From: Amaurobius ferox
Lineage: Eukaryota > Arthropoda > Arachnida > Araneae > Amaurobiidae
Length of the DNA: 64,000 nucleotides
Reading direction: 5' to 3'
Assembly: GCA_951213105.1 (NCBI GenBank)
Contig: OX578153.1
Location: forward strand, 54,188,020 to 54,252,019
Part shown: piece by piece, positions 1 to 64,000 of the stretch
Layout: each line of letters begins with the position of its first letter
Position numbering within the stretch: the first letter of the stretch is position 1
Translations under genes and position numbers: made by a program
The notes under the pieces: model-generated
Databases searched by the model: none
The model's input: the letters and a program-made list of their open reading frames with translations, nothing else
Told to the model about the DNA's origin: nothing

Positions 1-2427
1 TGTTACCTTATTAAGTTAAAATGGGTTAAAATGACAAATGTGATTTATGTGTAGAATTTTGGTACAAATCAGATACTTGAGATAAATGCATAAAATTTTC
101 AGATTTAAACCCGATATTATTTTGTCCTAATAATATTTTTGTTGAAATAATATTTTTGTCGATAATATTTTTGTTGAAAGAACTATATGGCTAGAATCAT
201 TGCAGAAAATGGCTTGACTTCATGGATAACAATTATAAGTAGTTGCACATTTAGCTATAATTATATTAACAATTATAAGTAGTTGCACCATTATTGAATG
301 TAAGCGTTCCAAGTATTGGACCAATCAAAAAATGGCTGAATTACATGGACAGACATTATATGTAGATGCATATTTAGCCATTATTAAATGCAAATGTTCC
401 AAATATTGAATCATTCATAAAATAGCTAAATTGTCAAGCTTGATTAGAAAATATGCTAAACTACCCCATATTCGAAAAGAACATATTATTATTTATAGAT
501 ATAGATGTATTAATTAAATTGGTACTAATATTGAATTTATATATTTCCCCACGGGCAAAATATTTTATTGTGGTATCACGCTAGATAAACAAAGCTCTTA
601 TTAGCGGTTAGTTTCAAAATCTGTATTTTTAAAGATCTTGTAGTTTTAAAATAATCGTTTTGTCAAATTGATAAAGATTTGTCGGTTTTTCAAGATGGTA
701 ATGCATATATCTCAAAAACTAAACGCGCTAGATATAAACAAAAAACAAGAGTTTCTATCTCCTTGAAAGGCCTAAAAGTATATATAAATGGATTTTGGAT
801 CCAGCTCTTAGTTTTCGTAATATAATGGTTATAATTTCGATATTTTAGTATTATAATCTGGGATTTTCAATGGGTGGGAAAGTTTTTATATTTAAAATAT
901 CACAAGTGTTGCATCTCAATATGTTTACTTACTCTTTGGTAAAATATTGATGCACAAGTACGAGATATTTTTTTGTTTAAAAAAATTAGGAATTTAAATG
1001 AACTTGAAGATTCTATTCAAGATACGTACTCGAAGTACGTATTCAAGGTACGTATTCGAGGTACGTATTCAAGTACGTACCGCCAAGGAAGTTTATTTAT
1101 AAACTTAAATCTAAAATCGCATTAGATATACTGTATAAGTTTCATTTATATATCGCCAAGCAAGTAAGTTAGTAAAATAATATGGCATTTTGATGTGAAG
1201 TCTATGGTTAGAGTATCCAGAAGAAATAGTGTTGAAAACTAGATGTGCTAGCTATCTATAAACAGTTAGTAAGTCATTTGTAGTGCTTTAAAAGCCTGTA
1301 AACAATACAAATGAGTCTGAAAAAAATCGAATAAACTTATTGAACTTTACTGGAGTATTTACAAAATTTTATTCAAGTAAAACCATTTCGGCCCCATTAG
1401 ACTAGAGCCACCGCCAATTACATTTCAAATATCTTACGATAAAATCAAAGTGCGTTAAAGAACGTGGTACTAATCTTTTCAAATATCAAACAAAGACAAG
1501 AAAGGCTAGAAACTTAACAAGAAAACGCGTTGATAAAAATTTTAAATGTGTACTGTACTCTTTTGATCTGTAGGCTGTAATGGACTTCCCGCATTACTTA
1601 TCACAATAATTTTGTGACAACTGTACTCTGCTGTTGTTTACAACTATACTCTCTTCTACGCAATACACCGATTTTCTGAATAAATTATGCAAGCACATGT
1701 CACAATAAAAATTTTCAGCAAGCATCCTATGAATGTGAACAGCAGAGATGTGGACAGAAAAACCTTTGTAAATAATTGTGGTACCTGATCCATGTGGGAC
1801 GCATTCAACATGGGCTGTACAAACAGAACTAATATTTATAACAAATTAAATGCACGAAGAAATTATAAACACAAATTAAAAATTTTCGAATAATTTTATT
1901 AGAAAGCATTTATTTTGTCCCCATCACCTATCGTTAAGGGTTTTATTATCACGTGTCAATTCTAAAAAGAGTCACAGTCTAAAAGTACTGTACCTTTGTT
2001 CTCTTTCTGAGAATTGTCTTCAGAAGTGCGTTCTTGGAATGTCAATTATCGAGTGAAAACCATTAAAGAAACACAGGAAGTTCTTGCGTCTTTAATGGCT
2101 TTCGGTAAATCCGTAGATTAAAAGCAAAAGACAAAAAATGTGAAAAAGTGCTGGTTACAAACAGATAACAGAAACTTCAGAGACGCTTTTGTGAATGGGT
2201 GTAAAAATTCTTTAAAGTATGCCATTGAAATGTAGGATGTTAAGATTTAAAGGTATTAAGAATGGCATAGTATATTTTTCTTAATTTATTCAATTGAGTT
2301 ATCTCATTGTTTGAAAAAGATTTAGTGAGTGCCATTGTAGGTTGACTATAAATAGCCTTTCACAAAAGACAGTTACGTACTTTACGCCATAGTAACTGTT
2401 CGGCTTTAAAATCAATAGTATTGTGTG

Positions 2428-2430
<3 letters not shown>
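1..2430. other. AT-rich stretch without a recognisable gene
   Basis: No open frame with protein-like composition and no convincing exon was seen on either strand. A short phrase (ataagtagttgcac) recurs near 236-250 and 278-292 within a degenerate local duplication. At about 1020-1078 there is a small tandem array built on tacgtattcaag. The rest looks like unique or very old AT-rich DNA. Confidence 0.6.

Positions 2431-2462
<32 letters not shown>
2431..2462. repeat. (TA)n microsatellite
   Basis: A pure TA run of about 16 units directly abuts the dispersed repeat B that follows. Tyr/Ile-rich open frames here are translations of this tract and not genes. Confidence 0.9.
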
Positions 2463-2465
<3 letters not shown>

Positions 2466-2700
2466 AAGTAATAATAAAAATAAATAAAGAAATCATGAAA
2501 TATTATCATCACCATAGAATCAAAATCACTGCCATAATGCCGATAATAGGAAAGATCAGCACCGGCCCAAATTCGAAGATTAAAAAGAATTAAATTCATC
2601 TTCAGGTCTGAGTATTTAATTCTAATTAACCCAAACAAATGCCAGTTTCAAACTGGACAATTGTACATTACTATAAATGTCCAAACTTAGACGACAGGCA
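2463..2700. repeat. Dispersed repeat B, copy 1, bounded by (TA)n on both sides
   Basis: This segment is homologous to 54567-54782. Shared phrases include cagcaccggcccaaattcg and aggtctgagtatttaattc. Both copies contain a 10-bp inverted pair (AGAATTAAAT / ATTTAATTCT) around a short loop, and both are bounded on each side by TA tracts. No protein is evident. It could be the end of a transposon that targets or generates TA tracts. Confidence 0.7.
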
Positions 2701-2707
2701 CCAAAAG

Positions 2708-2739
<32 letters not shown>

Positions 2740-2832
2740 AAAGAGAAAGAGAGAGAGAGAGATATGTATATATATATATATATATATACATAAGAAAGAG
2801 AAACTATATATATATATATATATATATATAGC
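2708..2832. repeat. Compound (TA)n / (GA)n microsatellite
   Basis: Three TA runs are separated by GA-rich segments (agagaaagagagagagaga and aagaaagagaaac). Apparent small open frames on both strands are artefacts of this low-complexity DNA. Confidence 0.9.
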
Positions 2833-5685
2833 TTCATAGCAGAAAATAGGGCAGTGCTTGTTTACGCGAGCATATAAACGCACTTTGTTTACATTATTTA
2901 ACAGGTGTGTCACTGCAAATGTTTATTGTGACATAGACGTGTTTTATTGTTGTGGACGTATTCTAGTCAGATTGAAATGCAGTTTTTTAAAATGTACGCC
3001 AAGTTTTTTAAAAAGTGTTTCTGAAAAATCTTATTTTTTATATAAAAGGTGTCATCTCCCCTTATAAGCAGAATAAAAAGGAGAGAGAGTTTTATTGTCT
3101 CTGTTAAAGTGAAACAAGGAGCATATAAATACATTTGAAGTTTTTATTACTTAGTAATTGATTTTCTGAATTTTCACTCACCTTCTTTTTGTGCCTTCGC
3201 GGTATCACTCCAGTTCACTGTCTTGTAACTATGAATTATTTTTAGCCTGACAGATTTAAAGTAATATCACTGCCCTAGAGCATTTTACTTCGTTTTACAC
3301 TTAAAAATCCTAATTTGACGAATATTCTTATTAGTGGACGCAATATAATGATCTCTGCAGTAACGTGGCAACGTCAAATAGTACTTCTTTAAAATATGGG
3401 CGATGGTAAAACAACGTCCTCCGATCGTAACTTGGTTATAATTGTAGAACATATACTTTCATTTCAATTAAAATTGACAATCGACTAGAATCTGGAATAG
3501 GACAAAAGTTCCTTATAACCATTTGTGTATGATGTCTTCTACTTCATACACAATTCTAGAAATGTGAACCTTGCCGTCTGATTGAAGTCCTTTGGCTTTA
3601 ATATGTTCTAGAATTCCTTGCTGTATAGGATAAAACCATGATTTAGTAGTTATGAAATTAACTATTGATTCAAGGTAAGGTCAAATTTAAGCAGTGCTGA
3701 TAGATTTTGAACTACATTTGGATTTCTTTTTTATAATACAATGTGAATATAATGTGTTTCCTTCACAAAGTCATCCATAAAAAAGCCTATTTTCTAGTAT
3801 GCCTAAATATAGATCTTGGTTATAATACTCGCCTTTATTACAGCATAGTTGAATATTTAATGCATACTAAAGTCTCCCTTTTCAATGTAATCTTTTGATG
3901 ACAACCTACTTTATCAGACTAAATGTAGACCTTGGTGTTTACTTTCGTCTTCTACAGCGTATATGAATGCATAATAAAATGTCCCTGTGACATAGCACTT
4001 CTTACAATAGAACCTTCTTTTACACATCTGGGAACCATGGTTATGATTTCGCGGTTGCAGCAAAAGCAGACAATGAGGTAATCAACGATTCTTAAAGCAC
4101 TTATTTCAAAACAAATTTTTTGGTAAACATATTCCCTTTGAATCCAACAACTGTTCAAGGCAAACTTTAGCGTCGCCCACCATTGCCAGATATCTAAGCA
4201 ATCAGTTTTACATTACATTAAAGCAATTTCTTCCGTATAATAGGGCGTTGCAAACTTTCTTGTTTCTATGTGATAGAGTGGATCGAGGCCTGCTATGCAC
4301 GTACAGTTTGACCTTCAATTAGAACTAATAGGCTGAACTATAAAAGTTATGCCTGTTTGTTCCGCGATCTCACAGATAGGATTACGCACAGATCGAACTG
4401 TTAGGTGTTCATCTTCTGTCTGCCTTTGAATGAAAATAATACAAACACAAACAATGTTGATCAAAGAATCAAACCGATGAAGACTCGACGGTAAGGACGA
4501 CACGCCCTACACAGCTTGCAGCGCAGGCAAGATGATCTAAGGAAATTTCCACAATCCAAGCAATATGAACATACATCAGTTCATGCTTTCAAGCCTGAAC
4601 TATCCAGGCCATTTGGAAGGGCAAACTGTACAATAGGCCCGCCTAGTTTTGTAATCCAAAGCAAGGGAAACAAAAACACAAAATTTAAAAATCTGCAGTT
4701 AGCCGAGCCCTTCAGTTAAAGTGTATTAAATAACTTTGTATTTATAATATTTATTTTTATAAAATACACTTTTTTTTTTTAAAAAAAATCTACAATCAGA
4801 AAAGTTAAGTGTAGCATTCCAAAAAGTTGGGACCAAATATTTGTGACAATACAAAGCACTACACTGTTCATGAAGAAATCAAAATATATAATACATTATT
4901 GTGTCTATTTTGTAAAAGTGTTGTACCTCTTAAAAATGCTAAATTCTAAAGTGTTTACACAAGAACCAGCCAAGATTCTGTAAATTATGACCTATTACAG
5001 AAAATATTACTATTACATTTAATTTTAATATTTTAATGTTCGATGATTTTGCAGCTGTAGAATGAATTAAACATCCAAATTAGATATTGCTAAAATTTCT
5101 TCCAAATAGTACATTCAAAATACATCTAACTGTGTTTATCCTCTAAATATTTTAGGTTGTTGCAGCCAATGGAAAAATGTGAATACAAGAGAAGAGAATA
5201 AGAAATGCTGCAATAACTGTAGCTAGAACTTGTTTCATCGATTCCAATAAAGGAATTATTTTCAAAGAATGTTTCAAAACTTTTTCGCATCGTTTTCAAT
5301 CGCAAGCTGTGTAAATGCCAAATGTGTGTTAGTTTACAATTTAGCACATGGAGGTAAAGGTAAGGAGTTAAAGCTCCATCCTGAAAAAATGCCAATATCA
5401 TTTGAGACAATAATTTAGGTGGCGCTTGCGATAACGTAAGCCATTGTATGTAATTCTATAGTGAAAGACTTCAAATATTTATTTAAATTGTCAATTTAGT
5501 GAATCAATAACTGAAACAATAATTTACCTGGAACAATAATTTAACAGAAACAATAAGAAATATACCTACGTATTCAAAATGATTTTACCTTTCAATTTAT
5601 TTTTATTGCCCCTTTTCTGAACTCTGTACTACAATTGTGAAGCAATACTGATAAATTATACTGATAATTAAAGAATTTTAATTTA
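2833..5685. other. Long AT-rich region, no supported gene
   Basis: Several open frames of 60-95 codons occur, for example 5126-5410 on the minus strand. None shows a recognisable domain, a matching exon structure or codon bias distinct from the background. A short T run followed by an A run lies at about 4770-4790. I see no RNA gene and no clear transposon boundary. Confidence 0.55.
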
Positions 5686-6200
5686 AAAGTAATCAAAAAT
5701 GCATATACTCAATATTATACCTCTCTACTATGCCAACTAACGATAATAGCTACTTTACTAACACTAGCGACACCTAGATACAATTCTCAAAGCATTAATG
5801 GCATTTTCAAGCGTTTCATTTACAAGAGTTTTATCTCCTTTCTAACTCCATGCCGCATGTTAGTAACTTCATGAATATTGCAATATTGCCACCTTTTCCT
5901 TACTAAATATCTATAAAAATTTAATGCAAACATTGAACCGATATTCCTCGGCGTCACATAAATTAAACGATTTGTAGATCACATATCTTTGCTTATTATT
6001 CTCTATATTACAAAAGCATATAAATTAAAAATAATCAAAACTGTATATACTCAATAATATGCGTCTCTATTGCGTTAAATGGAAATAAAGGGCGCTTTAT
6101 TAACACTAGCGGCACCTAGATATAATTCTCAAAGCTTTATGGAATTTTCAAGCGTTTCATCCATAGGAACTTAATCTCCTGCTCTCTAACTCCATGGTTT
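5686..6200 (+). repeat. Two-copy degenerate tandem duplication, period about 340 bp
   Basis: The block starting near 5686 (tatactcaatattata, aacactagcgacacctaga, attttcaagcgtttcat, tctaactccatg) recurs in the same order starting near 6025 with substitutions. The second copy runs directly into an R3b element. Confidence 0.7.
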
Positions 6201-6336
6201 AGCATTTACATCTAAAGTAAAATGTTAACACTGAGATAATTCATTTAAAAATTTCTTCGCAGGTTCTCAGTATCTTTTACAAGCTCATATAAAATATTTG
6301 TGAACTAAAGAAAGGCATCCTTAAGAGCATATATTT

Positions 6337-7162
6337 ACATTCCCTGCAACACACGGTAATGCATAGGGAAAGTATTGGAATCATGCCGAAAATCGCAATT
6401 CGAGTTTTCGACGGATCTACACATTTTGGGACCTCTAGAATACAAGAAACTATTTTTAGCATGACGTCTGTGTGTGAGTCTGCCTGTGTGTCTGTTTGTA
6501 CAATCATGTAACCACTCTAACTCAAAAATTAATGGACCGAATTTCATAAAATTTGGTATGTAAGTAATAAAATTTGGTTGGTGGTAGGTAAGTTTTGTAC
6601 ACATGGATGTAACACACACTAGAACTGATTAGTTGTTGGTACGATTTGAGAAAAAAACTCGCTTTTTTACGAAATGGCCCGCAATAATCTCATGTATTCA
6701 CTCCAGCTGGAATACTAATTGACCAAATTTCACAAAATGTAGTAAACAAGTTATCTGTGTGACACTCTGGTGCTGATTAGATTTTAGTACGATTCGGAAA
6801 AGAACAACCTGCCGTTTTTACGAAATGGCCAGCAGAAATCGTCAAAAAAAAAAAAGAATACGTATGCCCAAATGTATCCATTAAATGTCTGTTTTATACT
6901 TTATTTACGATAAAAAGAATAAGATCAACTCCTTTGCTCTCAAACTAACTGTTTTCGAGATATTTGAGATTTTCGCAATTTTTTTATGCCGTCTTTGGAA
7001 GGATGTCCAGTTACCAAGTAAAGGCAAAAATTGAATTAAAAGTGAAAATGTAGTGTAATTTTGTGCAATCCAACTCAATTTAATAAATTATTAAAGAAAT
7101 AAATAAAAAAATGAATTTGAGTCTGCAGGGGAAGTCATGTGCTGCCAACACAAGATTTTTTC
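6337..7162 (+). mobile_element. R3b non-autonomous repeat, copy 1
   Basis: The copy begins with attccctgcaacacacggta and an inverted pair around cgaaaatcgcaattcgag / ttttcga. It has a short TG-rich segment, two copies of a roughly 145-bp internal unit, and ends near aagtcatgtgctgccaacac plus a T-rich end. The same layout is seen at 17989-22570 (interrupted) and 39506-40226. No open frame is conserved among copies, so it is presumably mobilised in trans. Class unknown. Confidence 0.7.
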
Positions 7163-7372
7163 CTCTTGGTTCTCCTATCTTAAACTATCGAAAATACTGC
7201 CTAACCTATAGTTCATTTATACGTAGTAGTGAGAAATATTGTTTTCATGAAATTTTTCGATTTCGAGATTTGGATGCCAATATATGTTACAGCATCTTCT
7301 GAACACTTTTTTACTTTTTCTGGAGTAATGTTCGTCCGTCTGTCTAATATCAGTGGTCGATTTCATGCGTAC

Positions 7373-7375
<3 letters not shown>

Positions 7376-7405
<30 letters not shown>
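7376..7405. repeat. (TA)n microsatellite left of the Penelope-like element
   Basis: A TA run lies about 100 bp outside the left terminal repeat of the reverse-transcriptase element. A second TA run abuts the right terminal repeat. Confidence 0.85.
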
Positions 7406-7409
<4 letters not shown>

Positions 7410-7505
7410 GCATAGTAAACATATAAAATTAAAATTAATTCCACAGTTATCCAATTATTCTCCAGAAGTTGGCGCAAAGCAGCACACTCTCCTAAAGTAA
7501 CATAC

Positions 7506-7775
7506 AAGATTCATATGAAAAAATAAGGGAAATGACCAAATGCAAGGCATAAAATGGTAGAGGGGGATGGCGACCCCTCTTTCCCGTTTAAAAGACTGCT
7601 TTTATGCCCGGGCAACACTCACGGTACCAATGCCATGCAGAAGTCATACTTCCGTATATGTGTCAAGTCAAAAACACTCGAAAAAGTGCAGAGTAACAAA
7701 TAGGAATCAACCAGGATTGCAAGGGAAGGAAAAGAATGGAAATGCAGCAAATGCCAGAGTGCCTTATATATAAAA
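7506..7775 (+). repeat. Left terminal inverted repeat of the RT element
   Basis: This arm is the reverse complement of 9987-10256. The outer end begins aagattcatatg and the inner end is ccttatatataaaa. It contains a hairpin (AGAGGGG, loop gatggcga, CCCCTCT) near 7559-7580 that is conserved as a motif in three related arms in the window. It lies 42 bp beyond the RT stop codon. Confidence 0.85.
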
Positions 7776-7817
7776 GCAGTTTACGCATGCGTAATACGTT
7801 ATTTTACTTTCATCGTT

Positions 7818-10058
7818 CTATACCTCTGCCATATCCTTTAAGTAAGCATTTTCTCCCTTTTTTGTATTAAATAGGGAATTATAATAACATGTCAGGAAGC
7901 CAATTGGATAATTCCGTTTTATTGCCTCCTTCATAATATTCCTATTATGCATGATGCAATCTGACTTGAAAGTATTGATGCGTTGATTTCGTTTGAGGTG
8001 ACCTATGACGACATTTCTGAAGATGTTTTTGGTCAAATTGGAACTCCAGTCTATAATATGATTGATTTCCAAATTGAAATTGTTTCTCTTGTCATATAAG
8101 ACGGTATAAGTACCATATCTACTGTCATGTTTTAGTGTGATATCTAGAAAATCAACACTATCATCCTCCTTACTTTTATTCTCAATCAATTCCAGTTCTT
8201 TTGGATAAAAAGTAAAATCAAATTGGGGTGTATTCTTATATTGCCCAACAAGGACATCGTCAACATATCGAAAGTATGGCATTTCATGTAGTATATGAGT
8301 GCCATTTTCAAATTTACTCAAGTATAGATCGGCGAGCAGGGATGAACAACCCCCTCCCATGGGAATACCTTTAACCTGTTGAAAATAGCTGGTGCCATCA
8401 AATAAGATATTTTCAAATAACACAATGCGAATCAAGTCCTTGTATTTTCTGAAGGTAATATGCTCTTTTAAGTCATATATTTCATGTAGTTCCTTCAAAA
8501 TTTCATATAGATTTTCCAGATTGATGTTGAATAAATCACGGAAATCGTAACTTTTGAAACGTATATCCTTGTTATAAAATGGAAGTCGGTTGATGACATC
8601 GTAACTATTATTTATCATTACTGTTCCTTGTTTCTTGAGTATAATCAGAACATTTTTAAGTATAGTTAAAAGTTTTTCATTTGCAATTGTCAAATAGGAT
8701 CCACATCCCACTGTCACCGGCCGGAATTTGACTGGATTTTTATGAAGTTTTGGTATTAATACCAAATATGGAAAGTTAACTACTTTAAGTTCGATATCAA
8801 TTAGTTTATACAGAGCTTTGATGTTATTTGCCAAACAATTTCCATTTTGTTGCAAAGGGGAGTACATTTGTTTGTCAAGATAACTATTTTTTAAAGTATC
8901 AACGTAGTATTTTCTGCATGTGAAAGCGTAATTTGATACTACTTTATCAGTATAAGTTATAACATATTTATCTTCATATTTATTGACTGCATTTTGAAGA
9001 GAAAGATAATACGTTTTTTTACACACTGTTTTGTAGTGGAGATTGAACATTTTGGTAAGGTTGTATTGCCATTCTTTGAAAGCTTGTATTGGCATGCTGT
9101 ATTTTACGGTGAGTTTATATGTAAATTTCTTTAAATCTTGTTCAAAGTCCTTTTTAATATTAGTGAAATCTTGTATTCGAAATTTCGTACCAAGTTGAAG
9201 CATAGATTTTAACTTCCGATTATCCAATAGATCCAGGTTTCCAGTGACAATGTGCCCATGATGGGTATCTATGTAAGGGCTGTTTTGACAATTACACACT
9301 TCACTTTGATATACATGGATGTTTCTGCTTATACGATTATAATTAAATATTTTTCTACCATTGGTTTGCACAAATTTATAAATCAGCTTTACCTCGATGT
9401 CAGGTATTGGCAAGAGATGTGCCAAGTTTTTTATATATGTCTTGATTGGTATTCCATCATAATTTTTATTTTTGTAGGTTGTAACAAAATGCTCTGCTGT
9501 AGTAGTTTTCTTCCGGGTAGAGGGTTTTAATACTATGTTTAATGTACTTGCTTTTAGTTTAAGTAAATCCATCATTATAGCGTAGTTTGTACATGCATTT
9601 TCATTATTGTTAACAATTAGATGTTCTTCGAGTTGATACTCTTTCAAATAACACCAGATGCGTTGAATATAACGTTTTTTTATACTAAATATAAGATTTT
9701 TAATCCATCCAGGTTTTATTATTATTCCTGTACACACATTTTTTATGAACGTTTCGATCTTTTCAAGAGTTGCATTATAACTGATTTTATTATGTTTTCT
9801 TTTTCCCCTTTGCCATCTCTTTTTTATAGCACAATGAATATATTGTAATACAGGGTTACGTTTTTCATTTTTACAAGATTCCAAATTATAATTGTCATTA
9901 AATATGATCGTATTGAGTCCATACGGGAAAGCTGTTCCATATTGTTGGATGTGTGTATTTTCCCACCAAAGTCTTTCTGACAGGCATTTTATATATAAGG
10001 CACTCTGGCATTTGCTGCATTTCCATTCTTTTCCTTCCCTTGCAATCCTGGTTGATTC
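7818..10058 (-). CDS. Reverse transcriptase of a Penelope-like element
   Basis: This is an uninterrupted frame of about 746 codons, ending in TAG at 7818-7820. From the TTG at 9884 it runs 688 residues. RT motifs seen, numbered from that TTG, are PKLHKNPVKFRPV (about 378-390), GIPMGGGCSSLLADLYL (about 506-522) and the catalytic RYVDD (about 539-543). A conserved C-terminal block follows (VDFLDITL, then a basic segment and KEAIKRNYP). Upstream, the frame stays open to 10058 and reads CxxC (KCSKC), then SERLWWE and GTAFPYGLN. I take these as the tail of an N-terminal GIY-YIG endonuclease module as in N-terminal-nuclease Penelope-like elements, with the GIY-YIG core missing. No in-frame ATG lies near the 5' end, so the true start is unresolved; a frameshift, splicing or 5' truncation is possible. 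The reading as RT is firm and the subfamily is inference. Confidence 0.8.
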   Translation of the reverse strand, partial: ESTRIAREGKEWKCSKCQSALYIKCLSERLWWENTHIQQYGTAFPYGLNTIIFNDNYNLESCKNEKRNPVLQYIHCAIKKRWQRGKRKHNKISYNATLEKIETFIKNVCTGIIIKPGWIKNLIFSIKKRYIQRIWCYLKEYQLEEHLIVNNNENACTNYAIMMDLLKLKASTLNIVLKPSTRKKTTTAEHFVTTYKNKNYDGIPIKTYIKNLAHLLPIPDIEVKLIYKFVQTNGRKIFNYNRISRNIHVYQSEVCNCQNSPYIDTHHGHIVTGNLDLLDNRKLKSMLQLGTKFRIQDFTNIKKDFEQDLKKFTYKLTVKYSMPIQAFKEWQYNLTKMFNLHYKTVCKKTYYLSLQNAVNKYEDKYVITYTDKVVSNYAFTCRKYYVDTLKNSYLDKQMYSPLQQNGNCLANNIKALYKLIDIELKVVNFPYLVLIPKLHKNPVKFRPVTVGCGSYLTIANEKLLTILKNVLIILKKQGTVMINNSYDVINRLPFYNKDIRFKSYDFRDLFNINLENLYEILKELHEIYDLKEHITFRKYKDLIRIVLFENILFDGTSYFQQVKGIPMGGGCSSLLADLYLSKFENGTHILHEMPYFRYVDDVLVGQYKNTPQFDFTFYPKELELIENKSKEDDSVDFLDITLKHDSRYGTYTVLYDKRNNFNLEINHIIDWSSNLTKNIFRNVVIGHLKRNQRINTFKSDCIMHNRNIMKEAIKRNYPIGFLTCYYNSLFNTKKGENAYLKDMAEV

Positions 10059-10256
10059 CTATTTGTTACTCTGCACTTTTTCGAGTGTTTTTGACTTGAC
10101 ACATATACGGAAGTATGACTTCTGCATGGCATTGGTACCGTGAGTGTTGCCCGGGCATAAAAGCAGTCTTTTAAACGGGAAAGAGGGGTCGCCATCCCCC
10201 TCTACCATTTTATGCCTTGCATTTGGTCATTTCCCTTATTTTTTCATATGAATCTT
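9987..10256 (-). repeat. Right terminal inverted repeat of the RT element
   Basis: This is the 5' arm relative to the RT. On the minus strand its inner 70 bases are in frame with the RT (CxxC motif region), so it overlaps coding sequence, and the left arm is an inverted copy of this 5' part. The outer end joins a (TA)n tract at 10256. Confidence 0.85.
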
Positions 10257-10272
10257 ATATATATATATATAT
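10257..10272. repeat. (TA)n microsatellite right of the RT element
   Basis: A short TA run immediately follows the right terminal repeat and separates it from a second, diverged arm-like copy. Confidence 0.8.
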
Positions 10273-10299
10273 AGTAAATACATAAGAAATAGACGTTTG

Positions 10300-10640
10300 A
10301 AAAAACAGGTTGCAAACAGGTAAAGTACGAAATGCCCGAGGGGGATTGTGACCCCTTGTTCCCGGTTACAGCATGCTTTCACACCTAGGAAACACTCCCG
10401 GACACCAATACCTTCCTGATGCATACTCCCATCTGCCACCACAATAAGATCAAGTGAAAAGTAGAGTGAAAATAAAAAGGACAAATTACCAAAAAGAACA
10501 AGCCTTAAAGAGATCTTTACCCAATAAATACAAAACATAATAGCGACCCTCCTTTATAATCGTCGACCAACATCAATAAAGTAACACCTTAGATATACAC
10601 CTTTAACACAATAGCAAGAAAACCCATATCAAAAACCTAT
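10300..10640 (+). mobile_element. Arm-only Penelope-like remnant
   Basis: The sequence gagggggattgtgacccc, then ttcccggtt, then aacactcccggacaccaatacc aligns in order with the left arm at 7558-7640 and with arms at 29020 and 40810. The part after 10440 resembles the spacer following the 40.8 kb arm. No RT follows; the copy ends at a short TA run near 10640-10650. Confidence 0.6.
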
Positions 10641-10650
10641 ATATATATAC

Positions 10651-11353
10651 AGGATTCTGACATTATACAGAAATAGACAATTAGATGAACATTTTATTAA
10701 TGAAACAGTAATTCTCATGAATGTCTGTAATTGTGGCTTTTCTTATCAGTTTGCTGAAATTATCAGCAAAGTAGCTAACGAAATAATTAAAGGTTGCAGA
10801 ATGTTTCACAGTGTAGGGGAAGGCATGCCTTGCCCACATCAGATTATTTAAAATATTTCTAGAATAGAATGCCCGGGATCTTACTAGTATTTTTAAAGGA
10901 TGTTTTATTATTTAGATGCATATACTAACTTTTCGAATTAAATGATAATCCAATTTCCATATGATGCTATTGTATCTCTGAATAATCCGATTACAAACAG
11001 AACACTGCATGGTTTATGATTAGTGTGAGATGCATACACGGCCGTATTCTAACATTGCAATCACAATACTAGTGCACTTAAGTGATTAATTGTCTCGCTG
11101 ATGGGATTGCATCAATAATTCGAGCCAATTATTCCTGTTTTGTCTTCTATGTAGATTTCATTTCAATGTAATTTGGTATAGTTAGAATAAAAATTAGACT
11201 GAATACGCTTGTTAGGCTAAAAGCAATACGACAATTTGGTTAAAAGCGGCAAAGAAGTTTTTGATAACAATCCATATAAGTGACACTTCCATGCAGCTTA
11301 TTTTATAAATACAATTGTGGATACAAACAAAAGTTTAGCGAGTTTTTCTTTCA
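10651..11353. other. AT-rich spacer, nothing recognised
   Basis: No exon-like frame, RNA gene or clear transposon terminus was found. Confidence 0.6.
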
Positions 11354-11473
11354 TCTATATAAATAACAATGAACATCTTGTATGTATGTGTGTATGCGTA
11401 TGTGCGTGTTTGTGTCTAAAAATATAGAACACGTTTCGAGTTTCATAGATTAGGGGGTTATCTAGGTATTAAT
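11354..11473 (+). mobile_element. Helitron 5'-end fragment
   Basis: The fragment begins TCTATATAAATAACAATG after an A and runs into a TG-rich segment, which is the 5' pattern of the complete Helitrons elsewhere in the window. No 3' CTAG end was identified before the R2 repeat starts. Confidence 0.5.
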
Positions 11474-12177
11474 AAACAAGAAAGATCAATCATGCATAAA
11501 ACATTGATTATGAAAGACTTTTCAATTGCAATGCAATTTTATTTAAGCATTTCTAAAATGCAATACATTCAGCGGTGTTATTTTTAAAATTATCACCGTA
11601 CTTCAACAATTCATTCTATTTGAAAACTTCATTCAAAACAAATAAACTTTATTCAAATAACGTCATCGAAATATAAATCGCCTAGCTCTCTATATAAAAG
11701 CAGTGAATATTTCATTCATAAACTTTTTTATTTTCCTTTCATTCAGCGGCAATATTTTCAAAATTATCACAATACTATAATAACTTATTTTACTTAAAAA
11801 CTTAAAACCATGGATGCAAAAGTAGTTTCTATGGAATAATTTGAATATTACCTAAAATTTTCGAAGCAATTTGTGAATTTTAAATCTGCTTAAAAAATGT
11901 TTGAAAAATTAGGTCCCATAGGGTTCAATGTATTTCATTTTTTCAACCCGGATTCAATCCAACACTAATTGGGTGATATTATTCATTTATATTCCCATAG
12001 GTCCCACAGACAGTCTAAATAACATACTCCAATTTCATTTTGATTAATTTCATTTGATCTATTGATTTCTAAAATTTCATTTTGATCATTTTTACGGCAG
12101 TTATCGTGCTAACGGACAGACAGACAGACAGAATGAACAAAGTCATAAACACTTTTCAACTTTGTTGTAAAGTGTTA
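11474..12177 (+). mobile_element. R2 non-autonomous repeat, internally deleted copy
   Basis: R2 copies begin aacaagaaagatcaatcatg with a hairpin (AATCAAT / ATTGATT) and end in (GACA)n, aatgaacaaagtcataaac and a terminal hairpin AACACTTT / AAAGTGTT. This copy lacks roughly 500 bp of the interior between the ccatgga phrase and the block starting tatggaataatttgaa, compared with 35306-36612. No coding capacity. Confidence 0.7.
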
Positions 12178-12345
12178 AAAAGTGCAATTAAACCTTCCAT
12201 AGACAAACCGACATTTACAGACGATATTTATTCCGCAAATTTATTTGAAGAAAATATGTGACTTAGCAAAAAATTTAAATTAAGTGTGTTTATGCAATGG
12301 ACATTTTTATTAAATATTTACCAATTTAAATAATAAAGAAATGTA

Positions 12346-13093
12346 TCTATATAAAAAACGGCAATGTCTGTCTGTCTTTCTGTGTATGTGACTTATACTA
12401 ATATAGGCTCAGCGACCGCACGTAGGAGAGCTAAGAAATTTAGCAATCGGAGACCCGGGAGGGTGAGAAGGTGGCACGTGAAAACCGATTTTTAAAATTT
12501 GAATTATTTTTTTTGTTATTTAATATTTTATGCGATTTCGACAGTTTTTTTTCCCTTTTTTCTCCACCATCCAGACATCGTAGAGAAAAACAAATCACAC
12601 GACCGGAAGTAGCAGACAATTGCGAGTAAAAATATATCAATTTCAAATCTTAGGGTCAAATTTTAATATTTTTTAAAGATTTTAATACAAAAGTCTCTTT
12701 CGGCTCAAATAAACGAACTTTCGTTTCTAAATTCTCGCGTCGGGAAAAGTACCGACAATTTTGGCTAATAATTTACATTTTTAGAACGCTCAAAGATCAC
12801 GCTTTCTTACAAGCTCAATCTGGTCAAGAAATAATAAAAAGTAGCCGCAAGATCCGTATTTTAAGGAAGTAATGATTTTCAATTTCTCGGCCAAACCGCG
12901 AAAGAAGAGATCGATTTTTCACCCACATGCGCGCGCAGATGCACGGTGTTTCTATGGTGGAATGCAGGTGACGTTCTGACGTCACAGTTCTGAGAATGGA
13001 ACATTCAATATTTGTGCCTGCCAAATAATGAATGTACGTCATTAAACTAAAACAAACGATCCATTTTATTTGAATAAATCATTCATCCATTTT
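12346..13093 (+). mobile_element. Helitron family HB, 5' portion without its own 3' end
   Basis: It starts A|TCTATATAAAAAACGGC and continues with gctcagcgaccg, gaaatttagcaatcgga and the conserved gcgcgcaga block. It parallels 13094-13770 closely and is then cut off where the full HB copy begins. It has no hairpin plus CTAG of its own. Confidence 0.65.
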
Positions 13094-13761
13094 TCTATAT
13101 AATAAAAGGCAATATCTGTCTGTGTGTCTGTCTTATACACTATAGGCTCAGCGACCGAGCGTTGCAGAGCTACGAAATTTAGCAATCGGAGGCCCGGGGA
13201 TGGGAAGGAGACACGTGAAAACCGATTTTTAAAATTGGAATTATTTTTTTTTTTTGTTATTTAGTGTTTATGTGATTTCGACCGCTTTTCCCTCCTTTTT
13301 CACCTTCTTTCTCCATCATCCAGACGTCGTAGAGAAAAACAAATCACAACGCAGGACAGAGCAGACAAATGCGAGTAAAAATATATCAATTTCAAATCTC
13401 AAGAACAAATTCTAATATTTTTTAAAGATTTTAAAACAGAAGTCACTTTCGGCTCAAAAAAACAAACTTTCGTTTTCAAATCCTCACGTCGGGAAAAGTA
13501 CCGACAATTTCAACTAATAATTTGCATTTTTGAAAAGCTCAAAAGTCAGGCTTTCTTACAAGCCCATTCTGGTCAAGAAATAAGAAAATGTAGCCGCACT
13601 ATCCGGATTTTAAGGAAGTAATGATTTTCAATTTCTACGCCAAACCGCGAAGGAAGGATCGATATTTCACCCACCTGCGCGCGCAGACGCACGGTGTTTC
13701 TATGGTGTAAGGGAGGTGGGCGAGGTTATGACGTCACGGTTCTGACCTACGGATATTTTAA

Positions 13762-14075
13762 ATGATGGAATTAAGAGCTTAGCATATGGTAATTATAAAA
13801 TTTAATTGATTGAATTATGGTGGATTGAATTGTGGTGATGTATTGTATACGTCGGGTGGTGGTAACAGTATACAGAGTGAAATTATTATATTTATATAAA
13901 ATGATTATATTTATTAGAAAATTCCGTTATATTTTTAATGGTGGAATTAAGAGCTTAGCATATGGTCATTGTAAAATTTAAATGATTAAATTATGGTAGA
14001 TTGAATTGTGGTGATGTATTGTATACATCAGGTGGTGGTAACAGTATACAGAGTGAAATTATTATATTTATATGA
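13762..14075 (+). repeat. Direct duplication of about 175 bp inside Helitron HB
   Basis: The phrases ggaattaagagcttagcata, ggtgatgtattgtata, ggtggtggtaacagtatac and gtgaaattattatattta occur twice in the same order, about 174 bp apart. A shorter third partial copy is near 14490-14530. Confidence 0.75.
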
Positions 14076-14107
14076 AATTTTTATATTTATTATTTTATTT
14101 ATTATAT

Positions 14108-14480
14108 TATATTTATTATATTTGCAAATGGCATCAGTGATTGCTTTTTATACGGTTTTTGGCCTAGGGACAATTAGAAACAGAATAAGTGTTTACTTTT
14201 TATACGGTTTTTGGCATAGGGACAATTAAAAACCGAATTAGTGTTTGGTGGTATCTGGCTAATATATTTGGGCCATGCTCTTGCTACCCATGCGAATATC
14301 CTGATGAGAATATTCGCATAGATAATAAATTATATTTGCAAATGTCATCAGTGATTGCTTGTTATACGGTTTTTGGCTTAGGGACAATTACAAACCGAAT
14401 AAGTGTTTGCTTTTTGTACGGTTTTTGACCAAGGGACATTTAAAAACTGAATTAGTGTTTGCTTTTTATAAGGTTTTTGG
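14108..14480 (+). repeat. 51-bp interspersed minisatellite inside Helitron HB
   Basis: About five units contain tttttatacggtttttgg, ctagggacaatta and accgaataagtgtttg, with starts near 14145, 14196, 14361, 14411 and 14461. A 115-bp spacer lies between the second and third units. Frames encoding repeated FYTVFGLGTI-like phrases are a by-product. Confidence 0.75.
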
Positions 14481-15129
14481 CTCATTATGCTGGATTGAAT
14501 TGTGGCGATGTATTGTTTACATCTGGAGGTGGTTGGGACCACAATGGAAAAACTTAAACACTGAAGAAATAAAAAAATAAATAAAAAGAAAGTTATGGAG
14601 ATTGTCGCGGCGCATTTATGCATCGGGTGGTGGTGGGGACAATCTTTAAAAAGAAAACTTTTTTTCGCTGAGCAGCATCGTTAAACAGCATCGTTATTTC
14701 TTAAATACTGAATTCACATTCAACATCTTGAATCTCAAAAATACTTTCATGTCACTTGCGATGCAATACTAAAATGCAGACAAACGGATACAATTTCATT
14801 TATGTAAATCAAGAAATAGAGGAACATACCTCTATAAAAAACATAGGAGCGGCTGTGAGTACACATCAAAGGGATCCTTTTCCTAGGGTAACATGTACAG
14901 AAATCCTCAGAATCTCACAGTTCACAAACATTAGAATAAATTCACTTTACAAGTCAATTTTCAAGAACCCCCCTAGAACATTATTTTTCATCTTAAAATT
15001 TCATTATTAGTTTCAACGTCATTAAACTAAAACAAACTCTGTTAACTCCACGGGGTTATGGCGCCAGCGAATTTGCCACGGTCAGAATTTTCAAGGGTAG
15101 CGAATATTCTGGTCGCCGAAGGCGGCTAG

Positions 15130-15478
15130 TATAAAATGAATTTTATCCAAAATAAATAAAATTGAAAATTTTTCTGTCTGCCTGGATGTGTGTGCGTGTT
15201 TGTCTCATAATCACGGGAGAACGGCGTCACTGTATTTCATGAAACTTTTTGGGAAGACTCGGCATGGTCCTCTTTAAAATTTAGTCCATGTTACAAGTTT
15301 CTATGACCAAAAATTGTCACGATATTAATAAGAAAACAAACCTTCCACAAAGATAGCACTATTGAAACGATATTTTTTTTCTGCAAAAATTTACGGAAAT
15401 TGGAAGAAAATTGCATCTTTTCCTTAGCAACTGCATTAAATCCAATGTGTTTATGCCACAGATGACTTTTATAAAGTA
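15130..15478. other. Spacer between two Helitrons, possible degraded Helitron end
   Basis: After the HB terminus the sequence ccaaaataaataaaattg, then a TG-rich run and aatcacgggagaacggcgtcact, looks like another Helitron 5' region (compare the 5' side of family HA). No complete element is delimited. Confidence 0.4.
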
Positions 15479-17706
15479 CTAACAGCATACCCGTTCTTCG
15501 TACGGAATATATAAAGAAACTTATAATTCGCAATCATGTGCAAATTCTGTTAAAATATTAAATTTATTGCTCCTAAAGAGAAGTTTAAGAATATCTGTTC
15601 TCACTATGCAAAATTATCTTCACGGGCAGATTTGAAGAATAAAACATCCTGGCCCCTTTTGTAAGCAAATTTACAAAAAAAAGAGGAATTGAATCAATAT
15701 ACGCAACCCCGTACTACTTATATTGCCGCAGATTAGAAAATATGCCAGTGTGTTAGTAGAAGATTACCCGTATTACAATATGAGTCTCAAAAATATTTTC
15801 CAAAATAAAAGAGATGACGTAATAAATTGAAAATATCAATAATTCCCATAATCTTTATACCAGAAGGTCGTAATTGATTCCACTATATGCTAATATATAT
15901 CAAAATATATGCATATATACCTGTACTACTTATATTCTCGTACATTAGAAGATATAATGCATTTGTAGAAGATTACTCGTACAACGTACTATATATGAGT
16001 TTCAACAATTTTCGTCATAATAAAACAATGGCAAAATAATTTGAAAATATCAATAATCCCTGAATCAACAGTCCCCGAAAATATCAATTATAATAATGTT
16101 TAAACCTGAAGACCGTAATTGATATTATCCAGTCAAAAATGGAATATCAATGACATTTATTTTATATACATATCTTTATTATTCAAATAGGAAAAGATTC
16201 AATATAAAATCGTATGCCGCATAACACATTGGATCCGTTGCTAAGCGACATGATATCATTTGCTTTAAATAAATTGATGGAAATCATATCGTCTGAATAA
16301 TGCGATCTCCATGGAAGGTTTGGCGATATTTTAGTCAATTTAGCGATAACTTAAAAAATCGCCAAATTTATCGCCAAGAGGGACAATAGAACTGATAGTC
16401 CCATTTTGCGACAAATTGACGAAACATCATCACAATACTATCCCCTAACAAAACACAATTATTTTCATTTATTAAGCGCGATTTTATCAATTCCATGATA
16501 TTTTTATGGACTCAAAAGTACTTTTATCAATTTCGTGATATTAAAAAAATTCGTTAAATGTGTTACTAAGTAGGATGGATGGACTGACCGACAAATGCTA
16601 CCAAAACATCATTTCAGTACTCTATTCTAAAAAACAAATCATTGATTTGCGTCAATTTTATAAATTTGGAAACATTTCTGCTAATTTGTTTTAAGAGATG
16701 TTACCAAGTTATTTAGAGATATTCCGCTAAATTCGTAGCTCTGACTTTGCAGATCTGAAGAATAACATATCCTGCTCCCGTTTGTATATACTAAATGAAA
16801 ACATTGAAATTGTATTACAAGATACACCCGTTCTACTCTTTTTCTGCTTCAACAATCGGCTAAATGAATTTATTGGGTAAACACAATATATGAGTTTATT
16901 AGCTAAACACAATATATGAGCTGGAAACCTCTTTGCTAAAATAAATGAAAGTGATGTACGCTGTCCGCAATTTATATAATTAAAAGAACAATCAAACCGT
17001 TCATTTAAAAAATGTATTTTTACAACCATTTATTTATTATCCAAATAGAAAAAATAATAATAAATATTAACAACACATTTAATTTCATTCCGTTGCCGAG
17101 CAACATGATATAAGATAGAATCTTCCTCATAAAATGTGAAATTTAATAGCCATTTTGATTTCTTTATACTTTTCATTGTTCAGTAAAAGCTTGTGAAATA
17201 TAAACCAAGGAGATGGATGTCCCATTTAAATCATGTTTCGAACAATTCATGTTTTCAGAAAGTGACTAATTAGTGCAAAAAATTTCCCCCCAAACTCAGA
17301 TATACAGTTTATAATTCACTTTCAAACGATTTTCAAACTTTTCGTTTTGATAAACCACGGAGTTAGAGAATTGAACTCCCAGGAAAAAGTTTCGTTTTTC
17401 ATTAATATCTCGACAACCCCTGGTCTTAGATACTCGAAATTTGGGCTAAATTTATAGAAGGCTATTTAAAGGCTATCTACAAAATTTCATCAAATTCAAT
17501 TTAGCCGATGATGAGACAAACGAAAATGTCGTTTTTTACAAATATCTCGAGAACCACTAATCGTATAAACTCTATACATGGACTAAATTTTAAGTGGGAC
17601 TATTTCCAGGCTACCCATCAAATTTCATCAAATTCGGTTCGGCCGTTCTCCCGTGATGACGGGACAGACAGACAGACAGACAGATTTTCATTTTTATTTA
17701 TATAGA
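15479..17706 (-). mobile_element. Non-autonomous Helitron, family HA, copy 1
   Basis: Read on the minus strand, it starts TCTATATAAATAAAAATG with a (CTGT)n run. It ends with hairpin CCGT / ACGG, then gtatgctg and TTAG, a one-base change from CTAG. It lies between an A (15478) and a T (17707) with no target duplication, as expected for Helitrons. The 2.2 kb interior has no recognisable protein. Three related copies lie at 43884-49680. Confidence 0.75.
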
Positions 17707-18209
17707 TTTTCCTTTTTAAGTAATAAAAGAAATTGTATATAAAAATAAATTTTATCGGAATAGTATTTCTGACTAGATTATATCAATTACGGGTTTTGGT
17801 TTTAAATTTTAAGGGAATTGTTGATATTTTCAATTTCTTATTTATTTTGGTGAGATATTTTTAAAATTCATATATTTGTGTTTAGCCGATTGTAGAGCTT
17901 CTTAGCCAATCAAATTTAATATTTTCCCAATTTTTTACGAAAGGGAGCAGGACATTGTAATCTTCAGACTTGCCTGGAAAGATATTATTTTCCCTGCAAC
18001 ACATGGATGTACAATGTATAAGGAACGTATTGGAATTATATCGAATATCGCAACTCGAGTTTTTGACGGATCTACACGTTTTGGTACCTCTAGAATACAA
18101 AAAAACTATTTTTACCGTGGCGTCTGTATGTGTATGTGCGTCTGTGTGTCTGCGTCTGTATGTCTGTGTCTCTGTGTCTGTGAGTCTGTGTGTCTGCGTA
18201 TCTGTCTGT

Positions 18210-18790
18210 GCAATATTTGTATCCACTCTAACTCAAGAAATAATTGACCAAATTTCATAAAATTTTATAGATAAATCACTTGTGGGTGACACTGATACTG
18301 ATTAGATTTTGGCACGAGTCGGGATAAAAAAACCTGCACTTTTTTGCAAAATCACCAGAAAAATTATCTGTATCCACTCTGTTTGAAACACTAATAGACC
18401 GAATTTCACAAAATTTTGTAGTTACGTGACTTGGGGGTTACCCTGGTGCTGATAAGTTTATGGTAGGATTCGGGATAAAAGATTATCTTTTTTCGAGAAA
18501 TGGTCAGCAGAAATTGTCTGTATTCACTCTAGTTGAAAAACTAATAGGTCAAACTTCATAAAATTTAGTAGGTAAATCACGTGTAGGCTACTCTGGTGCT
18601 GATTAGATTTCGATATAATTCGGATAAAAATAATCTTTTATGCGGAATGGCCAGCAAAAATGGACTGTTTTCACACTAGCTAAAACACTAATGAACCAAA
18701 TTTCACAAAATTTGGCAAATGAATCACTTACGGGATACCCTGGTGCTGATAAGATTTTGGCACTATTCGAAATGACAGAACCTACTTCTT
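18210..18790 (+). repeat. Four tandem units of about 145 bp inside R3b
   Basis: Units start near 18218, 18369, 18519 and 18666. Each reads ccactct, then accgaatttcacaaaattt, then ctggtgctgattagattt, then a cgggataaaa-like and a gcgaaatggccagca-like block. The same unit occurs twice in copy 1 (6503-6840) and once in the copy at 39.5 kb. Confidence 0.8.
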
Positions 18791-18923
18791 TTGTGAAATA
18801 GCCCATGAAAATCCTTTAAATCTAAAATAAAAGACTATGCATGCTCAAATGTATCACTTAAGTGCTTGGTTTATACGTAATATTTTACGATAAAAAGAAT
18901 AAAACCACCCCCTAGGATTATTT

Positions 18924-18957
18924 CTGGTAGGTCGGACGGTCTGGGTCTCAACAACTA
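18924..18957 (+). repeat. Fragment of tRNA-SINE 3' part
   Basis: The run ctggtaggtcggacggtctg followed by ggtctcaacaac is the 3' end of SINE1 (complement at 36704-36750), embedded in the R3b copy between two ccctaggatta phrases. Confidence 0.6.
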
Positions 18958-19345
18958 CACCCCCCTAGGATTACCCTCTAGGATTGACCTCTAGTATTAG
19001 CCGTTCACGACATATTTTAGTTTTTTCGCATTTTTGCTACGCGGCTTTTGAATTGTGCAGTTACCAAATGAAAACGAAAATTGAGCAGGAAAAATCAATC
19101 ATACATAAATCATTGATTATGAAACACTTTCCAACTTCAATGCAATTTTATATAAACATCTCTAAAATGCGATATATTCCTCGGTAATATTTTTAAAATT
19201 ATCACAATACTACATCAATTTATTATGTATGAAAACATCATCGAAAACAAATGAACTTTATTCAAATGACGTCATCGAAATATAATTCGGCTCTACATAA
19301 AAGCAGCATTCCATTCATAAACATTGTTTCATTCCTTTCATTCAG

Positions 19346-21030
19346 CTAAGAACATGAGAATCACGAAAACTTCAATTCCGCCCATTAATGGCTTACATTC
19401 TCTCGCCCAGACTGCGGAGGAAAAAGCTAATGCTATTGCAGATAGCTTGGAACTCCAATTCACTCCACACGAAGACCCAAACTTCAGCCATACTTACACA
19501 AGCACTTTACACGATTTCCAACAGACCAATCAGAATGCTTTAAACGTACAAGCACCAAACGACCTCGAGTCCATACACTTGGCTGAAGTTCACAATATCA
19601 TACATAGCTTCAAAGCAAAGAAATCACCTGGCTCTGATAAGATCAGCAACAGAATGCTGAAGAATCTTCCTGTTTTTTATGAGTGCTGGCTCACCGTGCT
19701 CCTTAATCATATGTTGGAACTTCGATACTTTCCCCAGAGTTGGTAGACTGCTGATGTCATCCCTCTCTTCAAAAAAGGTCAAAATCCAAATTCAGCTGAT
19801 AGCTACAGACCTATCAGCCTTCTATCTAGCCTTTCCAAAATTTTTGAGTTAGTGTTGCTTAGACGTTTGACTAGTTTCTGCAGATCGAAAGACATTTTAA
19901 TTCCTGAACAGCACGACTTTCGATCTGATTTTTCCACGCATTCCCAACTCATGCGTGTAGTGGAAACTATTCACAAAAACTCTACCAACAAGCAGTATAC
20001 CAGCATAGTATTTTTTGATATCAGTAAAGCTTTTGATAAAACCTTTATTCCGGGTCTGCTCACCAAGCTGGTCCGACTTGGTATTTCGACACAACTTTTG
20101 GCTCTCATCAACTCGTATCTTGCTAAACGTTCTTTCCGCGTACGAGTTGAAGATTCTTACTCTTCTCTTCGGCCAATCAGAGCCGGGGTCCCACAGGGCG
20201 GAAATCTTAGCCCACTCTTATTCAACTTATATATCAACGATATACCCAAGATCCCGCAGGTACAGCTGGCCATCTTTGCAGATGACACAGCCCTGATTTC
20301 TAGAAGCTTATCACCTAAATTCGCTATTAATACACTCCAAAGCTACATAAAGAATAGTCTTGAGCACTGGCTCGTGACCTGGAGAATCAAAATTAATCCG
20401 ACCAAGAGTGCAGTTGTCATTTTTCGACCGAACTACCGAGAACTTAGACTCAGTAACTTCTCCCTTAAAATTTTCAATGATCCGATCCCCTTTTCACAGT
20501 CTGCAAAATATTTGGGCGTCACAATTGACTCCAAATTAATTTTCGCTGAGCATATTACTAATAAAATTGCATCTGCTAACAAAACCTTTGTAGCCCTCCT
20601 CCCACTTCTCGGTAGAAAGTCTCACTTGTCCCTTTATAATAAACTGCTCATCTACAAACAAATCATTGCACCTGCGTTTTTGTATGCTTGTCCTGTATGG
20701 GGCTCGGCTGCAAAAACGCACATCGAGAAATTGCAAGTGTTTCAAAATAAAGTCTTGCGCTGTATTGTAAATGCGCCCTGGTTTGTCCAGAACGAGGTGA
20801 TTCATCATGACCTTAAAGTCCCACACGTTGCTGGGCACATTCGGAAAACTTCTCAAAATTTTTTCAGGAAGAATGCTAGCAAACCCTGCCTGAGTGGTGT
20901 CGATAGTAGCTACGACACTTCCACGACTTCCTATCTTGGGAAAAGAAGGCCTAGACACCTTCTCACCGGGCCTGCGGTGCCTCCATGGAAGCGCCCCAGA
21001 TATTCTGCGCCCCAGGCAGGCGTTTCCTAA
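19346..21030 (+). pseudogene. LINE reverse transcriptase with one premature stop
   Basis: One reading frame spans the whole segment, broken only by TAG at 19744-19746 just after FPQSW, where relatives usually have a Lys or similar before ADVIPLFKKG. RT landmarks are SADSYRPISLLSSLSKIFE, IVFFDISKAFD (catalytic D), AGVPQGGNLSPLLFNLYIND, and FADDTAL with the catalytic DD near 20280. YLGVTID and the thumb/C-terminal region (PVWGSAAKTHIEKLQVFQNK) follow. This pattern matches the mobile-element jockey RT family. The near-intact frame suggests a fairly recent loss of function. Confidence 0.85.
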
Positions 21031-21611
21031 CCTCGATCGCCGGCCGACGTTGAAGTCGCACTATTTCACTCCGGAGCTGCCTCGGCAGACCCGGAGTGAA
21101 ATGGAGCGTTCTGATTCGTCCTCCCCGGCGTACTCACAATCCCCTTGTTTTTGCTTTGCCCGCGCCTTTAATGCCAGCCCGGTCACTCTTTGAGTTAGAT
21201 ATACTAACTCAGGTTAGACTTTGTAGATAATCTTAAATGTACTTTTTTAATGTTTAATATTTTAATATTCTAAACTGTAAATTTAATGTAATGTGTGCCT
21301 GATAATGGCCTTCTTTTTTCACAACTTGAGGGACGGAACTTGTAAATAAAAACTTAAACTTAACTGTAAATACCTTATAACTGTACTTTAATTTATCTCT
21401 TGCTACTGCAAATCATTTATAATATAATTATTACTAAATTAATTCATAGACTTGATTAAGAATAACTTTAATTATAATTCTACTGCACTGTAACTTAAAT
21501 TGTAAAACTTATGCTATACTTCATCGTGCATTTCTATTGGTCACCAGCCCTTGGCCCAGCCCCCTTTTCTCTTGCAGCCACTGCAGCTCAGTACGTATAC
21601 AGACCTTGGAA
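19346..21611 (+). mobile_element. 5'-truncated jockey-clade LINE
   Basis: It is a non-LTR retrotransposon keeping the reverse transcriptase and a 3' UTR but lacking the gag ORF and apparently the endonuclease, as is typical of 5' truncation by target-primed reverse transcription. The 3' flank is A-rich (aataaaaacttaaacttaac near 21344-21365). The exact 3' end is uncertain; R2 resumes at about 21612. Confidence 0.75.
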
Positions 21612-22713
21612 GTACAAGTAATTTAACTCTATACTTAAAACTTCATCGAAGAAATCGTCTGGTTCTCTGTGTAAATTCAATGAATGTTTCATTCATGTCA
21701 TCTATATTGCAGACTCCATGAGCTAAATTTTGCGCTAAAAATATGCAGCAATTCTTATGCAACTCATTCTATATCTTTTGGTATTTGCATTCACCATAAG
21801 TGATAATTAGGCTTCGTTGTAAAAATAATCAAAGTTTGATGATCATTTAAACTCAAATAGATTGTAATTGCGTTGTTTCAGTATGTAGATGCACAGAATT
21901 TAAGCAAAAATAAAGCGGTTTTAGGACGGATACAACACTAAATATGAATTAGAAGACTTTAAAAATCTCGATTTTGACACAATTTGACAGATTTTGAAGT
22001 GGGTCGAGTGATCTCTTCATATAATGGTCACGTGATCTCTTCATATATAAAGGGTATAATTATTATTTTAAATTTTATTTAAAAAACTACTGAATATATT
22101 TTGCTGAAAATTTTTTATATATTTTATGGGATAATTTGAATATTTCTCAAAACTTTTGAAAGCAATTTGTGAATTTAATTTCGCTTAATAAATTTTTGAA
22201 AAATTGGGTCATATAGGGTTCAATGTATTTCATTTTTTCAACCGGGTTCAAATCAAAACTAATTGGGTGATATAATTCATTTATATTCCTATAGGTCCCA
22301 CAGACCATCTGAACAACAAACTAAAATTTCATTTTGATAAATTCATTTTTACCGACAGACATACAGACAGAATGAACAACGTCATAAACGCTTTTTAACT
22401 ATGTTGTAAAGTGTTAATAAAAAGTGCCAATTCAGTGTAATTTCAAATAATTATGCTTATTATTTTGTACATTTAAACTCAATTTAAGAAATTATTGACG
22501 AAATAAAGAGAACAGCAATATGAGTCTGCAGAGAAAATCATGTGCTGCCCACGTCAGATATTTTTATAGCCGGACCAAATATCCTTCTACTTCTTTTTAG
22601 GAGAATCAACTCAAATATTGTAATTGAATGTTTTGAATAATGGTGTCATTTAGAATACTACAATAATATGCGCATATTTCAAATCACGAGTAACGACTGT
22701 TATATTTATATTA

Positions 22714-22903
22714 TCTATATAAATAAAATTATAAGTTATATTTTTATTATATAAATAAAATTGTAAGTTATGCCTGTCTGCTTACTATCTCTGCTGCTAC
22801 TATCTCTGCTGTCTACTATCTCTGGAGAACTCACCTCTGTCATTTTAGTTAGAATCATTATGAAATTTCAAAAAAATTCACTGTTTTGTGAATTTGAGAT
22901 TTT
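22714..22903 (+). mobile_element. Helitron 5'-end fragments
   Basis: TCTATATAAATAAAATTATA follows an A at 22713. A second, very similar phrase (tatataaataaaattgtaag) lies about 30 bp further on, followed by ctgtctgct. No 3' terminus was found before the inverted R2 copy. Confidence 0.4.
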
Positions 22904-23830
22904 TTAACACTTTGTAACATAGTTGAAATGTGTTTATAACTTTGTTCATTCTGTCTGTCTTTCAAACATTTTTAAGCAACTTTAAAATTCGCAAATTGCT
23001 TCGAAAATTTTAGAAAATATTAAAATAATCCCATAAAATATATAAAAAAAATTTCAGAAAAATATATTCAGTAGTCTTTTAAATAAAAATTAAAATAATT
23101 ATTACACCCTTTATATGAAGAGATTACGTGATCATTATATGAGGAGATCACGTGACCCACTTCAAAATAAAATATGGCATCTATCTTGTGTCAAAATCGT
23201 GATATTTAAAGTTCTTTTTAATTCATATTTAGTGTTGTATCCGTCCTAAAACAGCTTTATTTTTGCTTAATTTCTATGCATCTGTATTCTGAAACAACAC
23301 AATTACAATGTATTTGAGTTTAAATGATCATCGAACTTTGATTATTTCTACAACGAAACCTAATTTTCACTTATAGAGAACGTAAACAGATTAGATTGTA
23401 AGATGAGTTGTAGAAAAATTGCTGAATTTCTTTAACACAAAATCATTTTGTTCTGGAGTCTGCAATATAGATGATATGAATGAAACATTCATTGATTTTA
23501 GAGTTAAATTACTTTTACCTCCATGGTTTTAAGTTTTTAAGTAAAATAAATTATTGTAGTACTGTGATGAATGAAAAAAAAATGTATGAATAAAGTATTT
23601 ACTGTTCTTATATACAGAGAACAAGGCGATTTATATTTCGATGACGTCATTTGAATCAAGTTCGTTTTTTTTCGATGAAGTTTTAAATTTTCAAATATAA
23701 TTAATTATTACAGTATTTTGATAATTTTAAAAATATTACCACTAAATGTATCACATTTTAGACATGTTTAAATAAAACTAGACTTAGAAAGTGTTTCATA
23801 ATCTATGCATAATTGATCTTTCTTGTATGA
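22904..23830 (-). mobile_element. R2 repeat, inverted copy
   Basis: It begins with the terminal hairpin phrase ttaacactttgtaacatag and ttcattctgtctgtc. It ends with ttgatctttcttgta, the complement of the R2 start. With 19086-22417 it forms a head-on pair separated by about 490 bp. Confidence 0.7.
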
Positions 23831-24464
23831 TTCAGAAATTTCAATTTGCTGTTTCCTTTCGGATCACAGCTTTCATCGATATACAAAGTTCATTTTTCAG
23901 TGCCCTTATCATTCGATGCCTCTATCATTTTTAGAAAATAACATTTTATGTACAATTAAATATTTATATTTTTGCGGTAGATAAAAGTATAATAAAATGT
24001 TAATTTTAAGTTATTAAAAGTCTGAAAAGTTACATATTTTATTCTATTTTAGTCTTCAACATTAGCTTTCCAACTAACACGAAATTGTAATAAAAAACTT
24101 GTGCATAACTGGCATGAATACCCGACGTTTCTCCGGATTTGAGATGCGAATCTATGTTTAAATGTACAACGGAATATACTGCGGATTTTCGAAAACCAAA
24201 CAACGCTTTAACGATAACGACACACCAAATGTGGATAAAGAAATAAAATAAACTTACTGCACGGATGTAATACACATTTGTTCCATGCAGGGCTCATGCA
24301 ATTCGGGTACGAGGCTTTTGTTAGCTTAAGTAAATCCGTCTATAATCTTAAAAGTTTTGACATAAATAGAAGATGAGACATGGTCAAATTAATGACGTGT
24401 TTTAAACTAAAGGGAGGTTGAGAGGGTATAGAGAGGCCTTTAAGTATAAGTTTAAAATGAAAGC
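23831..24464. other. AT-rich spacer, nothing recognised
   Basis: No supported exon; the minus-strand open frame at 24039-24275 has no recognisable domain. Confidence 0.5.
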
Positions 24465-24800
24465 CAAATTTTGGCATCACTGGATCTTTGATGTGTCTCC
24501 AGAGGTGTTTACTTACTTAATGTCCAAGAGATATGTCTACTTAGGTTGGAAAAGGTATTAGACACGAGAATTTTTCAGCATTCTACAATGTCTTAAGTGT
24601 GGGCGTCTCGGTCACACCAATAGTAGGTGCACCGAGAGCCCTAAATGACTTAAATGCATGGGTCTTGATATGTACAGACTGTATTTCATCAAAGTTAGAA
24701 GTTCTAAAGTAAATACTGATCACTCTTGTCGGAGCCTTAATTGCCCCGCCTTCAAGGAGGAGCTTAAAACATACCAAAGGCACATTGACTATGGAGACTA
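24465..24800 (+). pseudogene. Decayed LINE gag-like ORF1 with CCHC zinc knuckle
   Basis: Interrupted translation reads HWIFDVSPEVFTYL, then YVYLGWKR, then the zinc knuckle CLKCGRLGHTNSRC (C-x2-C-x4-H-x4-C). A second Cys-containing segment with one Cys lost to a stop follows, then NCPAFKEELKTYQR. This order (gag core, knuckles, CPxFK) matches ORF1 of jockey/R1-type LINEs. At least two in-frame stops make it a pseudogene. No RT follows, so it is an orphan fragment. Confidence 0.7.
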
Positions 24801-25566
24801 TATTATTGGAGCATTTCTGGGGAACCCTTTGTCAATTATGTATAAATTAAAATGCGTAATTATAGTACTGAAGTTATATATTTAGTATAAAACTAAATGC
24901 CTTGTTATTGTATTCAAAGTTGTATATAATACCTGTATAAAATTAATAGTATATTAATGGATTGAAGATCTATAGTATGGAGTTTCTTTTTAATTGTTTT
25001 GCTATGCTAAAGTTCTTTAATAGTCAATTTACGCTAATATTTTGTTATGTGCCTACATGAATTGTTATATTGTTATGTATTGTTAGTAAATGTCGATTTT
25101 GATCGAGGAATTATGAGTGGGTTGAGGGGGAGTGTTTGGGTCTCTTGGGGGACAGGGTTTAGTTAATTTGGTTTTATTGAGAGATTTTTAAAAATAGGTT
25201 TATTTCTAAATAACTTTATTATGATCTGCAGTCTTCGGGGACTCGGGTTTCCTCCCCCCTCCTCATTGACAGTTTAGATGCTAGATTGTTTTGACAAGAG
25301 TACAGACCTATGAGAACTTAATCTGTATAATGTGTAACAATACTATGAAAGAATGTTGTATTACATAATTAGTGTTACTATCGGGGCCTTTTTGAATGAT
25401 TATATAGTCTTATTCAGTTTATTGAATTATTAACTGCACTTTTTGTTATCCTTTACTTGTGTTTAAACGACGCTGTTGAGGTAGTTTATAATTTAGGGGA
25501 TCTGGTGAAGTGTTATTAAAGTTTTTATTTGTTTTTTCCCCTGCTTTTAACAGTTTGGCATTATTA
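24801..25566. other. Non-coding spacer after the gag remnant
   Basis: AT-rich with G-rich patches near 25110-25160 and 25225-25265. It may be further LINE remains, but nothing is diagnostic. Confidence 0.4.
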
Positions 25567-26516
25567 CTTTCCTTATATACATAATGTATAAGGAAAGTAT
25601 TGTGACGGGGTCGAAAATTCGAATTCGAGTTTTCGACGAGAGAGCACGTTTCAAGCATCCCTGATCACGAATCAAACATTTTTGAAGTGATGTCTGTGTG
25701 TGTGTGTGAAAGTATGTGTGTGTGTGTGTGTGTGTGTGTGTCAGTGAGTCTGTGGAGACGATAACTGACGAACGAATGGACCGATTCGAACCAAATTTGG
25801 TACAAAAATCACAATCAGTAAACACTGGAAGCTTATTTTTTTTTATACGCAATCGAATGTTCAGAATCCCCCTAAATTTTCGAATGAAATTTAAAAAAAA
25901 TCGTCAAAAAATCAAACACACTAATAACGTTACGCAAATAGACATTTCTTATGTAATTTTTCATTAGAAAACGATTGACATAAATATTAGAACGCTAACA
26001 TGAACTGTTCTCGAGATATTGCACATTTTTCAAAAAAAAGTATCAAAAAGTCATATAAAATAGGAAAAAAAATATTTCCTATTGAGAAACATGTTCACTT
26101 TTCATATGTAATAGCATTCGATAAATTGGGTGACATCATTCTCGTGGATCTAGCTCGTTTCATTCATGAAAAAAGATACTTTGAGTAATACTTTTGTATT
26201 TGAACGTCAATAGTCATTTATCTACTATAAGGATAACTTATTTCTTCGTTCATAACGCTTGGCGAGTATTTTGGCGACGAAATTGGCGGAATGTCGCCAA
26301 CTTGGCGACTTTTTGAAATGTTGCCAAATCAACGAAAATCTCGCCAAATGGATAAAAATGACGCTAAATCAATGAAAATGACGACTAATTGAAGAAAATT
26401 CAATATCTTGGAAAGAATATAAGTATCTACTATAAGAAAAACCTATTTTTTCACTGTAAAAGTACATTCATTACATTATATAAGGAAAGTCATGTGTTGC
26501 CCACATCAGATTTTTT
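25567..26516 (+). mobile_element. R3 non-autonomous repeat, copy A
   Basis: It starts with a palindrome (ACTTTCCTTATA / TATAAGGAAAGT) and a second hairpin (GTCGAAAA / TTTTCGAC). It carries (TG)n, a body with aacgaatggaccgattcgaa and ttctcgagatattg, then cgccaa-rich phrases. It ends ttatataaggaaagtcatg, tgttgcccacatcag and a T run. The start phrase is repeated in inverse near the end, so it has subterminal inverted repeats. No protein is conserved. Confidence 0.75.
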
Positions 26517-27327
26517 ATTTAAGTTGTGGTTTATAGTCTATTTTTATTAATAGAAATGTTAAGATTTATGGTTACGATTTCGATTCTTGTTTCCTTTTAG
26601 TTAGATTTGAGTCTGGCTGAGCCCAAGTTCCGGTAAGGAGGGGTGCCGGCCCAGGGGTTCAATTTTTATCTGGTTATTTGTTTATTGAACAGCGTTTTGT
26701 TTATTTTAAAAGGTTATGGGGAGGCTTAGGAAATTATGATAATTAAGCTGGATCTTATATAACTTTAGATAATGGAGTGATTTTTGGTCAACCTTTTGTT
26801 GGATTATCGGGAATTATTTATTTTAGTTTAGATATTATTTGGGAGTAAGAAAATACGCCCTCTATCCCTTTTCATCATAGGTGATGTTCTGTGTTTGTGT
26901 TGTAATTTCTGCTGGTTTATTTTGCAGACTTGAGCTGATTTTTTGTGTATAATTTACAGAATGGATTTTGTGAAGAGATTTTAGATACCATGTGTAGATA
27001 TCTTGTATTTCGATGTTGGTTATTAACTATATTTTTGGACGTATTTTTCTTAAAATTATAATTTTAAAATTGATATGAATTTGACCTATTATTTTTGATA
27101 TTATCCTATAATGGATGAGTAGATGTTATTATGTTGTATGATAATATTTATATGATTTATTCATCGGATTAAATATATTCTTCCCTGCCGTTTGCTGCAA
27201 AGGTACTTGTAATCAAGCCTGTAAAATTTTATTTTTAGAAAGAATAAATTGATGGAGTGTCGTAAGGTCAGTACTCGAGGGGATATGGCAGTGATGGTGT
27301 CGCCCTATTGTAGGTGCGCTCCTTGTT
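26517..27327. other. Spacer between R3 copies A and B
   Basis: AT-rich, with one G/C-rich patch near 26620-26665. No gene recognised. Confidence 0.5.
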
Positions 27328-27452
27328 ACTTTCCTTATATACATAATGTATAAGGAAAGTATTGTGACGGGGTCGAAAATTCGAATTCGAGTTTTCGACG
27401 GGAGAGCACGTTTCAAGCATCCCTGATCTCGAATCAAACATTTTTGAAGTGA

Positions 27453-27504
<52 letters not shown>

Positions 27505-28286
27505 TATGTGTCAGTGGGTCTGTGGAGACGATAACTGACGAACGAATGGACCGATTCGAACGAAATTTGGTACAAAAATCACAATCCGTGAACACTGGAA
27601 GCCTATTGTTTTTATACGCAATCGATTGTTCAGAACCCCCCTAAATTTTCGAATGAAATTTTGAAAAAATCGTTAAAAAATCAAAAACCGCTAATAAAGT
27701 TACGCAAAAAGTCATTTCTTATGTAATTTTTCATTAGAAAACGATTGGCATAAATTTTAGAACGCTAACATGAACCGTTCTCGAGATATTGTACATTTTT
27801 TAAAAAAAATATCAAAAAGTCATATAAAATAAAAAAAAATATTTCCTATTGAGAAACATGTTCACTTTTCATATGTAATACCATGCGATAAATTGGGTGA
27901 CATCATTCTCGTGGATCTAGCTCGTTCCATTCATGAAAAAATATACTTTAAGTAATACTTTTGTATTTGAACGCCAATAGTCATTTATCTGCTGTAAGAA
28001 TAACTTATTTCTTCGTCCATAACGCTTGGCAAGATTTTGGCGACGAATTTGGCGGAATGTCGTCAACTTGGCGACTTTTTGAAATGTTGCCAAATTAACG
28101 AAAATCTCACCAAATGGATAAAAATGACGCTAAATCGATGAAAATGACGACTAATTGTCAAAAATTCAATATCTTGGAAAGAATATAAGTATCTACTATA
28201 AGAATAACATTTTTTTAAGCTGTAAACTTAGTAAATTCATTGCATTATATAAGGAAAGTCATGTGTTGCCCACATCAGATTTTTTT
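27328..28286 (+). mobile_element. R3 non-autonomous repeat, copy B
   Basis: Collinear with copy A along its whole length, with a longer (TG)n tract (about 27450-27500). It is complete from the ACTTTCCTTATA palindrome to the cacatcag plus T-run end. Confidence 0.75.
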
Positions 28287-28349
28287 GGTTGTGGGGGTGA
28301 AAACACATTTCCGGCCGGGGAAACTGCTGCTACAAGCCTTTATATGCCC

Positions 28350-28817
28350 ACCTCCGGTTTGGAGTGATCTGCAAGATAATGCCAGGTCACACACGGAATG
28401 TCTCTCTATTGATTGTCTACGTGCTTACGGCACACTTCCTTTAGCAGACAGATCCCCAGATCTCTCGCCTATTGAACATATTTGGGCTGAGATGGGCGTC
28501 GCCTGCGACCATCCTAGAATGTAGACGAATTAGCTCGTCAGTTGGAGGCCATTTGGAACGCCATCCTTCAGAACACCATCCAGCAACTTTATGTATCAAT
28601 GCCACGTCGGGTAAATGCCATAACAGCTTGTATCAAGGCCAGAGGTGGACCAACGCTATATTGACATGCTCAATTTGTGTAGATATTTTAGTGCAATAAA
28701 TCATCCAATTGTTCTGAAATTCTAATCATTTCTTTTCCCGTAAATCCACATTATACGTACCAAATTTTGTCTCATTTGGATAATTCGTTCTTGGTGCTTC
28801 GATTTTTTTGTCTTAGA

Positions 28818-28820
<3 letters not shown>
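28350..28820 (+). pseudogene. Tc1/mariner transposase C-terminal relic
   Basis: The relic reads QDNARSHTECLS (second catalytic D of the DDE triad), ADRSPDLSPIEHIWAEM (catalytic E in SPIEHIW), then after a one-base deletion near 28495 DELARQLEAIWNAI and VSMPRRVNAITACIKARG, ending at the natural stop. A TAG also interrupts it near 28520. The N-terminal DNA-binding part and first D are absent. Downstream, tttttttgtcttagagtg directly before TA resembles a Tc1-type inverted-repeat end, so the 3' end is probably complete. Confidence 0.85.

Positions 28821-28862
<42 letters not shown>
28821..28862. repeat. (TA)n microsatellite
   Basis: A pure TA run of about 20 units lies between the Tc1 3' end and the next Penelope-like remnant. 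Confidence 0.9.
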
Positions 28863-28867
<5 letters not shown>

Positions 28868-28979
28868 TAATATAAAGAAAGTGGATTATCAGAAATATAT
28901 GTGTTATAGTAATTATGCGCAAAGCAGGAAGAGGTACTATACACCATATAATGCATAAAAAAGGAATGGATAAAAAGTT

Positions 28980-29940
28980 AAAAAAGGAAGGAAGGCTTAG
29001 CAAAAAGCTTACTTGATGGCGGTAAGGGGTTGTGACCTCTTTCCCCAGTTTTCAACGAGCTCGTCATAAATGCCGCGGCACTGCACTCCTGGTCGCCAGC
29101 TTTGGCTCAAGCCCACCTCCGGAGTGACAATAAAAACTGTCACAAGACCTTCAAAAAGGATTGAACAGAGGACGAGAGTAAATTCACTACCGTACAAGCG
29201 ATCTGTATTGCTGACCTCGGTGAAATGTATACCGCATCTTATGATCGTGCTGCGGTCCTGTCATATGCATGATGCGATCCTTCATTCTCTAAATGAATAT
29301 AAAAAAGACTTGAGCTTTACACCATACGCTAAATTGTTTCGGTATAAATTATCTATATTTTTAAGCATAAAAGGAACTGGATATTTTTGAATATATGCTT
29401 GCTTTAAAAATACTTGATCAAAATCAATACGTAAATTTTCTTCTTTGATAGTTCTTTTAATTCTGACCAATCCTCCCAAGAATACATTGCGAAATATATT
29501 CAAGTGTAGGTTGGAGTGCCAATGTATTATTCCATTTATAGGTATTTTAAAATGGTTTCTTTTGTCATAGATGGTAAATATGATTGGGATTTGTCGAAAG
29601 TTGATATTCAAATCCAAAAACTCAACCACGTTGTTATTTTTAACTGGATTTTCTTTCAATATGAGGTTGGGTGGGTAGAAATCAAAGTTCATACAATAGT
29701 TTTCATTCTCATATCCAATAATCACGTCATCTACATAACGCAGGTAAACGATTTCGTTGTTAATATGAGACTGGCTTTCATAAAAACTAAGGTAGAGATC
29801 GGCTAGTATGGAAGAACATCCCCCCCCATGGGGATGCCTTTAATTTGTTGATATGCAAAGATTCCATTGAAAAGATAATTTTCTTTGACGACTATTCTAA
29901 TTATAGTCTTGAATTTATTGAATTCTATATTTCTTTTTAA

Positions 29941-29945
<5 letters not shown>
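28980..29945 (-). mobile_element. Penelope-like remnant, copy 2
   Basis: It has the same architecture as 7506-10256. A plus-oriented arm (ggggttgtgacctctttccc at about 29023, cacctccggagtgac at about 29109) is followed by the 3' end of an RT on the minus strand. The copy is cut at its 5' side by a (TA)n tract at 29946. No second inverted arm remains. Confidence 0.7.
29282..29945 (-). pseudogene. Penelope-like reverse transcriptase fragment
   Basis: On the minus strand it reads QQIKGIPMG, SSILADLYLSFYESQSH, LRYVDDVIIG, then VVEFLDLNINF, YDKRNHFKIPINGIIHW, NIFRNVFLGGL and a C-terminal tail ending near 29282. It aligns in order with the catalytic and C-terminal half of the RT at 7818-10058. The G run after IPM has eight Gs where the intact copy's spacing needs one more base, shifting the frame near 29820. 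The palm N-terminal half is missing beyond the TA tract. Confidence 0.8.

Positions 29946-29992
<47 letters not shown>
29946..29992. repeat. (TA)n microsatellite truncating RT copy 2
   Basis: A TA run of about 23 units replaces the rest of the reverse transcriptase, directly after the codons equivalent to the segment upstream of IPMG. Confidence 0.9.
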
Positions 29993-29994
<2 letters not shown>

Positions 29995-31163
29995 CCAAGG
30001 AACATTTTAAAACTATGTAACAACAACAGAATTTTTATAGGCCATTCTGAGCATGATTCCGAGAGGGAAGAAAATCAGAATCATAAGGGGGAAATTTAAA
30101 TTTAATGAAATATTATACTGCCATCGCAAATACATATAGGTGTATATTGGTTATTGCATATTCAAAACGTTTAAACGCATCGAAAATCAGAATTTTTTTA
30201 CCCTGCCACAGTGAATTCACATTATGGTATGTATGTAAGGAAAGTTATAAATCGTATTTTCGCTTATAGAACATTTTGGTCGAATACGCACTACATAACA
30301 ATAGATATTATATTAAGACATACATGATTAAATGCTTTAAATGTTCACAACAGCATATAAATAGATAAATTATAGCTCGAAAAATCGGAAAATGTCACGT
30401 TTTGCTCAAGAAACAGCATTTTAAAATACTTCAAAAATTTAGAAATCGCAATTTCAGTAGTATTTTCTGTTTTAAGTACATCCACCCATTTAATAAACAA
30501 GAACAGAAAATTTTTATTTCACGTTTAAAAAAGCATTTACTCTTTCTGGTTGATAAATTACTCTCACATTATGCTATACATTCGTTTTATTTATTTATTT
30601 TACTTATTTATTTATTTTTACAAACTTTAGCGAATTGGTCGAAACAAATGTTGAAAAGTGCTTCATCTTTTACTTCTCGAAAATCCCTTGTGACGTATGT
30701 GAGGCTAGATTTTGCTAACAGGTTTCCTCTTTGACATTTCCTTTGAGGCGACATAATATTATGCCTTTCAGCAAATAATTTCCTTTTAAATAAATCTTTT
30801 TTTTTCATTATGCTTATTTTTTAGTCAGTTTCTTTCCAGTCAGCTTTTTTTGATGAATATAATTTTCACTACACTTTCAGAAGAGAAAAAAGATAAAAAT
30901 TGGCGACACTAATTTCATTATTACGACAGTTTCCGTTTTAAAAAATCATGCTGTACTAAGAATCAGCTTTTCCATTTGATCTTAATTCCACAGCATATTG
31001 CCAGCGTTGTTGTCAGATATATTTAATTAGTTACCCAAAAAACATATTTATGATTTGCATTAACTTTTTCTTTAGTTTAATCATATTTTTTTTATTAAAT
31101 TAAAGAATTTCTACTGCTTTGTTTTTCTCTTGTGAACAAAATTGCAAATATGATATTTGGTTC
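29993..31163. other. AT-rich spacer, no supported gene
   Basis: The plus-strand open frame at 30402-30734 is AT-driven with no domain, and no transposon terminus is evident. Confidence 0.5.
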
Positions 31164-32140
31164 TTAACACTTTTCATCATAGTAGTTGTAAAGTGTTTAT
31201 CCCTTTGTTCATTCTGTCTGTCCGTTCGCAAGATAACTGCCGTAAAAATCACTTCACCAAATGAAATAATAGTATGTTGTTAAGACGGTCTGCGGGACAT
31301 ATGGGAATGTAAAAGGATAATATAACATAATTAGTTTTGGATTGAACCCGGGTTGAAAAAATGAAATATATTGCACCCTATGGGACCTAATTTTTCAAAC
31401 ATTTTTTAAGGAGTTAAAATTCACAAATTGTTTTGAAAATTTTAGGAAATATTCAAATATTATCACGTAATTATTATGTAAAAAAAATTCGTGAAAATAC
31501 GTAAAGTAGTTTTTTTAAATAAAAAATTGAAATAATAATTACACCAAAATTACACCAAAATTAAGATATCACTTGACTCATTGCAAAATAGAATATAGCA
31601 TCAATTATTTGTTCGCTTAGTCAACATCGTGATTTTTAAGGAACGCTTATATTTATATTTAGTGTTACACCCGTCCTAAAACCGCTTTTTTTTTTTTACA
31701 TATTATCTGTGTATCTAAATTCTCTGCCTACGCAATTACACTATTTTTTATTTTAAATGATCACTAAACTTTGATTATTTCTACAACGAAGCTTAATTGA
31801 AGGTATGCAGAATGTAAACAAAATAATAGCTGAAATTTTTAAAGCAAAATTATTTAGCACTGGAGTCTGGAATATAAGTGATATGAATGAAACATTCATT
31901 GATTTTACATAGAGAAGCAGACGATTTTATAGCATTGCCTTTTTACTTTCCTTATATACTTATTATAATGTATATTAATTTACTTATATACTTGTTATAA
32001 TGTATAGTACTTTCCTTATATACTTATTATAATGTATAAGGAAAGTAGTGTGATGGGGTCGAAAATTCAAATTCGAGTTTTCAACGGGAGAGTACGTTTC
32101 AAGCATCCCTGAACACGAATAACACGTTCTTAAAGTGATA

Positions 32141-32182
<42 letters not shown>

Positions 32183-33205
32183 GAAAATCCACACAACTCG
32201 ACTCACCGTGAGGCATGAACAGCAGTTTGAGTGGTCGGTGTGTGTGTGTCTGGAAGCCTATTGTTTTTGAACAAAATCGATTGTTCAAACCCCGCCCCCG
32301 CCCCAAATTTTCGAATGAAATTTTGAAAAAATCATCAAAAAGTCAAAACGCTTAATAAAGTTACGCAAATAATCATATCTTATGTCTTACGAAATATATC
32401 CAACTTGGCGACTTTTCAAATGTTTCTAAATTGACGAAAATGTCGCCAAATTCATAAAAATGACGATTACTTGATGAAAATTGAATATTTTGGAAATAAT
32501 ATAAGAATCTACTATACGAATTACCTATTTTACCGTTCTTACTCTTGTCTAAATTCTGCCCACCAAGTTTGGTGGAAGATTGCTAAGTTAACGACTTTTT
32601 CAAATGTTGCCAAATTGACCAACATGTCACCAAATTGATAAAAATGGCACCATATTGATAAAAATAAGGCTAAATGGGAGGTAATATTTTGCAAATTTTC
32701 AATTCTGTCATATGACGGGTATATCATATGACGGGTATATACTTACTAGTATATAAGAAATGTTCTACTCTCCGTTTGTTTGTAACACTTCATGATACAT
32801 TTGGCGCCAAGTTAGTGAAAATGACGCCTAATTGATGAATTTATTATTAAAATATTTTAATATATGGACTATACTGCTTATTAAAGATAATATCAATATT
32901 GTTAAGAGATTGAGTTGTGTGTACAATTCTATGTTACAAACACTGTGCCGTGGATCTTTTCATCATTTTTTCACTGTAAAAGTAGTAAAGTCACTGCATT
33001 ATATGTATAAGGAAAGTCATGCCCACATCAGATTTTTTGATGAAGTTTTTCCTTCCCAAGTAAAATAAATTATTGTAACACATTTAAAAAATATCACCGC
33101 TGAATGTATCGCATTTTAGAGATGTTTGAATAAAATTGCATTGTACTTGGAAAGTGTTTCATAATCAATGCGTTATACATGATTAATATTTCTTGTTATT
33201 ATTAA
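31164..33205 (-). mobile_element. R2 repeat interrupted by an R3 copy
   Basis: The R2 complement runs from cttaacacttttcatc at 31164 to about 31944, then resumes at 33039 with gaagtttttccttcccaag and aaataaattattgtaac. It ends at ttatacatgattaatatttc. The R3 at 31945-33038 lies inside. Confidence 0.65.
31945..33038 (+). mobile_element. R3 repeat, copy E, inserted in R2
   Basis: The start palindrome is partly triplicated (actttccttatatacttatt twice with a variant between). A (TG)n tract, the cgaaattttcgaatgaaatt body and the tataaggaaagtcatgccca end follow. It is more diverged than copies A-C and lacks part of the body. Confidence 0.65.
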
Positions 33206-33286
33206 CTGCTTTTGATTTTGTTAACCTTCATTTGAAACATGTCACAAAGAATAGAAATCTTCTGTCTTTATAGATTTATGTCTTTA

Positions 33287-34369
33287 CTAGAAAATGTACC
33301 CAGCATTGCTCGGGAGTTAAAGCAGGATAGTTATATAAATTAACAAAATAAATAGATTTTGTTCATATAAAGATCTATTTAATGTCGAATAGAGAACATT
33401 TAGAGACGTGTACAGCACTTAATGGTTTAACTGCAATTGATGGCTAATGGCTTAGTTGTCAAATGCCTGACATTACTAAATGAATAAATAATTCGGATAA
33501 ATAACAGTGAACATTCCAAGCCATCCATGTACATCGGCACAACGGGCGTGATACCTCCCCCCTCTCCAAGTCACAATATCAATTTGCGGATACTCTACGT
33601 TATACGTTAACGGACGCAATTTAAGTTTTTATTTCAACAATCTCAGCACGATTAGATAAATTTATATATTGGCCATGTCTTCCGCAAACAGCCTATTTTT
33701 TAAATTTCCAATAAATAAATGCATGCCACTGAAATAGTGCAAATGCAAATAATACCATACTGCAAATCTCGATCACACATCTGTAATGTACATGCGCTAA
33801 TGAACCACATGATTACTCCCTTGTATCTGAAAAAAAAATCAGTCAAAATTGTGTAGACTTCGTTCGTTTAAAAAATGTATAATACGGATAGCTTGAAGAA
33901 CTTATTTTTGCTCCTGGAGCGGTTTGTGACATTTCAAGGAGATGCTGTTAAATTATTAACGTCGAATAGCCCTACAATATTTTATATCGTAATATAAAAA
34001 TTGAGGGAGAAAGGAGTAAAGGGCACTAAAAATTCATAATTTTTTAATTCACGGAATTTCGTCTTTTAATAGCATGAACTCCATTCAAAGTCTGTTTAGG
34101 AGAAAATTTTTCAATCTTTCCCATGGTATCGAAATGAAAACCCTGTGATAATATTTCAGATCGCTAAAGAATCGATTTGTGTGAATATTACCCAAAATTG
34201 TTGTAAACCAGACTAAGACATACAATAACTAAAAAAGTAATTCGAAATTAAAATATAATTCCAAGGTGCACCAATCCGAAATACCTTGTGTACCAAATTT
34301 CATGGCCATACGATGTTTAGATTTCCCGCTACAGACAAACAGACAGGCATTCTCTTTTATTATATAAGA
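33287..34369 (-). mobile_element. Non-autonomous Helitron, family HC
   Basis: On the minus strand it starts TCTTATATAATAAAAGAG with ctgtctgtttgtctg. It ends with a short hairpin region around cccgagcaatgctggg, then tacatttt and CTAG. It lies exactly between A (33286) and T (34370) with no duplication. The 1,083-bp interior has no protein signal. Confidence 0.7.
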
Positions 34370-34467
34370 TACCCACAGTCGATTTTTTTTATCTGTAAAA
34401 GCCCTGAAGTTATTGCTTCATTAACTTCTTGGTAAGTCTACAACAGCCGAAAACGGCAAAAATTAAA

Positions 34468-35210
34468 AACAAGAAAAATCAGTCATGCATAATGCATTGA
34501 TTATGAAACACTTTCCAACTGCAATGCAATTTTATTTAAACATCTCTAAAATGCGATACATTCAGTGGTAATATTTTTTAAATTATCACAATACTACAAT
34601 AATTTATTATATTTGAAAACTTAAAGCTTCATCAGAAAAAAATGAACTTTATTCAAATGACGTCAATGAAATATAAATCACTTGGCTCTCTATGAAATAG
34701 CAGTAAATATTCCATTTATACACTTTTTTCATTTCTTTCATTCACCACAATATTACAACTATTTATTTTACTTAAAAACTTAAAACCATGGAGGTAAAAG
34801 TAATTTAAATCTATGCTTAATACTTTATCGAAAGAGTCTAATATAAAATCGTCTGCATCTCTATGTAAAATCAATGAATGTTTCATTCATATCAGATATA
34901 TTGAAGACTCTAGAGCTAAATAATTTTGCGTTAAAAAAATTCAGCAATTCTTACGCAACTCATCTTACAGCTTCATGTGTTTACATTCTCCATGAGTGAA
35001 AATTAAGCTTGGTTGTAGAAATAATCAAAGTTTGACGATAATTTAAACTGAAATATATTCTAATTGCGTTGTTTCAGAATGCAAATGCACAGAAATTAAG
35101 CAAAATTAAAGCGGTTTTAGGATGGATACAACACTAAATATAAATTAAAATGAACTTTAAAAATCACACAATTTTGACACAAGATGGATGGCATTGATCG
35201 TTTAAAATCA
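34468..35210 (+). mobile_element. R2 repeat, 3'-truncated copy
   Basis: It starts aagaaaaatcagtcatgcat and follows the R2 order through accatggaggtaaaagtaat and agcggttttaggatgg. It stops near gatggatggcattgatcg, where a second partial segment of R2 interior begins. Confidence 0.65.
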
Positions 35211-35305
35211 AATATATTGAAATTGCGCTATTTCAGAATATGGATGCACAGAAATTAAGTAAAAATAAGGCGATTTTAGAACGAATACAACACTAAATAT
35301 AAATT

Positions 35306-36530
35306 AACAAGAAAGATCAATCATGCTTAAAGCATTGATTATGAAACACTTTCCAACTTCAATGCAATTTTATTTAAAAAAGTCGAAAATGCAATACATT
35401 CCTCGGTAATATTTTAAAACTTATCACGATACTACATTGATTTATTATATTTGAAAACTTAAACCTTCATTGAAAAAAATGAACTTCATTCAAAAGACGG
35501 CATTGAAATATATATTGCGTGGTTTAAATATCTCTAAAATGCAATACATTCCACGGTAATATTTTTAAATCTATCATAATACTACGATAATTTATTATAT
35601 TTGAAAACTTCATCGAAAACAACTGAAATTAATTCAAATGATAGAAAAAATAACACGCCTGGATCTCTCTATAAAAGCAGGATTTCATTCATAACTTTCT
35701 CCATTTCATTCATCACAATACTATAATAATTTATTTTATTTAAAAATTAAGACCATGGAGCTACAATTCATAAACTTTATGCTTAAAACTTCATCGAAAA
35801 ATATCGTCCTTCTGTTTATAAAATCAATTAATATTTCATTCATATCAGCCATGCAGACTCCATGGACTGAATTATTTTGTGTTAAAGAAATACAGTAATT
35901 CTAATACAACTCATTCTACATATTTTGCTGTTTACATTTTACATAGGTGAAAAATAGGCTTAATTGTAGAAATAATCAAATTTGAATGAGAATTTAAACT
36001 CAAATATATTGTCATTGTGTTGTTTTAGTATGTAGATGCACAGAATTTAAGCAGAAATAAAGTAGTTTTAGGATGGATACAACACTCAATATTAATTAAA
36101 AAGAACTTTAAAAAATCACGAATTTGAAACAAGATGGATGCCATATCTCATTTTGAAGTGGGTCATCTGATCGTTTAATATCATGGTCACGTGATCGTTT
36201 CATATAAGATGTGTAATTATGATTTTAATTTTTATTTAAAAAACTACTGAATATATTTAGCTGAATTTTTTTTTATATATTTTATGGAACAATTTGACTA
36301 TTACCTAAAATTTTCGAAGCAATTTGTGAATTTTAAATCCGCTTAAAAAATGTTAGAAAAATTAGGTCCCATAGGGCTCAATGTATTTCATTTTTTCAAC
36401 CCGGGTTCAATCCAAAACTAATTGTGTGATATTATTCATTTATATTCCCATAGGTCCTACAGACCGTCTGCACAACATACTAAAATTTCATTTTGATTAA
36501 GTCATTTTTACGGCAGTTATCGTGCTAACG

Positions 36531-36568
<38 letters not shown>

Positions 36569-36612
36569 ATGAACAAAGTCATAAACACTTTTCAACTTTG
36601 TTGTAAAGTGTT
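35306..36612 (+). mobile_element. R2 repeat, most complete copy
   Basis: About 1.3 kb from aacaagaaagatcaatcatg to the terminal hairpin ttcaactttgttgtaaagtg, with an eight-unit (GACA) run at about 36530-36565. It serves as reference for the other R2 copies. No coding capacity. Confidence 0.7.
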
Positions 36613-37392
36613 AAAAAGAACTTTAAAAATCACGATTTTGACACAAGATGGATGGCATATTTTATTTTGAAGTGGGTCACGTGATCTCTTCATATGATAT
36701 GGGTTGTTGTTGTTGAAACCCAGACCGTCCGACCTACCAGAAAGGTGTAAGGTAACTGTTTGGACGGTCGGGAAGTGCCACCCAATTTAGACCGGAACCC
36801 AGTGGGGGAGGCATCCACAGGGACCGTACCCTCCTTCCCCTACCACCAACCTCTCGGAAGGACTTTCGGACCCACATGTTTAACGTGATCGTACTCCGCA
36901 TGAACACGGCGGCAGTTTTGGCAGTGGCTGGAATCGAACCCGGGCCTACCGAGTGCAACTCCAGCGCGCTAACCAATGGGCTACCGCACCCCCATATGAT
37001 ATGGGTGTAATTATTATTTTAATTTTTATCTAAAAACATACCGCATATATATCACTGAATTCTGAATTTTTTTTTTATATTTTTTATGGGATAATTTGTA
37101 TATTTCCTGAAACTTTCGAAGCAATTTGTGAATTTCAAATTCGTTTATACAGTGTTTGGAAAATTAGGTCCCATGGGGTTCAATATATTTCATCTTTTTA
37201 ACCCGGGTTCAAACCAAAACTAATTGTGTGATTTTATTCATGCATATTCCCATGGGTCCCACAGACCGTCTGAACAACATACTAAAATTTCATTTTGATA
37301 AAGGCATTTTTACGGCTGTTTTCGTGCGAACGGACAGACAGATAGAATAAATAAATTCATAAACACTCGTCAACCATCTTGTAAAGTGTTAA
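36613..37392 (+). mobile_element. R2 repeat 3' half carrying a SINE insertion
   Basis: It starts within the R2 interior (aaaatcacgattttgacaca), is split at 36704-36992 by a SINE, and ends with cttgtaaagtgtta. Confidence 0.65.
36704..36992 (-). mobile_element. SINE1, tRNA-derived SINE with perfect 13-bp target duplication
   Basis: Read on the minus strand it starts with a tRNA-like head holding an A box (TAGCCCATTGGTTAGCG) and a perfect B box (GGTTCGATTCC). A body of about 200 bp follows, and the tail is (CAA)n. The flanks carry an exact 13-bp duplication, catatgatatggg, at 36691-36703 and 36993-37005. That is the signature of LINE-mediated insertion. The open frame across it is incidental. 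Further copies or fragments are at 18924, 38381 and 41961-42622. Confidence 0.9.
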
Positions 37393-38380
37393 CAACAAAA
37401 CACTTTAATTTGATGGCACAGATCCCACAACGCTTAATGAAATTAAGATTCACTCAGGTGTAATAGCCAGTGAGTGAAGGGGTTAGCACTCTTGCAGCTA
37501 TGTATAAAATGCATTCTTCGGGAGTTTTAAGTTGGCTGTTCGGTTCGCTATTCTGCATAGTAGATTATGATTATGCATTACTCTGGTGGGAATAGAATGG
37601 ATTTTCCTTAGAAAAGCAGCAATTAATTTTAATTTTTGACAGCGAAGAAAACCTATTATACAGAGTATTTAAAAGAGGTTATACGAATAAAAAATCTCTT
37701 GATTGCAGAATTAATAAATATAATGTCCAGTGTGAGTAACAAAAGAGCTTTTAAGGCTATTGGTATTAGTCTGTTTCAGATAGGGGTAGCAAAAAATAAA
37801 CCTCCCGTTTCATGTGACTAATCCCTCTTAATCTTTCCTCAATGGTTTGAGGGATAGAACCATTGAGGAAGGAACAGCAACTGTAGGTATCATATATAAT
37901 AGATGGTTGACGCAGGCTTCCAAAACAGTCCAAAGATCTTTCTTAGATAGTCTTAGATTCTTAGATAGTGTTCGTTCTTAGATTAAGCCTAAACAGTAGG
38001 GCTGTTGTTGCTTGTAACTTCAGGAATGGGTGAAGCAGATTCAGAGACAGGATTCCCCCTCCTCCTCGGTAACGAACATCTTCAAATCACGTCACGCTAC
38101 TGACACAAGTATTGTAAAATATTATCTAAAAATAGCCAAACGACTCTGAAAAATTTGCCAAATAAAAATAATAACTCATTCAGCCGATAACTTTAAGTGA
38201 AGCAGCGTTTATCTTGCGTCACCCGTCTTAAAAAAACTCCATTGTAAAGAGGACTCTATCTATTCTTTAGGATATCTACTGTAGCAACCAGTTACTATAA
38301 TAAGGAAGGCACTCCTATTGCAGATACCAGCATTCATGGACTAGTTACGCCCTTATTATATCAGCATAGAACAATCGATA
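37393..38380. other. Spacer with no supported gene
   Basis: Mixed AT-rich sequence. The open frame at 37636-37821 has no recognisable domain. An imperfect inverted phrase (aatggtttgagg / accattgagg) lies near 37840-37870. Confidence 0.5.
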
Positions 38381-38444
38381 TGTTGTTGTTGTTGTTGAGA
38401 CCCAGACCGTCCGACCTACCAGAAAGGTGTAAGGTAACTGTATG
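38381..38444 (-). repeat. SINE1 3'-end fragment
   Basis: (TTG)n followed by gacccagaccgtccgaccta and gaaaggtgtaaggtaactg matches the 3' 60 bp of SINE1; the tRNA head is absent. Confidence 0.75.
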
Positions 38445-38689
38445 GAGAATAATCGATATGTGGAATAGCAGCTAGAAACTTGCTTTAAGCCACCATTTTT
38501 TGTGAGCTTCTATGGGAACTGAAATTTTCAGTTCTTCCATCTGGCCGACTTAAAATTTCAGATCATTTTCTCTGGTACTATAGTACCCTAATAGCACTCC
38601 TTAATGTTTTCTGAGGTGTGATTTCAGTACATTTAAACTCCATGGGATACAACCCGTAAAAGATGTTCCATGATTTTTCATGAATAGAT

Positions 38690-39060
38690 TGGCCAGTCAA
38701 CGCTCTATGATTGAGCTACTAGGACGAAATTGCAAGTTCTTACAGTCGAAGTGGATTCTGCATTCTCCACCCTCTAATGTCAGATTGGCGGACAACTGGC
38801 AATCTGACTGACCACCTCCTACTATGTGTACCCGAGGTTAGCCTCCCGTCACTATTTTTAACCAGCTTAGCACCCTGCTAGTTGTACTAAGTTTACTTTC
38901 AGACCTCCGACATCTTTGCACTAACCTGCAGGGTTGATTTGTTCGGGTACCATTGCAAGAGCCTTGCTGCCCCAACTGGGAATCGAATCCTGATACTCCG
39001 AACTGGTCTACTGTTGAGCTACTGGAACAAAATTACAAACTCTTATCATCGAAGTGGGCT
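38690..39060 (-). mobile_element. SINE2, dispersed relative of the 380-bp satellite
   Basis: On the minus strand it has an A-box-like ccagtagctcaacagtag and B-box-like gattcgattccca. It continues gcagcaaggctcttgcaatg, acccgaacaaatcaaccctg, gtctgaaagtaaacttagta, and gtggtcagtcagattgcc, and then begins a second tRNA-like head at about 38735. The head-to-head spacing is 303 bp. Each block has a counterpart in order in the satellite at 59642-61965, whose monomer is about 77 bp longer in the middle. Confidence 0.7.
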
Positions 39061-39505
39061 CTGAAAACTCATTCATATAATATAAACGTAAAAGTTTTAG
39101 ACTATGCGTCATACACTCACTTCATTTTCCAAGATTTACAAACTAGGCCCAACACATAAATTTAACTACAATAACATTTATTATATTTCATATCTTACAG
39201 CAAAAGATACAGAAGAAAGAATTTGCGAGGTCTGCGTACATTTTGATAAGAGTCGTGAAACTTCTTCAGTAGCGCTGATTAATTTGAGAACACACACTTT
39301 AAAGTACGTAATGGAATTATCCTCACTCAAGTGAAATATTCATCAGCCGGAAGGACTTTTCCCTCTGCAAGTATGCAAATAATAAGCACGCCTTATAAAA
39401 TTTATGTAGATTCTTCCGAACGTAGTTTTACATTGTAATTATATTAATTACGTAACATCGAGGTAAAATAAGAGAGTGTTAAGAGTATAATCTGCTTTCA
39501 TTTCT

Positions 39506-40226
39506 ACTTTCCCTACAATACATGGAAATGTAAGAGGAAAGTATTGGAATCATGTCGAAAATCGGAACTCGAGTTTCTGGCGTGTCTAAAAGTTTTGGGA
39601 CCTGTAGAATATGAAAAACTATTTTTAAAGCGACATCTGTGTGTCTGTTTGGGTAATGTATGTATCCACTCTGACTCGAAACTATTTGATCAAATTTCAT
39701 ACGTAATTTCAAATTTTACAGGTATATCACTTGTGGATTGCAGTAGTGCTGATTAGATTTTGGTTATAATTCGGAAATAAAAAAACTTGCCCTTTTTGCG
39801 AAATTTTGGGTATGGGTCACATATCACCAAGTTGTTATGACCCACCCGCCCTTTTGCGAAAATCATTTAATCTAAAATAAAAGACTATGTATGCTCAAAT
39901 GCATCACTTAAATGCTTGGTTTATACGTAATTTTTTACGATAAAAACAATAAAATCAACCCCATTATTCTAGGATTAGCCGTTCTCGAGATATTTTAGTT
40001 CCTTCGCATTTTCGCATTTTTCGCATTTTGCTTTGAAAAGCGTGGGATTACCAAATGAAAACGAAAATTGAATAAAAAGTGCCAATTTACTGCATTTTTA
40101 TATTTAAATAAGTGTGCTTATCATTTTGTGCAATGAAACTTAGTTTGATGAAATATTAAAGAAATAAAGAGAAAATGAATTTAAGTGTGTACGAAAGTCA
40201 TGTACTGTTCGCATGAGAGTTTTATT
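39506..40226 (+). mobile_element. R3b repeat copy, single internal unit
   Basis: It starts actttccctacaatacatgg and ends gaaagtcatgtactgttcgc. It has only one of the 145-bp units. It is uninterrupted across the position where the 19 kb copy carries R2. Confidence 0.7.
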
Positions 40227-40729
40227 ATTGGAAACTTTTGAGGTCGAGGGTTCGGACCTATGCACTCTGCTATAAAATGTTTTACACGTTCTGTAAGTTA
40301 TTTTGTTAGTATTCGAATGTAATTAATCTTGATTTCTGAATTAAAAACAGATGAATTTGACGTATAGGTAGCATCAAAATACCAGACCCCAGACCTCATG
40401 TCAATGAATTTTTTTATGGTGATCTATCAAAGATAAAGTTTATGGTAGAAACCCGGGCAAAAAATAATGAATTGCGAGCTCCCATGGAAAAAGCCATATT
40501 GCCAAACCAAAAGATTAGTTATGTTTGTTATTCTATTGTTCTACGTTATCAGCACTGCTAGATCATCAGCCGTTATCAGCAAAATGGATATCAATTTGAT
40601 CATGTGCGATAACCAAATAAATTCTACGTCTGTCTTTTTTAACTTGGAGTTTTAACCTTAAACATACTACAATATATTCCGAATTCACGTATACATATTC
40701 AGGAGGCCAAAAGGGGCTCACTAAATTTA
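40227..40729. other. AT-rich spacer
   Basis: A 62-codon frame at 40467-40655 has a hydrophobic N-terminal stretch (VMFVILLFYVIS) but no promoter, intron or homology evidence. I do not call it a gene. Confidence 0.5.
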
Positions 40730-41600
40730 AGTATATCTATATATATATATATATAACATAATAAATAGAAATAGAAAAATGAAGAATGACATTGTATCAA
40801 AATTTCGCCGGGGGGGATTGTGACCCCCACTTTCTGGTTCAGCCAGCTTTATGTCATGACGACACTCCCGGAAGCGGATACAATGTCGCCAACCAAGTAC
40901 ATATACTTAAACTATAAATGTAAAAAAGAAAAGATTTGAAAAACCTATACAGTCCCTACACCTATACAATAGCAACGAGCATTACCACATCCAAACAGAA
41001 ACACTAAATACTATGAAAATAACTTACATCCAATACCAATATACCAAGAAAAACAAACCACGCATACATCTCACCGAAAAGCGAAAGACTCTCACTTTGT
41101 ACAAAAAGACTTCTTTCAGACAGTTAACCCTGACCTCCGCAATGCAGCTGCTGTCCATTTCCATCACAGACTGAAAGTGCTTTCCTATTCAAATACAAGT
41201 CGCAGCACTCAGTTACGGTTATGCTGTAAAATTTACATAAAATATCACTGAGAAAACGTTGAGGGTAACCCATTTCGATTGCTTCCTTTAGATAGCCCAG
41301 ATCACTTATATAACGATTTTCAGCACTGCTATTTAAACGTTTGCTTCTTGTTAAAAAATTTATAATAATGGTCCTGAAAACATTTCGTCAGAAATTGTGC
41401 CACCTCCCTCCAATAAGAAAATTTCAGGCTACTTGACAATTTATAATCATTCGACGTGTGTATACATATTGAGACAGCCCGTATATTAGCATTAAATAAA
41501 TCCAATGCATTCAATTCAAACCTTTTGCCAAAGTGAAACAAGTTTTTTTGTTAACAATTTACAAAAACTTTTAAAAGCATAATTTGTGAATGATGCTCAT
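40730..41600 (-). mobile_element. Penelope-like remnant, copy 3
   Basis: A (TA)n tract (about 40730-40755) is followed by a plus-oriented arm (ggggggattgtgaccccc, then gacactcccggaagcgg). About 200 bp later comes the 3' end of a frameshifted RT on the minus strand (41100-41560). This is the third example of the order TA tract, arm, RT 3' end. Confidence 0.65.
41100..41560 (-). pseudogene. Penelope-like RT C-terminal fragment
   Basis: Two minus-strand frames together resemble the C-terminal block of the intact RT. One has KLSSSLKFSYWREVAQFL in place of the region around HIIDWSSNLTKNIFR. The other has GYLKEAIEMGYPQRFLSDIL in place of NIMKEAIKRNYPIGFLTCYY. A frameshift lies near 41330, and no RT palm motifs remain. 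Confidence 0.6.
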
Positions 41601-41810
41601 AAAGAGTATTTCCAATGCTGATTAAGGTAATAACAAGACATAAATGATATGAAATACACATATATAAGGATATCAACTGGAGCCATCCGTAAATATATTG
41701 CTTATATATAAGAATAATACATGAAATATAAGAAATGTTTATTAAAATAAATAACTATAAGAGATATGTTTTTTAAAATGAAAAAGTATAACCATTTTAT
41801 TTCCTTTCAG

Positions 41811-41955
41811 TGTCACTAGATGCTCGGCCAATCGTGATCCCTATCATCTCTTGCGTCATCTGCTTCCCCGTTCTAGCGTTTGCCATCATATGCGCGCTTC
41901 GGTACAGGGCCCAAAGACTTCGAAGAAGGGACCAAATGAAAAGGACACAGTCAGG
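41811..41955 (+). CDS. Host gene exon encoding a transmembrane segment
   Basis: The acceptor is attttatttcctttcag with the exon starting at 41811, and the donor is GG|gtaagt at 41956. In the frame TG|TCA it encodes SLDARP, a roughly 22-residue hydrophobic helix (IVIPIISCVICFPVLAFAII), and a strongly basic stop-transfer segment (RYRAQRLRRRDQMKR). This predicts a single-pass membrane protein with the basic side cytoplasmic. The exon enters needing two bases to finish a codon and leaves with two bases (GG). That matches the exon at 57658, whose first base completes Gly. A SINE sits 5-6 bases inside the intron, sparing the donor. I do not recognise the family; upstream extracellular exons are outside or unseen. 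Confidence 0.65.
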
Positions 41956-41960
41956 GTAAG

Positions 41961-42622
41961 TTCTTCTTCTTCGACCCAGACCGTCCGACCTACCCGAAGA
42001 TGCAAGGTAACTGTTTAGACGACTGGGAAGTGCCTCCCGATTAAGACCGGAACCCACCCTAACAGCATTTTTCTTCACAGTGACATAAGATTTTCATCCT
42101 GTGACTTTGGGACGTCACAGAACGTCGCAGTACGTCTCGGCAATGTCATATTGAGGTCACAGCGAAGTCATTTTGGTCATTTTCATGGTCGTTTGTGACG
42201 TCGCATATTAACTTGTTTGGGACGTCACATTGAAATTGCCATTGTAATGTCGTCACATTGTTACGTGTTAATTAAATTGTGAAAACGTCACAGAATATAG
42301 TCACAATGAATTTTCAAAGTTACTAATACGTAACACCGCTTAGAAGTCACATATATGATGTCACATTGTGACCCATGTGTCACGTGACCAAACGTCACTG
42401 TCACACATGTGACCATCTTTGTTGTAAGGGCAGTGGGGGAGGTATGAACAGGGACCATACCCTCCTTCTCCTACCATCAACCATTCGAAAAGACTTCCGG
42501 ACCCACATGTTTAACGTGATTGTACTCCGTGTGAACATCGCGACAGTTTGGGCAGAGACGGGAATCGAACTCGGGTCGTTTGTGTGCAATCCCCGCTCGC
42601 TAAGCACAGGGCTGCCGCGCCT
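41961..42622 (-). mobile_element. SINE1 copy split by a MITE
   Basis: The two SINE pieces, 41961-42056 and 42431-42622, join to match SINE1 at 36704-36992 (gaaccca and gtgggggagg are contiguous there). The tail side is (TTC)n rather than (TTG)n. The B box region appears as ggaatcgaactc on the plus strand. Confidence 0.8.
42057..42430 (+). mobile_element. MITE rich in TGACGT/GTCAC motifs, copy 1
   Basis: The termini CCCTAACAGCA and TGTTGTAAGGG are imperfect inverted repeats (9 of 11 positions). Flanking ca dinucleotides at 42055-42056 and 42431-42432 suggest a 2-bp duplication. The 374-bp interior is dense in gacgtcac, gtcacattgtgac and cacatgtgac palindromes. It is homologous to 53090-53467 in the other orientation. 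No coding capacity. Confidence 0.8.
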
Positions 42623-42939
42623 GAAGCTGGATATTAGACTATTTTTTAACAGTCTTACAACAATGAGATTTTTGCGGGAAATTTTGCAAAAAAAAGATGG
42701 TTCTATTTTTCCAGATGGTTCTATTTTTCCACCAAATTTTAATAGATTAAAATGTTTTATCAAACTAAGCTGTGTACCAGATTTCAATTCTCAAGTCGGG
42801 GTAAGTTGACACGTTGTCAATATCAGTTTAAATTGCTTGTGAAATGTGTAACTCTTCTGCCTGTTAAGTTCGCTCACCAACCCCATTTTAATGTACATTC
42901 GTATCCTTTGAATATGAACATCATATTATAAGCATCTTC

Positions 42940-43640
42940 ATCTCAATATTAGTAAATGTAGTTTTGTGTCTTTTATTCGTAGACAAGTGTCTATTTTATT
43001 TTCTTGCTGTATTGGCATTTGTCTAGAAAGATCTCTGTTACTAATCTTGGCGTTATTTATACGGCTGGTTTCTCCTTTTCGTCTCATATTTATGATATGT
43101 GTGCTAAATTATATAGGAAACTCGGTTACATCAAAAGAAATACTCAGGATTTTACTAATGAGGATACCATCATCGTTCTCTTTAATGCATTGGTCAGATC
43201 TGGGCTTGAGTATGCGCCTGTGGTGTGGAGGTCTTTTCATGTAGCTCAATAAAAGAAGATCGAGGTTATTCACAATAAATTCTTGAGACATCTATATTAT
43301 AAGAAAACTCGTATTATTTGTTATGCCTTATCTGCTACTTTCCTACGTGATATGTTTAACGTCAAAAGCTTAAATTTCATTTTATTGAATCTGTTCAATA
43401 ACAGATTTGATTATTCCCCTGTCTTGGGTGGGATGGGGTTTCATGTTAACCAGTATTCTACCAGGAACATGAGTATATTTGATGAAAGGAATTGTAGTAC
43501 AAATACTGGTTGTTATTGTGCGATTAATAATTTCTGTAAACATTCAACAACTTCCCCGATAATCTTGATGTTTTTTATTCATCGGAAATTGCTTTTAAAA
43601 ATAATTTCTTGTAAATATTTTATATTTTAATGCATTTATT
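42940..43640 (+). pseudogene. Non-LTR retrotransposon RT C-terminal relic
   Basis: Frame pieces read LNISKCSFVSFIRR, then after a frameshift near 43035 VTNLGVIYTAGFSFSSHI, LYRKLGYIKRNTQDF, LFNALVRSGLEYAPVVWRSF and, after a stop at 43250, KIEVIHNKFLRHLYYKKT. A tail with MSIFDERNCSTNTG and CAINNFCK follows. This order (KC..SF, LGV, hydrophobic L..LVR..LEY..VVW, I..VQ..FLR) is the thumb/C-terminal region of jockey-like LINE polyproteins. Palm motifs and the 5' part are absent. Confidence 0.75.
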
Positions 43641-43883
43641 CATATGCAAGTGCTTTTAAAACTCATTTGTTGTCAATAGTTTGCATTTTAATGTATATTA
43701 TTAGATTTTAATTTGTATATTTTGTATTGTATTTTATCTTCCACGCTGTTACTGGGACTTTTTCCTGTAGCTTGCATTCTTAAAAAATAAAAAAAATTGA
43801 TGTTGGCAACACATGACTTTTCTTATATTATGCAGTGACTTTATTACATTTACAGTTAAAAAAAATGTTATTCTTATAGTAGA

Positions 43884-46138
43884 CTAGCAGCATACCCGTC
43901 CTTCGTACGGAGTATATAATATAAAAAAACTTATAATTCGCAATCATGTGCAAATTCTGATAAAATAATAAATTTATTGCTCATAAAGAGAAGTTTAAGA
44001 ATATATGTTCTCACTATGCAAAATTATCTTCACGGGCAAATCTGAAGAATAAAATATCCTGGCTCCTTTTGTAAACAAATTCACACACAAAAAAAAGAAT
44101 TGAATCAATATATGCAACCACGTACTACTTATATTGTCGCAAATTAGAAAATATGCCAGTGTGTTAGTAGAAGTTTAAACATATTGTAATATGAGTCTTA
44201 AAAATATTTACCAAAATAAAAAAGATGACGTAATAAATTGAAAGTATCAAAAATCCCCGTAATCTTAATACCAGAAGGTCGTAATTGATTCCAATATATG
44301 CCAATATATATAAAAATTTTGCCAATATACCTGTACTACTTATATTCTCGTAGATTAGAAGATATACCCGTGCATTTGAAGAAGATTACTTGTACAACGT
44401 ACTATATATGAGTTTCAACAATTTTCGTCATAATGAAACAATGGCATAATAATTTGAAAATATCAATAATTCCTGAATCAACTGTCCCCGAAATATCAAT
44501 AATAATGATGTTTAAACCTGAAGACCGTAATTGATATTATCCAGTCAAAAATGCAATGTCAATGAAATTTATTTCATATACATATTTTTATTAGATTTAA
44601 TAAAAATCGTATGACACATAACACTTTGGATCCGTTGCTAAGCGACATGATATCATCTGCTTCAAATAAATTGATGGAAATCATGTCGTCTGAATAATGT
44701 GATCTCCATGGAAGGTTTAGCGACATTTTCGTCTCCATGATATTTTTATGGATTTACAAATATTTTTATCAATTTAGTGATATTAAAAAAATTAGTTAAA
44801 TGCGTTACTAAGTAGGATGGATGGACTGACCGACAAATGCTACAGAAACATCATTTCAGTACTCTATTCTAAAAACACAAATTTAATTTCATTGATTTGG
44901 GTCATTTTTATCAATTTGGAGATATTTCCTCTAATTTGGTAAAGTTTAAGAAAAGTTACCAAGTTATTTAGAGATATTCCGCTAAATTCGTAGCTCTAAA
45001 TTTGCAGATCTGAAGAATAAAATATCCATATCCCGTCTGTATATAAACTAAATGAAAACACTAAAATTGTATTAGAAGATACATACATCCGTTCTACTCT
45101 TTTTCTGCTTCAACAATCGGCTAAATGAATTTATTGGGTAAACACAATATATGAGTTTATTAGCTAAACACAATATATGAGCTTTGAAACCTCTTTGCAA
45201 AAATAAATAAAAGTAATGTACGCAGTCCGCAATATATATAATTAAAAGAACAATCAAACCCTTCATTTATTATGAGTTTATTAGCTAAACACAATATATG
45301 AGCTTGAAACCTCTTTGCTAAAATAAATAAAAGTAATGTACGTAGTCCGCAATATATATAATTAAAAGAACAATCAAATCGTTCATTTATAAAATATATT
45401 TTTACATCCATTTATTTATTATACAAATAGAAAAAATAATAATAATCATTAACAAACACATTTAATTCCATCCCTTTGCCGAGCAACATGATATAAGATA
45501 GAATCTTCCTCATAAAATGCGAAATTAAATAACCATTTTAATTTCTTATTCTTACCATTTTATTTTCTTATTTATTTTTTTCTTTCTTTTTTTCTTCCAT
45601 TTTACTTCTAATCGTTGAGTAAAAGCTTGTGAAATACATGGGGGTTAATACATGTAAAAACATGGAGGTACATTTTTCCATTTAAATTCATGTTTCAAGC
45701 AATTCATGCTTTCAGATGTGCCTATTTAATGCAAAAATCCTGCATCAAACTCAAAAATAAAGTTTTAATTCCCTTTGACGCTTTAAACAAACGATTTTTA
45801 TCCTTTCCGTTTGGATACACCACGGAGTTGGAGAGTAGAACTCCTATAAAAAAAGTTCCGTTTTTCATTAATATCTCGACAACCCCTGGTCTTAGAAACT
45901 TGAAACTTGGGCAAAATTTATGGGGGGCTGTTTCAAGGCCACCCACAAAATTTCATTAAATTCGCCTTAGCCGTTCTCTCGTGATGATGAGACAAACAAA
46001 AGTTTCGTTTTTTACTAATATCTCGAGAACCACTGGTCGTAGAAATTCCAAACATAGACTAAATTTTAAGTGGGGCTATTTCTAGGCTACCCACAAAATT
46101 TCATCAAATTCGGTTCAGCCGTTCTCCCGTGATGATGG

Positions 46139-46184
<46 letters not shown>

Positions 46185-46206
46185 TTTTCAATTTTATTTA
46201 TATAGA
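43884..46206 (-). mobile_element. Helitron HA, array copy 1
   Basis: On the plus strand it runs from CTAGCAGCATACCCG (complement of the 3' end, hairpin ACGG / CCGT) to tttatttatataga (complement of the 5' TC end), preceded by (GACA)n. It includes an internal 121-bp tandem duplication at about 45151-45392. No coding capacity. Confidence 0.8.
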
Positions 46207-46209
46207 TAA

Positions 46210-48198
46210 CTAGCAGCATACCCGTTCTTCGTACGGAGTATATAATATAAAGAAACTTGAAATTCATAATCATGCCCAAATTCTTATAGTATACTAAATG
46301 ACATGTTTAATCAAAATATTCTGTTAAAATATTTAATATAATGCTCCTAAAAAGAAGTTTAAGAATCTCTGTTCTCGCTATATAAAATTATCTTCATGGA
46401 CATATCTGAAGAATAAAACATCTTGGACCCCTTATGTAAGCAAATATAAAAAAAATATGGCATTGAATCAATATATGCAAAATAAAAGCGTTAAAATTGT
46501 ATGGGACCCGTACTAATTATATACGCGAATATTAGAAAATATAACCTGTATTAGTAGATTACATGTATAAATTGAAAATACCAATAAACCCGTAATCTTT
46601 AAATCTGAAGACAGTCATTTATTCCAATATATGTCAAAATTAAAGTGCTAAAATTATATGGGAAGATATACACGTACTACTTATAATGTCCGATTATTAG
46701 TAGAAGATTACCCACATATTGCAATATGAGTCTCAAATGTTTTTTGGTAAAATACAACAGACGACGTAATAAATTGAATATATAATTAATCCCCTTAATC
46801 TTCATACCAGATGACTGTACTTGATTCCAATATATATGCCAATATATGTCAAAATATATGCCAATATACCTGTACTACTTATATTCTCGTAGGTTAGAAG
46901 ATATACCCGTGCATTCCTAGAAGATTACTCGTACAACGTACAATATGCGTGTGTCAGCAATTTTTGCCGCAATAAAACAATGGCGTAATAACTAAAAAAT
47001 TACAATAATCCCTGAATCAATAATTCCGGAAAATATCAATAATAATAATGTTTAAACCTGAAGAGTATAATTGATATTATCCAGTCCAAAATGAAATGGC
47101 AATGAAATTTATTTTATATACATATCTTCATTATTCAAATCGGAAAGGATTTAATAAAAATCGCCTGCCGCATAAACACATTGGATTTAAATCCGTTGCT
47201 AAGCGACATGATATCATTTGCTTCAAATAAATTGGTAGAAAAAATATCGTCTAAATAGTTATATTTCTATGGAACATTTGGCGACAGTTTCGTCAAATTA
47301 GCGACATTTTAAAAAATCGCCAAATTGATCGCCAAGTGGGACTGTAGAACTGACAGTTCCACTTTGCGACAAATTGACGAAATATCATCACAATACTATC
47401 CCCTAACAAAAAACAATTAATATCATTTATGTAGCGCAATTTTATCAATTTCAAGATATTTTTATAGATTTGAAAACAATTTTATCAATTTCAAGATATT
47501 TTTATAGATTTGAAAACATTTTTATCAATTTGGTGACATTTTAAAAATTCGCTAAATGTATTACTAAGTAGAATAGTTGGTCTGACAGATAAATGCTAAC
47601 CAAACATCATTTCAGTACTCTCTTCTAACAAAACAAAAAAAATTTCATTGATATGTAGAAGACCCAAGCCACACGACCAACCCGAAGGTTTATGGCAGCT
47701 GTTTGTGTGTCGTTTATATCAATTTGGCGACATTTCCGTCAATTTGGCAAAGTTTAAGAAAAGTTGTCAAATTAGCGATATCCCTCCAAATTCGTATCTT
47801 TGAATTTGCAGATCTGAATGAAACATTCTTATCCCGTTTCAATATACTAAATGAAAACACTACAATTGTATTAGAAGATATACCCGCTCTACTCTTTTTC
47901 TGTTTCAACAATCGGCTATATGAATTTATTGGCTAAACACAATATATGAGTTTAGTAGCTAAATACGATATAAGCTTGAAAACTCTTTGCCAAAATAAAT
48001 GAAATTGATGTACGCAGTCAGCAATTAATATAATTAAAAGAAAAATCAAACCGTCCATTCATAAGATATACTTTTATATCCATTTATTTATTATTTAAAT
48101 CGAAAAAAAATAATAAAAACATTAACAAACACATTTAATTTAATTGCGATGCCGAGCAACATGATATATCCTCCTAAAATGTTAAAATTTATTAACCA
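46210..48198 (-). mobile_element. Helitron HA, array copy 2, lacking its 5' end
   Basis: It starts CTAGCAGCATACCCGTTCTT three bases after copy 1 and is collinear with copy 1 until ttattaacca at 48198, where copy 3 begins. It contains a 40-bp direct duplication (atcaatttcaagatattttt twice) near 47450-47515. A SINE1-like phrase (gacccaagccacacgacca) lies near 47668. Confidence 0.75.
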
Positions 48199-49596
48199 CT
48201 AACAGCACACCCGTTATTCGTACGGAGTGTATAATTTAAAGAAACTTAAAGTTCGCAATCACGTGCAAATTCTGTTAAAATATTAAATTTATTGCTCCTA
48301 AAGAGAAGTTTAAGAATATATGTTCTCACTATGCAAAATTATCTTCACGATCAGATCTGAAGAATAAAACATCCTGCCCTCTTTTGTAAGCAAATTTACA
48401 GAAGAAAAAATAGGAATTGAATGAATATATGCAACCCCGTACTAATTATATTGTCGCAGATCAGAAAATATGCCAATGTGTTTGTAGAAGATTACCCGTA
48501 TTACAATATGCGTCTCAAAAATATTTGCCAAAATAAAAGAGATGACGTAATAAATTGAAAACATCAATAATATCCGTACTCTTTATACCAGAAGGTCGTA
48601 ATTGATTCCAATATATGCCAATATATATCAAAACATATGTCAATATACCTGTACTACTTATATTCTCGTAGATTAAAAGATATACACGTGTATTTGTAGA
48701 AGATTCGTACAACATACAATATATGAGTTTAAACAATTTTTGTCATAATAAAATAATTTCATAATAACTTGTAAATATCAATAATCCTTGAATCAATAAT
48801 CCCCGAAAATATAAATAATAATAATTTTTAAACCTGAAGACCGTAATTGATATTATCCAGTCAAAAATGCTATAAGAAAAATCAAATCGTTCTTTTCTAA
48901 AATATATTTTTATATCCATTTATTTATTATTCAAATCGAAAAAATAATTATTAAAATTAGCAGACAGATTTAATTTAATTGCGTTTCTGAGTAACATGAT
49001 ATAAGATAGAATCTTATAACATGTTAAATATGTCATGTCTTATAACATAAACTGCGAAATTAAATAACGATTTTGATTTCTCTATACTTCTCATTGTTCC
49101 GTAAAAGCTTGTTTTAAATAAACCATGAACCATGGAGATAGATTTCCCCTTTAAATCATGTTTCAAACAATTCATGTTTTCAGAAAGTGACTAATTAACG
49201 CAAAAAATCTCCCATCAAACTCAGAGATTAAATTTTAATTCACTTTCAAACGATTTTCAAGCTTTTCGTTTGGATAAACCACGGAGTTAGGGAGTAGAAC
49301 TCCTAGGAAAAAGTTCCGTTTTTCATTAATATCTCGACAACCCCAGGTCTTAAAAACTCGAAACTTGGACAAAATTTATGGGGGGATATTTCAAGGCTAT
49401 TCACCAAATTTCATTAAATTCGGTTCAGCCGTTTTTCCGTGATGATGAGACAAACATAAATTTCGTTTTTTACTAATATCTCGAGAACCACTGGTCGTAG
49501 AAACTCAAAACACGGATATAATTTTAAGTGGGGCTATTTCTGGGCTACCCACAAAATTTCATCAAATTCGGTTCAGCCGTTCTCCCGTGATGGTGT

Positions 49597-49654
<58 letters not shown>

Positions 49655-49680
49655 AAGATTTTCATTTTTATTTATATAGA
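48199..49680 (-). mobile_element. Helitron HA, array copy 3
   Basis: It starts CTAACAGCACACCCGTTATT (terminal CTAG changed) and ends tttatttatataga after a long (GACA)n. It is internally deleted near 48868 relative to copy 1. T49681, continuing R3, follows directly. Confidence 0.75.
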
Positions 49681-50902
49681 TTATTTTGTTTCCAAGATAT
49701 TGAATTTTCTTCAATTAGTCGTCATTTTCATTGATTTAGCGTCATTTTTATCTATTTGGCGAGATTTTTGTTAATTTGGCAACAATTAAAAATGTCACAA
49801 AGTTGGCGACATTCCGCCAAATTCGTCGCCAAATTCGTCGCCAAAATCTCGTAAATCGTTATGGACGGAAAGATAAGTTATTCTTACAGCAGATAAATGA
49901 CTATTGGCGTTCAAATACAAAAATATTACTCAAAGTATGTTTTCTCATGAATGGAACGAGCTAGTTCCACGAGAATGATGTCACCAAATTTATCGCATGT
50001 CATTACATATGAAAAGTGAGCATGTTTCTCAATAGGAAATATTTTTATTTTATTTTGTATGACTTTTTGATAATTTTGTTTTTAAATTTGCAATATCTCG
50101 AGAATGGTTCGTGTTAGCGTTCTAAAATTTATGTCAATCGTTTTCTAATAAAACATTGCATAAGAAATGTCTATTTGCGTAACATTATTAGCGGTTTTAA
50201 TTTTTTGACGATTTTTTCAAAATTTCACTCAAAAATTTAGGCGGGTTCTGAACATTCGATTGGGCATAAAAACAATGGGCTTCCAGTGTTTACGGATTGT
50301 GATTTTTGAACAAAATTTCGTTCGAATCGGTCCACTCGTTCGTCAGTTATATAGTCTCCACAGACTCACTGACACACACACACACACATACTTTCACACA
50401 CACACAGACATCACTTCAAAAATGTTTGATTCGTGATCAGAGATGCTTGAAACGTGCTCTCCCGTCGAAAACTCGAATTTGAATTTTCGACCCCGTCACA
50501 ATACTTTCCTTATACATTATGCATATAAGGAAAGTAAAAAATGAAAAATCACCCCTTATGTAATGAATTTGTCCGTATGCCACTTGTACCATAGCAAAAC
50601 CTTACGCATTCGTTCCCAGTCAAAATATTTAAGAGCATTTTTCCTAAGCACTTAATACAATCAATGGTCATTCACCAATCAACCTGAAGTATCCTGAACC
50701 ATTTACGTGACGTTACCGCGTACCAGTGGTTACCTCAGCATAGTGTTGTATAGTCGAAAATGTCACGTTTTTTCATTTACCAGGTCCTCACTCTATTATC
50801 ATGAGCTGTCTGTCCTTACTGCACAAGGATTTTTTGGCGTTTTTTTCACCGTTTGGCGTTTTTATTAATTAGTAGCAATCGTATCAACAAATTACTTTTT
50901 TT

Positions 50903-51875
50903 ACTTTCCTTATATACATAATGTGTAAGGAAAGTATTGTGACGAGTCAAAAATTCGAATTCGAGTTTTCGACGGGATAACACGTTTCAAGCATCCCTAA
51001 TCACGAATCGAACATTTTTGAGGTGATGTCTATGTGTGTATGTGTGTGTGCGTGTGTGTGTATGTGTGTGTGAAAATATGTGTGTGTTTGTAAGTCTGTG
51101 TGTGTGTCAGTGTGTCTTTAGAGGCGATATCTCGCGAACAAATTGAGCGATTCGAATGAAATTTGATACAAAACTCACAATCCGTAAATAGCCGATCGTT
51201 TTTAAACATAATCGAATGTTCAGAACCTCCCTAAATTTTCGAGTGAAATTTTGAAAAAATCATTAAAAAATCAAAACCTTTAATAAACTTCCGCAAATAG
51301 ACATTTCTTATGTAATTGTTCCTTAGAAAACGATTGACATAAACTTTAGAACGCTAGCATGAACCGTTCCCGAAATATTGCACATTTTTCAAATAAATTT
51401 ATCAATCCCATAAATAAAAAAAAACATATTAACTGTTGCGAAACATGTTCACTTTTCATATGTAAGGTCATGCGATAAATTTGGTGACTCCCTTCTCGTG
51501 GATCTAGCTCGTTCCATTCATGAGAAAAGATACTTTTGAGTAATACTTCTGTCGTTGAACGCCAATACATATTTATCTGCTATAAGAATATCTTATTTCT
51601 CCGTCCATAACGCTGGGTGAGATTTTGGCTCCGATTTTGGCGGAATGTCGCCAACTTGACGACTTTTTTGAATTTTGCCAAATTAACGAAAATCTCGCCA
51701 AATGGATAAAAATGGCACTAAATCAATGAAAATGTCGACTAATTGGCGAAAATTCAATATCTTGGAAAGAATATAAGATTCTACTATAAGAATGACATTT
51801 TTTTAACTGTAAAAGTAGTAAATTTATTGCATTATATTAGGAAAGTCATGTGTTGCCCACACCAGATTTTTTTTT
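50903..51875 (+). mobile_element. R3 non-autonomous repeat, copy C
   Basis: Collinear with copies A and B from the ACTTTCCTTATA palindrome to cacaccag plus a T run. It has a more interrupted TG-rich tract (tgtgtgcgtgtgtgtgtatg). Confidence 0.75.
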
Positions 51876-51984
51876 GTTTCAATATTGACAAAATACATTG
51901 CCAAAGAACTATTAAACGTTTCTTTTTCTTTTCAGTTTAATTCTGGAATATTGACATTTCAGGTCAAAATTAAATATAGACTAA

Positions 51985-52700
51985 GAGATACATCAATTCC
52001 ATTTGAAAAATTTAAATAAGTAGGAATTTTTGACGTGAATCCGGCTGAAATCGGGGTGTTACGAAAAATATTAACATTTTGGACGATTATATCTCCGGAT
52101 CAAATAGATAATCAAGTCGACTTTGTCAGAATCCAATTTTAAGTAGCTAGTGCTGTTTTTCTTCTATTTTTCAAATTTTGCAAGAAAGTTTTTGAGAAAT
52201 CTATATTGTTGGTTCACATGATCACAATTATAGCATGTTGCCCCTCACTTTAAAGGGCTTGAAAACATATTTTAATTGCTACCAAGTTTGAAAATGTATC
52301 CCCTTAGGCGGGGAAACGTGCACCACCGAGAGGTCTTATAATGCCACGAACACAAAAATTGTATCGCGACTATTTTTCTCTCACTTCGTGATCATTGAGT
52401 CATCTTATATTGAATTTTGTCTTATGCTGCCATGTTAAAAATATACATAATTTCGAACAAATTTCGAAGTTTTCGCTCAAATTTAAAAAAAATTCAATCT
52501 ATATTTTGTATTAGTAAATCTGGATAAAAATTTCGTGAAAATTAGTTAATATTTGTGGTAGCTATCGTCTGCACAAGAAATCGACAACAGACAAACCACA
52601 AATGAGAAATTAACAGACAAACAAACAGACATTACTGTAAAAACAATTAAAAGTGTTTAGGAGGTCCTAAAACATATATTGGCCTCAAAATCTCGAAATC
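51985..52700 (+). repeat. Dispersed repeat R5, plus copy
   Basis: Blocks tgatcacaattatagc, tgtatccccttaggcggg, cacaaaaattgtat, atttcgtgaaaatt and cctaaaacatat occur in the same order, complemented, at 53000-54090. A partial relative is at 56095-56230. Family unknown. Confidence 0.65.
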
Positions 52701-52999
52701 GAAAATTTCTTGGGAAAAATATTTACACTATTCAATAGAAGAGAAAGTAAAAATGCAAACAATGAGGACTTTTATTGTTCATAAAGGGCACCATTTACAA
52801 ATTTACAAATGCAATTTCAATACTTTAATATTTCGAACTTTTATTTGTTTATTTTTTTTTAGATTAAAAGTTATTGTCCCAGCGAGTTTTCGCTTCACTT
52901 TGCTTATTTTCACTCGACATAACTTCTAAACTATGAAACACAGATAGAAACAGTAAGCAGCAAAATGGCGCAATAGGAAAGCTAGTTTCTAAATCAATA

Positions 53000-54090
53000 A
53001 ATTTTACTTTTTCTCAGACTGTAGAATATAGTATAAAGAAGGCATTGCTGTCCCGAAATTTTTTGATTCTGAAATATTGATGCCAAGATCTCTCACAGCA
53101 AAGATCGTCACATGTGTGACAGTGACATTGTAGTCACATGACACCTGGGTCACAATGTGACATCATATTTGTGAGTTCTATGCGACGTTACGTATTAGTA
53201 ACTTTGTAACTTCATTGTGACTATGTTCTGTGACGTTTCCACAATTTAATTAACACGTAACAATGTGACGACATTACAATGGCAATTACTATGTGACGTC
53301 CCAAACAAGTTAATATGCGACGTCACAAACGACCATGAAAATGACCAAAATGACTTCGCTGTGACCTCAATATGACATTGTCAAGACGTACTGTGACGTC
53401 CTGTGACGTCCCAAAGTCACAGTGTGACGTAAACCTTACGTCACTGTGAAAAAAAATGCTGTTAGGGATATGTTTTAAGACGTCCTGAACATGTTTTGGC
53501 TATTCTTAGCGGGATGTCGTTGGTCTGTTCATGGTCGATTCCTTGTATATACGATAACAACCATGAACATTAATGAATTTTCACGAAACTTTATATCCGG
53601 CTTTGTTATCGAAAAATTTAGAATTATGTAGAATCTTTTTGAAATTCGAACGAAAACTTAAATTTATTCAAAATTTTATATTTTCTTAAGATGGCAGAAT
53701 AGAACAAAATTTAGCATGATCATGCATCAAAGGGGTTATTTATGGCTCAAGGTTTGCGAAACTTGGTAGTTTCAAACATTTTAGTGAAAAAACGGCTCGA
53801 ATGAATACAATTTTTGTGATCGTGATGTCATTAGCCCCCTCGGTGAGGCACCTTACCCTTCCCGCGAGGGAATACATTGTCAAAATTGGTATCAATCAGA
53901 ATGATTTTAAATAAGTCCTTTAAAATGGAGGATAACAAGCTATAATTATGATCATTTGGACCAACTATACGGGTTTTCTTGAAAATTTTTGCAGAAAAAA
54001 AAACCACAAGCTGCTTAAAAATGTATCCTGGTATGAAGAAGTCAAGTTGAGGCACATTTTAGTTAATTTTCAAACTGGATCACCGGTTTT
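53000..54090 (-). repeat. Dispersed repeat R5, inverted copy split by a MITE
   Basis: It is complementary in order to 51985-52700. The MITE at 53090-53467 interrupts it next to the acatat phrase. The two R5 copies form a head-on pair with about 300 bp between. Confidence 0.65.
53090..53467 (-). mobile_element. MITE rich in TGACGT/GTCAC motifs, copy 2
   Basis: Same family as 42057-42430 in opposite orientation, with flanking at on both sides (53088-53089 and 53468-53469). The TGCTGTTAGGG end is intact and the other end is decayed (ctctcacagca). Confidence 0.75.
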
Positions 54091-54260
54091 TTTTTTACTC
54101 CGTCTTTTTGCTAATATTTACAATTTTTTTTTCTCTTAATATAGATATTTGCATAGCATTTTAACCAACAGTAATGTCTGCAAATGCTAAACATATAACA
54201 AATTCAATTTCTATGTTACTTAAAATTATTTCTAACTAAATCGTATAGTTCATATTGGTT

Positions 54261-54404
54261 TTTGTATTTAATTGTTACTTGTTTATTTTATCGTTGTGTT
54301 AATTGAAATGCATTTTTTCCCAAAGTATGGTATGAATACACTGGGGATATACATGACAATCCAAACAGATTTCACAGACCAAAAATTTGTAAAAAGGCTT
54401 TACT
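54261..54404 (+). repeat. Dispersed repeat A, copy 1
   Basis: The phrases tatttaattgtta, cgttgtg, aagtatggt, ggggatat and ggctttactgattata lead into a (TA)n tract. The same order occurs at 58085-58243. In both cases TA begins at the same point. Confidence 0.7.
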
Positions 54405-54407
54405 GAT

Positions 54408-54483
<76 letters not shown>

Positions 54484-54519
54484 GTATATATATATATTAT
54501 ATATATATATATATATATG

Positions 54520-54566
<47 letters not shown>
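54405..54566. repeat. Long (TA)n / (TATG)n microsatellite
   Basis: About 160 bp of TA with sparse G interruptions, between repeat A and repeat B. Tyr/Ile frames here are not genes. Confidence 0.9.
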
Positions 54567-54571
<5 letters not shown>

Positions 54572-54782
54572 GAAATGTAATAATAATAATAAAAATTCAA
54601 GTAATATTAACATCGCCATAGAGGCAAAACCACGACCATATTGCGGATAAGAGAAAAGGACAGCACCGGCCCAAATTCGATGATTAATAAGAATTAAATT
54701 CATCTTTAGGTCTGAGTATTTAATTCTAATTAATCCAAAAAAATGCCTGTTTCAGATTGAGCAATAATACAATAGTACAGTA
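54567..54782. repeat. Dispersed repeat B, copy 2
   Basis: Homologous to 2463-2700 (gcaccggcccaaattcgatg, aggtctgagtatttaattc), again bounded by TA tracts on both sides. Confidence 0.7.
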
Positions 54783-54797
54783 CTATATATATATATT

Positions 54798-54836
<39 letters not shown>

Positions 54837-54875
54837 GTATATATGTATATATATATATACATATATAGATGTATG

Positions 54876-54908
<33 letters not shown>

Positions 54909-54914
54909 TTGTGT
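54783..54914. repeat. (TA)n grading into (TG)n microsatellite
   Basis: TA with TATG/TACA interruptions, ending in about 12 TG units. Confidence 0.9.
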
Positions 54915-55661
54915 GTATTGAAAAGTAACATTAATGGAAATTCTATCCAATTCAATAGAATAAAATAAAATTGTTTCTACATGAATAACATTGAGGCATC
55001 AACACACAAACAAAAGTACTTGATGTGAGGTGAGGTAACACTATTTATTGATGTCTAAAAAATAAGTGTCTTTTCTGAACAGCCTTTGTAAAAAGATATA
55101 ATATCTTCAAACATACTTTTCAGTCAAAAACATAATTTAGGGAATTTCTGGTATTATTATAACAAATTACGTCTTTTAAAAGTAAAACTATTCACTGATG
55201 CTCGCGGTTATTACTGGATTACCAGCTTCACAGGTTGTGTTTTACTTATATGTCCATGTAGCGGGTCATATATGTCTTTTATTTTTCAAGCTGTAGGTCG
55301 GATTGCGCGTCTACCTGAAATTTCTTAAGGGGTTCTATTATTCTTAAGGGCATTCCATATTTTCTATCTGACATACTTTATATGAGAATAACTGGATAAA
55401 TGCCTAAATAGAGGTTACAAACAATAATAGATATTTGGGAATATGCGTTAGAGATTTAAAATAGACTGAATAGAAATCAAGAAGCAAAATACACTCGGGG
55501 CAAAGGATAGGGAAAACTTGAACAACGTATGTAAAATAAAATAATACAGTATACAGCTGTTTCGAACTTAGAAAATGCTTCAGATTCCCTTTTCCCACTC
55601 CTTTAAATCGTCTCTTTCAACTACCAGACGGAGAAAACTTTCATACAAGAATTCTTCTCCA
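54915..55661. other. AT-rich spacer
   Basis: No gene recognised; the minus-strand open frames lack any domain. Confidence 0.5.
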
Positions 55662-55737
55662 TGACAACATTCTAGGGTTGCCACTTGAGGACCTTCGGAT
55701 ATTTGGCAATTTATCGCCAATTTGGAGACATTTGGGG

Positions 55738-55757
55738 CTTCCCGAATCTTCGAGAAG
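55738..55757 (+). promoter_or_regulatory. Four consecutive heat-shock-element pentamers
   Basis: cTTCc cGAAt cTTCg aGAAg: four perfect alternating nTTCn/nGAAn units in phase, with a fifth (cGAAa) one pentamer further at 55763-55767. This is the known binding pattern for trimeric HSF. Confidence 0.65.
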
Positions 55758-55795
55758 CACATCGAAATAACGATTATTCTACATGATATAAGAGA

Positions 55796-55810
55796 TTTCC
55801 AGAAGTTTCT
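55796..55810 (+). promoter_or_regulatory. Three-unit heat-shock element next to TATA
   Basis: tTTCc aGAAg tTTCt: a perfect three-pentamer HSE ending 10 bp before the TATA box at 55821. Confidence 0.65.
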
Positions 55811-55820
55811 ATCGCGAGTC

Positions 55821-55828
55821 TATAAAAG
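55821..55828 (+). promoter_or_regulatory. TATA box
   Basis: tataaaag lies downstream of the two HSE blocks, at the spacing typical of inducible arthropod promoters. Confidence 0.55.
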
Positions 55829-56094
55829 GAATCATCACTCAATCGGGCTGATGTTTTATGAAATTACTTTCATCCATGTTTTGAGAATAATTTCGTTTAT
55901 TTTGTGAAATTAGTGAAGCATTTAAGTGGTGTTTGACTGTATATTTTTCTTGTGTAAGCGGTGCTTGTGAATAAACGTGTTAGTTATCCAAACATTTGGA
56001 CTCATTCTTGTATCCTGAGTGCACATTCACGATTTCAGAAGATACGTCGTAACAATATAGTATAGAAAAAGTAATGTTTCCAGGATTTTTTTAA

Positions 56095-56230
56095 TTTCAA
56101 GATTTTTTATACCAATATATGTTTCAAGACCTTCCGAACACGTTTCATCTATTTATTGAGTCATATCCGTCTGTCTGTATGTCTTTGGTCGATTTTTTGT
56201 GAATACAATAGTTGCCACAAATAGACTCTC
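56095..56230 (-). repeat. R5-like fragment
   Basis: The phrases caagaccttccgaacacgtt, gtctgtctg, ggtcgattttttgtgaatac and gttgccacaaat parallel the 53480-53570 part of the inverted R5 copy. Confidence 0.5.
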
Positions 56231-57144
56231 TTGCACAAAAATATATATGCACCCATAAAAAATTGAGCTACAGCCGCGAAACTCAACATACAAAAGTCGT
56301 CTTAAGATTTAGGCAAATGGTCAAAGAATCAGAGCCAATGATATTATAGGGCTAAATGCATCGTGCAGCATTTAAAACAACCGGTGTTCTCAATCACTGG
56401 CTGGAACTGCATTTTCTGCTTTGATATTGCAAGATGTGCAAATAGAGCCTTTGAGACGTACGTACTCAATGGCGCTACGAACAATTGTCGATGTAAGGAA
56501 CACTATTATTTTCGGGGCATTTTCCATAGCATCCAGAGAGGTCATACACCTCGGAACCACAGGCATCGCCAGTTTTTGTGAAACAAAGCTATGAAATCAG
56601 TTAACGCGCCCTGATTTCGGCGAAATGCACCCATTCCAGCCGTCATCAGAGCGGGAAGGAGATAATCTCGTACAGGGATTCGAGGGTGGTCTGTGACAAG
56701 AGGGGCTTGGGAAAATTCCAGAGGAGCTTAGCACAGGGTGGTCCTGGAATAGGAAAATGGAATATATATGCAAAAAGGACGCGCAATCGAGTGACGCCCG
56801 ACGAGTTAGGTCGCACGTATCGAGCTCTCCAGCCGACGTAGCGTAGGGAACTCACATGCCTCAACCAGCAGAGGGCTGTTTTGTACATTATTATGCAGCG
56901 TCATGATTGAATATGTTTGTGCTTTATTTGCAAACTTTGCCTGGTTATTCAAGCCTATTGAGAGTCCATTAAATTTAGCATTATTTCAGGAATGCGACAA
57001 GTCATGAATCTCGGAGAGAAAACGGTCACGTATTGTACCGGTGCATTTTTATCAGTATGCACCAAAGGAACAAACGCTACTAAAATAATATCAGCTACGA
57101 TGCAGGAAGGAGATCAAATCACCGAGTTCATAACAGTCGAATTT
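56231..57144. other. Moderately GC region without a supported gene
   Basis: Higher GC than its surroundings, especially 56380-56880. Frames on both strands are short and show no domain. It may be internal debris of the LTR-like element whose ends flank it (55662-56054 and 57145-57237). Confidence 0.4.
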
Positions 57145-57237
57145 ACGTGCTTTTGAATAAACGTGTTAGTTGTCGCAAAATTTAGACTCATTCTTTTACC
57201 CTGAGTGCACACCAATTCTAGAGGATATGTTGTGACA
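57145..57237 (+). repeat. LTR 3'-part duplicate
   Basis: cgtgcttttgaataaacgtg, then ttagactcattctttt, ccctgagtgcaca and gttgtgaca match the end of 55662-56054 in order, about 1.18 kb away in direct orientation. Confidence 0.55.
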
Positions 57238-57250
57238 ATACGTTGAATCG

Positions 57251-57340
57251 GCAGTGCAAAAGAAAAAACAAACCCGAAGTCCAAAAGAAAGACCGGCGTT
57301 CTTCTTTTGGACGTCTGGTTTGTTGGTTCTCGTGCACTGC
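57251..57340 (+). ncRNA. 90-nt imperfect hairpin, miRNA-precursor-like or MITE-like
   Basis: The arms gcagtgcaaaag...acaaacc...gtccaaaagaa and its complement ...ttcttttggac...ggtttgt...tgcactgc pair over about 40 positions with a few mismatches and a loop of around 10 nt. It lies about 320 bp upstream of the last host exon, within the intron. The fold size suits a small-RNA precursor, but a short foldback transposon is equally possible. Confidence 0.35.
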
Positions 57341-57657
57341 TGAAAGAGATCTAACTTATCCTCCAAACAGCTGTTGCTGAATTATAATCTTATTTGTGCT
57401 CATATACGTTGCTCAAAGTGCCCTTATCACTGAGTAGAATTTTGAATTATACGTCCATTGCGCGTCACCGATCGTGTATTCAGGCCACACGAGGCCGGAT
57501 CGAGTCGAGTAATGGGTTAATATTTTTTTTTGTTGCGGGTTCGGTTCGGGTCAAACTCGATTCCGGATGGACTTTAGTACACTGCTTATTTAAATATATC
57601 ATATACACATTTTCCTTACAGAAAAATAAAATATTTATATTATCTTTTCATTTTCAG

Positions 57658-58018
57658 ATGCAGATCTGTAACTCTAGAGATCCCAGGCAGAGACAAATCA
57701 TCCTTTTACTCAAAAGACTCATCATCAGATCCCAGCCTTAAAGGACTAGGGGAAATTTCCCAGGCTGTCCCAGACAGCCCGCCATTGCTGTCTGCACCCA
57801 GCACGTCAGGCATCAGCAGCCGCCGAAGCTCCAGAGTCAGCCAGCACGTCAAATTCATGACTACAACAGCTGTGCTGCACGGTCGAACAATCACCGGATT
57901 GAATGGGCGGTTCAAATCGACTGGAAAATCCCAGAAAATTTTCTGGGACGAACACTCATCCCATGTTGAGTGCGCGCAAGAACTAGAGAGGGAGCTGAGT
58001 TTGACGTTGAACAGCTAG
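57658..58018 (+). CDS. Host gene terminal exon, Ser-rich cytoplasmic tail
   Basis: The acceptor is tatcttttcattttcag and the exon starts with A, completing the Gly codon left by 41955. It then encodes 119 residues: CRSVTLEIPGRDKSSFYS, KDSSSDPSLKGLGEIS, VPDSPPLLSAPSTSG, SSRRSSRVSQHVKF, TTTAVLHGRTITGLNG and a Glu-containing end ECAQELERELSLTLNS before TAG at 58016-58018. It is rich in Ser/Pro with basic RRSS sites, consistent with a phosphorylated intracellular tail. GC content and lack of stops stand out from the AT-rich surroundings. Family not recognised. The alternative frame through the same splice (ending 57741) is much shorter. Confidence 0.65.
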
Positions 58019-58084
58019 CCCTTAGAGAGGTTAGGAAATCAATCAAAGAGAAAGTCGATCGATAAGAGAGTTTAGAAGTTGTGG

Positions 58085-58502
<418 letters not shown>

Positions 58503-58507
<5 letters not shown>

Positions 58508-59641
58508 TCAGAGAAGGAGGGATAAAGTACCCAAAACCTAATGATACTTTTATAAACAGGTGGTATAGAGATATCGTAAATCTTTATCAAGGGGTACTGC
58601 GATAACGTCGGTGAGTGCAGCTTTACTTAAAGGGTATGTGAATGTTACAAATTTGGGAAATACCGATCCAACATATTCCAGCACATCAACCTCTTTAATA
58701 AAAATTATGTCAAAATTTCCCCTTTTCCGATGAGGAAAAATTGTTCGTTCAACGTGTTTTTCGTGCTACATCGTTCGGAAAAGCAGTACACGTGAGGCAT
58801 AAAATTGGATAACGGAGTTCTTGCGGCATGGTGTACATACTAATTAAGATAGTATGTTGCAGTCCCCTTTTGGTACTACCACCGTTCGGTGTTAAGCAAT
58901 CATGTCTCCCAAAACTGTAGCAGCATTCTTGAATTTTAAAACTACTGTAGGATCCGCTTTAAACATAGAAGGAAATATAATTATCTCTTTAGCCCCATGG
59001 CTGGAACCGAGGTCCATAATCTGGTGCTAACGAGAACAGCTGAGCTGACGTTGGCCGATTTCGAGCTCTTTCAAAATCTAAAACATGAAATGGTTATGAA
59101 CGTTAATATATATTACATATCAATTAACTTCCTCCATCTCCAGACGAAAGTGCTTCATATATAAATGTACAAAATTCAAAATATTCATTTTATCGCGTTA
59201 TCAAAAGGAAACGTTTAAGTTAAGAATCACAAATCTTTCCGTATTAAGAAACCTTGAGAAGAGATTCTTTAGAGTCGCTGATACGATATTCTACACTTGG
59301 CAGTTTCCTGCGATTTGCAGCTAAATAGTTTGCGATATGTCCTTCAAATTTATAATTTCTAAATTCCAATCTAGGATAAGGAATCCGGTTATGCATACTG
59401 ATACAGTAATTTGAATAGTGTTGTGTTGACAACATTTGTATGAACTTTATGGATAGAATCAGAGCAAATAATGTCTAAATTTCCAATTTTAATAGATATC
59501 TTGTATAAGCAATGTTGCAAAACTTAATTATTTTATCGCTGGATTAAGATATTTTTGGGCGCTATAGTGTTAAAAATGATTAAATTCAGCCATAAATTCG
59601 TAACACTGGTCTGGAAGCAACTATAATTTGTAATTTGCATA
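58503..59641. other. Spacer with degraded minus-strand frames
   Basis: On the minus strand, 58850-59030 reads short phrases such as MFKADPTVVLKFKNAATVLG and HRTVVVPKGDCNILS between stops, suggesting a decayed coding sequence. I cannot assign it. The remainder (59060-59640) is AT-rich with nothing recognised. Confidence 0.4.
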
Positions 59642-61965
59642 ATTCACTTCGATGATAAACACTTGCAGTTCCATTCCAGTTGCTAGATGGTAGGACCACG
59701 GCTAGTAAGTACGAAAAGCTGTGGTTCGATTTTCGTACTTACCAGCCAGTACGACCGACACAGATTCTGTGGTCTCTTGGATGTTGAGCGCCGATTTCAA
59801 AACAGTAGTTTAATGACCATACCGGAAACTTACCTAGAAGGTAAAATAGTAGCAGTAGAGCCAACCTGTGGTAAAAATAGCAGGACGTGCTCAGCCAGAT
59901 TGTAGTTGCATATCCGTCTGGCATTAGAGGGCAAAGAATGGGAAGATTATTTCGACGATAACTGCTTGAAAATCCATCCCAGTAGCTCTACGGTAGAGAG
60001 TTGGCTGGCCAGCCAGTATGAAGATAGAGGGTTCGATTTTAGTTTGGATTAGCAAGGTTCTTTACAATGGCGCCCGAACGAATTAACCCTGCAGGCTCGT
60101 TCAGTGATGTCAGTAGTCTGAAAGTAAGCTTAGTACGACCGACACAGATTCTGTGGACTCTTGGATATTGAGCGCCGATTTCAAAACAGTTGTTTAATGA
60201 CCATACCGGAAACTTACCTAGAAGGTAAAATAGTAGCAGTAGAGCCAACCTGGGGTAAAAATAGCTGGACGTGGTTAGTCAGATTGTAGTTGCATATCCA
60301 TCTGACATTATGGGGTAAAGAATGAGAAGTTTACTTCGACGGTAACAGCATGCAAATCCATCCCAGTAGCTCAACGTTAGAGAGTCGGCTGGCCAGTATG
60401 AAGAAACAGGTTTCTATTTTAGATTGGATAAGCAAGGTTCTTTGCAATGGCGCCCGAACGAATTAACCTTGCAGGTTCGTTCTGTGATGTCAGGGGTCTG
60501 AAAGTAAGCCTAGTACGACCGACACAGGTTCTGTGGACTCTTGGATATTGAGCGCCGATTTCAAAACAGTAGTTTAATGACCATACTGGAAACTTACCTA
60601 GAAGGTAAAATAGTAGCAGGAGAGGCAACCTGAGGTAAAAATAGCAGGACGTGGTCAGTCAGATTACAGTTGCATATAGATCTGACATTAGAGAGTAAAG
60701 AATGAGAAGTTTACTTCGACGGTAACAGCTTGCAAATCCATCCCAGTAGCTCAACGTTAGAGAGTCGGCTGGCCAGTATGAAGAAACAGGGTTCAATTTT
60801 AGATTGTATAAGCAAGGTTCTTTACAATGGCGCCCGAACGAATTAACCTTGCAGGTTCGTTCTGTGATGTCAGGGATCTGAAAGTAAGCCTAGTACGACC
60901 GACACAGGTTCTGTGGACTCTTGGATATTGAGTGCCGATTTCAAAACAGTAGTTTAATGACCATACTGGAAACTTACCTAGAAGGTAAAATAGTAGCAGG
61001 AGAGGCAACCTGAGGTAAAAATAGCAGGACGTGGTCAGTCAGATTGCTGTTGCATATCCATCTGACATTAGAGAGTAAAGAATGAGAAGTTTACTTCGAC
61101 GGTAACAGCTTGCAAATCCATCCCAGTAGCTTAACGTTGGAGAGTCGGCTGGCCGGTATGAAGAAACTGGGTTCGATTTTAGATTGGATAAGCAAGGTTC
61201 TTTACAATGGCGCCCGAACGAATTAACCTCGCAGGTTCGTTCTGTGATGTCAGTGGTCTGAAAGTAAGCCTAGTACGACCGACACAGGTTCTGTGGACTC
61301 TTGGATATTGAGCGCCGATTTCAAAACAGTAGTTTAATGACCATACCGTAAACTGACCTAGAAGGTAAAATAGTAGCAGAAGAGGCAACCTGAGGTAAAA
61401 ATAGCAGGACGTGGTCAGTCAGATTGCTGTTGCATATCCATCTGACATTAGAGAGTAAAGAATGAGAAGTTTACTTCGACGGTAACAGCTTGCAAATCCA
61501 TCCCAGTAGCTCAACGTTAGAGAGTCGGCTGGCCAGTATGAAGAAACAGGGCTCGATTTTACATTGGATAAGCAAGGTTCTTTACAATGGCGCCCGACCG
61601 AATTAACCTTGCAGGTTCGTTCAGTGATGTCAGTGGTCTGAAAGTAAGCCTAGTACGACCGACACAGATTCTGTGGACTATTGGATATTGAGCGCCGATT
61701 TCAAAACACTAGGTTAATGACCATACGGGAAGCTTACCTAGGAGGTAAAATAGTCGCAGGAGAGCCAACCTGAGGTTAAAATAGCAGGACGTGTTCAGTC
61801 AGATTGTAGTTGCATATCCATCTGACATTAAAGGGTAAAGAATGAGAATTTTACTTCGACGATAACAGCTTGCAAATTCATCCCAGTAACTCAACGATAG
61901 AGAGTCGGCTAGCCAGTACAAATATCCGTTGCCGATTCCGGATTGGGGCAGCAAGGTTCTTTATA
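59642..61965 (+). repeat. 380-bp tandem satellite, about six monomers, tRNA-SINE-derived
   Basis: The phrase acgaccgaca occurs at 59751, 60135, 60515, 60895, 61275 and 61655. Spacing is 384 bp once and exactly 380 bp four times. Each monomer carries an A-box-like tagctcaacgttagag, a B-box-like ggttcgatttt, then tggcgcccgaacgaattaac and agaaggtaaaatagtagcag. First and last units are the most diverged, and the last loses the sequence after ggttcttta. A 69-codon open frame recurs in three units by repetition only. Confidence 0.9.
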
Positions 61966-64000
61966 AGTTCCCGATGAGATTACTTTCTTGTACTTAAAAA
62001 AAATTAATAATGTTTTTAAATAATTCAAATGGGTCAAATATGGGATCTACAAATCATCGACTGAAGAAAATTTTATTTACAAGAAATTCTCTTCATCCAA
62101 AACGACAGTTGGAAATTATTTTGTCCTATAGGACAGTTAAGTGTATCTTTTTGCTGTTTGCTGATATTGGTTGATTAACTTCCGAATTTTATTTTTAACT
62201 TATTGGTGCACATATTTGCGCATACAAATAAAGCACTATCAATCAATCCCTCCAAAGAAAATTTAATAAAAGGTCGCCGACTTTATTTCATATGTAAGAT
62301 GCATCCTTTTATTGAATGAAATACTTCGAAACACGATAAGGCGAATTTTTCAGATTTTTCATTATGTCGTCTATTTTTGTGATTTTCACGCGTTGCCGTT
62401 GATGTGCGGAATATGGCAAACAATTTATACATTAATAATATGTCGTGTTATGGTCAGTTTTACTACCACTTGGATTTACTTTATGGTTAAAATCATAGCA
62501 AAGTATGAATAGCTTTCTAGATATCCATCAAAAAATTATAAACTTTGCCATTTTACCGTCAGGGCTAGATTTAGCTATTTGGCGGAACTAAATGTTCCAA
62601 AAAATGGCTAAATTCATAAATTGACTAAGTTGGTAACACTGACTATTACATAAATAATATTTATATAAAATTTATTTTGAGTAAATTACTGTTTTTTAAT
62701 ATGTTTCTTTAATTTTTTATATAAAAATTATATTTTCTATAAAGCTAATTATTGTTTTACATTATGCTAAAAATGTTTTCATTCAAGTTTCTTTGAAATA
62801 TGTATTTCTGTCTTATGTTGTATGCATCAGTTTTAATTATATAAATGTTTTATTATTTACAGATTTAACTTCAAAACTTATTTTTGTAATATTTTAATAA
62901 TTTATGATCAGCTATACTTTACATACAGCTAACTTGACAATAAGAAAGTATAAGATAAAATGGTGACCCTTCGATGTATAAAACTTTAATTCAAATAATT
63001 ATTTCTTAAGATTTAAACTAGATTGTTACTTACAACAAAAAACTGAAGCGAATTGAGTAATTTAAAAACCACGACATAACAAAAATTTCAGCTTTTTCAC
63101 TACATGTTTAAACACTGAGATTTTTTTTATAAAACTAGTAAAACATTTAAAATATTAAATTCAAAATATTAAGTATTTAATGTACTAAACAGCCTGATAA
63201 CTTTTACATTTATAAAAATTATACCAAACAAATAAAAAACTTTGTTTGGACGACGAATTTTTTGAAAAATTTTCTTCTAATATTATCTGACTTTTGACCT
63301 CATATATTTCAGTACGTAGATTAAACTTAAAATTTACCGTTGAGTCACGACCTAAAGCATGATTAGTTCAAGCTATGAACAAAATTTTATTCGAATCGGT
63401 TGAGTTTTATTTTTTTAACATAATTTCGCACACAGTCAGATTTGAGTCGGTGTTAAGGAAGTTACTTTCCGAACTCGCTCCGCTTCGATCAAAAATTCTA
63501 CTTATATTTTGAAATATTTCAGTAAAATAAAAATATATATAATATAAATTTTCATTAAAGAAGTATTTAAAATTATATTCAGGTCACTGCACAGATAATG
63601 GCGCATATGAAGACAAAACTGACTAAAAATGTATTCGTCAATTTCACAGCGTAATCAAGTTAATTTTGCATGAAGTAAGCATTAATGTATAATCTAAATG
63701 TTAAAATTGAATACATCTGCAGTTTATATTAAATGCTTTTCTTCTTTTCTTATATATACTTTTACGGTATTATCTTTAAACCTTAAATTATCAAATTACT
63801 TGATTTAAAATAAAAGTTTATACTGTTTTAACTTATATGCATAACATCAAAATTAATTTTAAAGTAATATTAAATAAACTATTAAATTTTTCACAAAGTA
63901 TAATAAGTTGTATTCAGTTTTCTTGAAATAATGTTAAATAACTTAATTTGTCCCGAAAGGTATAATCATAATTTGTATTCAGTTTTCTTGAAGTAATGTT
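61966..64000. other. AT-rich right end, nothing supported
   Basis: No exon, RNA gene or transposon terminus was identified. The phrase near 62570-62640 (gctatttggcgg, gttccaaaaaatggct) weakly resembles 300-430 at the left end of the window and may be an old dispersed repeat. Confidence 0.55.

Follow-up and report, generated by a model that had tools for sequence, protein, structure and literature searches.

The spider Amaurobius ferox carries, in a 64,000-nt stretch of contig OX578153.1 (positions 54,188,020 to 54,252,019; hereafter the window), a reverse transcriptase (RT) framed by perfect inverted repeats. This unit is one young, 5′-truncated insertion of a Penelope-like element (PLE), of a kind already known for such elements, and its value lies in the family-wide pattern that is reached through it. 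Head-to-head, two-armed insertions recur in the host genome, with a second arm that ranges from less than 30 nt to nearly full length. In all 36 scored two-armed insertions, drawn from three related families, one 3′ end bears a tail and the other lacks it. On the sequence evidence, the window unit is probably explained by two-ended target-primed reverse transcription on element RNA, followed by end joining. The one-tailed, one-tailless pattern places a sharp constraint on any model of PLE replication. For annotators, it is a reminder that an RT between perfect inverted repeats is not necessarily a new transposon class.

An insertion with two inverted 3′ ends

The two arms are as the preliminary description had them. 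In a comparison of the window with itself, positions 7506-7775 match 9987-10256 in inverted orientation over 270 nt, without indels and with 270/270 identity, a match far too improbable to have originated by chance. Called with its outer edges, the inverted match spans 7502-7775 and 9987-10260 (274 nt), of which 270 nt form the exactly identical core. In coordinates of the full unit (u), the minus strand of the copy carries u1175-3757 and the plus strand u3390-3664, and the copy has the following parts.

7376-7409, no strand: (TA)n tract bordering the insertion at its tailed 3′ end
7410-7505, minus strand: tail, about u3665-3757 (the unit's final ~94 nt), found next to the left arm but not the right
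7506-7775, minus strand: left arm, sense-oriented sequence from the 3′ UTR of the element itself
7776-7817, minus strand: remaining 3′ UTR, from the arm to the stop codon
7818-9984, minus strand: ORF truncated at its 5′ end (the element starts at u1175), encoding a telomerase-like RT but no GIY-YIG core
9985-9986, no strand: filler of 2 nt at the inner junction
9987-10260, plus strand: right arm, an inverted 3′ UTR copy, u3390-3664, with the tailless end
10256-10273, no strand: (TA)n tract at the tailless 3′ end
10296-10440, minus strand: 3′ UTR of a related element, older and diverged, lying tail-to-tail against the insertion (nhmmer E 4.9e-11)

The RT frame had been described as uninterrupted and intact. 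It is indeed open on the minus strand from 10058 to 7818 (746 codons), but it is not intact, because its earliest in-frame ATG comes at codon 162 (window 9575) and the first 165 codons of the full ORF are missing. Pfam finds only RVT_1 in this frame, below the cut-off (24.8 bits against 29.6), and GIY-YIG is absent from the window copy itself by domain scan and unit map. Compared with the ORF of the full copy L057, the window ORF is one residue shorter, at DLFN(N)INL, a site that is presumably close to RT motif A. The insertion looks young, since its arms are identical throughout, as had been supposed. The accompanying suggestion that it may be active fares less well, as autonomous activity is unlikely for a copy that is truncated at u1175 of 3758 and has lost its nuclease.

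The 3′ arm had also been read as an inverted copy of the element's 5′ coding end. The reverse holds: the arm sequence derives from the 3′ UTR, of which the element's 5′ arm is an inverted copy. A CxxC among arm-derived residues, resembling the cysteine-rich region of relatives, initially backed the coding-end reading, which was ruled out by relics whose arm-like sequence lies downstream of the RT, by own-genome matches and by the unit map. Nor is the right arm simply a copy of the left end, because it lacks the tail.

The older 3′ UTR and the window insertion have one (TA)n tract in common. Young copies tail-to-tail with older, diverged 3′ UTRs, sharing a TA tract, were seen at window 10256-10440 and also at L061:6243-6609. 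A TA tract left by one insertion may become the target for the next.

A domain-permuted Penelope-like element

A 3758-nt unit is present many times over in the 3.56-Gb host genome; it encodes a telomerase-like RT with a GIY-YIG nuclease on its N-terminal side. The full unit, taken from L057, consists of 3758 nt plus (TA)n and holds an ORF of 887 residues, with GIY-YIG at 96-182 (score 23.8 bits, cut-off 22.6) and RVT_1 at 640-746. The earlier assignment to PLEs is borne out: the RT has a telomerase-like fold, with the relation to telomerase RT expected of PLEs, and the full ORF unites a GIY-YIG endonuclease with the RT. The nuclease lies N-terminal to the RT, as in permuted (Naiad-like) elements, and among 17 relatives scanned GIY-YIG precedes the RT in 13, follows it in one and was not found in three. 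On these predicted domains the family is a domain-permuted PLE, similar to Naiad, Dryad and kin in domain order. Naiad and Chlamys are named as PLE groups in PMC10941475, and the title of Craig et al. 2021, as given in the reference list of PMC12910113, has such permuted elements dominating many invertebrate genomes.

Further PLE traits are present. Tandem or partly tandem units occur, with a further head-to-tail unit, whole or cut, at L051, L057, L058, L059, L061, L064, L065, L067 and L068, and the 3′ UTR is found at the tandem junctions. The 3′ tail is optional and the target AT-rich, tailed and tailless ends both lying by TA tracts. At C20:126802794-126814439, four same-strand 3′ ends ~3.78 kb apart form a tandem array of full units. 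Four same-strand family-1 3′ ends at C11:73849025-73869023 are spaced at 6.2-6.5 kb, against the 3.76-kb unit, and this is an array of a larger composite unit.

Each own-genome search scored the best 40 of 1818-4196 candidates. With the window copy as query, none of the listed matches runs from query 2483 into the right arm; the 40 other main matches (the best 40 scored) end at query 2482-2483, adjoining that arm. The expectation that other copies would be armed held in that many carry an inverted 3′-UTR arm, but the lengths and inner breakpoints of these arms differ.

Hammerhead ribozyme motifs are reported in other PLEs, although they are not known from all. Rfam returned no hammerhead at E up to 10 in the full unit or up to 5 around the window copy, searches that may miss minimal forms, and nothing convincing as a known RNA family or ribozyme in either region. 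RNAalifold on four 3′ UTR sequences gave a weak consensus, with two-sided change in 5 of 15 pairs, but single-sequence z-scores of 3′ UTR structure were -2.29, -0.48, -0.30 and -2.80, and the predicted fold was set aside. No relatives were confirmed among viral contigs, where a 15-base motif matched 38 stretches that we take for chance. A search of genome contigs gave two relatives, at 24% identity. On a metagenome-bin contig labelled Gammaproteobacteria (L002:1-2640), a distant RT relative is followed by a frame that resembles, by eye, a ubiquitin-specific peptidase.

Two 3′ end sites, one of each per scored pair

The 3′ ends of the element fall at two precise sites, tailed ends at u3757-3758 and tailless ends at u3660-3664. 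In the 20 fetched loci plus the window, with L067 left out, 29 of 30 3′ ends lie at one of these sites and abut a TA tract, which is interrupted in some cases. The single exception, at L052, is cut by other DNA. Mixed pairs, in which one end is tailed and the other tailless, account for every scored insertion; 26 pairs were read base by base and 10 by match extents only.

Family 1, both ends read, 17/17 mixed: L049, L050, L053, L055, L056, L062, L063, L066, window, C9:129553744, C3:72470965, C19:49048750, C14:106864369, C22:34299548, C2:132953364 with L064, C2:46350258, C21:18216577
Family 1, match extents only, 9/9 mixed: C4:80319128, C5:28853233, C3:92554394, C3:104424820, C2:102780141, C22:11901370, C15:42071525, C10:69509450, C17:73144413
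Family 2, 5/5 mixed: L086, L087, L085 with L089, L084 with L091, C5:139660926 (the last from extents)
Family 3, 5/5 mixed: L079-L083

Were the site chosen independently at each end, a mixed pair would have a chance of at most 1/2, and 36 of 36 a probability of at most about 1.5e-11, provided that the loci are independent. Arms were paired by orientation and closeness, and in 12 family-1 loci the reading extended through the inner junction. The 20 loci were hand-picked from own-genome matches, in some cases for a visible partner; the tail could not yet be seen, because the query ended at 7502. A strict one-of-each rule, or inverted structures in permuted elements, was not found in the full-text literature searched, and the founding paper on permuted elements may say more.

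Left outside the count are L052, in which other DNA interrupts the second arm; C12:118251426/118256985, because both of its outward host flanks are the same sequence; and the cluster at C7:12985106-12989626. The C12 pair looked tailed/tailed, with host flanks free of mismatch over 519 columns. It is an inverted duplication covering host flank and tailed element end (C12:118251426-118256985), which could be genomic or an assembly fold-back. Two other candidate tailed/tailed pairs, C9:87256095 and C16:41723698, were rejected when the sites proved to be internal tandem junctions. Their true outer ends are tailless, 3-4 kb off at the former and about 11 kb off at the latter, where the end lies behind a ~7-kb insert.

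Arm lengths and inner junctions

The arms do not behave as the terminal inverted repeats of a DNA transposon, in that only one of the outer ends has the tail and the arms vary in length from locus to locus. In the 11 family-1 loci with both arm lengths known, the shorter arm measures 155 (L049), 215 (C9), 275 (window), 295 (C3:72470965), 949 (L055), 992 (L053), 1177 (L050), 1350 (L066), 2744 (L062), 2876 (L056) and 2920 nt (L063). The tailed arm is the longer in eight of these and the tailless arm in two, while one has both arms at an equal unit position. By eye, and outside the 36-pair count, the 5′ junctions of L060 and L057 hold ~18 and ~28 nt of inverted tailless end beside TA.

Inner junctions also vary. 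The two arms differ in their inner breakpoints in 11 of the 12 loci with the junction read, and all 12 breakpoint pairs differ between loci; at L063, both arms stop at the same unit position. Five of 11 junctions show an overlap, of 6 (L055), 8 (L056), 4 (L062), 4 (L063) and 3 nt (L064). Fillers of 1 (L049), 5 (L050), 14 (L066), 2 (window) and 3 nt (L052) occur at others, and L053 is blunt. Sister arms are mutually closest by identity in eight of nine loci, some by one or two differences only, which suggests that a single RNA or parent, or two very similar ones, usually gave rise to both cDNAs. At L055, another copy is closer than the sister arm.

Copies with a single arm also exist. In L054, L058, L059 and L065, the truncated 5′ end joins the TA tract via a short filler, and L051 has repeated filler. 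C16:32912618 and C1:124193766 show no TA tract within 60 nt past the mapped 5′ end. The far ends of L061, L067 and L068 lie beyond the stretch fetched.

Proposed priming at both target ends

We propose that a (TA)n tract is cut and that both target ends prime reverse transcription on the 3′ UTR of element RNA. For the window copy, synthesis from the first end would start at the tailed site u3757 and copy back to u1175, while synthesis from the second would start at the tailless site u3664 and stop at u3390. Joined end to end with a 2-nt filler, 3′ ends outward, the two cDNAs would therefore form perfect inverted arms. We infer that each end has its own priming event, whether on one RNA or on sister RNAs, and that the gap is then closed by end joining. 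Two RNAs, or one RNA re-used, must be assumed, because both arms hold the same 3′ UTR. The one-armed copies described above count against two-ended priming, as does L063, whose arms stop at the same unit position as fold-back would give.

Biochemical work on Poseidon of Anolis carolinensis (PAc) offers a parallel to two-ended priming. In vitro, the PAc protein cleaves the two strands of the target and extends both, and reverse transcription begins within the RNA at two positions that flank the tail (PMC11167929). The family described here resembles PAc in these two internal start sites, in its AT-rich target and in its tandem units. It differs in that the PAc nuclease is C-terminal rather than N-terminal, and in that PAc has the hammerhead ribozyme for which Rfam gave no match here. 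No difference in PAc start site was seen in vitro between top and bottom strands (PMC11167929), so that the one-of-each rule is left unexplained by the Anolis work.

A stronger version holds that two-ended priming is obligate: every event would pair the tailed site, at one target end, with the tailless site, at the opposite end, and no site would serve both ends. On this version our judgement is evenly divided. If true, one reaction would produce a continuum of two-armed insertions, insertions with a very short, cryptic arm, and truncated copies with one arm. Perhaps an RT dimer, with a subunit at each start site, lies behind such obligate use; this, and the alternative that the tailless site is used only after the tailed one, are guesses.

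Alternative origins of the arms

Two models of PLE replication are in print. One is self-priming on an antisense template (PMC3846280), the other target priming that begins at a site within the RNA (PMC11167929). In the former, a cDNA made on an antisense template serves, by folding back, as its own template and yields head-to-head arms. The account of Adineta vaga Penelopes describes 5′-truncated copies between inverted pLTRs, without target-site duplication, and reads them as self-priming because of palindromes at the inverted junctions (PMC3846280). The palindromic junction of L063 fits this, but it is the only one of the 11 inner junctions to do so, and arm lengths are usually unequal. A fold-back copy should moreover share the end site of its template, yet the outer ends differ in 36 of 36 pairs, and self-priming is unlikely to be the source of these insertions. 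LINE-1-like twin priming likewise employs both target ends, the second of which primes inside the same RNA to leave an inverted segment. The parts of the RNA copied in this way do not overlap, while the two arms here do, the same 3′ UTR standing in both at 12 of 12 loci with the junction read; twin priming is contradicted by this overlap, and scarcely tenable.

The arms might instead have been united by two separate insertions, or by later rearrangement or inverted duplication. At least one inverted duplication in this genome, the C12 case above, does take in host DNA, and old 3′ UTRs do lie tail-to-tail with young copies at common TA tracts (window 10296-10440, L061). Such origins would not, however, yield one tailed and one tailless end every time, nor arms that are each other's best match in eight of nine loci. 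In addition, the outward host flanks are unlike in seven of the nine loci tested, the exceptions being L050 (78% similar) and L055 (partial match), and we regard this family of explanations as very unlikely. That the arms are assembly artefacts, from a fold-back read or a collapsed repeat, is most unlikely: L063 holds 791 N and C12 resembles a duplicated end, but the window arms stand 2.2 kb apart and enter different host DNA, and the breakpoint pairs of the 12 loci all differ.

Two-ended priming thus remains our preferred reading. The view that the inverted arm would be informative on how the element replicates has proved sound, and of the routes offered with it, a hairpin intermediate and an inverted dimer are not favoured by the data, which instead favour two priming events at two target ends. 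More broadly, the genome acts as a natural record, in which young insertions preserve the start and stop point of each cDNA and the way the halves came together.

Much of the architecture is shared with canonical, endonuclease-containing Penelope. For Adineta vaga, PMC3846280 already describes inverted terminal repeats of which one is tailed, and the family here is similar in its 5′-truncated copies between inverted repeats without target-site duplication, its optional tail on the 3′ end of one inverted pLTR, its tandem units and its head-to-head arrangement. Unlike the Adineta vaga elements, it has GIY-YIG N-terminal to the RT and inner junctions that are mostly non-palindromic. Its 3′ UTR, present at tandem junctions, may also be a 5′ pLTR.

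Relics of related families in the window

Two relics of related families lie elsewhere in the window.

28875-29930, minus strand: family 2 relic, RT fragment and 3′ UTR
40756-41465, minus strand: family 3 relic, RT fragment and 3′ UTR

Their RT remnants occupy 29339-29833 (family 2) and 41184-41465 (family 3). Arm-like sequence lies downstream of the RT in both, matched weakly in family 2 (nhmmer E 0.34) and better in family 3 (E 0.0017), and alignment of either 3′ UTR to the 3′ UTR of the window copy scores above all 300 shuffles. For the window-copy tail and the family 2 relic, the stretch alone was reached by 340 of 500 shuffles, no better than shuffled sequence, and a colinear 11-mer common to both was reached by 6 of 1000; the tail was settled only by own-genome copies. 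Within the window, distances from a shared motif to the nearest outer TA tract fall into two classes, 158/164 nt and 56/57/67 nt.

For family 3 (window 40756-41387), 40 other scored places match only ~630 nt of the 805-nt query, from about query 174, and may represent a short non-autonomous derivative. The window also holds two adjoining open frames at 19321-21030 whose translation reads as a Jockey-like LINE reverse transcriptase, and a tandem satellite at 59744-61918 with 5.7 copies of a 380-bp unit.
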